This document shows positions 1 through 48,251 of a stretch of 48,251 bases of DNA, in pieces. The notes under the pieces were generated by a model. It searched no databases and had not been told where the DNA came from. It saw nothing but the letters and a program-made list of their open reading frames with translations. Origin of the DNA: Natrialba taiwanensis DSM 12281 (GTDB lineage Archaea; Halobacteriota; Halobacteria; Halobacteriales; Natrialbaceae); NCBI RefSeq assembly GCF_000337595.1, contig NZ_AOIL01000052.1:33910-82160 (forward strand), given 5' to 3'. Position 1 is the stretch's first letter, and each line of letters opens with the position of its first letter. The translations under genes and the position numbers were made by a program.

Positions 1-19
1 AGATGTGTATAAGAGACAG
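1..19 (+). other. Nextera/Tn5 mosaic-end adapter (artefact)
   Basis: The first 19 bases match the Tn5 mosaic end used in Nextera libraries (AGATGTGTATAAGAGACAG). Read in frame they give the peptides MYKRQ and MCIRDR, which are well-known adapter-derived N-termini in draft assemblies. This is not genomic sequence. Genomic DNA starts at about base 20, so the window begins at a contig end. Confidence 0.97.
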
Positions 20-1624
20 GGCGAGTCGCTCCGGCTTCCGGACCTCGAAGCGCGAACTGAACTCGAGTCGCCGTGGTCGGACGCACGATCGCTGTGTAGC
101 GTCCCCATCGCCGACCTCGGCGTCTTGCAGGTTGCCGCCGACACCTCAGAGGCGTTCGATGACGCCGACGTGTCCCTCCTCGAGTCACTCTGTGCGGTCA
201 CGGCTGCCGTTCTCGAGCGAAACCGTGCCGAGGCGCGTCTCACCGCCGAACGAGATCGGTTGCAGAACGAACTCGACGACCGCACGAGCGAGCGAAACCG
301 ACTCGCCGACGAGCAGGCGGTGATCGGGCAGGCTGCCGAACACCTTGCAGCCGAGCGCGATCGCTTCCGAGCGGCGTTTTCGAGCGCGCCGCTGCCGATG
401 CTGCGGTACGAGATCGATGGCCACCATTCAAACGCAGACACTGCACGAGACGCACGTCCGGACTCAGTCTCAGACACGAACCCGGATTCCGACCCGGATC
501 AGGCTCCCAAAGCGGTCATTACGGACATCAACACCGCCTTCGAGACGACGTTCGGCGAGGAGCGAGACACCGTTGTTGGTCAGCCGGTCAGCAACTACAC
601 CGTTCCCTCGGGGGTGCGCGACCGAGCAACCGCACTCACCGAGGCACTCCGCGCAGGCGACCGACGCGAACTCGACTGTCGCCGCGAAACGACCGACGGC
701 ATCCGCGAGTTCAGCGTGACGGTCGTGCCGCTGGAGCGGGCGGCGCGGGACCGGCGGAGCGGCGACGAAATCGAACCCAGAACGGGAACCGGACCCACAA
801 CCGACAGCGCACCCATCGACCATCCGACCGGCATTCTCTACTTCACCGACATCACCGACCGGACCCGCACGCAGCGGGCGCTCACAGCCGCTACCCGACG
901 CCTCGACACCATCGCAACCCTGCTCGAAGACGAGGTCCAGACGCCGCTGAACGTCGCCCGCGGCTACCTCGAACTCGTCGAGAAAACCGGCGACAGCGAC
1001 CACTTCGAGGTGATCGACGACGCACACCTGCAACTGACCGACCACGTCGAATCGCTGTACGAACTCGCCGCTACCGACGAGATTCTCGCCGACACCGAAC
1101 CGGTCGCGATCCACGATGTCGCGAGACGCGCCTGGCTCACCGTCGACACCGGCAACGCCGAACTCGTGGTCGAATCGACCCTGATGCTCGAAGCCGACAG
1201 AGCGCGGTTGCACAACCTGTTCGAGTCGGTCCTGCAACTCGTCGCCGGGAACGATAGCGAAAACGGGACGGGCACCGTCCCATCGTCGGTGACGGTCACC
1301 GTCGGGGCAACCGAGGACGGCTTCTACGTGGCACGCGACGGGCCGGCAGCCGACGATCCGCGGTTCGATCCCGCTTCCGAGGACCCGGGCAAAGAGGGGG
1401 CGGCAGCCGCCGACAGCGACGGGACCGCACACCGATCGACAGCGACAACGACAGCAACCGCAACCGACCCCGACCACCCCGACCACCCCGACCACCCTGA
1501 CGCCGACGGCGCACGTGAGCTCGTCGAACAGATCGCCGATGCGCACAACTGGGACGTCGGAATCGCTGCAGATGAGGCCCGGACGGCGTTCGCGTTTCGG
1601 GGCGTCGACGCGATCGATCTCTAG
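20..1624 (+). CDS. Sensor histidine kinase-like protein, 5' truncated, catalytically degenerate
   Basis: This is the C-terminal ~534 residues of a cytoplasmic multidomain sensor; the start lies beyond the contig end. In order I see the end of a GAF domain (about residues 1-70, ending LCAVTAAVLERNRAEARL), a charged coiled coil to ~115, a PAS domain (from FRAAFSSAPLPMLRYE to TGILYFTDITDRT), a HisKA-like helix pair (QTPLNVARGYLEL) and a remnant ATPase domain. The C-terminus (LVEQIADAHNWDV) is typical of haloarchaeal histidine kinases. The position of the phospho-accepting His reads Asp (EDEVQTPLN), the N-box (FESVLQLVAGN) lacks the Mg-binding Asn, and the G1 box is broken (ARDGPAADDP). An Asp/Thr-rich linker with DHP repeats sits before the C-terminus. 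I infer a pseudokinase that senses through GAF/PAS. It converges on the clamp-loader gene, with 26 bp between the stops. Confidence 0.85.
   Translation, partial: GESLRLPDLEARTELESPWSDARSLCSVPIADLGVLQVAADTSEAFDDADVSLLESLCAVTAAVLERNRAEARLTAERDRLQNELDDRTSERNRLADEQAVIGQAAEHLAAERDRFRAAFSSAPLPMLRYEIDGHHSNADTARDARPDSVSDTNPDSDPDQAPKAVITDINTAFETTFGEERDTVVGQPVSNYTVPSGVRDRATALTEALRAGDRRELDCRRETTDGIREFSVTVVPLERAARDRRSGDEIEPRTGTGPTTDSAPIDHPTGILYFTDITDRTRTQRALTAATRRLDTIATLLEDEVQTPLNVARGYLELVEKTGDSDHFEVIDDAHLQLTDHVESLYELAATDEILADTEPVAIHDVARRAWLTVDTGNAELVVESTLMLEADRARLHNLFESVLQLVAGNDSENGTGTVPSSVTVTVGATEDGFYVARDGPAADDPRFDPASEDPGKEGAAAADSDGTAHRSTATTTATATDPDHPDHPDHPDADGARELVEQIADAHNWDVGIAADEARTAFAFRGVDAIDL
1470..1502 (+). 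repeat. 9-bp tandem repeat encoding DHP units
   Basis: Nearly identical GACCACCCC units repeat in frame and encode DHP-DHP-DHP in the linker of the preceding sensor protein. This is an in-frame microsatellite in a low-complexity segment, so copy-number changes in multiples of the unit would keep the frame. Confidence 0.8.
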
Positions 1625-1650
1625 CGACGACGGCCCACGTGAACTCGTCG

Positions 1651-4600
1651 CTACTCGTCTTCAAGTGCCAGGGATGCGAGCATCGCTTCGAGCTGCAGAC
1701 GCTCGTTCGCGCCCTCGGTAATCCGGAAGTCGACCTCGCCGAGTCGTTCGAGCAGGCGCACTGTCGCCTGTTCGGGGATGTCGAACGTCCAGGCTGAACG
1801 GTGCAACTGGTCGATAACGTCGCCGCCCGCGAGGCCGCGGTCGGTCAGGAGGTCCTCGAGCGTCGCGCGGGCGGCGGTGAAATCACCGGCGATGGCGTGG
1901 TCGACCATCTCCTCGACCTCTTCGGGCCGAGCCGTGGCGGTGATCGCGAAGACGGTCTCTTCATCGACCGTTTCGCCCATCACGGCCGCGGCCTGCAGGG
2001 CGTTGATCGCCTTGCGCATGTCGCCGTCGGCCGCGTAGACGAGCGCGTCGACGCCGTCGTCGGTGACCTCGATACCCTCCGTCTCGGCGATTTCGCGGAC
2101 TTGGGCTTCGATGGCGTCCTCGGTGAGTTCGGTAAAGCGGAAGACGGCGCAGCGGGACTGGATCGGGTCGATGATCTGGCTCGAGTAGTTACACGAGAGG
2201 ATAAAGCGGGTGTTGTTCGAGAACTGCTCCATCGTTCGGCGCAGGGCCGACTGGGCGTCGGAGGTGAGCGCGTCGGCCTCGTCTAAGAAGATGATGCGAT
2301 GGTCGTAACCGCCGAAGGAGGCGCGCGCGAAGTCCTTGATCCGGTCGCGGACGACGTCGATTCCGCGCTGGTCGGAGGCGTTGAGCTCGAGGAAGTTCTC
2401 ACGCCAGTCGTCGTCGTAGACTTCGCGAGCGATGGCTTGCGCTGCCGTTGTGTTGTGCATAACCGTTGGTATGTCCCCCGCGACGTAGTTTCGGGTTCCG
2501 GGTACCGTAAGGTCGTAGACCCGCTGCTCGTCCTCCACTTGCTCTACAGTCGACACGCGGTCGAAGTAGAGCGTGCCGCGGGAGAACCGATCGAGCGCGA
2601 CCAGTCGTTCGACGGTGTCCATCGAACACATCTCGTCGGCGATGTCGTGAACTCGATCAGCGACGGTCTCGAATCGTGGGAGGGACGCAAGATCGTGGTC
2701 ATCGTTCTCGACGAGTTGTCGGACGTCTCTTCCGAGCAACTCCGTCCCCTCGGCGATACGATTGTCCGAAACGCCGAGTGCATCGATCACGGTCCGGAGG
2801 GATTGCTGTACAGAGGCGATATCCGGCGGCGTTTCAGTGTGCGACTCTACCGCGGCAAGCAACTCTCCTGTGCGACTTGCGGTTGGCGACCGTCGTCCGT
2901 CGGAGTACTCGAGTAGCCGGTCCGTCCGGATTCCTGTTTTCTCCTCGACCTCTTTCCGCATCTCGAGCGGCCCCAGTGCGTTCCGCTGACCGATCCACGC
3001 CGTTGGAACGGCGGTCACCGACTGAATATCGGATCGAACCTGCTCTATCTCTTGCTTGGCCTGCTGTGCGGCCTCGAGACGATCTGACGCCGCCTCGAGA
3101 ACGCGGTCGATGTCCTCGAGGTGGGATTCACGACCGGGATTGTCGGGGTGCAGACTCTCGGTCACCAGTGGCTCCTTTTTCAGTGCGAGCGTGCAACAGA
3201 GGTCGTCGACGGCCGCCTGTGCAGGCATCGTATCGTAATTCGGGTTCCCAGAGCCGGCCGTCGCGTCGGCGAGACGGTCGCGCTTGTAGTCGATAGTGAA
3301 TCCGACGGCGTCCTCGAAACGCGAGAGCGCCGACACACCCGAGACGTATAGGGTGTGGTATTCACGCTTCGTTTTAGAGCCGTTCGTCGCGGTCTTCTCG
3401 GCGCAGTCGCGTCGCGTCTGAATTCCAAACGAAGCGAGCAGATACGAACAGAGTGTGATCAGCGACTCGTCTTTCTGTGTCAGTTCGATCGTTCCCTGAT
3501 CTGCGACGTAGGCCTCCGAATCGAAAACAGCCCGCAGGAACGCTGCTCGGGCGTCTTCCGGGGCATGAACGAGGGTTGAACCGATAGCAGACGCCGACGA
3601 ATCACCGAAGACATCGAAGGAGGATTCGAGGAGATGATGGAGCGATTTGGTCTGAAGTTCGACGTACGGCACGCCTTTCTGTACACCGCGGGCCGTCTCG
3701 GCATCGAACAGGTCCTGTGCAATTCGTTCGAACGACGTACAGAGGTCGTCATCGGTATTGTAGAACTTGATACGGCCGTTGTCGATCCGTGCTTCGCTGA
3801 TCGCGAATCCAACGAAGCGCGCCAGGTCCGGAGTGAGTTTCCAGGGAGGCGTGATCGGGCTGGATCGCCTGTTGTACCGCGTAACGTAGCTGACGGATTC
3901 GACATGAGATCGAAGTTCCGATTCCTCGACATCGAGCGATCGAAGATACGTCAGTGAACAGGTCGTGGACGGTTCGTCGAGATCGATCGAAACCGCGCGT
4001 TTGTAATTTTGAGCGGTTTTACGAGAGACATCGGACTCGGCGACGATTTCGTCGATCGAATAGCCGCGGCGGAGACAGCCGATTACCGTTTTCTTCTGTC
4101 CGACGTAGTTCTCTTCCACCGGAATCTCGTATCGCCGAGCGAATGGCTTCGAGACAGTGACGAACGTCCGATTGCCATCCATTGACGAGAGCCAGTCAAG
4201 CGACGGTGATGAGTCGTCGGCGACGGGTGTTTCTAGCGGCCGAGCAATTCGTTCTCCATCAGTGATCGACTCGGCTTGCTTCCAGGAGAGACCCGTCTCG
4301 TCAGCGACGAGGAGTTTGTGTTCGGGCGTAACCGTGATCTCGTTTCCATCCCGCGTCTCGATCGAAATGAGATTAGCCGCTTCTTTGGAGAAGACGTGCG
4401 ACGGAGCGGCGTACTCAAACGAGCCGTCGTCGTTGTACGTGAGGATCTCGAGGTCATCGTCCGGTGTATCGAAGCCGTCAATAGCACCGACGACTGCGGA
4501 TATCGGGGTGATCCCCTCGTTCGTCAATACCGGTGTCTCGCCGGTAACACACTTCCCGGTGCCGGCCGGCCCCGCAAACATGAGGTGGGGCAGGTCGTCT

Positions 4601-4746
4601 TGCTCGACGTACCGCTCGAGACGCGGAACGATATTCTCGTGGCCCTTGATCTCGTCGAGTCGCTCCGGGCGGTACTTCTCGATCCAGACCTCGGTCTTGC
4701 CGGGAGTCGACTCGGCGACCTCGGCGTCCACGTCGGCGTCGCTCAT
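1651..4746 (-). CDS. rfcS: Replication factor C small subunit, with intein
   Basis: Small subunit of the archaeal clamp loader, which opens and loads the PCNA ring onto primed DNA in complex with the large subunit. The 1031-residue precursor is 65 + 266 residues of host protein (331 after splicing, the normal RfcS length) interrupted by a 700-residue intein. The N-terminal host part has [17 protein letters not shown] and GPAGTGK. The C-terminal part restarts with [10 protein letters not shown] and carries [19 protein letters not shown], Walker [11 protein letters not shown], sensor 1 FILSCNYS and the SRC arginine-finger motif (QSRCAVFRF). Splicing is needed to rebuild the nucleotide-binding P-loop, so the precursor should be inactive as an ATPase. 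The start MSDADVD is the normal position for the family. The gene is divergent from the bactofilin-like gene, and its coding sequence is clearly lower in GC inside the intein. Confidence 0.97.
2452..4551 (-). mobile_element. RfcS intein in the Walker A loop, with homing-endonuclease region
   Basis: Protein intron of 700 residues, precursor residues 66-765. It begins CVTGETPVL (nucleophilic Cys1, block A) directly after GPAGTGK. A block B with TPEHKLLV follows. The end is [19 protein letters not shown] then Met-His-Asn (blocks F and G), before a Thr at +1. The insertion site between the P-loop Lys and Thr is the classic RFC intein position. A LAGLIDADG-type endonuclease region is visible: [12 protein letters not shown] for motif 1 and [12 protein letters not shown] for motif 2, both with Glu where the catalytic Asp usually sits. 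A helix-turn-helix-like insertion ([20 protein letters not shown]) and a coiled-coil segment near [17 protein letters not shown] extend it beyond the usual size. Splicing residues look intact; endonuclease activity is uncertain. Confidence 0.95.
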
Positions 4747-4886
4747 ACCGGACCAAGGAGTGGCCCGAAGATAAAACGACCGAACGACACCGTCGGTCGC
4801 CGGTGCGACCGAGCCACCACGAAGTCGACGTATCTAGCCATTGAACGAATGACAGATTTTTCACACTCGTCGGAAAAGGTATACTC

Positions 4887-6038
4887 ATGGTGACAAAACA
4901 GGCGGCCCGGACGAGTTCACGTCGCGGATCAGTACTCCTCGTCCTGGTGCTCGTCATCCTCGTCGGCTGTAGTGCGCTTTCGGCACCGGTCGCCGCACAG
5001 ACCGACACGCGAACTGGTGGGACCATCACCGTCGAAGCGGACGAAACCGTCGATAGCCTCACCGCCGTCGGCGGCACCGTCATCGTCGAAGGGACCGTCA
5101 CTGGCGATGTGAGCGCCGCTGCGGGCGAAGTTCGAATCGAGGGCGACGTCGGCGGCGATCTCGAAGCGGGGGCTGGGAGCGTCACGATCACCGGCACCGT
5201 CGACGGCGATGTCGACGCCGGGGCCGGCGGCTTTGAACTCGCCGAGGGCGCGACCATCGGTGGCGACCTGACGGCCGGCAGCGGCGGGGCGACGATCGAC
5301 GGGACGATCGAGGGCGACGCCGAAATCGGGGCCGAAACGACCCGCCTCGGCGACGAGGCCGCGATCGAGGGCGACCTGCGCTACGGCGGCGATCTCGAGG
5401 GTAACACCGACGCCGTCGCCGGGACTATCGAGTACGACTCCACGTTGGGCAACGACTTCCTCCCCTCGTTCGACCCGATCGGCTCCCTCCTCGTGTCCGC
5501 GTACGTCCTCGCGCTGAACCTGTTGTTCGGAGCCATCTTGCTGGCGCTCTTTCCGCTGTTCTCCGATCGCGTTGCAGGCCGCGTCGCGGAGACGCCCGCT
5601 CGGTCGGGACTGGCGGGCCTCGGCGTCCTTATCGGTGTTCCGATCCTGCTCGTCGCGCTCGCGATCACGGTCATCGGGATTCCGCTCTCGATCGTCGGCG
5701 CGTTCGTCTTCGCGCTGCTCGTCTGGATCGGCGGCATCTACGGCTGGTTCGCCGTGGCAGCGTGGCTCCTCTCGCTTGCCGGCATCGGAAACCGGTGGAT
5801 CGCACTCGTCGTCGGCCTCGTCGGCGGCGCACTCATCGCACAAATTCCCTGGGTCGGCGGCCCGCTCAACTTCATCGTCCTGCTGCTGGGACTCGGTGCG
5901 CTCGCGCTCGCGCTGTTCGGCCACCGGCGAGCGGTCCGCGAGCGAGAACGGCGACGGGACCGAGAGCCGCGGGCGGATACACGAACGGACCGCGACACCC
6001 GCGATAGCTTCGATTCCGACGAACCGGCGGCCGAATGA
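4887..6038 (+). CDS. Membrane-anchored bactofilin (halofilin-like) polymer-forming protein
   Basis: The 383-residue protein has three parts. An N-terminal hydrophobic leader (~18-35) has a lipobox-like LVGC and a possible signal-peptidase site after VAAQ. A right-handed beta-helix of short repeats spans ~42-175 (VEGTVTGDV, IEGDVGGDL, ITGTVDGDV, IDGTIEGDA), the bactofilin pattern. A C-terminal block of about five membrane helices (~200-350) is followed by an Arg/Asp-rich tail. Bactofilins self-assemble into filaments, and related haloarchaeal halofilins affect cell shape. Here the leader predicts that the beta-helix is outside the membrane, unlike bacterial bactofilins, which are cytoplasmic. 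An odd helix count would put the charged tail inside. It is divergent from rfcS with a 140-bp gap. Family assignment is firm; the cellular role is inferred. Confidence 0.85.
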   Translation: MVTKQAARTSSRRGSVLLVLVLVILVGCSALSAPVAAQTDTRTGGTITVEADETVDSLTAVGGTVIVEGTVTGDVSAAAGEVRIEGDVGGDLEAGAGSVTITGTVDGDVDAGAGGFELAEGATIGGDLTAGSGGATIDGTIEGDAEIGAETTRLGDEAAIEGDLRYGGDLEGNTDAVAGTIEYDSTLGNDFLPSFDPIGSLLVSAYVLALNLLFGAILLALFPLFSDRVAGRVAETPARSGLAGLGVLIGVPILLVALAITVIGIPLSIVGAFVFALLVWIGGIYGWFAVAAWLLSLAGIGNRWIALVVGLVGGALIAQIPWVGGPLNFIVLLLGLGALALALFGHRRAVRERERRRDREPRADTRTDRDTRDSFDSDEPAAE

Positions 6039-6230
6039 GACGGACCGGCTTTGGGAGGCCTAGCAAAACAAGAATAAATGCGGCAGAGGACGCCCACCTC
6101 GGTGCGTTAGTAGCAAGCGCAATCACCATTGAGAGTGAAATCCACTGATGGCGCTGTAGATAGTTACCGCGAGTTCCCGATGCGAAACCACAACCAGTAA
6201 CAATAGATGATTATCCGGTTTGTCCATACT

Positions 6231-6668
6231 CTATTCAGGTGGTCGAATAGACCGGAAGCGAGTGGTAATCTCCGCTACCCAATTTCCGACCATGGCACAG
6301 ATCATCACCAGTATAGCAAGACAGATTACCAGTAAAACGAGTACAAATGGAATTGCGACGACTTCTAGCCTTGTACTTTCACCCAGGGAAAATCTTGCTA
6401 CAACTTCGATAGCAAACGCTACAACTCCCCCAAGAGACGCCACGAAACCAGCAATCAATCCAGCCCGGTGACTATCCGCAGGCCTTGCATTGAACAGATA
6501 TCCGACGAGAAGTCCGGTCACTATCATCGGGGCACTATGCAGCAGGGTTGTTGTTTCCCACGAGACGAGGAGGGTGAACGGAACCGAAGCGAAACCGAGA
6601 AGCGCGGCGATAAGAAACGGGCTTTCAGTCACCGCATCTACCGTATTCTGAAGGCTGTATTCAGACAT
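6231..6668 (-). CDS. Small hypothetical membrane protein
   Basis: A 145-residue protein with four predicted membrane helices: roughly 18-37, 45-61, 71-90 and a long one at ~103-130 (VVAIPFVLVLLVICLAILVMICAMVG). It resembles haloarchaeal DUF5518-type four-helix proteins in layout, but I cannot assign a function. Base composition is visibly lower in GC than the surrounding genes, with more A/T third positions, which may indicate transfer or relaxed selection. It stands alone, tail to tail with the bactofilin-like gene. The start ATG at 6668 is the first in frame. Confidence 0.7.
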   Translation of the reverse strand: MSEYSLQNTVDAVTESPFLIAALLGFASVPFTLLVSWETTTLLHSAPMIVTGLLVGYLFNARPADSHRAGLIAGFVASLGGVVAFAIEVVARFSLGESTRLEVVAIPFVLVLLVICLAILVMICAMVGNWVAEITTRFRSIRPPE

Positions 6669-7031
6669 ATCCTACTGATATTGTCGTCGAATTATACTAT
6701 TTCTTCTCCCTTGATGACCGCGGTTCTTCGCAGCCGGGCCACTGTACCGCAGACACTCTATATCGCGCACCTGTTCTTGACACGTACCACTCACGCCACT
6801 GTATCGATTGGTGTATGAGTGACCTGGATGTAACGCTCCCCGGGGCCACCACAATCGGTGTGCGAACCGCGCTCTGACGGCCACATACCAATACGAACAC
6901 CGGCAGTACCCGAACCGCAACTCGATCCGCACACCGATTCGCACACCGACTCGCACACCGACACCGCGCGAATACGAACTCACGACAAACACGAACGACG
7001 CGCTCAAGTCCCACCCTCGATAATCCCGTAT
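6669..7031. other. Intergenic region without a supported gene
   Basis: Short open frames exist on both strands, but they lack conserved features and read through the 12-bp repeat. The region holds the divergent promoters of the membrane-protein gene and samp2, plus the direct repeats annotated separately. I see no RNA gene in it. Confidence 0.6.
6923..6958 (+). repeat. Three 12-bp direct repeats upstream of samp2
   Basis: Units CGATCCGCACAC, CGATTCGCACAC and CGACTCGCACAC follow one another without gaps, and a fourth partial unit comes next. They end about 70 bp before the samp2 start and lie outside any supported coding frame. They may be a binding array or simple slippage. Confidence 0.8.
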
Positions 7032-7292
7032 ATGCGCGTCACCGTCGATATCAAAGGCGAGGACACCCACGAAATCGAACTCGAAACGCAGAACGAGGAG
7101 CGCAGCGACGGCGACGCCACGAGTTCAGCGCAGCCGTCGGTCGCGCCCGAGCCGACGTATGCGGATCTGCTTCGCGAGGTTGACCTCAGCCCGCACGAGG
7201 TGAGCGTGCTGGTCGACGGGCGGCCGGTGCCGGAGGATCAGCCGGTCGAGAGCGAGCACGTGACGGTGTTGCGGCTGATCAAGGGCGGCTGA
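7032..7292 (+). CDS. samp2: Ubiquitin-like small archaeal modifier protein SAMP2
   Basis: A beta-grasp protein of 86 residues ending in the diglycine tail LRLIKGG, which is activated by the E1-like UbaA. It is then attached to lysines of target proteins (sampylation) or used as sulfur carrier for tRNA thiolation. The C-terminal half (YADLLREVDLSPHEVSVLVDGRPVPEDQPVE) is almost identical to Haloferax SAMP2. The start MRVTVDIKGE matches the family N-terminus, so I reject the longer upstream frame. The protein is about 20 residues longer than Haloferax SAMP2 because of a Ser/Glu-rich insertion between the first beta-hairpin and the helix (around residues 20-40). It is a single gene, in the same direction as glyA but 133 bp away. 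Confidence 0.95.
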   Translation: MRVTVDIKGEDTHEIELETQNEERSDGDATSSAQPSVAPEPTYADLLREVDLSPHEVSVLVDGRPVPEDQPVESEHVTVLRLIKGG

Positions 7293-7392
7293 CGCTGGTG
7301 GCGTTGGGTAAAGTAAGAGACACGGGTAGCGCGGATGGCGCGGATAATGCGGCTCAGGAAGGCCTTTTGAACGGGTCGATCACCTGCGATCA

Positions 7393-7403
7393 AGCTACTT
7401 AGA
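7393..7403 (+). promoter_or_regulatory. Possible TATA element of glyA
   Basis: An A/T-rich stretch, GCTACTTAGAA, lies about 23-33 bp before the glyA ATG. That is the spacing expected of a TATA box serving a leaderless or nearly leaderless haloarchaeal transcript. Confidence 0.35.
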
Positions 7404-7425
7404 ACAGAGCATTGATGGCAATGGT

Positions 7426-8670
7426 ATGCCAAACCCTATCAGAGACGTTGCGCCGACAGTCGCCGACGCCGTCGCGAACGAACGCGAGCGCCAGGAGTCG
7501 ACGCTCGGGATGATCGCATCCGAGAACCACGTTTCCGAGGCCGTCCTCGCGGCCCAGGGGACGGCGCTGACGAACAAGTACGCCGAGGGCTACCCCGGCG
7601 CGCGCTACTACGGCGGCTGCGAGTTCGTCGACGAGATCGAGCGACTGGCCATCGAACGGGCGACCGACCTGTGGGGTGCGGATCACATCAACGTCCAGCC
7701 CCACTCGGGCACGCAGGCGAACATGGGCGTCTATTTCGCGGCCCTCGAGCCGGGCGAGACGATCCTCTCGCTCGACCTCACCCACGGCGGGCACCTCAGT
7801 CACGGCCACCACGTCAATTTCTCCGGCCAACTCTACGATGTCTTCCAGTACGAGGTCGACCCCGAAACCGGATACATCGACTACGATGAACTCGCCGCGC
7901 TGGCCCACGACGTCGATCCCGAGCTAATCGTCAGCGGGTCCTCGGCGTACCCCCGCGAGTTCGACTGGGAGCGCGTCGGCGAGATTGCGGACGCGGTCGG
8001 TGCCCACCAGCTCGCCGATATCGCGCACATCACGGGGCTCGTCGCGGCCGGCGTGCACTCGAGTCCCGTCGATCACGCGACGTTCGTCACCGGCAGCACG
8101 CACAAAACGATCCGGGCCGGCCGGGGCGGGATCATCATGTGCGACGCGGAGTACGCTGACGACGTGGACAGCGCGGTCTTTCCCGGCAGCCAGGGCGGGC
8201 CACTCATGCACAACGTCGCCGGTAAGGCCGTCGGCTTCACGGAGGCGACGACGCCGGCGTTCGAGGAGTACGCAGAGCAGACCGTCGCGAATGCGACCGT
8301 CTTCGCGGATGTCCTCCGTGATCGCGGCCTGTCGCTCGTCTCCGGCGGCACGGACAAGCACCTCGTGCTCGTCGATCTGCGGGATTCACACCCCGATCTC
8401 ACCGGCGACGACGCCGAGGACGCCCTCGCTGCCGTCGACATCGTCGTCAACAAGAATACCGTGCCGGGTGAGACGCGGTCACCGTTCGTCACCAGCGGGA
8501 TCCGAATCGGGACGCCCGCGCTGACGACGCGCGGATTCGGCGCGGACGAACTCGAAACGGTCGCACACCACATCGCCGACGTCCTCGATGAGCCCGACGA
8601 CGAGGACGTTCGAAACCGCGTTCGCGAGGACGTACAACGGCTCTGCGAGACGCACCCGATCTACGACTGA
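7426..8670 (+). CDS. glyA: Serine (glycine) hydroxymethyltransferase
   Basis: PLP enzyme of 414 residues that interconverts serine and glycine with a tetrahydrofolate (or pterin) one-carbon carrier. Diagnostic motifs are LGMIASENHVS near the N-terminus, YPGARYYGGCE, HSGTQANMGVYF, the PLP-binding Asp-x-His (LADIAHITGLVAAG), the Schiff-base lysine in TGSTHKTIRAGRGG, and TRGFGADE near the end. Length and start (MPNPIRDVAP) are normal. In this neighbourhood it is the step that takes the glycine left after betaine demethylation and condenses it with methylene-tetrahydrofolate to serine. It would therefore re-use the one-carbon unit released by the GcvT-containing dehydrogenase at 12537-15053. It is monocistronic by spacing. 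Confidence 0.97.
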   Translation: MPNPIRDVAPTVADAVANERERQESTLGMIASENHVSEAVLAAQGTALTNKYAEGYPGARYYGGCEFVDEIERLAIERATDLWGADHINVQPHSGTQANMGVYFAALEPGETILSLDLTHGGHLSHGHHVNFSGQLYDVFQYEVDPETGYIDYDELAALAHDVDPELIVSGSSAYPREFDWERVGEIADAVGAHQLADIAHITGLVAAGVHSSPVDHATFVTGSTHKTIRAGRGGIIMCDAEYADDVDSAVFPGSQGGPLMHNVAGKAVGFTEATTPAFEEYAEQTVANATVFADVLRDRGLSLVSGGTDKHLVLVDLRDSHPDLTGDDAEDALAAVDIVVNKNTVPGETRSPFVTSGIRIGTPALTTRGFGADELETVAHHIADVLDEPDDEDVRNRVREDVQRLCETHPIYD

Positions 8671-8852
8671 CGTGACCGCCGAACGGAACGCGGTCCACGG
8701 ATAGCACTTAGCGGCGGTGGTACTGGCGGCCATCCGCCATCACGGTCGCCGTTCACCGCCGATACTCTACATTCGACAGAACCGTTATGATGGATCGTGT
8801 TGAATCAGTACCAATCCCGTCGAACAGATGAACTCGGCGGGGTCTGCATTTC

Positions 8853-9203
8853 ATGACTACGACCGAAGACGTACTGAACCACCACCTCGAGGCGTTCGAG
8901 AGCCAGGATCTCGACGCCGTCATGGAGGACTACACCGACGAATCGACCGTCGTCACGAATATGGGGACGTTTCGGGGACTCGCTGAGATCGAGGGACTGT
9001 TCGAGACGCTATTCGACGAGTTCGATGCGCCGGACGCGTCGATAACGATAGACGAACAACTCGTCGAAGACGAGTTCGGCTACATCACGTGGACCGCCGA
9101 GACGCCGGAAAACGACTACGAGTTCGCGACCGATACGTTCCACATTCCCGACGACGAAATCGCGTTCCAGACGTTTGCGGGGAAGATCAGCCCGAAGGAG
9201 TGA
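8853..9203 (+). CDS. SnoaL-like / NTF2-fold small protein
   Basis: A 116-residue protein with the NTF2-like pattern: an N-terminal amphipathic helix with EDVLNHHLEAFESQDLDAVMEDYTDESTVVTNMGTF, followed by a helix and mixed strands (WTAETPENDYEFATDTFHIPDDEIAFQTFAGKI). Such proteins form cone-shaped barrels that bind small hydrophobic ligands or act as isomerase-like enzymes, but most haloarchaeal members are uncharacterised. No catalytic residue pair is identifiable. It is single, downstream of glyA by 182 bp, with the convergent BCCT gene 210 bp beyond its stop. Confidence 0.75.
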   Translation: MTTTEDVLNHHLEAFESQDLDAVMEDYTDESTVVTNMGTFRGLAEIEGLFETLFDEFDAPDASITIDEQLVEDEFGYITWTAETPENDYEFATDTFHIPDDEIAFQTFAGKISPKE

Positions 9204-9413
9204 CCGAGCCCGCCGATCGATCCGGCGGTGTGGGTCGCTCGGCTGCACTCGGCGGCGAGTGCGAGTCGCGCGGGTGCAAGTCACGTTGGTGAACTCGAGT
9301 TCGAGTGCGGAGAGTCACAGAGTCGGTTACGATTGCGAGTCGCGTGTGAGAAGGAGTTGCGGAGTCGGGCGTGAGTCGGCTGCGGGAACCGCATGTTCGA
9401 AGAGCGGAGCCGA

Positions 9414-11039
9414 TCAGTCGTCGTCTTGAGCCCCGCCGCTGACGACGTCGCTGGAGCCGGGCATCTCCACGCTGTCTTCCTCGCGGAGGAACAGCGCTCG
9501 TTCGGTGCCGAACGAGTACGCCATCGAGGCAACGGCGAGGAGGGCGATGATCGAGAACGGGCCGCCGGTGATGATCGCGGCCGCCTGCAGCGCGTCGACG
9601 CCGCCGGTGACCATCAGCAGCGACGCGAGCGCGCCGATGAGGACGCCCCAGATGACGCGGTTAATCGTCGACGGTCGTTCAGCACCGCCGGTGGTGAGCA
9701 TCCCCAGCGCCAACGTCGACGAATCGGCCGACGTGACGAGGAACGTCGTCACGAGCACGAGGAACAGGACCGTCAACAGGCCGCCGAGCGGCAGGGCTTC
9801 GAACAGCGGGTAGCCCGAGCCGGCCTCGCCGAGTTCACCGATGACGGAGAGGATGTCGGCCTGCCCGGTCTGTTGCATGAAGATTCCCGTGGCACCCATG
9901 GTGGCGAACCACGGGATCGTGACGCCGGTCGAGGCGACGACGCCGGTGACGGCGACCTGTCGAACCGTCCGACCGCGCGAAATCCGCGCGATGAACAGGC
10001 CGACGAACGGCATCCAGGAGAACCACCACGCCCAGTAGAAGATCGTCCAGTCGCCGACCCAGCCGGCGATCGCGCCGCCGGCAGTCTCTGCGGAGCCGGT
10101 GTAGAAGCTCATCGTAACGAACTGGTTGATGTACGCCCCGAGCGCTTCGGTGCCGACGGACATGATGTACGTCGTCGGGCCAAGGATGAACGTGACGACG
10201 GTCAACAGGGCGAACAGCGCCATATTGAAGTACGAAATTCGGCGGATCCCCTTTCGGACCCCGAGCGCGACCGAGATCGTGAACGCGACGGTGAGGCCGG
10301 TAATCACCAGGACGGTTCCGGCGTCGCCGACGCTCGCCCCGGTCATCCACTCGACGCCGACGAGGAACTGATTCCCGACGAGTCCCAGCGTGGTCGCGAC
10401 GCCGCCGATCGTCGCGAACACCGCGAGGATATCGATGACTTTTGCGAGCGGGCCGTCGAGGTTGTCGAGTCCGACCCACGGAGCGATCACCGTCGAGATG
10501 CGCAACGGGGCATCGTAGCGGTACGCGTAGTACGCGATCGGGAGCGCCATAACCACGTAGGCCGTCCACGCGGAGACGCCCCAGTGGAAGAAGGTGTACT
10601 GGACGGCACCGACGGCGGCCGCGGACGATTGCGATTCGGCACCGATTAACGGCGAAACGGTATCGTAGTGGAAGATCGCCTCGGCCGGCCCCCAGAACAC
10701 GATCCCGGCGGCGATCCCCGCCGAGTACAGCATCGCGAAGTACGCGAGAAACGAGAACTCCGGTTCTTCGTCGTCGTCGCCGAGCGTAATGTTTCCCCAG
10801 GGGCCGAAGATGAGGAATGCGACGAACGCGACGAGGATGAACATCGCGATCAAGTACCACCAGCCAAGCGCCGTCCAGAGGAACTCGTTCGCGTCGTTCA
10901 TGTACTCCGACGCCCGGTCCGGTCTGAGGATGAACGCGAGCACTGCGATGGCCGCAACGACGAATCCGACGACGAAGACGACGGAATCGAGTTCATCGCG
11001 GAACCTGGTTACTGTACGCTGTGAGCCTGAGTCGTTCAT
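9414..11039 (-). CDS. BCCT-family betaine/choline-type transporter
   Basis: Integral membrane transporter of 541 residues for quaternary ammonium compounds (glycine betaine, choline, carnitine). It has about twelve membrane helices and the family signature YWAWWFSWMPFVGLFIARIS with its Trp-rich substrate cage, as well as FHWGVSAWTAYVV and the glycine-rich TM3-like stretch near GIVFWGPAEAIFHYD. N- and C-termini are short, so a large osmosensory extension of the BetP type is not evident. It lies just downstream of the ilvA-like and dimethylglycine dehydrogenase genes on the same strand (191-bp gap, probably its own promoter). I infer uptake of glycine betaine for catabolism and/or osmoprotection. 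Substrate is not fixed by sequence. Confidence 0.93.
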   Translation of the reverse strand: MNDSGSQRTVTRFRDELDSVVFVVGFVVAAIAVLAFILRPDRASEYMNDANEFLWTALGWWYLIAMFILVAFVAFLIFGPWGNITLGDDDEEPEFSFLAYFAMLYSAGIAAGIVFWGPAEAIFHYDTVSPLIGAESQSSAAAVGAVQYTFFHWGVSAWTAYVVMALPIAYYAYRYDAPLRISTVIAPWVGLDNLDGPLAKVIDILAVFATIGGVATTLGLVGNQFLVGVEWMTGASVGDAGTVLVITGLTVAFTISVALGVRKGIRRISYFNMALFALLTVVTFILGPTTYIMSVGTEALGAYINQFVTMSFYTGSAETAGGAIAGWVGDWTIFYWAWWFSWMPFVGLFIARISRGRTVRQVAVTGVVASTGVTIPWFATMGATGIFMQQTGQADILSVIGELGEAGSGYPLFEALPLGGLLTVLFLVLVTTFLVTSADSSTLALGMLTTGGAERPSTINRVIWGVLIGALASLLMVTGGVDALQAAAIITGGPFSIIALLAVASMAYSFGTERALFLREEDSVEMPGSSDVVSGGAQDDD

Positions 11040-11230
11040 GGGTTGTCACCGTATCACGCCGTGTCCGCCCGTCTCCGTGCTCTCGATCAGTCGACTGTCG
11101 ATCGAGCGACGCAGTCTCCGTGCTGCAGTCTATCGTGTGACGGACAGTCGTGGCAATAATTGTCAAAGGGAGCTATCAGTGTTCATCTTAATCAATGGTG
11201 GGGCTTTTAACTGACCGAAAAAGAGGGTCG
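11040..11230 (-). promoter_or_regulatory. ilvA terminator / BCCT promoter interval
   Basis: A run of five T on the minus strand at 11218-11222, just after the ilvA stop, could end that transcript. Further on are A/T-rich stretches (minus-strand ATTAAGAT near 11195 and ACAATTATT near 11160) that could serve as TATA elements for the transporter gene. I see no open frame. Confidence 0.3.
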
Positions 11231-12532
11231 TCAGGCGTTGACGTGCGTAACTTCGTGGCCGTGGTCGCGGATCGAGCGGATGATCGCCCGCGCCTGCCCT
11301 GCGCCGCTGGTCTCGATCTGGAAGTCGAGGTGGGCCTCGCCGACGTCGAGTTCAGGTGCGGATCGATCGTGGCGGACGGTCTGGATGTTGGCGTTGTGAT
11401 CGGCGATGAGTCCCGAAATCTCCTCCATCTTGCCGGACCGGTCGTCGATACGAACGCGCAATCGAAGCAGTTGTTCGCGATCGCTCAGCGCGTGGACGAG
11501 GACCGTCTGGAGCATCGTCATGTCGAGGTTGCCGCCGCCGAGCAGCGCCACGACCGTCTCGCCTTCGACATCGAGTTCGTCGCTGATGATCGCAGCAACT
11601 GCGGCCGCGCCCGCGCCTTCGACGACCTGTTTGGCTCGCTCTAACAACAGCAAGATCGCGCGAGCGATTTCGCCGTCGGTCACCGTCACGACCTCGTCAA
11701 CGTGGTCCTCGATGAGCGAGAGCGTCAGGTCCGAGACGCCGCCCGTGGCGATGCCGTCGGCGATCGTGTCGACGGACTCGAGCGCGATCGGGGCCCCTTT
11801 TTGCAGGCTGTCGGGAACGGTCGCGGCACCCGTCGCCTGCACGCCGACGACGCGCGTCTCCGGCGACAGTTTCGAGAAGGCGGTCGCGATTCCCGAGATG
11901 AGGCCGCCGCCGCCGATCGGGACGACGATCGTGTCCACGGCCGGGACGTCCTCGTACATCTCGAGTCCGAGCGTTCCCTGTCCGGCGACGATCGCGGGGT
12001 CGTCGTAGGCGTGGACGAACTCGGCGTCGGTCTCGTCGACGAGGTCCCGAGCGTGAGCCATCGCGTCCTGGAAGTCGGTGCCGACGAGTTCAACGGTCGC
12101 GCCGTAGCCCCGCGTCGCGTCGACTTTGGCCTGGGGGGCGGTTCGCGGCATGACGATGGTCGAGTCGACGCCCAGTTTCGTCGCGGCGAGGGCGACGCCC
12201 TGTGCGTGATTGCCGGCGCTCGCGGCGACGACTCGGTCCGTCTTCGTTTTCGTTTGTGTTTCCGTTTCCGTCTCCGTTGCCGTTTCTACCCCCGTTCCCG
12301 ACGCCGACTCGCCTTCAGCGACGAACTGGGCGATCTTGTTGTACGCGCCGCGGGTCTTGAACGAGCCCGTCCACTGCAGGTGCTCCATCTTGAGGAAGAC
12401 CTCGGCACCGGTTAGCTCGTCGAGGGACGTGCTTCGCTCGACCGGCGTGTGTTTGACGACCGAGTCGTCGTCGAGTCGGTCGCGGGCGGCCTCGATATCG
12501 TCGACGGTGACGGATTCGAAATCGTGAGTCAT
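11231..12532 (-). CDS. ilvA: Threonine/serine ammonia-lyase with ACT domain
   Basis: PLP enzyme of 433 residues that deaminates threonine to 2-oxobutyrate and usually also serine to pyruvate. The PLP lysine is K59 in QWTGSFKTRGAYNKI, the phosphate-binding loop is IGGGGLISGIA, and SAGNHAQG is conserved. A C-terminal ACT domain (from LRLRVRIDDRSGKMEE) suggests allosteric control by an amino acid. Residues ~77-99 are a Thr/Glu-rich low-complexity insertion just before the SAGNHAQG motif. The start ATG lies 4 bp downstream of the dehydrogenase stop, so the two are almost certainly co-transcribed. Next to a betaine-to-glycine pathway and glyA, serine deamination to pyruvate is the likely in vivo role. 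The open frame extends upstream over the neighbouring gene, but that part is a shadow. Confidence 0.93.
   Translation of the reverse strand: MTHDFESVTVDDIEAARDRLDDDSVVKHTPVERSTSLDELTGAEVFLKMEHLQWTGSFKTRGAYNKIAQFVAEGESASGTGVETATETETETQTKTKTDRVVAASAGNHAQGVALAATKLGVDSTIVMPRTAPQAKVDATRGYGATVELVGTDFQDAMAHARDLVDETDAEFVHAYDDPAIVAGQGTLGLEMYEDVPAVDTIVVPIGGGGLISGIATAFSKLSPETRVVGVQATGAATVPDSLQKGAPIALESVDTIADGIATGGVSDLTLSLIEDHVDEVVTVTDGEIARAILLLLERAKQVVEGAGAAAVAAIISDELDVEGETVVALLGGGNLDMTMLQTVLVHALSDREQLLRLRVRIDDRSGKMEEISGLIADHNANIQTVRHDRSAPELDVGEAHLDFQIETSGAGQARAIIRSIRDHGHEVTHVNA
12236..12304 (-). repeat. Hexanucleotide (Thr-Glu)n tract inside ilvA
   Basis: On the coding strand, imperfect units of the ACGGAA/ACCGAG type repeat and encode TETETETQTKTKT. 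The tract sits between two conserved segments of the catalytic domain. Similar hexamer tracts occur in the lipoprotein (37222-37262) and signal peptidase (38288-38340) genes. Confidence 0.8.
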
Positions 12533-12536
12533 CGTA

Positions 12537-15053
12537 TCAGCGCAACAGTTTCTTTCGGTTGGGGTCGAATAATGGTTCGTCTCGGACCGTCGCGGGATGG
12601 CGCTCGTTCTCGTACCCGATCTCGACCTCGCGACCCGCCTCGGCCGCAGTCGCCGGCAGGACGGCGTAGGCGATCCCCGCGTCGATCGTGTAGCCGTAGT
12701 CGGCCCGGACGACATCCCCGAGCACGTCGCCGCTGTCGGGATCGAACACCGGATGGCCAGCGTCGACGAGTTCGCCCGGTTCATCGAGCGTAATCGGGGT
12801 GATTTTTCGGTCGATTCCCGCCTCGCGCGACTCGAGCAGCGCCTCCTTTCCGACGAAATCTGTCTCGAGATCGACGGCGAAACCGATGCCCGCCTCGTAG
12901 GGATTAAACTCGGGGGTAAGATCGGTTCCCCACAGCCGGAATCCCTTCTCCATGCTCGTCGAGTCGAGGGCCGCCCACCCCATCGGAACGATGCCGTGCG
13001 CCTCACCGGCGTCTTCGATCCGTTCCCACAGCCGCGCGCCGTACTCCATCGGCGTGTAAATCTCCCAGCCTAACTCGCCCGCATAGGAGAGCCGAAGCAT
13101 GGTCACTGGGAGGCTCTCGAGGTACGTCTCGCGCGCCGTATAGAACGGGAACGCGTCGTTCGAGAGTTCCGCCTCGACGAGCGGAGCCAACACGTTCCGC
13201 GCGTCGGGCCCGAAGACGCCGACCCCGCAACGACTCGAGTCATGCGCGGTCACCGAGACGGAACCGTCGTCGGGTGCGTGCTCGCGGATCCACCGCGAGT
13301 GCAGCGTCGCCGAGTTCCCGCCACCCGTAAACACCATGTAGCGATCGTCCGCCAGCCGACTGACCGTCAGATCCGCGAGGACGCCGCCGTCCCTGTTGCA
13401 CATCGCGGTGTAGCGCATTCGGCCCGGCGAGACATCGACATCGTTGGTCAGCAGTCCCTGGAGGAACTCGCAGGCCCCCTCCCCCGTCACCTCAATCCCG
13501 GTGAACGTGGTCATATCGACCATCGCGACGCGGTCGCGGACTGCCTGGTGCTCGACGCCCTGGGCCTTGGACCAGCCGCGGTCGAGCCAGTCTGGCCTGT
13601 CCGGAACGTCGTACTCCTCCAGCAGGGCCTCGTTGGACTCGTACCACTGCGGCATCTCCCAGCCACCCGAATCGTAGAACGCCGCACCGAGTTCAGCCTG
13701 GCGCTCGTAGAACGGACTCCGGCGGAGTTCCCGCTGGTCCGCCGGCTGTTCGCGCGGATGGATCAGCTGGTAGACCTCCCGGTACTGCTGGGCACCGCGG
13801 CCTCGGGTGTACTCTCGCGAGCCGGCGTGGGGCTGGAAGCGAGAGATGTGTGCGGGCGTCGCATCGACGCGCTCGCCGTCGAGCCGCGGGACGCCGTCTT
13901 CCATCCAGTGGGCGACGATATTCCCGGCACCCCCGGACTGCGTTACCCAGATGGCGAGCGCCCACCAGAGCCCGTCGATATCCTCGGTGGGCCCCAGGAT
14001 CGGCATCCCGTCGGGCGTAAAGCAGAACATCCCGTTGATCGCCGACTCGAACTCGGCGTCCCGTAGGGACGGCACGAGTTCGGCCGCCGCATCCGCGGCC
14101 GACTGGTCATGGTCAGGATGCGTGTTCTCGACGAAGTGCTCCGCGGTGAACTCGCGCAAGGACGGGTACTCGAGGCCGAGATCCGCGAGTTTCTCGGGGC
14201 CGTAGATGTCTGCGGGATCGACGAGCAGGGGCTCGTGGTTGTACGAGCCGATGCCGTAGAGCTCGCCGTGCTGGCGGAAGTACAGTGACTGATCCTGGTG
14301 GCGAAGCAACGGTTGTTCGATCTCTCGATCCGCTCCCGCGAGCGCGGCGAGTTCGTCGGAGACGAGGTACTGGTGGGCACAGGGAACCAGCGGGATGTCG
14401 ACCCCGACCATGTCGCCGAAAAGGGGGCCCCAGATGTTCGTCGCGACGAGCACCTCGTCGGCTGCGATGCGCCCACGATCGGTGACGACCGTCTGAATCT
14501 CGCCGCCGGCCGTTTCGAGGTCGGTTACCGTCGTCTGGCCGTAGAACTCGGCACCGGCCGCCCGGGCGCGCTCGGCCATCGCGGCGGAGGCGTCGACGGC
14601 GTGGGCTTTGCCGTCCGTCGGGACGTAGTAGCCGCCGTGGATGGTATCCGCGTCGATCTGCGGGATCCGTTCGGCGACCTCGGCGGGCGAAAGGAGTTCA
14701 CCGCCCTCGACGCCGTACGACTGCCCCCGTTCTCGCTTTCGTTGCAGGTAGTCCCAGCGGTCCTCGGTGGTTGCGACCTCGATGCCGCCGCACGTTCGAA
14801 ATCCGTCGAGCGTCTCGTACAGCTCGCGCGTGTACGACGCCATCCGCGTCATCAGCTTGCAGCCGCCGGTCTGGAACACCAGTCCGGGCGCGTGTGACGT
14901 GGAACCGCCGGTCTCGAACAGCGGTCCCTGATCGAGCACGACGACGTCCTCGCGTCCGAGTTCGGTGAGGTGGTAGGCGGCGCTACAGCCCACGCAGCCG
15001 GCACCGACGACGACGGTTCCCGCGCTGTCGGGTATAGTGTTCCCTGTACTCAT
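12537..15053 (-). CDS. FAD-dependent dimethylglycine/sarcosine dehydrogenase with GcvT domains
   Basis: An 838-residue flavoprotein that oxidatively removes an N-methyl group from dimethylglycine or sarcosine and passes it to tetrahydrofolate. The N-terminal half is a DAO fold with the dinucleotide-binding TVVVGAGCVGCSAAYHL. GGSTSHAPGLVFQT holds the His that carries covalent FAD in mammalian dimethylglycine dehydrogenase. An FAO_M-like middle follows, then an aminomethyltransferase domain (about 470-740, with FLQGLLTNDVDVSPGRMRYT) and a C-terminal GcvT barrel. Full length with a normal start MSTGNTIPDS. It is the first gene of a two-gene operon with ilvA (4-bp gap). A near-palindrome sits 4 bp before its ATG. 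I infer that it acts on dimethylglycine, leaving sarcosine to the flavoprotein at 17917-19071. Confidence 0.92.
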   Translation of the reverse strand: MSTGNTIPDSAGTVVVGAGCVGCSAAYHLTELGREDVVVLDQGPLFETGGSTSHAPGLVFQTGGCKLMTRMASYTRELYETLDGFRTCGGIEVATTEDRWDYLQRKRERGQSYGVEGGELLSPAEVAERIPQIDADTIHGGYYVPTDGKAHAVDASAAMAERARAAGAEFYGQTTVTDLETAGGEIQTVVTDRGRIAADEVLVATNIWGPLFGDMVGVDIPLVPCAHQYLVSDELAALAGADREIEQPLLRHQDQSLYFRQHGELYGIGSYNHEPLLVDPADIYGPEKLADLGLEYPSLREFTAEHFVENTHPDHDQSAADAAAELVPSLRDAEFESAINGMFCFTPDGMPILGPTEDIDGLWWALAIWVTQSGGAGNIVAHWMEDGVPRLDGERVDATPAHISRFQPHAGSREYTRGRGAQQYREVYQLIHPREQPADQRELRRSPFYERQAELGAAFYDSGGWEMPQWYESNEALLEEYDVPDRPDWLDRGWSKAQGVEHQAVRDRVAMVDMTTFTGIEVTGEGACEFLQGLLTNDVDVSPGRMRYTAMCNRDGGVLADLTVSRLADDRYMVFTGGGNSATLHSRWIREHAPDDGSVSVTAHDSSRCGVGVFGPDARNVLAPLVEAELSNDAFPFYTARETYLESLPVTMLRLSYAGELGWEIYTPMEYGARLWERIEDAGEAHGIVPMGWAALDSTSMEKGFRLWGTDLTPEFNPYEAGIGFAVDLETDFVGKEALLESREAGIDRKITPITLDEPGELVDAGHPVFDPDSGDVLGDVVRADYGYTIDAGIAYAVLPATAAEAGREVEIGYENERHPATVRDEPLFDPNRKKLLR

Positions 15054-15057
15054 ATGA

Positions 15058-15073
15058 CATGGAACGTGCCATG
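15058..15073. promoter_or_regulatory. CATG-flanked near-palindrome before the dimethylglycine dehydrogenase start
   Basis: CATGGAACGTGCCATG is a 16-bp dyad with one mismatched pair, ending 4 bp before the ATG. A dyad with the same outline, CATGCCATATAGCATG, overlaps the start of the Rieske oxygenase gene at 19326. Both could bind one regulator, but with two examples this is only suggestive. Confidence 0.35.
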
Positions 15074-15243
15074 CGATCGACCATAGCTACCCGGGTGGAT
15101 AATCTGGGGCGTATAACTGCTGTCGGGTGAGCGCGACGATCGCAGCGGCGAAACGAGCCGAACGGAGCAGGCGTCGTCGCTAGTCATGCTGGCGGATTCC
15201 ACCAGCACCGTCGCCGACTGATGCGGTCTGCCGTACCGATTTC

Positions 15244-15279
15244 CCGGCGCACCCGCAGGACAGGTCGCGGGTGCGCCGG
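15244..15279. repeat. Perfect 13-bp GC-rich inverted repeat
   Basis: Arms CCGGCGCACCCGC (15244-15256) and GCGGGTGCGCCGG (15267-15279) are perfect complements around a 10-nt loop. As RNA this would be a very stable hairpin. No gene ends nearby on either strand, so a simple terminator role is not obvious. Confidence 0.8.
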
Positions 15280-15374
15280 AACTGACTGCCAGCAGTCCGT
15301 ATGAGGGCTACTATACGAATCGCCGGTCGCATTTTCGTTTCACGCACCCGTGGCGCGGATTCGGTTTCGGTCGT

Positions 15375-15403
15375 ACTCTCATCACTCTCCGCTCGATGAG
15401 AGT
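15375..15403. repeat. Perfect 9-bp inverted repeat
   Basis: Arms ACTCTCATC and GATGAGAGT are separated by 11 nt. It lies 17 bp from the GGTAATA dyad, and the two may form one regulatory region or part of a structured RNA. Confidence 0.7.
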
Positions 15404-15420
15404 TAATTCGGAGCGGTGAT

Positions 15421-15437
15421 GGTAATACCGTATTACC
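15421..15437. promoter_or_regulatory. Operator-like 17-bp dyad GGTAATA-N3-TATTACC
   Basis: Perfect 7-bp arms around CCG give an A/T-containing dyad in a GC-rich setting, the form expected of a dimeric helix-turn-helix operator. It is 368 bp from the dehydrogenase start and 537 bp from the channel-like gene, so its target is not clear. Confidence 0.5.
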
Positions 15438-15974
15438 GACGCTTACGGAATCGCGGTGATCTCGCGCTGCATTCGGAAGCCGACTGTCACACTGCTCGTG
15501 GTCGACAGGCGAGTTCCCGTACCCGATCGTAGAGACGCTCGCGAGAGCAAACGAACTCGCGCCGGCGCGAGCCGGCGAGTCGCCGTCGCTCGAGGACGAC
15601 CGAGAACGGAGCGCCTCGTCGAGTCACGTTCCGAATCGTATTCGGATCCGGATACTGAGCGAAAACTGAAATGATCGACGAACCGGCGTCGGATCACGAC
15701 GCCGACCGCAAGCCGATCGTCGACAGCGTCGGTGCCGATCGCGATCCAATCAACTGTTATCGGCGACGTGTCTCACGGTTTCGACGCTGCTCGTGGGCGG
15801 TCTCGTGTCGGCAAAACGCCCCGTTCAGCGTCGCTTCAAGATAATCCATATGCCGGATAATTCGCCGTAACAGATGCTTCATCCGTTGTATCGGTCGTGC
15901 TAGTGAACGGATTTTTACAGACTCTCGAATAGTTGGATAATTACAAAGAGTGGCGGAGCGCAAGCGCGACACGT

Positions 15975-16781
15975 ATGGTACAACTCCAACCCGCCCAACA
16001 AGTACAGGTACCGGAGTGGTTGCAGGATCCGGTCGCGGAACTAGTCGTGTTCCTCCCCCGGCTGATCGGAGCGCTGGTCATCCTCCTCATCGGCTGGGTC
16101 GTCGGTCGTTTCGCCGCACGAGTCGTCCGACGAATCGCCGACGGCATTGAACTCGATCGGATGGTCCTCGAGACGCCGCTCGGGCGAATACTCGGGGGGA
16201 CTGAACGGGCCGTCTCCCGCGCATTCGGCAAGCTTGGAAAGTGGTTCGTCTACGCGCTCGCCATCCTTGCGGCCGCGAACGCGCTCGCGATCCCGACCCT
16301 CTCGGAGTGGATTGCGACGGCGGTCTCGTACTTGCCGGCGTTCATCGCGGGCCTGCTCGTCATCGTGTTCGGATTCGTGGTCGCCGACTTCATCGGCGAC
16401 GTCATCGAACGAACGCGAGCGGCAGCGGAGACGGCGTACGCGAGCTGGTTCGCGAACGGCGCTCGCATGTTCCTCTACTTCACGGCGATCGTCATCGGTC
16501 TCGACACGATGGGGATCAACGTCGGCATCCTGTACGTCTTCGCTCGAGCGCTCGCGTGGGGACTGGCGGCCGCCGTGGCCATCGGTGCCGGCGTCGCGTT
16601 CGGCTGGGGCGGTAAGGACTACGTCGCCGAAAATATCGACCGCTGGATGGGACGGACGAGTTCGGTCACGCCGACCGAGAGCGACACCAGTAGCGAGCGT
16701 CCCCGCGGCAGCGAGTCACGCGGTAGCGACCGAGAACCCGGAACTGAGCCGGGCCCCGGACGGGGCGCGGAAGACGACTGA
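15975..16781 (+). CDS. TM-helix repeat (MscS-related, CmpX-like) membrane protein
   Basis: A 268-residue protein starting MVQLQPAQQVQVPEWLQDP. Four or more membrane helices are visible: VVFLPRLIGALVILLIGWVVGRF (~25-48), FVYALAILAAANALAIP, AVSYLPAFIAGLLVIVFGFVVADFIGDVI and a last one ending in the glycine-rich GAGVAFGWGGKDYVAENIDRWM. That ending is the TM3-like pore segment shared by MscS-type channels and TM_helix proteins. The cytoplasmic beta domain of true MscS is missing; instead there is a Ser/Arg/Glu-rich tail. Proteins of this class are probably channels or scaffolds involved in osmotic or membrane stress. I prefer this ATG over one 42 bp upstream because the hydrophobic domain begins close to it and the upstream residues look untranslated. 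Confidence 0.8.
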   Translation: MVQLQPAQQVQVPEWLQDPVAELVVFLPRLIGALVILLIGWVVGRFAARVVRRIADGIELDRMVLETPLGRILGGTERAVSRAFGKLGKWFVYALAILAAANALAIPTLSEWIATAVSYLPAFIAGLLVIVFGFVVADFIGDVIERTRAAAETAYASWFANGARMFLYFTAIVIGLDTMGINVGILYVFARALAWGLAAAVAIGAGVAFGWGGKDYVAENIDRWMGRTSSVTPTESDTSSERPRGSESRGSDREPGTEPGPGRGAEDD

Positions 16782-16796
16782 GTCGCCGCAGTCGCC

Positions 16797-17222
16797 TCAG
16801 TCGGTCGGCGGAGCGACGTTCTCCGCCGTCCGGTCGGCCTTGGCTTTGGCCTTGGTGTGCGGAAAGAGCGGCTTGACGGGCACGACGACGTAGGACGTGA
16901 CGAGACGGCCGTCGATCGATCGCCACTTCTCGAGCTGTGCGAGCCGGTGTGTCCCGGCGTAGGCGTCCTCGATTCGCTCGAGAATCGCCTCGAACGCGTT
17001 CACGTCGAACGTCTCGGCGGAGACGCGGTCCGTGGCGACCGCGATACCGTGCGACCGAGCGTAGATGTCGAGTCGGCCCTCGAAGGCGTGCTCCAGTTCG
17101 TCGATTCGGTCGTGGATATCGCTGACCGGCCGATCCGCCCGCGACGGGAAAGCGACGTACGCCTGGTATTGGTCGGGGCGACCCGTAACGCGACGTTTCC
17201 AGAGGTGTCGTAGCAGCTTCAT
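16797..17222 (-). CDS. Conserved haloarchaeal hypothetical protein
   Basis: A 141-residue soluble protein with a basic N-terminus (MKLLRHLWKRRVTGRPDQYQAYVAFPS) and alternating strand/helix segments (IHDRIDELEHAFEGRLDIYARSHGIAVATDRV, FEAILERIEDAYAGTHRLAQLEKW). No membrane segment, signal or catalytic motif is evident. I do not recognise a family. Codon use and acidity match neighbouring genes, which supports coding. It converges on the channel-like gene, with a 15-bp gap between stops. A longer frame in another register across this region is a shadow. Confidence 0.7.
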   Translation of the reverse strand: MKLLRHLWKRRVTGRPDQYQAYVAFPSRADRPVSDIHDRIDELEHAFEGRLDIYARSHGIAVATDRVSAETFDVNAFEAILERIEDAYAGTHRLAQLEKWRSIDGRLVTSYVVVPVKPLFPHTKAKAKADRTAENVAPPTD

Positions 17223-17436
17223 CTATCCGTGGTCGGTGTGCGGCACCCGGCGTTCGATCGCCCGGTAGCGGTTTCGTTCGGAACCCTACCGCACCCGGTT
17301 TCACGTTCGCCTTGTCCGCACGGGTAATACGTTCTTTGTTGTGCGCCGACGGGCGTCAGCGAACTGTTTCTTCACCGTAAGCGACGGTTCGAAGTTCGCG
17401 AAACCTTTGTACGATCCGCTGTAATCGGCGGGCAGT

Positions 17437-17889
17437 ATGCGCCGCACTCTCCCCGCATCGTCGACGTTTCTCCCGACGGTTTCTGCCGGCACCGTCGCGG
17501 TCGGCGTGACGATTAATACTGTCTTTCCCACCTCCGTCCGAACGGTGCCCGCAGTGCTCCTGATCGCCGCCGGCCTCTTCGGCGTGGCCAGATCCGTTCG
17601 CGGCCGGTCCGTCGACTCCCTTCGACTCACCGCGAGACGGTGGTGGATGCTTGCGTTCGTCTCCTTTCTCCCGTACGGGCTCGCGACGGCACCCTCGAAC
17701 GAGCAGGCCGCAGCGGTCGGCGAGGCGTTTTCAGGATCCCTTGCAACGACCGCACTCGAGGGAATCGCCGGGGCCGCTATCCTGTGTGCGGTCGCGGTGA
17801 CGGTGCTCTACTGGTTCGCGAGGTACGGCATCCACCCGGGGCGGCCGACGCCCGAAGAGCGCATTCTGGACGATCAGGGGAGCAAGTAG
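17437..17889 (+). CDS. Hypothetical membrane protein
   Basis: A 150-residue protein with an N-terminal signal-like or first membrane segment, a second helix (VPAVLLIAAGLFGVARSV), a Trp-containing third (WWMLAFVSFLPYGLATA) and a fourth near the end (TALEGIAGAAILCAVAVTVLYWFARYGI). I do not recognise a family. It converges on the sarcosine-oxidase-like gene with a 27-bp gap between the stops. Confidence 0.65.
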   Translation: MRRTLPASSTFLPTVSAGTVAVGVTINTVFPTSVRTVPAVLLIAAGLFGVARSVRGRSVDSLRLTARRWWMLAFVSFLPYGLATAPSNEQAAAVGEAFSGSLATTALEGIAGAAILCAVAVTVLYWFARYGIHPGRPTPEERILDDQGSK

Positions 17890-17916
17890 CGGGTCGGCGA
17901 GTTCCCGTTCTCAGAA

Positions 17917-19071
17917 CTATCCTTGCCCGTCGTCGAACCGGTCGAGTCGGAACATGTCGATCGGATAGTCGGTCTCGCCGTCGACGGCGAGGTCGGCGAG
18001 AATCTCGCCGATCACGCTGGCGAACTTGAATCCGTGGCCCGAAAAGCCCGCACCGACGGCCACCTGCGGATGGTCGGGAAGGGTATCGAGAATGAAGTGT
18101 TCGTCCGGCGAGTTCGTAAACATACAGGTGGCGAGTCGCATCGTCGGACCGTCGGCCTCGGGGAAGTAGTTCGCCACGACCTCCCGGAGCAGGCGCTCGT
18201 CGTCCCGGTCGGGGTCCGTCTCGTAGGCGTCCGGATCGACCCGTTCGTCGCGGTGATGGTACTTGCCGATCTTGAATCCCGGAACGTCGTAGATCGGCAG
18301 CCCGTAGAAGCGGCCTTCGGGGACCTGCAAGTTCCAGACCGGGAAATTATCGGGTTCGAACGTCGATGGCCGCTCGGGTTGGAACCAGCCGAGGACCTGG
18401 CGTTCGGGTACTGCAAGTCCGTCGAGTGCGTCTGCGAACTTGTAGTTCCACGCGCCGGCAGCGAGGACCAGCGCCGACGCGTCGTAGGTGCCGCGGTCGG
18501 TCTCGACGCGCACGCCGCCTGCCGGCGTCGGCTCCCAGTCGTGAACTCGTTCGCGGGCGCGGACGTCCGCCCCGGCGGCTTGTGCGGTCTCGACGTGCCC
18601 GATGATCGACTGTTCGGGGACGACGAACCCGCCGTCGGGCTGGTACAATGCCTTGTACCCCTCCGGAAGCCGGTAGCCGGGAAAGCGCTCGGTAACCTCC
18701 TCGCTCGTCAGGACCTCGTGTGGAATATCGTGTTGCTCGCAGGAGCGCAGCGAGCCCTCGAAGACGACGGTGTCCTCGGGACCGGCGTCGATCGATCCCG
18801 TCCGGCGGATGATCTCGCGATCGGTCTCGGCCGCGAGTTCATCCCAGAGGTCGTACGCCCGCTCGATGAGCGGAATGTACGACGGGTGTTCGTAGTAGGC
18901 CCGGCGGATGATCCGCGTGATGCCATGTGACGACCCCATCGTGTGCGGGATGTCGTATCGTTCGAGTCCCAGCACGTCGAGTCCGCGCTCGGCGAGGTGA
19001 GCGGTCGTCGCGCTTCCCATGCCGCCGACGCCGACGACCACGACGTCGTACCGGTCGTCTGGTGAGTGCAT
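17917..19071 (-). CDS. solA: Monomeric sarcosine oxidase / N-methyl amino acid oxidase (SolA/MSOX-like)
   Basis: Flavoenzyme of 384 residues that oxidises the N-methyl group of sarcosine (or another N-methyl amino acid) to release glycine, formaldehyde and peroxide. The N-terminus has the Rossmann motif DVVVVGVGGMGSATTAHLA. Cys316 in TCMFTNSPDEHFILD corresponds to the Cys that holds covalent FAD in monomeric sarcosine oxidase, and K267 in GFKIGKYHH to its oxygen-activating Lys. GAGFSGHGFKFAS closes the FAD site. The start MHSPDDRYDV places the Rossmann strand at the usual distance; a GTG or ATG start 27 bp upstream is possible but adds nothing conserved. It is divergent from the Rieske oxygenase gene with a 255-bp shared promoter region. 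That context favours sarcosine as substrate in betaine breakdown. Confidence 0.88.
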   Translation of the reverse strand: MHSPDDRYDVVVVGVGGMGSATTAHLAERGLDVLGLERYDIPHTMGSSHGITRIIRRAYYEHPSYIPLIERAYDLWDELAAETDREIIRRTGSIDAGPEDTVVFEGSLRSCEQHDIPHEVLTSEEVTERFPGYRLPEGYKALYQPDGGFVVPEQSIIGHVETAQAAGADVRARERVHDWEPTPAGGVRVETDRGTYDASALVLAAGAWNYKFADALDGLAVPERQVLGWFQPERPSTFEPDNFPVWNLQVPEGRFYGLPIYDVPGFKIGKYHHRDERVDPDAYETDPDRDDERLLREVVANYFPEADGPTMRLATCMFTNSPDEHFILDTLPDHPQVAVGAGFSGHGFKFASVIGEILADLAVDGETDYPIDMFRLDRFDDGQG

Positions 19072-19326
19072 ACTCTCGGTCGGTTCGAGGACTAGCACCT
19101 TGGTAGTTAGTCTGTCTCACGCCATCCCTTTTTGGCGCAACGGCGGGCGACTTCGCGCTGTGTATCTGGCCCGGAAACGGACGTATCATGCCTTCGAGAC
19201 GGCGAGAGAGCGGAAATAAAACGGTCCACGGTGCAGCCGTTCTCGGTGCGATCGAGGCCGAATCCACCCGCCACTTATACGTCCGAACTACCTGCGATCA
19301 ACCCTTATTGAACGGTACGTCTTGAC
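19072..19326. promoter_or_regulatory. Divergent promoter region of solA and the Rieske oxygenase
   Basis: The 255-bp region holds a TATA-like CACTTATACGT at about 19271-19281, upstream of the oxygenase, and T-rich sequence facing solA. The start of the oxygenase is overlapped by a dyad annotated separately. The back-to-back arrangement suggests joint control of two steps of the same pathway. Confidence 0.45.
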
Positions 19327-19341
19327 ATGCCATATAGCATG
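19326..19341. promoter_or_regulatory. CATG-flanked near-palindrome at the Rieske oxygenase start
   Basis: CATGCCATATAGCATG is a 16-bp dyad with one mismatched pair. It includes both candidate ATG codons (19327 and 19339). Its outline, CATG-S-N6-S-CATG, matches the dyad before the dimethylglycine dehydrogenase gene. Confidence 0.35.
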
Positions 19342-20478
19342 ACACGGTGGAACAACGGTCTCGACGAGGTAGAGCAAGTGAGCGCCGACATCACCGACGA
19401 GACGAACGCGCTCCCGGCGCGGTACTTCACTGACCCCGCCGTCCACGAGATGGAGAAAGAGAAAGTGTTCGGGCGGTACTGGGTGTACGCCGGCCACGCG
19501 AACTGCATTCCGGAAGCGGGAGACTACTTCACCCGCACCATCGGCGACCGAGAGATTATCGTCCTCCGGAACCACGACGGCGACATACAGGCGTTCTACA
19601 ACGTCTGCGCCCACCGCGGATCTGCGATCGTCGAGGAGACCCCGATGACCGATCCGGACAACGCACGACGGATCCAGTGTCCGTACCACCTCTGGACTTA
19701 CGACCTCGACGGCGACCTCGCGAGCACCCCGCGGAGTTTCGAGGAGGCGCGGCTAAACCCCGACCTCAACGACGAGGACGTTCCCGACCTGGACGCCGAG
19801 GAAAACTCCCTCATGGAGGTCCACAGCGACCGTATCGGCCCGTTCGTCTTCGTCAACTTCGCCGACGACCCGATGTCGCTCGCCGAACAGGCCGGCAAAC
19901 TGAAATCCGAACTCGAATCGCTCCCCCTGGCGGAGTACGAACTCGCCCAGCGAATCGTCTCGGAAGTCGAGTGCAACTGGAAGGTCTTCGGCGGCAACTA
20001 CTCCGAATGCGACCACTGCCAGGCGAATCACCAGGACTGGGTCACGGATCTCGAACTCCTCGACTCCGAACTCGAGGTCAACGACTACCACTGGGTGCTC
20101 CACTACAAGCACAGGGAAGATGTCGACGACGAGATGCGCATTCACGACGAGCACGAAGCGCAGTTCCACTACTTCTGGCCGAACTTCACGGTCAACATGT
20201 ACGGCACCGCCGACGGCTACGGAACGTACATCATCGACCCGATCGACGAGGAGCGGTTCCAGCTCGTAGCGGACTACTACTTCAAGGACCCCGAGCTGAC
20301 CGACGAAGAAGAGCGGTTCATCCGAACGAGCAGGCAACTCCAAGAGGAGGACTTCGAGCTGGTCGAACGACAGCAGCGCGGTCTCACATCCGGCGCGATC
20401 GCACAGGCCCAGCTCGGTCCGAACGAACACACGGTACACAAACTCCACCGCCTCGCTCAGACGGCGTACGAGGCCTAG
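19327..20478 (+). CDS. gbcA: Rieske non-heme iron oxygenase, glycine betaine demethylase (GbcA)-like
   Basis: Oxygenase subunit of 383 residues. The Rieske [2Fe-2S] ligands are C94/H96 (VCAHRGS) and C118/H121 (QCPYHLW). The catalytic iron site shows H230 and H235 in GGNYSECDHCQANHQDW with D342 (EEDFELVERQQ) as likely third ligand. The residue in the bridging position is Glu227, not the usual Asp; a bridging Glu is known from carnitine monooxygenase CntA, a related enzyme acting on quaternary amines. GbcA removes one methyl of glycine betaine as formaldehyde, giving dimethylglycine. Its electron-donating reductase (GbcB) is not in the window. Context (BCCT transporter, dimethylglycine dehydrogenase, sarcosine oxidase) favours betaine over carnitine or stachydrine. 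ATG at 19339 is an alternative start. Confidence 0.85.
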   Translation: MPYSMTRWNNGLDEVEQVSADITDETNALPARYFTDPAVHEMEKEKVFGRYWVYAGHANCIPEAGDYFTRTIGDREIIVLRNHDGDIQAFYNVCAHRGSAIVEETPMTDPDNARRIQCPYHLWTYDLDGDLASTPRSFEEARLNPDLNDEDVPDLDAEENSLMEVHSDRIGPFVFVNFADDPMSLAEQAGKLKSELESLPLAEYELAQRIVSEVECNWKVFGGNYSECDHCQANHQDWVTDLELLDSELEVNDYHWVLHYKHREDVDDEMRIHDEHEAQFHYFWPNFTVNMYGTADGYGTYIIDPIDEERFQLVADYYFKDPELTDEEERFIRTSRQLQEEDFELVERQQRGLTSGAIAQAQLGPNEHTVHKLHRLAQTAYEA

Positions 20479-20507
20479 GTGCCCGATATCCCTCTCCGCA
20501 ACTACGT

Positions 20508-20924
20508 ATGCCCAACCACACCCATCACACCCACCACTCGCAGCCCGCACCGTTCGTCGCCACCTGTCCCGACTGTGAGATCGAACGATCCAGCGAGTCA
20601 GCCACCGAACTCGTCGCGTTCTATCGACGACACCACGGGCACACGGGACACGATATCGTCGTCACCCGCGCCGATCTCGAGTTCGGCGCTGCACTCGACG
20701 CTGCGGATGGCGTCGCAGCAGTCGTCGACGGTCTCGACGCCCGGTACGGTGTCGACAAGCACGATAGTACCGAGAGCGGTACCGCCGGGGTGCCGATCGG
20801 TATCGTCGTCGCAGCGATGAGCGAACGGGGATTCACCGTCGGTGAAACCCTCGAGGAGATCGCCGACGTTCGGATGACCGGGGCGCTCTACGAGCCCCGC
20901 GACGATCACCTCGCGGCCTTTTGA
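20508..20924 (+). CDS. Conserved haloarchaeal protein with putative zinc-binding N-terminus
   Basis: A 138-residue protein starting MPNHTHHTHHSQPAPF. A CPDCE pair with His residues further on (FYRRHHGHTGHDI) suggests a small metal site in the N-terminal half. The C-terminal third (GIVVAAMSERGFTVGETLEEIADVRMTGALYEPRDDHLAAF) looks like a winged-helix segment of the type found in archaeal replication/repair proteins. The function is unknown. It follows the oxygenase gene by 29 bp on the same strand and may be co-transcribed. The much longer frame upstream is a shadow of the oxygenase. Confidence 0.75.
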   Translation: MPNHTHHTHHSQPAPFVATCPDCEIERSSESATELVAFYRRHHGHTGHDIVVTRADLEFGAALDAADGVAAVVDGLDARYGVDKHDSTESGTAGVPIGIVVAAMSERGFTVGETLEEIADVRMTGALYEPRDDHLAAF

Positions 20925-20993
20925 GCGGCACTGTCGGGTGCGCTGTGTCGTCGCGACAGTGCGTTCGGTTCTCTCGTCTCTGTCCCAGTGCGC

Positions 20994-21641
20994 TCACCGT
21001 TCCTCGAACAACGTTGCTTCGACGAGTTTGCCCATGCCGCGCCGAATGCGGCCGCCGACCGCCGTCGGCGAGATGTCGAGGCGCGTCGCGAGTTCTTCGA
21101 GCGACGTTTCGCGGGGTTCCTCGAAGTACCCCTCCTCGTAGGCGTTCACCAAGGCAGCCTGCTGTTCGTCGGTTACGTCGGTCGCCGGTCCGTCGACCCA
21201 CTCGTCCTGGCGGAAGACACGATGCAGTTCGACGGAAATGTCCTCGGTCTCGCAGAACTCCCACAGCGTTGCAAGCGCCTCCCGATCCGGCAGGTGCAAC
21301 CGAACGGTCCAGCCGCGATCGTTGCTTTCCGCGTTGAGCATGAGTCCGCCAATCCCGGCGGTTTTCGGCGAAATGAGTTTCGTTCCCTCGGCGTGTTCCA
21401 GTCGGTAGACACGCGTCGAACCGAAGTCGTCGATAAGCGTCCAGGCCGTGACCGTGTGATCGTCCTCGAGAGCCAGCTCGAACGTCTCGTCCGCGCCTTC
21501 GACGAGGAAAAAGAACAGTCCGGTTTCGGGGTCCGTCGTCGAGTGAGAGACAACCTGAATAGACACCTCAGGGCACTCGTCGATCGTCGGCGTCAGCGCA
21601 AGATTCGGATGTGCGATATCGAGTATCGCGATCAGACTCAT
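20994..21641 (-). CDS. Bacterioopsin-activator-type HTH regulator
   Basis: A 215-residue haloarchaeal transcription regulator. The N-terminal ~150 residues form the Bat-associated sensory domain (SLIAILDIAHPNLALTPT, then WTVRLHLPDREALATLWEFCETEDISVELHRVF). The C-terminus is an HTH_10 domain (LTDEQ-like VTDEQQAALVNAYEEGYFEEPRETSLEELATRLDISPTAVGGRIRRGMGKLVEATL). The ATG at 21641 is preferred over an in-frame GTG two codons upstream. Ligand and targets are unknown. It lies just beyond the betaine gene set and is convergent with the gene before it, so a regulatory link to that pathway is possible but unsupported by sequence. Confidence 0.88.
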   Translation of the reverse strand: MSLIAILDIAHPNLALTPTIDECPEVSIQVVSHSTTDPETGLFFFLVEGADETFELALEDDHTVTAWTLIDDFGSTRVYRLEHAEGTKLISPKTAGIGGLMLNAESNDRGWTVRLHLPDREALATLWEFCETEDISVELHRVFRQDEWVDGPATDVTDEQQAALVNAYEEGYFEEPRETSLEELATRLDISPTAVGGRIRRGMGKLVEATLFEER

Positions 21642-21875
21642 TGGCACTCACTTCCCACTGCGGGATGAACCGGTCGCTCCCTCGCTCGTCCGCAAGCCGC
21701 CCGCGCCGCGAGCGCAGATCGGTCGAAGGCGGCCGTCCCTGCGATCCACATTGGTGTGTTTTACCACACCACCATCCTTAACTATTACCACGATCAGACG
21801 CGCGAACCCGGACAAGCGATCGAACCGGTTCGAAAGCGACGCGCTGTTGATCGACGCGAACCAACTTCCTACCGA

Positions 21876-22325
21876 ATGCGCGTCCACGTTCGCACCGCCG
21901 GCCCCGACGACGAACTCGACGTCCGGCGAATCATCGACGCCGCCATGCTCGACCCCGGTGACGTCGAAACCCGCATCGACAACGGAGACGTGCTCGTCGC
22001 GGGCGACCGCCACGGCGTGGACGAGTTCACCGAGAGGCCCGAGACGAGCGAACGAGAACGCATCCTCGGCGCGATCGTTCTCGACCCGCACACGGGCGAA
22101 CGCGGGGCCCACATCTCGGCTGTCGCCGTCCGCAACCGCCACCGAAACCGGGGCATCGGGCGAGAACTCGTGACCCGCGCACTCGAGCGCGAACGGCGGT
22201 TGACGGCGCGATTCGATGCGGACGTGCGGCCCTTTTACGAGGCGCTCGAGTTCGCAATCGAACCGGTCGACGACCGCCGGTATCGTGGTGTCGTCGCGCG
22301 GTCGGGCGATGGGACCGGCGATTGA
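21876..22325 (+). CDS. GNAT-family N-acetyltransferase
   Basis: A 149-residue protein with the GNAT layout: N-terminal MRVHVRTAGPDDELDVRRIIDAAML, central strands with ILGAIVLDPHTGERGAHISAVAV, the acetyl-CoA pyrophosphate loop RNRHRNRGIGRELVTRALE, and a terminal FYEALEFAIEP strand-helix. The start is the first ATG after which the fold begins; the open frame reaches 120 bp further upstream without conserved residues. Its substrate is unknown. An unannotated gap of 234 bp separates it from the divergent regulator, with T-rich sequence near 21760 (GTGTGTTTTACCACACCACC). Confidence 0.85.
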   Translation: MRVHVRTAGPDDELDVRRIIDAAMLDPGDVETRIDNGDVLVAGDRHGVDEFTERPETSERERILGAIVLDPHTGERGAHISAVAVRNRHRNRGIGRELVTRALERERRLTARFDADVRPFYEALEFAIEPVDDRRYRGVVARSGDGTGD

Positions 22326-22391
22326 CCGACGACCGACTGACGGCTGCCAGGTTGCACCCGAACGCAGCACCCCCGACGCGCGAACAGTTGG

Positions 22392-22400
22392 AATTATTAT
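22392..22400 (+). promoter_or_regulatory. TATA element of the SHOCT protein gene
   Basis: The AATTATTATAT stretch is the only A/T-rich block in the gap and lies 23-32 bp before the ATG, as expected for a leaderless transcript. Confidence 0.55.
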
Positions 22401-22422
22401 ATCGGGCCGCTGTCGTAATCCC

Positions 22423-23067
22423 ATGGGTCCTCGCCGCTTCGGGTCGAGCACGAACTCGCGTCGCAGGTGGCACGCACGGATCGAACAGTACACGCCGGAC
22501 GGAGCGCTCGGGCGATGGCTCCTCGGTGCTCCGCTCGGAATGACCGGACTCTGGCTGCTCGCACTCAGCGTCTTCGAAGTTCCGCGCTGGGGGCTCACCC
22601 TCGAAGCGTTATTCTGGGGACCGGCCCTGGTCGGGGTGGGGCTCCCGACGCTCCTCCTTGCGGTTCTCGTCCTCTGGCCGGTGTACCTCTCGCTCATCGG
22701 AAACATCTCGTTGCCGGCAGCGTACTCGGTCGCCGACACCGCAGCGTCCGCGTCGAAACTGAACTCGTCCGGGCCGGTGGCAACCGGGGACGACGCCGGC
22801 GAACGCACCGCCGCCAAACGCACCCCCGCTGAATCCACCCGCAGAACGGCAACACCATCGTCGCCGCCGGACGAGAACTCGCCACCGTCGACGCCCGACC
22901 CGGTCGAGGACCTCAAACGACGGTACGCGGCCGGCGAACTCGGTGAGGAGGAGTTCGAACGACGAATCGAGGCACACTTTCAGGACGACAGCCGCGAGCG
23001 GAACGCGGAGACGAACGAGGGCGAGCTATCGGCCCGCGAGTCCGAGCGACTCGGTGAGCACGAATAA
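22423..23067 (+). CDS. SHOCT-domain membrane protein
   Basis: A 214-residue protein with two membrane helices (about 34-52, LLGAPLGMTGLWLLALSVF, and 60-90, ALFWGPALVGVGLPTLLLAVLVLWPVYLSL). A disordered Thr/Ser/Pro linker follows. The C-terminal SHOCT motif, DPVEDLKRRYAAGELGEEEFERRIEAHF, is a short helical hairpin found at the ends of many small membrane proteins and thought to mediate oligomerisation. The start is supported by the TATA element just upstream. Function is unknown. It converges on the helicase gene with a 60-bp gap. Confidence 0.82.
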   Translation: MGPRRFGSSTNSRRRWHARIEQYTPDGALGRWLLGAPLGMTGLWLLALSVFEVPRWGLTLEALFWGPALVGVGLPTLLLAVLVLWPVYLSLIGNISLPAAYSVADTAASASKLNSSGPVATGDDAGERTAAKRTPAESTRRTATPSSPPDENSPPSTPDPVEDLKRRYAAGELGEEEFERRIEAHFQDDSRERNAETNEGELSARESERLGEHE

Positions 23068-23127
23068 CGAACCGCCCAAGCGCGAGCGGAAAAGCGGCGC
23101 AGGCGAGGTCAGCGCGAAGAGACACCG

Positions 23128-25500
23128 TCACGAGAGTTGCGACCGAAACCGGTCGAGGCCGTATTCGAGCATGTCCGGACTCACGGCCTGGAACTCGTCG
23201 TCATCCGGCAGATACGGCACCACCGAATCCCAGCTTTCGCGGGCATAGCGCTCGTCCAAGAGCACGCGGACGCCTACATCTTCGGGCGAGCGAATCACCC
23301 GACCGATCGCCTGGCGCGCCTTCCGGACCGCCGGAATCGTCAGCGCGTACGTAAAGCCATCACCGAACTCGTCGTCGTAGGCTCGCCGCACCGCCTTCGT
23401 GCGCGGACTCGAGGTGTTGACGATCGGAACGCCGCAGACGACGGCCGCGGAGAGGCGGTCGCCGCTGTAGTCGACCCCCTCCGTCAGCGTCCCGCGAAGG
23501 CTCGTCACCAGCACCTTCCCCTCGCCCGCGAAGAACTCGCTTTTGAGCGACTCCGTCGTCTCGTCGTCGCTCGAGGCGTCGAGCAGGACGGGCTTCGAGA
23601 GGCGGTCCTCGAGAATCCCGGCGATCCACTCGGCCTCAGCGTAACTCGGCATCCCAACGAGGACGTTGCCCGGCAGTCGGCCGACCTGTTCGATCGTATC
23701 CGCGTAGTGAACTCGCGTCGGATTGTCGTCCCCCGTCCGTCCCCGATTGTCGTACGTGAACTTCGGCGCGGCGACCGCGAAACTCTCGCGGTTCTCCGCG
23801 GGGAAGTGCAGCCCGTACCGGCGTTCGACGACCGGGCGATCCTCCTCGCGCGCGAGGTACTGCAGCCCCGTCACCTCGGTGAATGCGTCCATCGGCTCCA
23901 GGGTCGCGCTCATCAAAATCCCGCCGCCGAAGGCCGCAAGCCGGTCGCCGATGGCGTCACTTGGCACGCAGTTGTGCAAGGCGAGTCGGGCCGTGTAGGC
24001 CCTGCGCCAGGAATCCGCGGGCTCCGCGTCGTTCCACGTGCGCTCGAGTTCGATCTCGCGGAAGTAGTCGGTGTGCCCGCAGCGGTACCAGTCGCCGAGG
24101 ACGCGGCCGACGGCTGGCGCGGCCCGAGTTCGGTCCTCGTCCTCAGCCTCGTTCAGAATTCGCGCGGCGACCGCGCCGACCGCTTCGGCGCGGACCCAGT
24201 CGGCGTCGCCGTAGCCCGCGTTGTGCGCCCACTCGGAGAATTCGTCTTCGGCAGGCTCGGCGGGGTCACGAAGCGGAATTTCCTCATCCGGGAGGTCGGT
24301 GAGATTCGACTGCCACCCCCTGTGTTTCCGGTCGAGATGGGCACGCACCCGGCGATCGAGTTCACTCCGCAGATCCTGGATGAACTCGCGCGTGCGATTG
24401 AGTTCCTCGAAGGTAACGTCGCTGTCCTGCAGTTCGGCGCGGACGAGGTCGGCGTCGGCGGTCTGGGACCCACCCTGTGCGCGGCGGCCCTCGCGTTCGA
24501 ACTTGATGGGCTGGATGACCCGCGAGAGTTCGGTTTCGGCGTCCCGGAGGGTGGCGTCGGCGACGCCGTCGCTGACGAGATCGCGCACGCGCGGTTCGAG
24601 CATGTGGGCCTCGTCGCAGACGACGAACGTGGAGTCGTCGAGTAGCGCGCCGGTGAAGGAGCCGGTCGTCCGCGGGTCGAACGCGTGGTAGTAGTTGCCG
24701 ATGACGACCTCGGTGTGGGCGAGCGCCGCGCCCATGATCGAGTGGGGGCAGGTGCCGTGGCGGACCGAGCGGGCGACGAGGTCCGCGGGCGTGATCATTC
24801 CTGCGTCGGTGAAGTCGTAGGGGACCGCTTCGACCGCGTCGCCGTCGCTGCCCTCGTCCGGGAGGTCGTCCAGGAACTGGGCGTAGAACGGACAGAACTC
24901 GGTTTCGGCGCTCACGGGGCCGCCGTCGGAGTAGGTCGGCATCTCCGGCGGGTAAGCGGCCGTCTCGCCGGCAGTTTCGAGAAAGCGGCCGGTCGGCCCG
25001 GACTGGCCGCTGTCCGCGAGGCCGGTCTGTTGCTGGCGCGCGCTCGCGGTGAGCGCCGCGGCGGTCGTCTCGCCGCCCTCGCCGGTCAGGTCCCGCGTTC
25101 GGTCGCGAAGTGTTTCACAGCGGTCGTAGACGTTGCCGTCGTCGATGTCGCCCGCGCCCTCGCGGTTGTACGGGCAGACGTCGGCCTTGCCGACGAGCGT
25201 GAGCCCCGAAACCGGGTTCCAGTCGTCAGGCAAGTTCTCGTTGATCGTCTCGAGATCCGCTTCGAACTGGCGCAGTTGCTGTTTGACGCTCGTGAGCACG
25301 AAGACGCGCTCGTAATCGGTGTCGGGATCGCGCACGAGTTCGATCCCGGCGGTGAGCGCGATCATCGTCTTCCCCGTTCCGCAGGCCCCCTCGATGACGG
25401 TGTAGCCGCCATCCTTCCCCGCGTCGATGGCGGTCTCGATGCCGTCTACCTGCGGGTCGTAGGGGTCGGCGTGGCCGAAGATCGAGCGCCAGTCGGTCAT
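23128..25500 (-). CDS. XPD/Rad3-family iron-sulfur DNA helicase
   Basis: Superfamily 2 5'-3' helicase of 790 residues, related to XPD and DinG. Motifs are Walker A GACGTGKTMIALTAG (~40), the DEAH box VVCDEAHML, GGGILMSATL, the late motif VLVGMPSYAEAEW, and the motif VI region RKARQAIGRVIRSPEDVGVRVLLDERY. Four cysteines expected to hold the [4Fe-4S] cluster are present between Walker A and DEAH (DVCPYNREG, YDRCETLR, TEFCPFYAQ, GTCPHSIM). A Gln/Thr/Gly-rich insertion of ~40 residues lies between the second and third cysteine. The role is probably DNA repair. Start and length are normal for haloarchaeal members. It is monocistronic. Confidence 0.93.
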   Translation of the reverse strand: MTDWRSIFGHADPYDPQVDGIETAIDAGKDGGYTVIEGACGTGKTMIALTAGIELVRDPDTDYERVFVLTSVKQQLRQFEADLETINENLPDDWNPVSGLTLVGKADVCPYNREGAGDIDDGNVYDRCETLRDRTRDLTGEGGETTAAALTASARQQQTGLADSGQSGPTGRFLETAGETAAYPPEMPTYSDGGPVSAETEFCPFYAQFLDDLPDEGSDGDAVEAVPYDFTDAGMITPADLVARSVRHGTCPHSIMGAALAHTEVVIGNYYHAFDPRTTGSFTGALLDDSTFVVCDEAHMLEPRVRDLVSDGVADATLRDAETELSRVIQPIKFEREGRRAQGGSQTADADLVRAELQDSDVTFEELNRTREFIQDLRSELDRRVRAHLDRKHRGWQSNLTDLPDEEIPLRDPAEPAEDEFSEWAHNAGYGDADWVRAEAVGAVAARILNEAEDEDRTRAAPAVGRVLGDWYRCGHTDYFREIELERTWNDAEPADSWRRAYTARLALHNCVPSDAIGDRLAAFGGGILMSATLEPMDAFTEVTGLQYLAREEDRPVVERRYGLHFPAENRESFAVAAPKFTYDNRGRTGDDNPTRVHYADTIEQVGRLPGNVLVGMPSYAEAEWIAGILEDRLSKPVLLDASSDDETTESLKSEFFAGEGKVLVTSLRGTLTEGVDYSGDRLSAAVVCGVPIVNTSSPRTKAVRRAYDDEFGDGFTYALTIPAVRKARQAIGRVIRSPEDVGVRVLLDERYARESWDSVVPYLPDDDEFQAVSPDMLEYGLDRFRSQLS

Positions 25501-25849
25501 GCTGGCCGAACTCGTCGTCGGGTAGCCAAAGCGTTGACGGACCGGCCGCGCGAGAGGCCGTTCCGGGACGCCGCGAGTTCGGCTGGCGGCCGGCGGCTGG
25601 CAGTTGGCAGTTGGCGGCCGGCGAATGGCGGGTAGTGAATGACGGATGACGGACGACAGACGAGGATGACGAACGGCGACTCGCGCGTGGAGTCACAATC
25701 ACAAGAGCAGGCGGCGACATCGTGTAGCGACGGAAGCGACCGAACCGGCACGCGTGCGACGAGAGCAGCCGGGACGCGGATGTTAAGCAACCCACCCATT
25801 TTGCAAAGGTAGCTTAACATTTATGTGGTATCAGTAAGATGGTGAGAAT
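25501..25849. other. Intergenic region with short repeats and a promoter dyad
   Basis: About 350 bp without a gene. It has repetitive GCCGGC/GGCAGTTGGCAGTTGGC elements near 25580-25625 and GATGACGGA-type repeats near 25640-25675. It ends with the promoter region of the three-gene operon that follows. Confidence 0.5.
25781..25819. promoter_or_regulatory. Inverted repeat TGTTAAGC / GCTTAACA at the small-operon promoter
   Basis: Perfect 8-bp arms at 25781-25788 and 25812-25819 are separated by 23 bp. The right arm abuts the likely TATA element (CATTTATG, ~25818-25825), about 27 bp before the first ATG. The third gene of the operon encodes an XRE regulator, so this is a plausible autoregulatory operator. 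Confidence 0.55.
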
Positions 25850-26086
25850 ATGGTGCAGAACCCGCGACAGGCGTACGGTGCCCTCTTCGTCGTTATCGTT
25901 GCGGCCATCAGCGGCGTTATCATCGCCGCCGGATTCGCCGCGCCCGAGTTCGTGATCCGGGGAGCGACCTTCTGGCTCTTCATCGGCGCGGTCGGAGTAA
26001 TGGTCGTCTGTGCGATCATCAGCTGGCTCACGGATCTTCCGGGAATTCTGGCGCGCGAGTTCGGCTCGAACGGGGGTGACCACTGA
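25850..26086 (+). CDS. Small two-helix membrane protein
   Basis: A 78-residue protein with two membrane helices (about 9-29, YGALFVVIVAAISGVIIAAGFAA, and 37-62, ATFWLFIGAVGVMVVCAIISWL) and a short hydrophilic tail. No family is recognised with certainty. Its stop overlaps the start of the next gene by one base (TGATG), so the two are translationally coupled. First gene of a three-gene operon ending in an XRE regulator. Confidence 0.8.
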   Translation: MVQNPRQAYGALFVVIVAAISGVIIAAGFAAPEFVIRGATFWLFIGAVGVMVVCAIISWLTDLPGILAREFGSNGGDH

Positions 26087-26484
26087 TGAGACGGTGGCTA
26101 CCAGCGACGTACAACGTTCTGCTGTTTCTCGTTCCGGCACTCCTGTATCCGATTATGGGGCGTTTCATCGGCGAGCCGTTTACGGAGCCGACGATCATGG
26201 AGTTGACCGTTGTGCCGGCTGCGATCGTCCTCGGGGGGAACGTTGCCTACGCCATCCGCACCGAGCACGGTGATTCCGGCGTCGTCGACGAGCGGGATCT
26301 ACGCAACATTCGCACCGCGCTCGCGGGGGCAGGCATCGTGCTTCTCGGGTCGCTCGTCGCCGTCTACGTCGGCTACGCGACCGCGACCCGGGCCGCACCG
26401 GCCGCCGTCGACTACCTCGCGGTGGCCGGGGTCGCGACGATCTTCGCCATCTTGGGAGGGACGGAACTCCAGCAACGACTGTAG
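26086..26484 (+). CDS. Membrane protein, possibly DUF2178-like
   Basis: A 132-residue protein with four membrane helices (YNVLLFLVPALLYPIMG, ELTVVPAAIVLGGNVAYAI, TALAGAGIVLLGSLVAVYVGYAT, AVDYLAVAGVATIFAILGGTEL). Membrane proteins of this size paired with a small Cro/XRE regulator are common in archaea and Gram-positive bacteria, and often belong to DUF2178. The match here is by context and layout rather than by motif. The regulator follows after 2 bp. Confidence 0.75.
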   Translation: MRRWLPATYNVLLFLVPALLYPIMGRFIGEPFTEPTIMELTVVPAAIVLGGNVAYAIRTEHGDSGVVDERDLRNIRTALAGAGIVLLGSLVAVYVGYATATRAAPAAVDYLAVAGVATIFAILGGTELQQRL

Positions 26485-26486
26485 AC

Positions 26487-26684
26487 ATGGAAAACAGACT
26501 GCGGGTCAAACGCGCGGAGGCGGAGATCACACAACAGGAACTCGCCGACGCGGTCGGCGTCAGCCGCCAGACGATCTACGCGATAGAGAAGTCGAAGTAC
26601 GATCCCTCGCTCGAACTGGCGTTCAAACTCGCCGAGTACTTCGAGTGTTCGATCGAAGAGCTGTTCGAGCCGGATTTCGAGTAA
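26487..26684 (+). CDS. XRE-family HTH regulator
   Basis: A 65-residue, single-domain DNA-binding protein. The helix-turn-helix is ITQQELADAVGVSRQTIYAIEKSKYDPSLELAFKLAEYF and the C-terminus is CSIEELFEPDFE, the pattern of YozG/Cro-like regulators. It is the last gene of an operon with two membrane proteins (2-bp gap). I infer that it represses its own operon, possibly through the dyad at 25781-25819. Confidence 0.92.
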   Translation: MENRLRVKRAEAEITQQELADAVGVSRQTIYAIEKSKYDPSLELAFKLAEYFECSIEELFEPDFE

Positions 26685-26716
26685 CAGCCGTTCAAACCGG
26701 AAGCCGAGTTGCGCCG

Positions 26717-27670
26717 TTACGCGCCGTTTTCAGGCTCGGCACTGTCGGTCTCGGCTCCGGAGTCGGCCGCATCCTCGCGTTCAGCCTTGCGCTCGTCGTC
26801 GAGCGCCCAGTCCCGCGTCAACGTCGGCGCACCGCGAACGGCGATCGCAGCCGTCGCGAGTCCGAACACCAGAATTCCGACCGCGCCGACGGGGTTGACC
26901 ACGAGTTCGGATCCGCCCTGGGCGAAGACGATCATGGTCGCGCCGAAGGCGTTGAACGTGCCGTGGAAGATCGACGGGGCGATGACTGACTTGGCGTTGA
27001 GCGTGATGTAGGTGTAGACCGGCGACATCGCGAGGCAGGCCGCGACCATCACCCCGACGCCGACGACGGGATAGTTCGGATAGTTGTACCCCTCAAGGAT
27101 CACCGGCGCGTGCCACAACCCCCAGACCAGCCCGGTCGCGGCCGAAGCCGGCCAGAAGCCGTAGGGGGCCAGTTCCGTGAGGAAGACGCCGCGCCAGCCG
27201 AACTCTTCGCCGAATGCGAACACCGCGTTGATCGTCACACCGGCCACGACCGCGACGACGATCGTCACGAGGAGATTGAGCGGCCAGTCCGGCAGCGACG
27301 GCCCGGCGGGTTGCTCCGCGTCGGTCGGCGCGAACTCGGTCCCCTCGCCCGTCAACGGGTTCGCGTCCGGAACGAACGAAACGTCGGGGAGGAGCAAGGC
27401 GATCCCGGTGCCGAGGAGGACGAGCACGAGCGGGACAGCAACGGCGATTGCGAGCCAGCGAAGCCGCCCCCAGGGCGCGCGAAGCCCGGCCTGCTCGAAC
27501 GACGGCGACCCGGTCAGACACGTCACGATTCCGGCCACCATCGGCGTGAACATGTACGCCGGCGCGAAGGCGATCATGCTCACGTCCGTCACGCTGGAGA
27601 TGAGAACGAACGCGCCGGCGAGCACGATCAGCGAACTCAGAAAAACGACGAGCGGGCGGCGGTCGGTCAT
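26717..27670 (-). CDS. CPBP-family intramembrane metalloprotease
   Basis: A 317-residue membrane protein with about eight helices. The family's active-site motifs are in place: EEFGWRGVFL (EExxxR motif 1), GLWHAPVILEGY (motif 2 His) and SIFHGTFNAFGAT (motif 3 His). These proteases (Rce1/CAAX-like) cleave substrates in or near the membrane; archaeal substrates are unknown. A periplasm-side loop of about 40 residues between the third and fourth helices is rich in Pro and acidic residues. The C-terminal tail is charged. The start ATG precedes a clear first helix; the long frame further upstream is not supported. Confidence 0.9.
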   Translation of the reverse strand: MTDRRPLVVFLSSLIVLAGAFVLISSVTDVSMIAFAPAYMFTPMVAGIVTCLTGSPSFEQAGLRAPWGRLRWLAIAVAVPLVLVLLGTGIALLLPDVSFVPDANPLTGEGTEFAPTDAEQPAGPSLPDWPLNLLVTIVVAVVAGVTINAVFAFGEEFGWRGVFLTELAPYGFWPASAATGLVWGLWHAPVILEGYNYPNYPVVGVGVMVAACLAMSPVYTYITLNAKSVIAPSIFHGTFNAFGATMIVFAQGGSELVVNPVGAVGILVFGLATAAIAVRGAPTLTRDWALDDERKAEREDAADSGAETDSAEPENGA

Positions 27671-27874
27671 CGATTCACCACCCGAGACGAGGAGGCGTCG
27701 TACTGTAACATACCTGAACTGTACGCAATGGACGACTAAGTATCCTCCTTCTGATCCGGCGTCTGCGTCGGATCCCGAGTCCGGTTCTGGGGTGGGCCAC
27801 TCCCGTACCACAAAGCGGCTCCCGGCGGCCCGCAGAAACACAACACACACGAGTCGCGACACCGAACAGGCTGT

Positions 27875-28504
27875 ATGAGCGACACCAACCGCGAGGAGAG
27901 CGATACGAAAGCCGGACCCGGTGCCGACGCTGACGCTGACATCGATACCGACCAGTGGCGTGACGAACTCGAGGCTAAACGCACCGAGAAGGACGAGTTC
28001 TTCGCCGAGCATCCGCAGTCGCCGATCCCGCCGGAGGAACGCGAAAGCTTCGACGGACTCGACTACTTCGATCCCGATCCGGACTACCGCGTCACCGCGA
28101 CCGTCGAGGCCCACGACGAACCCGAAGTCGTCCTGATGGAGACAACCGCGGGCCGAGAAATGCGGTACCTTCGAGCCGCCACCCTCACGTTCGACCTCGA
28201 CCGGGCGGATGCCGACCTCGAAGACACGACGGCCGAACTCGCGGCGTACCAACTCGAGAGCCCCAACGAGGAAGCGTACTTCGTTCCCTTCCGCGACAAG
28301 ACGACCGGCCAGCAGACCTACGACGGCGGACGCTACATGGAACTAGCTGCCGACCGAGATCTCGAGACTGACGATGAACTCGTCGTCGACTTCAACCTCG
28401 CGTACTCGCCGTTCTGTGCGTTCAGCGAGACGTTCGACTGTCCGCTCCCACCGGAGGAGAACTGGCTCGACGTGGCGATTCCAGCGGGAGAGCGCCACAA
28501 GTAA
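27875..28504 (+). CDS. DUF1684 domain protein
   Basis: A 209-residue soluble protein. It begins with an acidic low-complexity head (to ~28) and then has the DUF1684 pattern: WRDELEAKRTEKDEFFAEHPQSPIP, FDGLDYFDPDPDYR, the middle with YFVPFRDKTTGQQTYDGGRYMEL, and the C-terminal VDFNLAYSPFCAFSETFDCPLPPEENWLDVAIPAGE. The conserved NxAYxPxC-type Asn/Tyr/Cys cluster suggests an active or metal site, but no activity is established. It is a single gene. Confidence 0.88.
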   Translation: MSDTNREESDTKAGPGADADADIDTDQWRDELEAKRTEKDEFFAEHPQSPIPPEERESFDGLDYFDPDPDYRVTATVEAHDEPEVVLMETTAGREMRYLRAATLTFDLDRADADLEDTTAELAAYQLESPNEEAYFVPFRDKTTGQQTYDGGRYMELAADRDLETDDELVVDFNLAYSPFCAFSETFDCPLPPEENWLDVAIPAGERHK

Positions 28505-28549
28505 CGCTCGGTAGCCGACTGACTCGTCGTCTGTCACGCACAGACATGT

Positions 28550-28562
28550 GTTTCAACTGGAA
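28550..28562 (-). promoter_or_regulatory. ORB-like half, minus orientation, outside oriC
   Basis: The minus strand reads TTCCAGTTGAAAC, which matches the core of the oriC ORBs (CCAGTYGAAAC) exactly but lacks the following G-run. It pairs with an opposite element 45 bp to the right. Confidence 0.4.
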
Positions 28563-28606
28563 GAGAACGGATAGTAGACGGTTCGACACCATCGATAGAG
28601 CGGGTT

Positions 28607-28625
28607 CGAGTCGAAACAGAGGGGG
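28607..28625 (+). promoter_or_regulatory. ORB-like element, plus orientation, outside oriC
   Basis: CGAGTCGAAACAGAGGGGG keeps the GTCGAAAC core and the G-run of the oriC boxes with a changed first base pair. It lies in the gap between two convergent genes, 5.3 kb left of oriC. Confidence 0.4.
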
Positions 28626-28672
28626 AACGGCGATCAGCGGATGGGACTATCGGCGACCCCTGACCGGCGACC

Positions 28673-29353
28673 TTACGGGGCGACGCCGACGGTAAGCAGC
28701 GTCCCGAACTCGCGATAGCGTTCGACCATCTCCTCGCGGGTATCCCAGTTCTCCGTCGGGAACTCGGGCTCGGCGGGGATCATGATCTCGCGGTCGGGAA
28801 TGGTGTCCTGCTCGGCGACGTAGAGCCCCGACTCCCGGAAGGCATCGCGGTACTGCTCGCGGTCCCAGCGGGTCATCTCGATCGAGATCTTCTCCTGCCA
28901 CTGGTGGGAGTGGACGTTTTCCTCGTAGTAGTTGACGGCACAGTAGAAGGTTCCACCAGGACGAAGCACGCGAGCGATCTCCGCGAGCGTTTCGCGCGGA
29001 TCTGCGGCATAGTAAAACGCCTCCATCGACCACACGTGATCGATCGTATCGGCGGCAAACGGGAGCGAGCCGAAATCACCGACGACGTAGGACACCTGCT
29101 CGTCGTCCGTATAGCCCGCCGCGTTATGCGCCATCTCGGGCGACCCATCGAGCCCGTAAATTCGACCCGCACCCTTGGTATCTCGAAGCGCCCGGCCCGC
29201 ATAGCCGCTCCCACACCCCAGATCGAGCACCGTATCACCGGGTTCGACCGGAATGCGGGCGAGTGCGTGTTTTGCCGTGTGCCAGTGGCGCTCCTCCATT
29301 CCTCGATCGCGACCGCTCGTGGCCCAGTCGTCGAACTCCTCGCGTACGCTCAT
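28673..29353 (-). CDS. Class I SAM-dependent methyltransferase
   Basis: A 226-residue Rossmann methyltransferase. Motif I is TVLDLGCGSGYAGRAL, followed by an acidic residue in IYGLDGSPEM, motif II/III VVGDFGSLPFAADTIDHVWSMEAFYY and ARVLRPGGTFYCAVNYYEEN. The C-terminal part (HQWQEKISIEMTRWDREQYRD) probably shapes the substrate pocket; the family is UbiE/COQ5-like but the substrate is not deducible. The ATG at 29353 starts MSVREEFDDWATSGRDRGME, a typical N-terminus. A DtxR-type dyad lies 108 bp upstream, next to a TATA-like ATATTTTTA on the same strand. Confidence 0.9.
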   Translation of the reverse strand: MSVREEFDDWATSGRDRGMEERHWHTAKHALARIPVEPGDTVLDLGCGSGYAGRALRDTKGAGRIYGLDGSPEMAHNAAGYTDDEQVSYVVGDFGSLPFAADTIDHVWSMEAFYYAADPRETLAEIARVLRPGGTFYCAVNYYEENVHSHQWQEKISIEMTRWDREQYRDAFRESGLYVAEQDTIPDREIMIPAEPEFPTENWDTREEMVERYREFGTLLTVGVAP

Positions 29354-29460
29354 GTCCGTTCTACGTCGCTCCGTGTGCAAAACGAGTTCGGCTTGCACCG
29401 ACGGCCGAAACTGGTGACTGGCGTGTCACAATTGCCGTGTATTCTCACAGCGACAGATTC

Positions 29461-29476
29461 TTTAGGGTAGCCTAAA
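29461..29476. promoter_or_regulatory. DtxR/IdeR-type metal-regulator operator
   Basis: TTTAGGGTAGCCTAAA has perfect 6-bp arms. It matches the first 14 bases of the bacterial DtxR consensus (TTAGGTTAGCCTAA) at 13 of 14 positions. Haloarchaea use DtxR-family iron/manganese repressors. A TATA-like A/T stretch overlaps its right flank (to ~29482). Read leftward it would control the methyltransferase, read rightward the gene at 29694. Confidence 0.6.
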
Positions 29477-29658
29477 AATATACGCGTGGAGAGAAACAGG
29501 CCGGCCGAACTACCGTGGGCATCGGTGGTGGCCGTCACTGACGGCGCGACTCTCCGAATGGCGATCTTTTAGCGAGTACTCGAAAACGCGCGACAGCAAG
29601 AACAGTATGCGGTGACTTGACCGAGAAGCCGATGGCGGCGAGTTCACATCGATCCGCA

Positions 29659-29666
29659 CTATTAAG
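29659..29666 (+). promoter_or_regulatory. TATA element of the gene at 29694
   Basis: CTATTAAG lies 28-35 bp before the ATG, the position expected for a leaderless transcript. Confidence 0.5.
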
Positions 29667-29693
29667 TCGATCCCGGAAGTTGTTCACGCCAGT

Positions 29694-30272
29694 ATGGATT
29701 ACACGCTCGAGATCGAGGAGACACCCACCGGGGTACCGGGTGGGACAGGCATTCTCTTGCTCCATCCAAGTACCGGCGAAACTGACCGCATCGACACCGA
29801 TTTTCTCAAAACCGATACGGATCATTTCCTCGTCGTCTCCACTCGAACGACTGCCCGCGAGGCCAAACAGAAACTCGAGTACTACGATGTCGACGAAGAC
29901 CGCGCCGAAATCCTCGACACTCTCAGCATCGAACACGGCTATTCGCGCCGCCAGAGCGACAGCGTCCACTACGTCGCTGCCCCCGACGATGTCGACGGCA
30001 TCGTCGACCACATCGACGGCTTTCTCGACGCCCACGACGGCAAACTCAGAATCAGCTTCGACTCCGTCACCGAACTCGCCTACTACGCCGGCGATGAAGA
30101 GGCACTCGACGCCGTCAACCGCATCCTCGAACTCCTCGCAGCGTACGACGCCGTCGGTCTCTTTCACGTCTCCGAAGACCCTCACGATCCCGAACTCGTC
30201 GAACGATTCCGGGAGCGCTTTGACGGCGTGATCGACCTCGACGAGGACGGAAGCATCGACGTCGATTTCTGA
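29694..30272 (+). CDS. Conserved haloarchaeal protein, degenerate RecA-like fold
   Basis: A 192-residue acidic protein. Its alternating strands (GILLLHPSTGETDRIDTDFLKTDTDHFLVVSTRTTAREAKQKLEYY, KLRISFDSVTELAYYAGDEEALDAVNRILELLAAYDAVGLFHVSEDPHD) resemble the haloarchaeal DUF7090/DUF7504 group, which I read as a RecA/KaiC-like core without Walker A. Such proteins are often linked to signalling, but no function is established. It starts with MDYTLEIEETP, supported by the TATA element upstream. Confidence 0.75.
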   Translation: MDYTLEIEETPTGVPGGTGILLLHPSTGETDRIDTDFLKTDTDHFLVVSTRTTAREAKQKLEYYDVDEDRAEILDTLSIEHGYSRRQSDSVHYVAAPDDVDGIVDHIDGFLDAHDGKLRISFDSVTELAYYAGDEEALDAVNRILELLAAYDAVGLFHVSEDPHDPELVERFRERFDGVIDLDEDGSIDVDF

Positions 30273-30351
30273 CGACGGCCGCGGCGGTTCCGAAATATAC
30301 ACACAGGCACACGTATTGCTCCACCCGAAACTCAAACTCGGGGCGTCGTTC

Positions 30352-31140
30352 TCACTCCGCAAGCGCATCGAACGTTTTCTCCGCCCACCTGATCGCATAC
30401 TCGCGCCCGTGGTGACGATACGCGTCCGTATCGAGCGCCCCAAACGGTGCCGGTAACTCGATCGCGTGTTTGATCGCCGCACACGCGAGTTCAGTCGCGT
30501 CCGCAAAGTCCGTGTCACCGCGTGCGACCGCCCGCGATAATTCCCCAACGCGGTCTTCGAGTCTCGTTCCCGCATCCTGCCAGGAATCGCCGAGAGTCGC
30601 GCGGTCGGCCTGGTCGTGCCACGTCGCGAACGTCTCGCGCGTCTGCAGTCCCAGCCAGCCATCGTACAGCGCCGCAGCGATCTGGTAGGTGCTGTTGGGC
30701 CCGCGCTCGACCGCCCGGTCGAGATCTACGTACCGCTCCTCGAAGAACCCGAGGAAGTGTTCGGGTGTCTCGAGTCCCAGTTCGACGAACGCCTCCGCGA
30801 GCAGGAACTCGATGAACGGCTCCGGCGATCCCTCGACGCGCGGTTTGACGAGCACGATCGGCGGATCGGTCTGGCGCGTCCAGACGACGCTGCCATCGCC
30901 CGGCATCCCGATCGTCAGATCTGAACTCGCGTAGCGAGCGAGCAGCGTCGGGGCATCTGCGGGGAGCCACGCGTCGGGATAGCTCACCGGGTCGAGTCCG
31001 TCGACGAGGAGGCCGAGGTCCTCCGCCTGCGCGGGCGGCAGCGTCTCGAAGTCACGCTCACAGTCAATAACGAGTGCGTCCGGAGCGTGTTCGTCCCGAA
31101 CGGCCTCGGCCGGGGGTGAGAGGTCGCTGGTCTCGAACAT
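30352..31140 (-). CDS. Conserved haloarchaeal hypothetical protein (DUF7089-like)
   Basis: A 262-residue soluble, acidic protein. Recognisable conserved patches are ALVIDCERDFETLPPAQAEDLGLLVD, GSPEPFIEFLLAEAFVELGLETPEHFLGFFEERY and the C-terminal YRHHGREYAIRWAEKTFDAL. The pattern matches a haloarchaea-only family of unknown function. Its ATG overlaps the stop of the 29-residue membrane peptide upstream by one base, so the pair is translationally coupled. Confidence 0.8.
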   Translation of the reverse strand: MFETSDLSPPAEAVRDEHAPDALVIDCERDFETLPPAQAEDLGLLVDGLDPVSYPDAWLPADAPTLLARYASSDLTIGMPGDGSVVWTRQTDPPIVLVKPRVEGSPEPFIEFLLAEAFVELGLETPEHFLGFFEERYVDLDRAVERGPNSTYQIAAALYDGWLGLQTRETFATWHDQADRATLGDSWQDAGTRLEDRVGELSRAVARGDTDFADATELACAAIKHAIELPAPFGALDTDAYRHHGREYAIRWAEKTFDALAE

Positions 31141-31229
31141 CAGGCGAAGACGCTCTGGAAGACCAGCAGGATCGACAGCAGCGCCGATACGGCGACCGTT
31201 GCGACGACAACCTTGGTTGCAGTGCTCAT
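31140..31229 (-). CDS. 29-residue single-span membrane peptide
   Basis: The sequence is MSTATKVVVATVAVSALLSILLVFQSVFA (given here as one helix, residues 7-27). It is too short for most gene callers. Evidence for coding is the one-base TGATG overlap with the next gene, the ATG start, and a clean hydrophobic helix with a short polar head. The in-frame extension upstream (Arg-rich, to 31328) does not look coding. The function is unknown; it might anchor its partner at the membrane. Confidence 0.65.
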   Translation of the reverse strand: MSTATKVVVATVAVSALLSILLVFQSVFA

Positions 31230-31376
31230 GGTCCGAACCTGTCGCCCGTCTCGCTTAAATCCATCTGTCCCAGCCGAACGGCATGCGGTCTTCGGTCTGC
31301 GGCACGCAGTCTTTAGTCCGCGATTCACGGCTATAGGATCACGGCTATAGGATCACAACTACAGGAGAAACAGCCC

Positions 31377-32489
31377 TCACTCGCCCTCATCGCGCCACGA
31401 ATCCGGAACGTCGATTACGTATCGACCATCCTCCTGCAGCGAAATGATGTACTCCTCCCGGTTATACAGCTCCATTAGATTGAGCTCGTACTGCCCAGGC
31501 TGGACGATCTTGATACTCTCGAACTGCTTGTTGAGTTCTTCCCGCAGTTCCTCCATCGACGGGGTCTCTCCCGTCGGTTCGCTGACGACACGCCCGTGGT
31601 CCGGTGACCCTTCGGCAGCCGCCTGTGCATTGCCGGAAGGCGAATCCGTCGCAGGAACCGAACCCGGACCCGGTGCCGACGGCGATGTCGGATCACTGGG
31701 CGAGGACGGAGACGAGTCCGGTTCGGACGGCACTGTCGACCCGGTCGGCAACTCGTCCGTCGCGACCACCTCGCTCCTGGCGTCCGACTGCGCCGTATTC
31801 TCGCTGTCCGCCATCGTCATCCGACTCGGACTCGCACTCGAATTCGGACCTGCACTCGAAGTCGTCTCCGTGTCTGCAGCTGCGGCCGAACGCGACTCCC
31901 CATCCGGACACGAACTCGGACTCGCACTCGAATTTGAACTCGAGTCCGATACATCACCGTGCTCGCCCTCCGGACTCGTCGATCGGTCTTCAGGACGGCG
32001 AGCAGTATCGGGCCACTCCTCGAACGACCCGAGTTCACCCGACTCCGCCATCTCCGCCGACAAGTCACCATCTGAACTCGCATCTGCAGCCGCTGCAGAC
32101 GCTGTCTCGGAGGAGGAAGGAGACGAAGAGGAAGAGGAGGACCCGGTAGACGGCCACGCCGACGACTCATCGACCGACGCATCCGCTTCGTCTCTCGAAA
32201 CCCAATCGCGGACGGTTTCTGCGGCGCGAGAGGTCATTCCGCTGGAATCGGATTCTGATTCCACCTCTGATTTCGATGCTGACGCCGACTTCGACTTCGA
32301 TCCCGTCTTCACCGAGTCGGATGGCTGCTCCGCCGCCGAGTTCCGGCCGGCGCTCGAATCCGCTGCTGACCCCATCGCCGACGACGGCGTAAACTGAAAC
32401 TTGTTCCCGTTGCAGTCGGGACAGCCCGAGAGCATCTCCTTGGAGCCATCGGGAAACGTCCGACCGCAGTTCGTGCATTCGTGTGGCAT
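31377..32489 (-). CDS. oapC: Origin-associated zinc-ribbon protein OapC
   Basis: A 370-residue protein with three parts: an N-terminal zinc ribbon with CxxC pairs (HECTNCGRTF and SGCPDCNGNKF, residues 5-30), a ~240-residue disordered linker very rich in Ser, Glu, Ala and Pro, and a C-terminal conserved domain (EELREELNKQFESIKIVQPGQYELNLMELYNREEYIISLQEDGRYVID). OapC lies beside oriC in many haloarchaea together with OapA and OapB; a role in replication initiation or segregation is inferred from this conserved linkage only. It is the last gene of the oapABC operon (6-bp gap from oapB). The linker DNA holds imperfect repeats such as ACTCGGACTCGCACTCGAA at ~31826 and ~31917. Confidence 0.9.
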   Translation of the reverse strand: MPHECTNCGRTFPDGSKEMLSGCPDCNGNKFQFTPSSAMGSAADSSAGRNSAAEQPSDSVKTGSKSKSASASKSEVESESDSSGMTSRAAETVRDWVSRDEADASVDESSAWPSTGSSSSSSSPSSSETASAAAADASSDGDLSAEMAESGELGSFEEWPDTARRPEDRSTSPEGEHGDVSDSSSNSSASPSSCPDGESRSAAAADTETTSSAGPNSSASPSRMTMADSENTAQSDARSEVVATDELPTGSTVPSEPDSSPSSPSDPTSPSAPGPGSVPATDSPSGNAQAAAEGSPDHGRVVSEPTGETPSMEELREELNKQFESIKIVQPGQYELNLMELYNREEYIISLQEDGRYVIDVPDSWRDEGE

Positions 32490-32495
32490 GAGTTT

Positions 32496-32903
32496 CTAAT
32501 CACGGGAGACGAGCGCGCTGATCAGCGTTTCGTCCTTGTGTAGGGTCTCGATCTGGTTTGCCGGTCCGATTACCGTCAACTTCGTCTCCGACTCGTTGTT
32601 GCCCATGATCCGGCCGAGCAACGACGAATCGCGCGTCTCCGATTTCGGATACGTCTCGATTTCGATCCCGTTGAACTCGTCCGGACTGATTTCCGACATC
32701 GTCACCTCGATGAGGCGGCTCTCCTCGTCGGGCGTCAACCCTTCTTCTAAGATAACGATGTTGCCATCGTGAACACCATCGAGGATCATCCGAATCTTCT
32801 CCATCGTCGCCATACTGTCCATTCGCTCGCCGCTGATGAGATCGATCTGGACACCGTCAGAGTCTGGGGAATCCGAGTCGTCCGCGTTAGTAGCCTCTGG
32901 CAT
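32496..32903 (-). CDS. oapB: Origin-associated DUF2073 protein OapB
   Basis: A 135-residue protein with the DUF2073 sequence VQIDLISGERMDSMATMEKIRMILDGVHDGNIVILEEGLTPDEESRLIEVTMSEISPDEFNGIEIETYP. The N-terminal 18 residues are acidic and not conserved. It is always found next to the OapA GTPase, suggesting a complex. There is a 6-bp gap to oapA and a 6-bp gap to oapC. The molecular function is unknown. Confidence 0.93.
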   Translation of the reverse strand: MPEATNADDSDSPDSDGVQIDLISGERMDSMATMEKIRMILDGVHDGNIVILEEGLTPDEESRLIEVTMSEISPDEFNGIEIETYPKSETRDSSLLGRIMGNNESETKLTVIGPANQIETLHKDETLISALVSRD

Positions 32904-32909
32904 AGGCGA

Positions 32910-33548
32910 TCACCCGAAGTACTCCGCGATCGAGTCGTACACTTCGTCCATGTTGTCGCCTTCCTTTGCCGACAGCGGGATCGTCTTGTGCTGTGGGAAG
33001 GCGTCTTCGATACGTTTGATGCTCGACTCGTCGAGATCGATCTTGTTCGCGAAGATGAGCACGGGCAGATCGCGAGATTCGATGATGCCGATCAACATCG
33101 TGTTGACCTGGGTGATCGGATCCTCCGCGCTATCGAGCACGTAGACGACGCCGTCGACGTCCTCTCGAAGCCAATGCATCGCCTCGGCGACGCCTTCAGT
33201 CGCCTCTCGCGAACGGCGGATGGCATCGTCTTCTTCCATCTCGTCCGTAAACTCCTCGTAATCGACCTTCGTCGTCACACCGGGCGTGTCGACGATATCG
33301 ATCGTCACCGTCTTGCCGTCGCGTTCGATCTCGACGTTTTCTTTCCTGCGCGCGCGCCGCGTTTCGTGTGGAACGTGGCTTTCGGTCCCGATCGCATCGC
33401 CAGTCCAGTCGCGGGCGATTCGGTTCGCGAGCGTCGTCTTTCCAGCGTTCGGCGGACCATAGATACCGATTCGTTTGGGTTCCTGTTCGGAGAACAGGCG
33501 GTCCGTAACCCGAGAGATACTATCTTTGAGTTCTGTGAACAGTCCCAT
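32910..33548 (-). CDS. oapA: Origin-associated Era-like GTPase OapA
   Basis: A 212-residue GTPase. The G motifs are GPPNAGKTTLANRI (G1), DTPGVTTKVDYEEF (G3), FANKIDLDE (G4, NKxD) and PLSAKEGDN (G5). The start MGLFTELKDSISRVTDRLF is the conserved N-terminus; an upstream in-frame ATG adds 19 unlike residues and is rejected. It is the first gene of the operon oapA-oapB-oapC that runs away from oriC. The promoter lies around 33590-33610, where the minus strand has a CTTAAGT TATA-like stretch. Role in replication is inferred from conserved position. Confidence 0.95.
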   Translation of the reverse strand: MGLFTELKDSISRVTDRLFSEQEPKRIGIYGPPNAGKTTLANRIARDWTGDAIGTESHVPHETRRARRKENVEIERDGKTVTIDIVDTPGVTTKVDYEEFTDEMEEDDAIRRSREATEGVAEAMHWLREDVDGVVYVLDSAEDPITQVNTMLIGIIESRDLPVLIFANKIDLDESSIKRIEDAFPQHKTIPLSAKEGDNMDEVYDSIAEYFG

Positions 33549-33890
33549 CTGTAGGGCCCTCCAGCACCGCGGGGTGCATCTGCGCGTACTACTGACTGAA
33601 CTCACTTAAGCCTACGTCAAACGTATTGAGATTCAGACAACACAGAACGGATATCTATCATGTTCGACATGGATAATTCGTGAACGGTCGATCGACGAAC
33701 TCCGATGAAAACGAACCTTCGAGCAAATCGGTCAGTCAAAGCACGACACTAGATCACGTGATAGGAGATACCATCCATCCATACTCGATACATCATTACG
33801 AGTTCAGATCTGCATCCGGCGGTAGTGAGAAGAGTAGACATGATAGTGTATGAACGAGTGGACCTGCATTATAGACCGTTATGTACTTCT

Positions 33891-33919
33891 CCCCCCCCCC
33901 ACCCCTCCGTTTCAACTGG
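33891..33919 (-). promoter_or_regulatory. Origin recognition box A (minus orientation)
   Basis: The minus strand reads CCAGTTGAAACGGAGGGGT followed by ten G. It aligns with box B in 17 of 19 core positions. The dyad core binds the Orc1 winged helix and the G-run is the haloarchaeal G-string extension. The G-run points away from the unwinding region. Confidence 0.9.
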
Positions 33920-34034
33920 AGAGTTCCGAGAGAAGGCGGCGAGCTCGATGGCTGAGAGAGAAGAGAACTCATCGTTTCCCCTCGAACGATTGTCTGAGAC
34001 GCTCTTCATACAGAATAGCCGGAAACTGACTATT

Positions 34035-34191
34035 CTAGTAACAGAGAACAGTTCTCTAGTAGAGTAGACCACTAGATAACGGTAGTCTAGTTACCTCTAG
34101 TAATACTCTTAGATTTGCTAGTAAGATAAAACTAGCTGCTAGTGGTACGGACCGTATTTCCCACCCACCAACATAAATCCCTTCCTTCTAG
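34035..34191. other. Unwinding-element candidate with phased CTAGT array
   Basis: Nine CTAG tetramers (34035, 34056, 34072, 34087, 34097, 34118, 34132, 34139, 34188) occur in 157 bp of A/T-rich DNA. Six read CTAGT on the plus strand (34035, 34056, 34087, 34097, 34118, 34139), at offsets 0, 21, 52, 62, 83 and 104 bp. These are within about 0.5 bp of whole multiples of 10.4 bp. CTAG is usually rare in haloarchaeal DNA. Confidence 0.75.
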
Positions 34192-34226
34192 ATAACCCCC
34201 TCCCCACCCCACCTGTTGTAGCAGTT

Positions 34227-34252
34227 CCAGTCGAAACGAAGGGGTGGGGGGG
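34227..34252 (+). promoter_or_regulatory. Origin recognition box B (plus orientation)
   Basis: CCAGTCGAAACGAAGGGGT followed by seven G. It is the best ORB in the window and mirrors box A across the A/T-rich region, again with the G-string pointing outward. This is the likely high-affinity site for Orc1 encoded next door. Confidence 0.92.
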
Positions 34253-34533
34253 ATCGGTCCGAGTGCGAACTCGCAACGCGCGGCTCGACGCCGTCCGGAT
34301 CATCGCTTCCATCAATCTCACCGCACACTACCGGCAACGACAGCCACCCACGACTCGTGATCCTCGGCGAACCAGTTCCAACTCTCTCGTTCGACCGGCT
34401 CCTGCCCCGAGTACGGTCGGCCTCGAGTCCAATCGGAGTTCACTGACCGGTTGAAAGCGGCGTGCCGAGCCGAACGGCCCCTCACTCAGTCCAGCCGTCG
34501 GACTCATCACCATCCGTGAACTGAAGGGAAGAA

Positions 34534-34540
34534 TTTAATA
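34534..34540 (+). promoter_or_regulatory. Possible TATA element of orc1
   Basis: TTTAATA in a local A/T-rich block about 150 bp before the orc1 ATG. If used, the transcript would have a leader of more than 100 nt that includes box C, giving Orc1 a route to autoregulation. Confidence 0.35.
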
Positions 34541-34657
34541 TCACGCTCTTCCTCTGTTTCGTTTGCATCAACTGGATCCGGATCGCGTTACTGAAACAGT
34601 AGACTAGCCGCTCTGGCTCGTCTATCCTACGAAATCTTCGCTGTCGGGTTCGGATCT

Positions 34658-34678
34658 GCACCCGAAACGAGGGGGTAC
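34658..34678 (+). promoter_or_regulatory. Weak ORB-like box C next to orc1
   Basis: GCACCCGAAACGAGGGGGTAC keeps CGAAACGA and the G-run of boxes A and B but has lost CCAGT. It ends 11 bp before the orc1 start, so Orc1 binding there could block its own expression. Confidence 0.5.
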
Positions 34679-34689
34679 GTGTACGACGA

Positions 34690-36690
34690 ATGTCAGACGA
34701 CGAAATGGACCGAACGAGTTCGGAGACAGTTACAGAGCGGGATGGAACCGAGAACGGCGAATCCGGATCCGATTCGGGTTCTCGTGCCGATATCGATACC
34801 GACACCGTCGATGCCGCATCAGAGGCCGACGCCGATCCCGATATCGATCCACATGCCGAATCCGACTCCGCGGTCGATTCCGATCCCGCTTCCACTGCTG
34901 CTTCGGACCGGCGCGAGAGTCCGAGAACAAACGGAGAGCACTCAGACGTTGGTTCCGAGCACGGCCAGCGCTCACCGTCTGCGGATGCAGAAACACGCAC
35001 GCAGGCACAATCACAGTCACAATCATCGCCACAGTCACAACCGGATACCACCGAACCCGACCGAACGCACGGATTTTCTAACTTGCCGGACACAGAACTC
35101 GGGGACGGCGGCGACGAGGGCGATTCGAACCAAGGGCTGTTCGACGATCTACTGAGCGGCAAACCCATCTTCGAGAACAAAGAGGTTCTGCGGCCGTCCT
35201 ACACACCCCACGAGCTCCCGCATCGAAGCGACCAGATCAACAAGATGGCGACGATTCTGGTCGCCGCACTTCGCGGGGAAACGCCGTCGAACATCCTCAT
35301 CTACGGCAAAACCGGGACCGGCAAGACCGCAAGCGCAAAATTCGTCAGCAAAGAACTCGAGAGCACGTCCCAGAAGTACAGCGTGCCCTGTGATGTCGAG
35401 TACATCAACTGCGAGGTAACCGACACCCAGTATCGAGTTCTCGCTCAGCTTGCGAACAAGTTCATCGAAAAGAACAAGGCTCGGATCGACGACCGGATCG
35501 AGTCACTCGATGCATTGCTCGATCGTATCGAGACGCACGAGAACGGTGAACAAACCTCTATTTCAAATCGAACTGATTCTTCTGAAGCAGCCCCGTCAAG
35601 TGGGGATACTGGGTCACGTCCAGGTGAAGGAACGGGGTACGACTCGACGAATGATCCGTCGACGGATCCGGTTGCCGGCTCGACCGCTACAGCGGACGAT
35701 CACCAGCCCCAGTCCACCGCCCACCCCCTCGATAGTACCGGATTCGACTCGATCGACGCGGTCGAAACACGGATCGAATCCCTGGAAGCGGACAAGGAAT
35801 CCTTCGAAGAGGTCCCGATGACTGGCTGGCCGACAGACCGCGTCTACAGCGTCTTTTTCGACGCCGTCGACTACGACGAACGGGTCGTCGTCATCATGCT
35901 AGACGAGATCGACAAACTCGTCGAGAAAAGCGGTGACGATACCCTGTATAACCTCTCGCGAATGAACTCCGAACTCGAGAACTCGCGCGTTTCGATCATC
36001 GGCATTTCGAACGACCTCAAGTTCACGGACTTTCTCGATCCGCGCGTCAAATCCTCGCTCGGCGAGGAAGAAATCGTCTTCCCGCCCTACGACGCAAACC
36101 AGCTGCGAGACATCCTCCAGCACCGCTCCGAGGTCGCGTTCAAGGACAATGCGCTCTCTTCGGACGTGATTCCACTGTGTGCCGCCTTCGCCGCACAGGA
36201 ACACGGGGACGCCCGCCGCGCCCTCGACTTGCTCCGGACCGCCGGTGAACTCGCAGAGCGCGCCCAGGCGGAGACGGTCGTCGAAGAACACGTCCGCAAG
36301 GCCCAGGACAAGATCGAACTCGACCGCGTCGTCGAGGTCGTGCGCACGCTGCCGACACAGAGCAAACTCGTCCTCTTTGCGATCATCCTGCTCGAGAAAA
36401 ACGGCGTTCACAGCATCAACACGGGCGAAGTGTTCAACATCTACAAGCGCCTCTGTGAGGAGATCGACGCCGACGTGCTCACCCAACGGCGGGTAACCGA
36501 TCTCATCAGTGAACTCGACATGCTCGGGATCGTTAACGCCGTCGTCGTCTCGAAGGGTCGATACGGGCGGACGAAGGAGATCAGCCTCTCGGTGCCGATC
36601 GACGAGACGGAGGCCGTGTTGCTCTCGGATTCGCGCTTGAGCGATATCGACGACATTCAGCCGTTCGTTCAGGCGCGGTTCGAGAACTGA
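34690..36690 (+). CDS. orc1: Orc1/Cdc6 replication initiator
   Basis: A 666-residue AAA+ ATPase that binds ORBs, melts the origin and loads the MCM helicase. Residues 1-148 are a disordered Ser/Asp/Glu/Gln-rich head with Asp-Pro-Asp and Gln-Ser repeats. The conserved protein starts at GLFDDLLSGKPIFENKEVLRPSYTPHELPHRSDQ. Walker A is IYGKTGTGKTASAKF (205-219), Walker B VVIMLDEIDKLV (400-411), and sensor regions are IIGISNDLKFTDFLDPRVKSSL. The C-terminal winged helix spans about 560-666. About 70 low-complexity residues (283-352) are inserted between Walker A and Walker B, which is not an intein because splice residues are absent. Position beside oriC and conservation mark it as the main-origin initiator. 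Confidence 0.96.
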   Translation: MSDDEMDRTSSETVTERDGTENGESGSDSGSRADIDTDTVDAASEADADPDIDPHAESDSAVDSDPASTAASDRRESPRTNGEHSDVGSEHGQRSPSADAETRTQAQSQSQSSPQSQPDTTEPDRTHGFSNLPDTELGDGGDEGDSNQGLFDDLLSGKPIFENKEVLRPSYTPHELPHRSDQINKMATILVAALRGETPSNILIYGKTGTGKTASAKFVSKELESTSQKYSVPCDVEYINCEVTDTQYRVLAQLANKFIEKNKARIDDRIESLDALLDRIETHENGEQTSISNRTDSSEAAPSSGDTGSRPGEGTGYDSTNDPSTDPVAGSTATADDHQPQSTAHPLDSTGFDSIDAVETRIESLEADKESFEEVPMTGWPTDRVYSVFFDAVDYDERVVVIMLDEIDKLVEKSGDDTLYNLSRMNSELENSRVSIIGISNDLKFTDFLDPRVKSSLGEEEIVFPPYDANQLRDILQHRSEVAFKDNALSSDVIPLCAAFAAQEHGDARRALDLLRTAGELAERAQAETVVEEHVRKAQDKIELDRVVEVVRTLPTQSKLVLFAIILLEKNGVHSINTGEVFNIYKRLCEEIDADVLTQRRVTDLISELDMLGIVNAVVVSKGRYGRTKEISLSVPIDETEAVLLSDSRLSDIDDIQPFVQARFEN

Positions 36691-36777
36691 CGTTCCTGCA
36701 GTGGGTCAGCAATTGGCACTTCTTGTGCGGTCGGAACTGTCGAAGCATAGATATCGCTGGACTCGCTTCGACAGCAT

Positions 36778-37353
36778 ATGGAACGACGAACGGTGCTTTC
36801 GATGGCCGGTGCAACCGGTGGGATGCTCGCGCTGAGCGGTTGTCTCTCGAATGGCGGACTGTTCGGATCGAACGATCGGATCAATAAGAACGGCGAGATC
36901 GCGATCACGGTCGACGGCGAATCGTTCGAGACGAAATCTCAGTTCCAGTCCGAAAACGTCGATAACGAGTCCGCTTCTTTTCACCTCCACGAATCGAACG
37001 GCCGCTGGTACATGGAGGGCAAGGAACCGGTGACGGTTGCGGAAGGGATCGACTTGCTTCCCTCCTTCGAGTTCGAAACGGTATCCGGATCGCCTGTCGT
37101 GACGATCGAAGGCACGGAATACGATGCGGGCGAGTCGGGGACGGAAATTTCGGTCAGACTCGACGGAGAGGAGATCGATCCGACAGAGCACGAACCTGTA
37201 GATGGGGAGGAAATCAGTGTCGAGATCACGACCGAGTCCGAGACCGAAACCGAGACCGAGACGGCGGACGACGATGCGGCAGATGAAACGAATGCGGCGG
37301 ACGAGACTGGCGCTGCGAACGAAACGGAATCTACGTCGGACGGAGAGAACTGA
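36778..37353 (+). CDS. Secreted lipoprotein of unknown function
   Basis: A 191-residue exported protein. The N-terminus ERRTVLSMAGATGGMLALSGC has a twin-arginine motif and a lipobox, so Tat export and lipid anchoring at the conserved Cys are expected. The folded part (about 35-145) alternates short strands (GEIAITVDGESFETKSQFQSE, FHLHESNGRWYMEGKEPVTVAEGIDLL). The last ~45 residues are an acidic Thr/Glu/Ala tract with TETETET. No family is recognised. It follows orc1 by 87 bp on the same strand but probably has its own promoter (A/T block near 36747). Confidence 0.82.
   Translation: MERRTVLSMAGATGGMLALSGCLSNGGLFGSNDRINKNGEIAITVDGESFETKSQFQSENVDNESASFHLHESNGRWYMEGKEPVTVAEGIDLLPSFEFETVSGSPVVTIEGTEYDAGESGTEISVRLDGEEIDPTEHEPVDGEEISVEITTESETETETETADDDAADETNAADETGAANETESTSDGEN
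37222..37262 (+). repeat. Hexanucleotide (Thr-Glu)n tract in the lipoprotein gene
   Basis: Repeats of the ACCGAG / ACCGAA type encode TESETETETETA at the start of the acidic tail, the same type of tract as in ilvA and the signal peptidase gene. Confidence 0.75.
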
Positions 37354-37436
37354 AAAGTAAAGCGGATGGTCGACGTATCGTCGCCATAGAAGAACGGATC
37401 GAACCGCAGTCGGTAACGGGGCGTGTTGCCGTCGTT

Positions 37437-38540
37437 TTACGATCGATACCGACCCGCCACAGCGACGAGGCCGGCGCTTGCCCCGACTCCCGCGCCGGTC
37501 ACCGCCTCGACGCTAGCGAGACCGAACGGTGCGACGCCGGGCACCGACGGCGCGAGCATACCGCCGAAGAAGCTATCGAAGAAAAGGCGGATGTGGCCGA
37601 GTAACGGAATCCGGTACATTGCTTTTCCGGTGACCCAGTCCGGGCGGACGACAGTCGTCCTGGCACCGCCCTTGTACTGGTCATACCCGCTGTTATCGTC
37701 GCCTTTTGTCACGAACCCGTCGTGTGGGGCCGGGCAGGTGCGAACCTGATTACAGGTCACATCGCCGACGATGTCCTCGTCCGCCTTCGTCTGGATCCAG
37801 TTTTCGTCCTCCTCGACCCAGAAGTGGGCGCGGTGGATCACCGGCGTCTGCCGTGAATCGCCGTTCGGGAGGAAGACGATGACGTCACCGGAGCCACCGA
37901 ACTTGTCGTACCCGCTCTCCTGTGCGTTCTCGCGCGTGACTATCCCAGTCCCGTCGATGGGGTTGTCGCCGACGAACCGGTCGTCGTCGACGACGAACAC
38001 GAGATCACCACGCTGCATATTCGGCTCCATACTCCCGCTCTCGACGGCGACCAGCGGCGGCCAGATACCGCTGACAGCAAACAGGAGCAATCCGACCGCC
38101 GCGACGATCGCAACGCTGCTCAATACGTCTCTGACGACGACGACACTGCCGTCGTCCGACCGCAGGAACCAGCGGATAAGTCCGTCGTCCTCGATCGTGA
38201 CACCACTCCCATCACCGGCACCATCTCTGTCGGTGGTTCCCCCGTTCGATCCGGTTCGTGCGCCCGAGCGAGCGCTCGTGTGCCCGTCCTCGGTCTCGGT
38301 CTCCGTCTCAGTTTCAGTTTCAGTCTCGGTCGCTGAACTCGTCTCGGCCGAGTTCACCGCCGGACCTGTCGGTTGATCGCGGTCGTACTCGCGCTCGTCA
38401 CCGCCGGTCGTGTGTGCGGGGGGGTCGGGAGTGTCAGAGCGGTCAGTTGGCCCACGATCGTCAGTATCGTCCCACGCGGAGCCATCACCACTGCGGTCAC
38501 CACCATTGTCATCGGTACCACCCGAATCAGGGCCGCTCAT
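37437..38540 (-). CDS. sec11: Sec11-type signal peptidase I
   Basis: A 367-residue membrane serine protease that removes Sec signal peptides outside the membrane. The ER/archaeal-type Ser-His-Asp residues are present: nucleophile in VAVESGSMEPNMQRGDLVFV, His in TPVIHRAHFWVE and Asp in GFVTKGDDNSGYDQY. One membrane helix (SSVAIVAAVGLLLFAVSGIW) precedes the Ser, and a second hydrophobic stretch with Gly/Ala closes the protein. The N-terminal ~140 residues are a disordered, acidic, Thr/Asp/Gly-rich head, longer than in most homologues. The start at 38540 (MSGPDSGGTDDN) is preferred over one nine codons earlier. It is convergent with the lipoprotein gene. Confidence 0.9.
   Translation of the reverse strand: MSGPDSGGTDDNGGDRSGDGSAWDDTDDRGPTDRSDTPDPPAHTTGGDEREYDRDQPTGPAVNSAETSSATETETETETETETEDGHTSARSGARTGSNGGTTDRDGAGDGSGVTIEDDGLIRWFLRSDDGSVVVVRDVLSSVAIVAAVGLLLFAVSGIWPPLVAVESGSMEPNMQRGDLVFVVDDDRFVGDNPIDGTGIVTRENAQESGYDKFGGSGDVIVFLPNGDSRQTPVIHRAHFWVEEDENWIQTKADEDIVGDVTCNQVRTCPAPHDGFVTKGDDNSGYDQYKGGARTTVVRPDWVTGKAMYRIPLLGHIRLFFDSFFGGMLAPSVPGVAPFGLASVEAVTGAGVGASAGLVAVAGRYRS
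38288..38340 (-). repeat. Hexanucleotide (Thr-Glu)n tract in sec11
   Basis: Six or more units of the ACTGAG/ACGGAG type in the coding strand encode TETETETETETE in the disordered head of the signal peptidase. Confidence 0.8.
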
Positions 38541-38671
38541 CGTCCCTGGTTTTGCCGGGGTTCGCAATCAACTTTCTGCTCGTGGCTCCCGGACCGTCCG
38601 AACTCGAACGCGTCGCCGGGAACGATAACTGATCCGCTACCCTTTTCTCTCCGGTCACGAATACGAATCGT

Positions 38672-40258
38672 GTGCCACTCGAGGGGGCAGCCAGGATCGT
38701 CAGCGAACTCACGAGCCGCGGGTACAACGCCGAGCGAGAGGCCGTCACGAAGATCGCGTCGGCGGAGAATCCGCCCGCGGTGCTCGACCGCGTCGTCGAT
38801 GAACTGCCGGCAGACGCACTCGTCGTTCGAACTGCCCATGTCGATACGGTCCTGACGGCCGCGGCGCGCCCCTCACCGGCGACCGATCCGGATCGTCCGT
38901 CCGAACCGCTCGACTCGAAACAAGGGGGCACTCGAAACGGAACATCACCCTCTGCTTCAACTGGAGTAGAGACAACCGATACACACGATTCTGCGGTCGG
39001 TTCTCCAGTCGAAACAGGGGGGTCTCACATCGAGCGCGAGGTCGACCTCTCGAAGCGGTCGCTCGAAATCGCCGGTGACATGACCGGCCAGAGCACGGGG
39101 ACTGGCGCGTACGAGGATTTCGTGTCCGTCTTTCGGGATCGACTCGACCGACTCGGCGGCAAGCTCCGCGGCCGGGTCAATCACCGCCCCGCGACGGCCA
39201 TCCAGAGCATGCCGGGCGGGAGCGAGGCCGGGATGGTCGGGCTGGTCAACGACATCCGCTCGACCGCGAGCGGCCACTGGCTGATCGAACTCGAAGACGC
39301 GACGGGGACCTTTCCATGGCTCGTGATGAAAGACCGCGAGTTCGCTGATCTGGTCGATCAGTTACTCTGTGATGAGGTGCTGGCGATGGAGGGAACGCTC
39401 TCGGACGATGCGGGGATCGCGTTCGTCGATTCGCTGTACTTCCCCGACGTGCCCCGCACGCACGAGCCGTCGACGGCCGATCGCCACGTCCAGGCGGCGT
39501 TGATCAGCGACGTCCACGTCGGCAGCCAGGAGTTCATGGCCGACGCCTGGAACGCCTTCGCCGACTGGCTGCATACGGAGCAGGCCCAGCACGTCGAGTA
39601 CCTGTTACTTGCGGGCGACATGGTCGAAGGGGTCGGGGTCTATCCGGACCAGGACGACGAACTCGATATCGTCGACATCTACGAGCAGTACGAGGCATTC
39701 AACGAGCACCTCAAGCGGGTGCCCGGGGATCTGGATATCGTGATGATCCCGGGCAACCACGACGCGGTTCGGCTGGCGGAACCGCAGCCGGGCTTCGATG
39801 AGACGCTCCGTGACATCATGTCCGCACACGATCCGCAGATCGTGAGCAATCCGTCGATGGTGACGGTCGAGAGCGTCTCCGTCCTGATGTATCACGGCGT
39901 CTCGCTGGACGAAGTAATCGCCGAACTTCCGGAGGAGAAAGCGAGTTACGAGGACCCGCACAAGGCGATGTACCAGCTGCTCAAGAAACGCCACGTCGCG
40001 CCGCAGTTTGGGGGCCATACGAGGCTCGCCCCCGAGGAGAAAGATTACCTCGTCATGGACGAGGTACCCGACATCTTCCACACCGGTCACGTCCACAAAC
40101 TCGGCTTCGGGAAGTATCACAACGTGCTCGCGATCAACTCGGGCTGCTGGCAGGCCCAGACCGAGTTCCAGAAGAGCGTCAACATCGATCCTGACTCCGG
40201 TTACGCGCCGATCGTCGACCTCGATACGCTCGACGTGACGGTTCAGAAGTTCAGCTGA
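38672..40258 (+). CDS. polB: DNA polymerase D small subunit DP1
   Basis: Exonuclease/processivity subunit (528 residues) of the archaeal replicative polymerase D; partner DP2 is not in the window. The catalytic Mre11-like phosphoesterase motifs are ALISDVHVGSQEF, LLAGDMVEGVGVYPDQ, VMIPGNHDAVRLAEP and PDIFHTGHVHKLGF. Upstream of these is an OB-fold (about 180-260), and before it a disordered linker of ~60 residues (about 70-130, rich in Ser, Thr, Gly). The start is GTG at 38672, supported by the conserved N-terminus PLEGAARIVSELTSRGYNAEREAV. The linker DNA contains three ORB-like sites. The gene is divergent from sec11 (131-bp gap) and lies within 5 kb of oriC. Confidence 0.95.
   Translation: MPLEGAARIVSELTSRGYNAEREAVTKIASAENPPAVLDRVVDELPADALVVRTAHVDTVLTAAARPSPATDPDRPSEPLDSKQGGTRNGTSPSASTGVETTDTHDSAVGSPVETGGSHIEREVDLSKRSLEIAGDMTGQSTGTGAYEDFVSVFRDRLDRLGGKLRGRVNHRPATAIQSMPGGSEAGMVGLVNDIRSTASGHWLIELEDATGTFPWLVMKDREFADLVDQLLCDEVLAMEGTLSDDAGIAFVDSLYFPDVPRTHEPSTADRHVQAALISDVHVGSQEFMADAWNAFADWLHTEQAQHVEYLLLAGDMVEGVGVYPDQDDELDIVDIYEQYEAFNEHLKRVPGDLDIVMIPGNHDAVRLAEPQPGFDETLRDIMSAHDPQIVSNPSMVTVESVSVLMYHGVSLDEVIAELPEEKASYEDPHKAMYQLLKKRHVAPQFGGHTRLAPEEKDYLVMDEVPDIFHTGHVHKLGFGKYHNVLAINSGCWQAQTEFQKSVNIDPDSGYAPIVDLDTLDVTVQKFS
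38911..38930 (+). promoter_or_regulatory. ORB-like site 1 in polB
   Basis: CGACTCGAAACAAGGGGGCA shares TCGAAACAA and the five-G run with oriC box B. It lies in the sequence coding for the disordered linker of DP1. Confidence 0.4.
38947..38966 (-). promoter_or_regulatory. ORB-like site 2 in polB (inverted)
   Basis: The minus strand reads CTCCAGTTGAAGCAGAGGGT. The core CCAGTTGAA and the A-G-A-GGG tail match the oriC boxes, with one change in AAAC. It faces site 3 in inverted orientation 38 bp away. Confidence 0.5.
39005..39023 (+). promoter_or_regulatory. ORB-like site 3 in polB
   Basis: CCAGTCGAAACAGGGGGGT is identical to oriC box B over CCAGTCGAAAC and has a six-G run. It is the strongest match outside oriC and lies inside the linker-coding part of polB. 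Confidence 0.6.
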
Positions 40259-40367
40259 TCCGCTCGTTGCGTTCTTTGCGTCGCTTGCGTCCGTCTCGCC
40301 GTTCGCGCCGGTTCCGGTTTCCGTCGGGTGACGGCAGTGACCGTCGCATTCCCGGCATCAACCGCAG

Positions 40368-40982
40368 TTATGGCTCTTCTTCGACGACCAACTGCGTTCG
40401 GATGTATTCTGAGAGTTCGTCTCGCGCGGCACGAACCGGTTCGTCGTTTCCCGTCGTGACGCGTTGCATTTGTGCGCCGTTGATCGTCGCAACGACGAAC
40501 GCGGCGGTTCGTTCCGGATCGACCGGCCGGAAGACGCCGCTCTCGATGCCGTCGCGGACGATGTCGGCGAGGTGCTCGCGGAAGAAGTCGTCCGTATCGG
40601 CGAACTGCGTACGGAAGGCGTCGTCGTACGGTGCCTGTCCGCGAAGGGCGGTGAGCGCGCCGAGGAAGTCAGTGTGGTTCGAGTCGAAACTTCCGAGGGA
40701 GTACTCGACGATCATCCGCAACTGCTCGCGGGCGTCGTCGAAGCCGTCGGTCGGCACGTCGGCCTTGAACCGCTCGAGGAGGAACTCGAGGAAGGCAACG
40801 AGCAACTCATCTTTGCCGTCGTAGTGCTGGTAGATGAGCGATTTGCTCTTCGGGAACTCGTCGCCGATGCGCTGGATCGTCAGGTCCGAATAGCCGTGTT
40901 TCTGGAGCGCATCGTAGGTCGCTTTCATCATTTCGGTGCGCGTCTCGTCGGGTGACGATTCGAACGGATCGGGTGCATCCAT
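40368..40982 (-). CDS. TetR/AcrR-family regulator
   Basis: A 204-residue dimeric repressor. The N-terminal DNA-binding domain shows ATYDALQKHGYSDLTIQRIGDEFPKSKSLIYQHYDGKDELLVAFLEFL with the conserved Tyr-x-His-x-Tyr after helix 3. The C-terminal helical domain (FDDAREQLRMIVEYSLGSFDSN to EPVRAARDELSEYIRTQLV) would bind an unknown ligand. The start MDAPDPFESS is preferred because it lies directly next to the palindromic operator; a start four codons upstream would lie within it. Targets beyond itself are unknown; adjacent genes are convergent polB and a GNAT-like gene. Confidence 0.93.
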   Translation of the reverse strand: MDAPDPFESSPDETRTEMMKATYDALQKHGYSDLTIQRIGDEFPKSKSLIYQHYDGKDELLVAFLEFLLERFKADVPTDGFDDAREQLRMIVEYSLGSFDSNHTDFLGALTALRGQAPYDDAFRTQFADTDDFFREHLADIVRDGIESGVFRPVDPERTAAFVVATINGAQMQRVTTGNDEPVRAARDELSEYIRTQLVVEEEP

Positions 40983-40998
40983 ATGAATGAACATTCAT
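40983..40998. promoter_or_regulatory. TetR-type operator abutting the regulator's start codon
   Basis: ATGAATGAACATTCAT has perfect 7-bp arms around AA, the usual 16-bp shape of TetR operators. It touches the ATG of the regulator gene, so binding would stop its transcription. Confidence 0.8.
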
Positions 40999-41149
40999 TT
41001 ACTAGCTATATAGCTTGCCACTTCCTCCGGCTACCCGTGCGCGAGACGAATCGCAATCGATACGACCCACATCGAACTGACGGGCGCTGGCGGGACGGCG
41101 GGCGGTCTGTCGTCCGCGGCTTCGCTCACGCGCAGAGTTCGCGGTACCC

Positions 41150-41593
41150 CTACGGTTCGAGTCGAAACCGTACTGTCGGCGAGCCGTCGAACTGCGGTCC
41201 TCGACCCTGTTTCTTGAAGCCGAGTTCTTCGGCGGCGGTCTCGATCGAGTTCGTCTCGGGGGCGACGAGTACTTCGACGGCCATCGACTCGCCCTCGGCG
41301 AATCGGACCGGTTCCGCGAGGAGGCGTTTGCAGGCGTCGCTCGTCCCGTCGAGTTGCGTGACGTGGACGGTGTCCTCGCGCGCGTCGAAGCTAATGAATC
41401 CGAGCAGGTCCTCGGGATCGGAGCCGCTGTACTGTGACTCTGAACTCGAGATGTCGGCGTTCGGGTCGCGGCTGCTGTCTTCTGCGACGCGGACAGTGCG
41501 GTCGTGGACGAGATTCTGCATCACGTCTGTCGGGGAGTCGGCGATTGCCGCCAGCGCGTCCGCGTCGGCTTCGAGTGCATCCCGTACGTTCAT
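41150..41593 (-). CDS. GNAT-like protein
   Basis: A 147-residue protein. It begins MNVRDALEADADALAAIADSPTDVMQNLVHDRTVRVAED, the first strand and helix of an acetyltransferase fold, and continues with GFISFDAREDTVHVTQLDGTSDACKRLL, FAEGESMAVEVLVAPETNSIETAAEELGFKKQGRGPQF. The classic R/QxxGxG/A acetyl-CoA loop is not clear, so activity is doubtful. A TATA element lies 25-34 bp upstream. Frames extending further upstream on this strand are not supported. Confidence 0.75.
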   Translation of the reverse strand: MNVRDALEADADALAAIADSPTDVMQNLVHDRTVRVAEDSSRDPNADISSSESQYSGSDPEDLLGFISFDAREDTVHVTQLDGTSDACKRLLAEPVRFAEGESMAVEVLVAPETNSIETAAEELGFKKQGRGPQFDGSPTVRFRLEP

Positions 41594-41617
41594 CAGTGTG
41601 TGGTAATGGCATGCACA

Positions 41618-41627
41618 AATATAAATC
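41618..41627 (-). promoter_or_regulatory. TATA element of the GNAT-like gene
   Basis: The minus strand reads ATTTATATTT, a near-consensus haloarchaeal TATA box, 25-34 bp before the ATG at 41593. The transcript is probably leaderless. Confidence 0.65.
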
Positions 41628-41819
41628 CAAGCCGCGGCGCGGTCCGGTATTAGAACGATCGAAAAGGGAGGTTTTCGGCGACCACAGGGCGATAGAACAC
41701 CGGAAAAATACGTGAAAGGGGACACAGTTATCTGCCCGCTCTGGTAACGGGGGGAGTATGAGCCACGCCACCAGTATTCGCTCGCGGCCGCGTGTCGAGA
41801 ACGAGGATGAGGTGTCGGT

Positions 41820-42998
41820 ATGCGCGTTGTAGCCAAGTTCGGCGGGACGAGTTTGGGAAGCGGCGATCGGATCAACCGCGCCGCAGACTCCGTCGCCGCC
41901 GCCGTCGAGGACGGTCACGAAATCGCCGTCGTCGCGAGCGCGATGGGATCGACGACCGACGAATTGCTAGACGAGATCTCCTTCGAGACCGACGAGGCAG
42001 ACCGCGCCCAGATTGTCAGTATGGGCGAGCGGACCTCCGTTCGCATGCTCAAGGCCGCGCTCTCGGCCCGCGACATTGACTCCAAATTCTTAGAGCCCGG
42101 CAGTGACGGCTGGCCGGTCGTCACGGACGAGTACGGCGAGGTGGACGTTCCGGAGACCCGTCGGCGCGCGCGGACCGTTGCCGAGGGGATGGACGGGACA
42201 GTCCCGGTCATCACCGGCTTCCTTGCCGAGGGACCCGACGGATCGATTACGACGCTCGGCCGCGGCGGTAGTGACACCACCGCGGTCATGATGGGCAAGT
42301 ACATGGACGCCGACGAGGTCGTCATCGTCACCGACGTTGAGGGCGTCATGACCGGCGATCCGCGGGTCGTCGAAGGCGCGCGAAACGTCGGCGAAATCTC
42401 CGTCGACGAACTGCGAAACCTCTCGTTCCGCGGGGCCGAAGTCGTCGCCCCCTCCGCGCTGTCGTACAAGGAAGGCGGCCTCGACGTTCGCGTCGTCCAC
42501 TACCAACACGGCGATCTCCTCTCGGGCGGCACGAGCATCCAAGGCGAGTTCGAAAATCTCGTCGACCTGCGCGAGCGCCCCCTCGCCTGTCTGACTGTCG
42601 CCGGCCGCGCGATCCGCAACGAGCCGGGTATCTTCCATCACCTCTCGGCGGCTCTCAGCGAGAGCGATGTTAACATCGACGCCGTCGCCAGCGGCATGGA
42701 CACCGTCACGTTCTATATCGACGAGTCGGAGGCCGAACGCGCCGAGAACATCCTCCACCGCGAGGTCATCGCCCGGGACGAACTCTCGAGCGTGACCGTC
42801 GACTCGCCTGTCGCCGTCGTCCGCGTGACCGGCGGCGAACTGCCAAATCAGCCGGGGATCATCAGCGAAATCGTCACCCCGCTGGCCGAGGAACGGATCT
42901 TCCTGCAGGACGTTATTACGAGCGCGACCAGCGTCGCTCTCTTCGTCGACTGGGACGACCGCGAGAAGACCCTCGAGCTGACGCAGGACCTCTTCTAA
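41820..42998 (+). CDS. lysC: Aspartate kinase
   Basis: A 392-residue enzyme that phosphorylates aspartate, the first step towards lysine, threonine and methionine. The N-terminal kinase domain has MRVVAKFGGTSLG, VVASAMGSTTDELLD, TLGRGGSDTTAVMMGKYM and EVVIVTDVEGVMTGDPRVVEGARNV. Two ACT domains follow (VAGRAIRNEPGIFHHLSAALSESDVNIDAVASG and VRVTGGELPNQPGIISEIVTPLAEERIFLQDVITSATSVALFVD), suggesting feedback inhibition by a pathway product. Length and start are normal. It is 222 bp upstream of tryptophanase on the same strand. Confidence 0.97.
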   Translation: MRVVAKFGGTSLGSGDRINRAADSVAAAVEDGHEIAVVASAMGSTTDELLDEISFETDEADRAQIVSMGERTSVRMLKAALSARDIDSKFLEPGSDGWPVVTDEYGEVDVPETRRRARTVAEGMDGTVPVITGFLAEGPDGSITTLGRGGSDTTAVMMGKYMDADEVVIVTDVEGVMTGDPRVVEGARNVGEISVDELRNLSFRGAEVVAPSALSYKEGGLDVRVVHYQHGDLLSGGTSIQGEFENLVDLRERPLACLTVAGRAIRNEPGIFHHLSAALSESDVNIDAVASGMDTVTFYIDESEAERAENILHREVIARDELSSVTVDSPVAVVRVTGGELPNQPGIISEIVTPLAEERIFLQDVITSATSVALFVDWDDREKTLELTQDLF

Positions 42999-43220
42999 CG
43001 CGCTTCGGTCCTTCGGTCAACCTGCCCTCACGTTCTCCCTACAGTTCAGTCCGCTCTTTACCGTTCAGCTATCCATCCCCCCCCGCAGCCGCGCCGAACC
43101 CGATCTGCGAACCCGTGCACCACTGTCCTGACCTGTACCCTGGTTGCCGTCTCGCACCGTCGGCATCCAGGTCCCGTCAATCGATTTGATCACAATCGCG
43201 GCCGTGATATGGAGATAGTT

Positions 43221-44567
43221 ATGGTCGCATATAAATCGAAGATGGTCGAACGGATTCGACTTCCTGCACGAGACCAGCGCGAACGCAATCTCGAAGCCGC
43301 CGGCTACAATCTCTTCAATCTCTCTTCCGAGGATGTCTTCGTCGATCTGCTCACCGACAGCGGTACCGGTGCCATGAGCGACGCCCAATGGGCCGCGCTG
43401 ATCCGCGGCGACGAATCCTACGCCGGCTCCCGGAGCTTCGCCGAACTCGAGGACGCGGTCAGAGACGTGATGGGCTTTTCCCACGTTGTGCCGACCCACC
43501 AGGGCCGAGGCGCGGAGAACGTCCTCTACGGAACGCTCCTCTCGGACGGCGACGTTGCACTCAACAACACCCACTTCGACACGACCCGCGCGCACGTCTC
43601 GAATCAGGGCGCTGACCCGGTTGATTGTCCCGTTGCGGTCGCTCACGATCCGGACTCCGAAGAACCGTTCAAGGGCAATTTCTCGCTCGAGCGTGCCCGC
43701 GCAGTCGTCGACGAGGTCGGTGCCAATCAGATCCCCCTCGTTATCCAGACCATCACGAACAACTCCGCTGCGGGCCAGGCCGTCAGCGTCGAAAACACCC
43801 GCCGAGTTCGCGAGTTCGCGAACGAAATCGACGCGACGTTCGTCATCGACGCCTGCCGGTTCGCGGAGAACGCCTACTTCGTCCGCCAGCGCGAGGACGA
43901 GTTCAGCGAGGCGACCATCGCGGATATCGCCCGCGAGCAACTCGGCTACGCCGACGCGCTCGTGATGAGCGGGAAGAAAGACGGCCTGGTGAACGCCGGC
44001 GGCTTCGTCGCGACGGACGACGACGCGCTGTTCGACCGCTGTAAGCAGCGTGCGATCCTCTACGAGGGCTTTCCGACGTACGGCGGCATGGCCGGCCGGG
44101 ACGTCGCCGCCATGGCCGTCGGTCTCCGCGAGGCCGTCGATGAGGCCTATCTCGAGGACCGAATCGAGCAGGTCCGCGAGTTCGGCGCGCGACTCGCGGC
44201 GGCCGGCCTCCCGGTGTACACGCCGACCAGCGGGCACGCCGTCTACCTCGATGCCGGCGCTCTGTTCCCGCATCTCGATCCCGAGGAATTCCCCGGCCAG
44301 GCGCTCGTCTGTGAACTCTACCGGGAGGGCGGCGTTCGCGGCGTCGAACTCGGCAGTTTCGCGTTCCCGGACACCGACCGCCCCGAACTGGTTCGCCTCG
44401 CCGTCCCGCGTCGAACCTACCACCGCGAGCACTTCGAGCACGTCGTCGATACTGCCGAAACCGTCCTCGAGAAGCGCGAGACGGTTTCCGGACTCGAACT
44501 CGCGAGCGATCCCGCGATGCCCGAGATCAGACACTTCACGGCTGAACTCGAGCCGCGCTCGTCGTAG
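43221..44567 (+). CDS. tnaA: Tryptophanase
   Basis: A 448-residue PLP lyase that splits tryptophan into indole, pyruvate and ammonia. It has FNLSSEDVFVDLLTDSGTGAMSD, THQGRGAENVLYG, the PLP-Asp region FVIDACRFAENAYFVRQRE, the Schiff-base Lys in MSGKKDGLVNAGGF, and EGFPTYGGMAGRD. Two features separate it from tyrosine phenol-lyase. A His is present at the C-terminal IRHFTAEL, where tryptophanase has His463 and tyrosine phenol-lyase has Phe. A Leu, not the phenol-lyase Arg, follows VE in GVELGSF. An ATG four codons upstream (43209) is an alternative start. I infer indole production and tryptophan use as a carbon or nitrogen source. There is no TnaC leader or permease next to it. Confidence 0.93.
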   Translation: MVAYKSKMVERIRLPARDQRERNLEAAGYNLFNLSSEDVFVDLLTDSGTGAMSDAQWAALIRGDESYAGSRSFAELEDAVRDVMGFSHVVPTHQGRGAENVLYGTLLSDGDVALNNTHFDTTRAHVSNQGADPVDCPVAVAHDPDSEEPFKGNFSLERARAVVDEVGANQIPLVIQTITNNSAAGQAVSVENTRRVREFANEIDATFVIDACRFAENAYFVRQREDEFSEATIADIAREQLGYADALVMSGKKDGLVNAGGFVATDDDALFDRCKQRAILYEGFPTYGGMAGRDVAAMAVGLREAVDEAYLEDRIEQVREFGARLAAAGLPVYTPTSGHAVYLDAGALFPHLDPEEFPGQALVCELYREGGVRGVELGSFAFPDTDRPELVRLAVPRRTYHREHFEHVVDTAETVLEKRETVSGLELASDPAMPEIRHFTAELEPRSS

Positions 44568-44666
44568 GGACGCCGTTTCCACACGGCGTACATTCGCCTG
44601 CGGGTCGTCGCGATGTCGAGTCTCGAGTCACACATATCGAGAAGAGTCTCCGCAAGATCGAGATCG

Positions 44667-45035
44667 CTATCTATTCGGCAGGAGCCCCCGCGCTCGGTCG
44701 CGGACGGTCGGCTCCGGCTCCGACTTGGAGCGTCGGAGCCCGCGTTTCGCAGCCGTTCGAACCGCCTCTTTCGCCGCCGCTGATTCCGCAGCGTCGAGCG
44801 CCCAGTCGGGAACCTGCGACTCGATTTCCGATCGTTTCTCCGCTTTCATCTGACTGTATTTCCGGAGTGCGAGACCGATACCGATGAACAGGCCGGCATC
44901 GGTGAGTTCCTGTCGAAATCGATTCCTGTCGTCACGGACCGCGATCGCCTTGACCAGTGAGATCGCGCCGATCACGAGGTAGAGCTTCGATGTCCGTGAC
45001 GGATCGCCGCTGAGTATCCGTTGTGCGATAGCCAT
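44667..45035 (-). CDS. Hypothetical membrane-associated protein
   Basis: A 122-residue protein starting MAIAQRILSGDPSRTSKLYLVIGAISLVKAIAV. One or two short hydrophobic segments (LYLVIGAISLVKAIAV, AGLFIGIGLALRKY) are separated by charged residues. The C-terminus is basic and Arg/Lys/Ala-rich (AAESAAAKEAVRTAAKRGLRRSKSEPEP). I do not recognise a family. An in-frame GTG at 45101, overlapping the stop of the upstream lipoprotein gene, is an alternative start and would couple the two. Confidence 0.6.
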   Translation of the reverse strand: MAIAQRILSGDPSRTSKLYLVIGAISLVKAIAVRDDRNRFRQELTDAGLFIGIGLALRKYSQMKAEKRSEIESQVPDWALDAAESAAAKEAVRTAAKRGLRRSKSEPEPTVRDRARGLLPNR

Positions 45036-45097
45036 GCGCAACGTCGTACCACACTCGTCGTCATAAAACTGCACCGAGTTCTCACTCGATCGAGAGG

Positions 45098-46198
45098 TCA
45101 CTCCGGTAATTCGTATTCGTCTGCCACAGCTGCAAGCCAGCCGTCGAGTTCACCGCGCAGGTCGTCGTACCCGAGCGTTACCGTTTCCGGCGGTTCCTGT
45201 GCATACCTGGGGAACCGATCGTCGAGCTCGACGAATTCGGGTTCGACGGCCGGGAACTGGACGTTTCGGGTCGCGAGTTCGGCCTGGGCTGCCGACGAGA
45301 GCAGGAGATCGACGAACTCGTAGGCGAGGTCGGTTCGCGCGGCGTCCGCGAAGAGGGCGACGCCTTCGGTCTGTCGGTAGCCCGCCCCGTTCAGCGGGGT
45401 AATCCGATGGCGTCGCAGGTCCCTGTCGGCGGCGCTGGCAGCGACACGGTCGGTCGAGTAGGAGACGACCAGCGGCCGGTCGCCATCGAGATAGCTGTCC
45501 CTGTAGGCGTCGGTCCAGTCCTCACAGAGCCGAACCCCGTTGTCAAGCAGGTCCTGCCAGTACGCCGTGAAGTCGGACCCGAACTCGGCGACGGTCCACA
45601 GCAGAAAGGCCCGACCCGGATCGGACGTTCGCGGATCCTGGGCCAACAGCGCGTTCCGGAACCGGCCCGCGAGCAGGTCGTCGAACGTCTCCGGCGGCCG
45701 TTCGAGTTCGGTACTGTCGGAGACGAGCGCGATGTAACCGGTGTCGATCGGGAGCGCTCTGTCGCGCGGCTCCTCGAACTCGAGGGTGGCCCGCACGCGA
45801 TCCGCGTGTTCGAGTCGGCTGCGATCGAGGGACGCGAACAGCCGCGTTTCGTCGTCGAGTGCAGCATCGACCAGCGCGAGTTCGGCGGCGGTGAGCCCGA
45901 GGACCACGTCGGCGTCGATATCGGCACCGAGTTGGGCTCGTCGGATGTACTGGTCGAGCCCCGATTCTGGAACGAGCCACTCGACTTCCTCGCTGAACTC
46001 GTCCGCGACGGTTTCTCGAAGCCATTCCCCGGCGGGTGTCGGGCCTGTTGCCATCGAGGAGTAGGTGACGACTCGGAGCGGTCCCTCGTCCATGGCTGGG
46101 TCGTCGGTTTCGCCGTTGCGGGTGAGACAGCCGGCGAGTCCGGCGAGGCCGGCAACTGCCCCGCCGCCGACGCCGCGGACGAAGACCCGTCGGTTCAT
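45098..46198 (-). CDS. ABC transporter substrate-binding lipoprotein (thiamine/iron-class)
   Basis: A 366-residue periplasmic-type binding protein. The N-terminus MNRRVFVRGVGGGAVAGLAGLAGC has a twin-arginine motif and a lipobox, so Tat export and lipid anchoring are expected. The mature part has the class fold: LRVVTYSSMATG, DVVLGLTAAELALVDAAL, ALPIDTGYIALVSDSTEL, FDDLLAGRFRNALLAQDPRTSDPGRAFLLWTVAEFG and PLVVSYSTDRVAAS. The pattern is closest to thiamine-binding (ThiB-like) proteins; iron or 2-aminoethylphosphonate binding is also possible. Cognate permease and ATPase genes are not adjacent in the window, which is unusual. The long frame upstream of the start is unsupported. Confidence 0.85.
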   Translation of the reverse strand: MNRRVFVRGVGGGAVAGLAGLAGCLTRNGETDDPAMDEGPLRVVTYSSMATGPTPAGEWLRETVADEFSEEVEWLVPESGLDQYIRRAQLGADIDADVVLGLTAAELALVDAALDDETRLFASLDRSRLEHADRVRATLEFEEPRDRALPIDTGYIALVSDSTELERPPETFDDLLAGRFRNALLAQDPRTSDPGRAFLLWTVAEFGSDFTAYWQDLLDNGVRLCEDWTDAYRDSYLDGDRPLVVSYSTDRVAASAADRDLRRHRITPLNGAGYRQTEGVALFADAARTDLAYEFVDLLLSSAAQAELATRNVQFPAVEPEFVELDDRFPRYAQEPPETVTLGYDDLRGELDGWLAAVADEYELPE

Positions 46199-46316
46199 CA
46201 GTGTCCCCCTATGACGGGTGGGGTTAAGGACCTGTCCCGATTCGGAACGGTCCCGCTCGGCGGTATCGACCCTTTTGACCACCGACACTTTTCTCGTTGC
46301 CCGTCGTCCGTACGGT

Positions 46317-47048
46317 ATGGTTAGTGGTCGAACCGTCATCCACGCGTTCATCGGTGCCGTTGCCGCCATGACCCTCTTGTTTGTTCCCGTCTCGACCGTA
46401 CTCGGGGGTGCGATCGCCGGATTTCTCGAGGGGCCGGACACTCGAGACGGGGCGATCGCCGGCGCGCTCGCAGGTGCCATTACGTTCGTTCCGTTCGCCG
46501 GGATCGTCCTCTTCGTCCTGGGATTCATCGGACTCGGAATCGGCGCTGCCGTTCCGGCCGAAGGCTTCGCGATCGTGTTTTTCGCTTTCGCGATGATCTC
46601 GATGGTCGTCCTGCTCTATACCGTCGGCTTCTCGTTACTCGGCGGGATGCTCGGCTCGTACCTCGCACGCGAATATCCCGAGAAACGAGCGCGCACGCAC
46701 CGGACGATCGGCACGGACCGCCGTGATCGCCGACGCCACGATCGTCATTCGCGCCGCTCGGGGGACACTCGCACCCGTTCTGACTCACGGCACGCAGCCG
46801 ATTCCTCGCTATCCCGTCCCGACGATGCCGACGGCGGCGAGTTCACCCGCGCCCGACCCCGGTCGCAGTCTCGATCTGATGACCCGCATGAGCAGCGTCC
46901 GGACGCGGAGCGAACGCGAACTCGTGACCGGACAGAATCGGACGTTCGCTGGCACGAATCCCGTGATGAGGAATCCGAATCCGGACCTGAACCGGAGTCC
47001 GACTCGCGCTCCGACAGTGACGAAACCCGTAATCCTGAACTCGAGTGA
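46317..47048 (+). CDS. DUF5518-like membrane protein with charged tail
   Basis: A 243-residue protein. The first ~120 residues hold four hydrophobic helices (VIHAFIGAVAAMTLLFVPVSTVLGGAIAGFL, GAIAGALAGAITFVPFAGIVLFVLGFIGLGIGAA, IVFFAFAMISMVVLLYTVGFSLLGGMLGSYLA), the glycine-rich DUF5518 layout. The remaining half is a disordered Arg/Asp/Ser/Glu tail with RS and SD dipeptides. The function is unknown. It starts with MVSGRTVIHAF; further upstream the frame has no conserved residues. It is divergent from the binding-protein gene (118-bp gap) and convergent with the permease. Confidence 0.75.
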   Translation: MVSGRTVIHAFIGAVAAMTLLFVPVSTVLGGAIAGFLEGPDTRDGAIAGALAGAITFVPFAGIVLFVLGFIGLGIGAAVPAEGFAIVFFAFAMISMVVLLYTVGFSLLGGMLGSYLAREYPEKRARTHRTIGTDRRDRRRHDRHSRRSGDTRTRSDSRHAADSSLSRPDDADGGEFTRARPRSQSRSDDPHEQRPDAERTRTRDRTESDVRWHESRDEESESGPEPESDSRSDSDETRNPELE

Positions 47049-47063
47049 CCGCTCGATGGCGGC

Positions 47064-48251
47064 TCACTCGTAGCGAAGCGCGTCGATCGGATCGGTTCGC
47101 GCCGCCCGCCAGGCCGGATAGAGCCCCGAGAGAACGCCGACGAGGATGCCGACGGCGATCGCGAGGGCGACGTAGCCGTATGGATAGACCAGCGGAATAT
47201 CGATGTACCAGGTTCCGGCATAGCCGACGAGGAGTCCGAGGGCGGTTCCGAGTATCGCGCCGATGACGCCGAGCACGACGGCTTCCATCAGGAACAGCCC
47301 CAGTACGTCTCGGTTCTGTGCGCCGACGGCTTTCATGATCCCGATTTCGCGCGTTCGTTCGGTGACGCTGACCAGCATGATATTCGCGATGCCGATCGAT
47401 CCGACGACGAGCGAGATGGCGGCGATGCCGACGATGAAACTCTGGAGCAAGTCGAGGATGTCCTGTAATTGCTGCAGTAACTCGGTACTCGTTTGCATTG
47501 TCACCGCGAGTTCGTCGCCGAGCAGTTCGCTCGCATCGGAATCGTCGCTCTCGAGGTACCCGAGTGCGCTCTCGCGGGCGCGGTCGACGTCAGCGTCGTC
47601 GGCCGATTCGGCCTGGACGACGATCGCGAGGAAGAGCGCGTCCTCGCCGGCGCTGGTGCCGCCTCCGGCGCTCGAACCGTTCTCCGATGCGTTCTCACCC
47701 CCGAGCCCTGCAGTCACGCTCTCGACCTCCTCGGTGTAGTACGGATCGGTCGGCACGTAGACTCGCGGCGACGGTTCGAACCCCTCGAACGGGCTCAACC
47801 CCTCGGAGGTGTCGGTGATACCGACGACGGTGACGGTCGTCTGCTGGCCGCCCTGTAACGCGATCGTCAACTCGTCGCCGACGGAGACGTTCTCCTCGAA
47901 TTGGCCCGCGACGGCGGGGTTGATCACCGCTTCGCGCTCGCCCATCTCGAACTGTCGCCCCTCCTCCAGTGTGTCCGGTCTAATGTATGGCGGCCCGGCG
48001 GCCACGAGCGCGTCGCTCTGGGGCGTGAGTTCACCCTCGTACACCAGCGCCTGCGTCGAGATCGGCATGTAACCGTAGGCGGCGTCGACGCCGTCGCGCT
48101 CGCTGACCGCGTCGAGGTCGTCCTGACTGAACACCGGTTGGGCCCCGGCAAGCGGCCCACCCTCGGTGTCGGGATCGGCGGCCCAGCCGTAGAGGTTCCG
48201 CTGATCGTCCGGGCTGATATCGCCGACGAGTCCGGCCTGCAGGCTCGCCCC
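47064..48251 (-). CDS. MacB/FtsX-type ABC transporter permease, partial at window edge
   Basis: The C-terminal ~395 residues of a permease. The frame stays open to the last base of the window, where it reads SLQAGLVGDISPDDQRNLYGW, so the N-terminal helix and the start are missing. Visible parts are the extracytoplasmic MacB_PCD domain (to about residue 240, including TVTVVGITDTSEGLSPFEGF and the acidic insert GENASENGSSAGGG) and the FtsX core with three membrane helices. The core has SFIVGIAAISLVVGSIGIANIMLVSVTERTREIGIMKAVGAQNRDVL and PYGYVALAIAVGILVGVLSGLYPAWRAARTDPIDALRYE. Such permeases work with a LolD/MacB ATPase in export or lipoprotein handling. The partner gene is probably beyond the right edge. 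Confidence 0.92.
   Translation of the reverse strand, partial: GASLQAGLVGDISPDDQRNLYGWAADPDTEGGPLAGAQPVFSQDDLDAVSERDGVDAAYGYMPISTQALVYEGELTPQSDALVAAGPPYIRPDTLEEGRQFEMGEREAVINPAVAGQFEENVSVGDELTIALQGGQQTTVTVVGITDTSEGLSPFEGFEPSPRVYVPTDPYYTEEVESVTAGLGGENASENGSSAGGGTSAGEDALFLAIVVQAESADDADVDRARESALGYLESDDSDASELLGDELAVTMQTSTELLQQLQDILDLLQSFIVGIAAISLVVGSIGIANIMLVSVTERTREIGIMKAVGAQNRDVLGLFLMEAVVLGVIGAILGTALGLLVGYAGTWYIDIPLVYPYGYVALAIAVGILVGVLSGLYPAWRAARTDPIDALRYE

Follow-up and report, generated by a model that had tools for sequence, protein, structure and literature searches.

The predicted replication origin oriC1 of Natrialba taiwanensis DSM 12281 carries a phased, conserved array of CTAG sites in its predicted unwinding region, and this array stands in register with ORB1, the left of its two inverted ORBs. 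We consider it evenly balanced whether this conserved strip in the predicted unwinding core acts as a docking surface, probably gated by methylation, in register with ORB1-bound Orc1. The array had been noticed in a sequence-only reading of the stretch of DNA analysed here (48,251 nucleotides, called the window).

The CTAG cluster in the predicted oriC1

The predicted haloarchaeal oriC1 is the intergenic region between an oapA-type GTPase gene (32910..33548, minus strand; PF01926, named from its neighbourhood) and the orc1/cdc6 initiator gene (34690..36690, plus strand; NF001625, 652 bits, with PF09079 and PF22703). Two further genes on the minus strand are oapB (32496..32903; PF09846 OapB) and oapC (31377..32489; PF09845 OapC). 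Sequence and an ORB search placed ORB1 with its halophile C/G-string at about 33890..33921 (minus strand) and ORB2, the right inverted ORB with its G-string, at about 34224..34252 (plus strand), so the window has the inverted ORBs with G-string, the AT-rich region between them and the adjoining orc1 that mark a haloarchaeal oriC1. ORB1 was the reference point for the turn-quantised distances given below. When the oapA protein was used for searching, 73 of the 80 named loci (the best 80 of 462) had an Orc1 match divergent from oapA. In genomes G110, G113, G115, G121 and G393, oapA is seemingly split by a long in-frame insert near the P-loop (frames of about 700 aa), which from its sequence looks like an intein. 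In G110-G115 and G117 (genus g24) and in G021, oapA and the phased array are on different contigs or tens to hundreds of kb apart, and oriC1 seems to have become separated from oapA there.

Nine CTAG sites occur in 157 bp between the ORBs (at 34035, 34056, 34072, 34087, 34097, 34118, 34132, 34139, and 34188), and the six that read CTAGT lie at offsets 0, 21, 52, 62, 83, and 104, exactly as the sequence-only reading had claimed. Its statement that the tetramer is otherwise rare also held in the window, where 17 copies outside 34020-34200 (0.35 per kb) made CTAG the fifth rarest tetramer, tied with TTAA, and where the total of 26 compared with a mean of 64.9 in 100 dinucleotide shuffles. In 34020-34200, the nine sites compared with 2.9 ± 1.4 in 5000 local dinucleotide shuffles (largest 8), and for the whole inter-ORB stretch the local shuffles gave 3.7 ± 1.6 (largest 10). 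A similar CTAG density in other AT-rich DNA, which the sequence-only reading had said would refute it, was not seen: overlapping AT-rich 150-bp segments from the window and 48 named loci held 4.6 CTAG in the origin (142 segments) versus 0.26 outside (289 segments). Chance or AT-richness as the source of the cluster was ruled out by the shuffles and this comparison together. By nearest-neighbour energies, no 100 bp of the 48-kb window melt more easily than 34031..34130, which we take as the predicted unwinding core.

Whether the sites are phased is a fragile matter when judged from one genome. The six CTAGT alone gave R = 0.96 and P = 3e-5, with CTAGT picked after looking; the eight CTAG of the interval gave R = 0.58 and P = 0.024, and all nine gave R = 0.44 and P = 0.12. 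The result from one genome thus depends on which sites count, and therefore relatives were used.

Conservation and helical phase among relatives

The relatives were 80 named loci found through the oapA protein, the best of 462, together with 80 stretches from genomes of the family, by which we mean the GTDB family (f1), taking in genera g2 and g7 with more distant oapA. From these, 132 sequences were used (51 named family-type loci, the 80 stretches and the window); 127 of them had a recognisable ORB pair, and 115 distinct origins were left after duplicate removal. The array was found at fixed offsets from one anchor site (−51, −31, 0, +10, +31/32, and +52) in 92 of these 115 distinct family oriC1 regions; the phased element, whose conservation in relatives the sequence-only reading had proposed to check, is thus conserved. 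The 92 origins were chosen by a score on +10, −31, +31/32, and +51/52, with less weight on +73, +100, and +101, and part of the agreement at those offsets follows from this choice, which took no account of ORB1 distance, flanks or melting minimum. The 50-bp melting minimum was centred within the array in 85 of the 92 origins, with a median of +22 from the anchor. The seven recurrent offsets from −51 to +73, which were picked after looking, gave R = 0.97 at 10.4 bp (P = 2e-4 at 10.5).

The anchor that picks the array is site B (34087..34090), present in 92 of 92 origins by construction. Its 5′ flank is ATT or GTT in 47 of the 92, with AGT in the window itself, which hints at a reverse orientation. 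To its left are site A (CTAGTAG, 34056..34062, plus strand, −31 from B), kept in 85 of the 92 origins with the 3′ flank TAA in 71, CAA in 7, TAG in 6, and GAG in 1, and site A0 (CTAGTAA, 34035..34041, plus strand, −52), with a counterpart at −51/−52 in 29 of the 92 (TAA 27, CAA 2). To its right, site C (CTAGTAA, 34097..34103, plus strand, +10) is kept in 90 of the 92 (TAA 65, CAA 21) and site D (CTAGTAA, 34118..34124, plus strand, +31, elsewhere +32) in 91 of the 92, with TAA in 81 of those 91. Site E (34139..34142, plus strand, +52) is within the conserved block [TC]TGCTAGTnnTACGG and recurs at +51/+52 in 86 of the 92 origins (5′ flank TTG 57, CTG 29). Singling out the six CTAGT was thus supported by the relatives, where the same six recur and where the offsets of the off-phase, non-conserved CTAG at 34072..34075 (−15) and 34132..34135 (+45) are each occupied in 2 of the 92 origins. 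The minor offset +73 is occupied in 10 of the 92. Site F (CTAGA, 34188..34191, +101) is out of phase with A to E; it recurs at +100 to +102 in 45 of the 92 origins, and R of the recurrent offsets falls to 0.82 (P = 0.006) when it is added.

An asymmetric tail, CTAG[TC]AA, is found at four sites (−51, −31, +10, and +31/32). The CTAG columns are well kept, whereas the linkers have diverged: where D is at +32 (53 origins), CTAG held 1.87 bits, the 3′ flank 1.43, the 5′ flank 0.84 and the linkers 0.59; where D is at +31 (38 origins), the values were 1.80, 1.27, 0.72, and 0.39. Independently of the alignment, the layout CTAG-27/28-CTAG-6/7-CTAG (spacing 31/32 + 10/11) was counted by hand anywhere in the genome, with some matches away from oriC1, and it occurred in 77 of 101 family genomes versus 25 of 290 others in the class sample. 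A reversed-pattern control was left unused, since it turns CTAG into GATC, a common word, and gives no fair null.

To the right of the array is a block of conserved columns, CGG-n-GTTT / ATAAA (34148..34178), which recurs in other haloarchaeal families and which, from its sequence, could be a BRE/TATA-like signal on the minus strand or a ucm-like element. Outside the Natrialbaceae set, 23 named loci were examined and 16 had the CGG element; CTAG lay 6-9 bp to its left in 7 of the 16 and 39-45 bp to its right in 12 of the 16.

The canonical array was absent in 23 of the 115 family origins, among which L010, L035, L051, L161, and L162 were partial, scoring 3 to 3.5 where 4 was required. Likely cases of natural loss are L047 (Halovivax asiaticus) and L175-L178 (genus g11), which have no array; the methylase is retained in the g11 genomes sampled.

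The distance from ORB1 to site B fell into clusters about 10.4 bp apart, with no values between the clusters and one outlying value among the 92 origins: 108 (1 origin, the outlier), 166-169 (21), 176-180 (39), 187-190 (13), 198-200 (16), and 220-221 (2). From B to ORB2, the distance was 137-142 bp. At 10.4 bp, R was 0.88 for ORB1 to the array versus 0.63 for ORB1 to ORB2 (0.87 versus 0.64 at 10.5 bp), so a mere ORB1-ORB2 rule, being looser, does not account for the phase. In the 83 origins with oapA alongside, R was 0.89 for ORB1 to the array versus 0.07 for the control interval from the oapA start to ORB1 (188-730 bp), where the best value for any period from 9 to 12 was 0.20.

Parsimony on the oapA tree of these 83 origins requires 14 or more changes of turn class. 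Of the 41 independent sister pairs, eleven showed a change of at least 4 bp (8, 9, 9, 9, 10, 11, 11, 19, 32, 51, and 70), with a mean cosine of 0.64 (P = 0.001 when lengths are drawn at random from 4-44 or 4-74 bp); the changes of 8 and 70 bp are poor whole-turn fits. The control interval had 28 changes of 4-120 bp with a mean cosine of 0.10, eight larger ones being excluded. The changes between sisters are near whole turns, and therefore length changes appear to be tolerated mainly if the rotational phase is roughly kept; the spacing from the initiator site varies by whole turns, as in a phased protein-binding array. The phase relation implies an assembly that spans ORB1 and the array, not isolated sites.

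As a group, the array-less origins had no common phase (R = 0.22, 16 of the 23 scored). In four Natronococcus origins (L044, L045, L049, and L062), the CTAG cluster is rearranged and the distance from ORB1 to CGG is still in the family phase; ORB1 may therefore be locked to the array, to the CGG block, or to both. At loci outside the family, the spacing varied too little to reveal a phase.

The CTAG methylase, a second origin and known systems

CTAG is the target of a conserved haloarchaeal m4C methylase, the HVO_0794 family, which is called orphan (PMC5867850, PMC6471742); the purpose of this methylation and the reason for CTAG avoidance have been called open (PMC6471742). The genome of the window has a PF01555 methylase homologue (G000:C42:21622-22698), whose specificity for CTAG we infer from the family distribution and these papers. 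This presumed methylase target is clustered in the origin far above background. Methylation of CTAG to m4C has been reported in Natrinema pallidum (PMC12160562), and the origin of that species (L026) carries the array.

Of 391 class genomes, 332 have a methylase homologue, among them every one of the 101 family genomes sampled, and 57 of the 59 genomes lacking it belong, by subtraction, to family f4. We sampled f4 by genus, taking 32 of 69 methylase-bearing and 28 of 58 methylase-lacking genomes with oapA; nine f4 genomes with weaker methylase matches (best E 1e-88 to 1e-101) and the two methylase-lacking genomes outside f4 were left out. An ORB pair was found in 27 methylase-bearing and 19 methylase-lacking origins, and the 14 of 60 loci with no pair were dropped. 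CTAG was present in 18 of the 27 origins with the methylase versus 2 of the 19 without it (Fisher P = 2e-4, kinship ignored), and the mean number per origin was 1.56 versus 0.11. Within genus g35, it was present in 4 of 5 versus 0 of 3. Nine of the 27 methylase-bearing origins had no CTAG, including both scorable g33 origins, and the 31 + 10 layout was absent from all f4 origins listed. The trend matches a published correlation between methylase and CTAG (PMC4752239).

Runs of three CTAG with no gap above 26 bp occurred at six places in the 4.6-Mb assembly (16 overlapping forward matches), and 12 of the 16 matches were at two places, the oriC1 array and a site on contig C67 next to a different orc gene, one of 12 in the assembly. 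That gene has eight CTAG in 51 bp upstream (G000:C67:32043-32093; L314 1501-1551). Of 61 family genomes, 45 gave a match to it at E ≤ 1e-150. Several CTAG of the C67 cluster are 9 bp apart, near repeats of CGTCGCGGATGTAAA. By raw count, 25 of the 30 second-origin loci listed had at least 3 CTAG in 114 bp, and two of the five misses have incomplete sequence. The commonest spacings are 5-6 bp, with no fixed register by inspection and no common tail. A second origin that is dense and unphased suggests that CTAG itself is the shared signal and that the phased layout is an elaboration of oriC1.

The sequence-only reading overlooked CTAG as the methylase target; it also knew of no such element in archaeal oriC. 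The latter stands for the phased array in the literature examined; it does not stand for the CTAG cluster, because CTAG clusters near haloarchaeal orc1/cdc6 and a Dam-like role in replication were already proposed by Blow et al. 2016 (PMC4752239), where motif, place and methylase correlation are all as here (the main text has m4CATG and the figure legend CTAG). What was found there on the motif concerns its density over 50 kb, without fixed positions, helical phase, tail, ORB1 register or a distinction of phased from unphased origins. What appears to be new is these fixed positions, the CTAG[TC]AA tail, the ORB1 phase and the phased/unphased distinction, none of which was found in the literature searched (few subscription journals, no supplements). 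In H. volcanii, a CTAG cluster was described at oriC2 only and its importance was doubted by the authors, and deletion of the CTAG methylase together with others left growth unimpaired (PMC5867850). The word CTAG is absent from the main text of a survey of haloarchaeal origins (PMC3528665). The Haloarcula hispanica oriC1 has a G-rich inverted repeat enhancer, also within two ORBs (PMC3936714), but this is a G/C-rich repeat beside the ORBs, and CTAG is absent from the main text of that paper. The Sulfolobus ucm/UBP system (PMC12141716) has a conserved element in the inter-ORB unwinding region, to which a nucleoid protein binds and without which the origin does not fire; we liken it to the CTAG array by description only, and it has been described for Sulfolobales and Aeropyrum and is not an array.

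The GATC sites of E. coli oriC, with Dam and SeqA, are likewise an orphan methylase target clustered in an origin (PMC5145175). SeqA, the nearest analogue, prefers in vitro GATC pairs phased by whole turns, but the GATC sites of oriC are stated not to be integral turns apart (PMC5145175); the conserved CTAG sites here are. The archaeal array is thus more regular than its model, and the marks differ, m6A in E. coli and m4C on CTAG. To our knowledge, no SeqA counterpart is known in these archaea.

Bacterial DnaA-trios repeat every 3 bp beside the DnaA box. They too are short repeats in an unwinding element, and CTAGTAA includes TAG and TAA; however, the likeness suggested by the sequence-only reading is a poor fit, for the intervals between conserved sites are 10, 20-22, and 31-32 bp, with no 3-bp repeats beside an initiator box, and we rejected it. 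Unlike trios, the units of the array come every 10-31 bp and match the duplex turn.

What the array may do

Conservation of position, flank and phase argues for the protein-assembly half of the reading given at the outset, in which proteins would assemble along a single side of the array, aligned in helical register with ORB1-bound Orc1, and Orc1/MCM would load where the DNA melts. The methylation-gating half is an inference from the specificity of the methylase for CTAG, the comparison within f4 and the second origin. The orphan CTAG methylase would add m4C to both strands, and replication would leave the sites hemimethylated; this may alter the binding of a putative reader, and perhaps duplex stability, and re-opening would be delayed until full remethylation made the origin competent again. 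Several observations count against this reading: 23 of the 115 family origins are array-less, yet all 101 sampled family genomes have the methylase; 9 of the 27 methylase-bearing f4 origins have no CTAG; H. volcanii grew normally after losing its CTAG methylase together with others; and a methylase whose target is palindromic would have no need of an asymmetric tail. So do the off-phase site F and the Natronococcus origins, where the lock may concern the CGG block. We put forward only tentatively, as less likely than not, a counterpart of the Dam/SeqA clock, in which a putative hemimethylation reader and Orc1 would form one nucleoprotein scaffold on a one-faced m4C-CTAG array, phase-locked to Orc1-bound ORB1, and so open or block the origin.

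It is rather unlikely, though to be weighed seriously, that methylation is irrelevant and that a sequence-specific origin or nucleoid protein, a haloarchaeal UBP counterpart or OapA-C, binds CTAG[TC]AA on one face and reshapes the unwinding DNA. The tail, the fixed positions and the phase relation are what a bound protein would demand, and Sulfolobus UBP binds an essential inter-ORB motif (PMC12141716). But origin CTAG tracks the methylase in f4, and second-origin clusters with no common tail or spacing fit the tetramer itself as the signal.

The sites might also be weak Orc1 sites, with an Orc1 oligomer spreading from ORB1 and melting the array. The tighter phase of ORB1 with the array than with ORB2 (R = 0.87 versus 0.64 at 10.5 bp) agrees with this, as does TTCTAGTAAC, which by eye resembles a shortened ORB core; the array sites, however, have neither the TCCA..GAAAC core nor the G-string of ORBs, and the methylase link would be left unexplained, so we judge this improbable. 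Phased TpA steps could make the DNA bendable or easily melted with the word CTAG read by no protein, and the melting minimum does coincide with the array, but we think this very doubtful in view of the near-zero CTAG in other AT-rich segments and in methylase-lacking origins of similar GC, and because C and G of CTAG are almost as conserved as T and A. Least probable of all is a leftward promoter in the conserved block beside site E, with the CTAG sites controlling an origin transcript, not melting. In its favour are the BRE/TATA-like minus-strand signal flanked by sites E and F and the CTAG enrichment upstream of start sites reported for one Haloferax (PMC11001535); it would account for E and F but not for A to D or the ORB1 phase.

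For the family, the vague statement that CTAG is dense at origins becomes a precise, falsifiable layout of sites, flanks and tolerated spacing changes, and the comparative evidence points to an archaeal origin in which ORB1 and the unwinding region form a single complex that is coherent in helical phase. If the Dam/SeqA-like reading is true, Archaea would have a replication switch gated by methylation, one whose helical design rule can be seen. As a docking strip set by methylation, the array likely helps decide when chromosome copying starts, in the manner of the GATC sites in E. coli.
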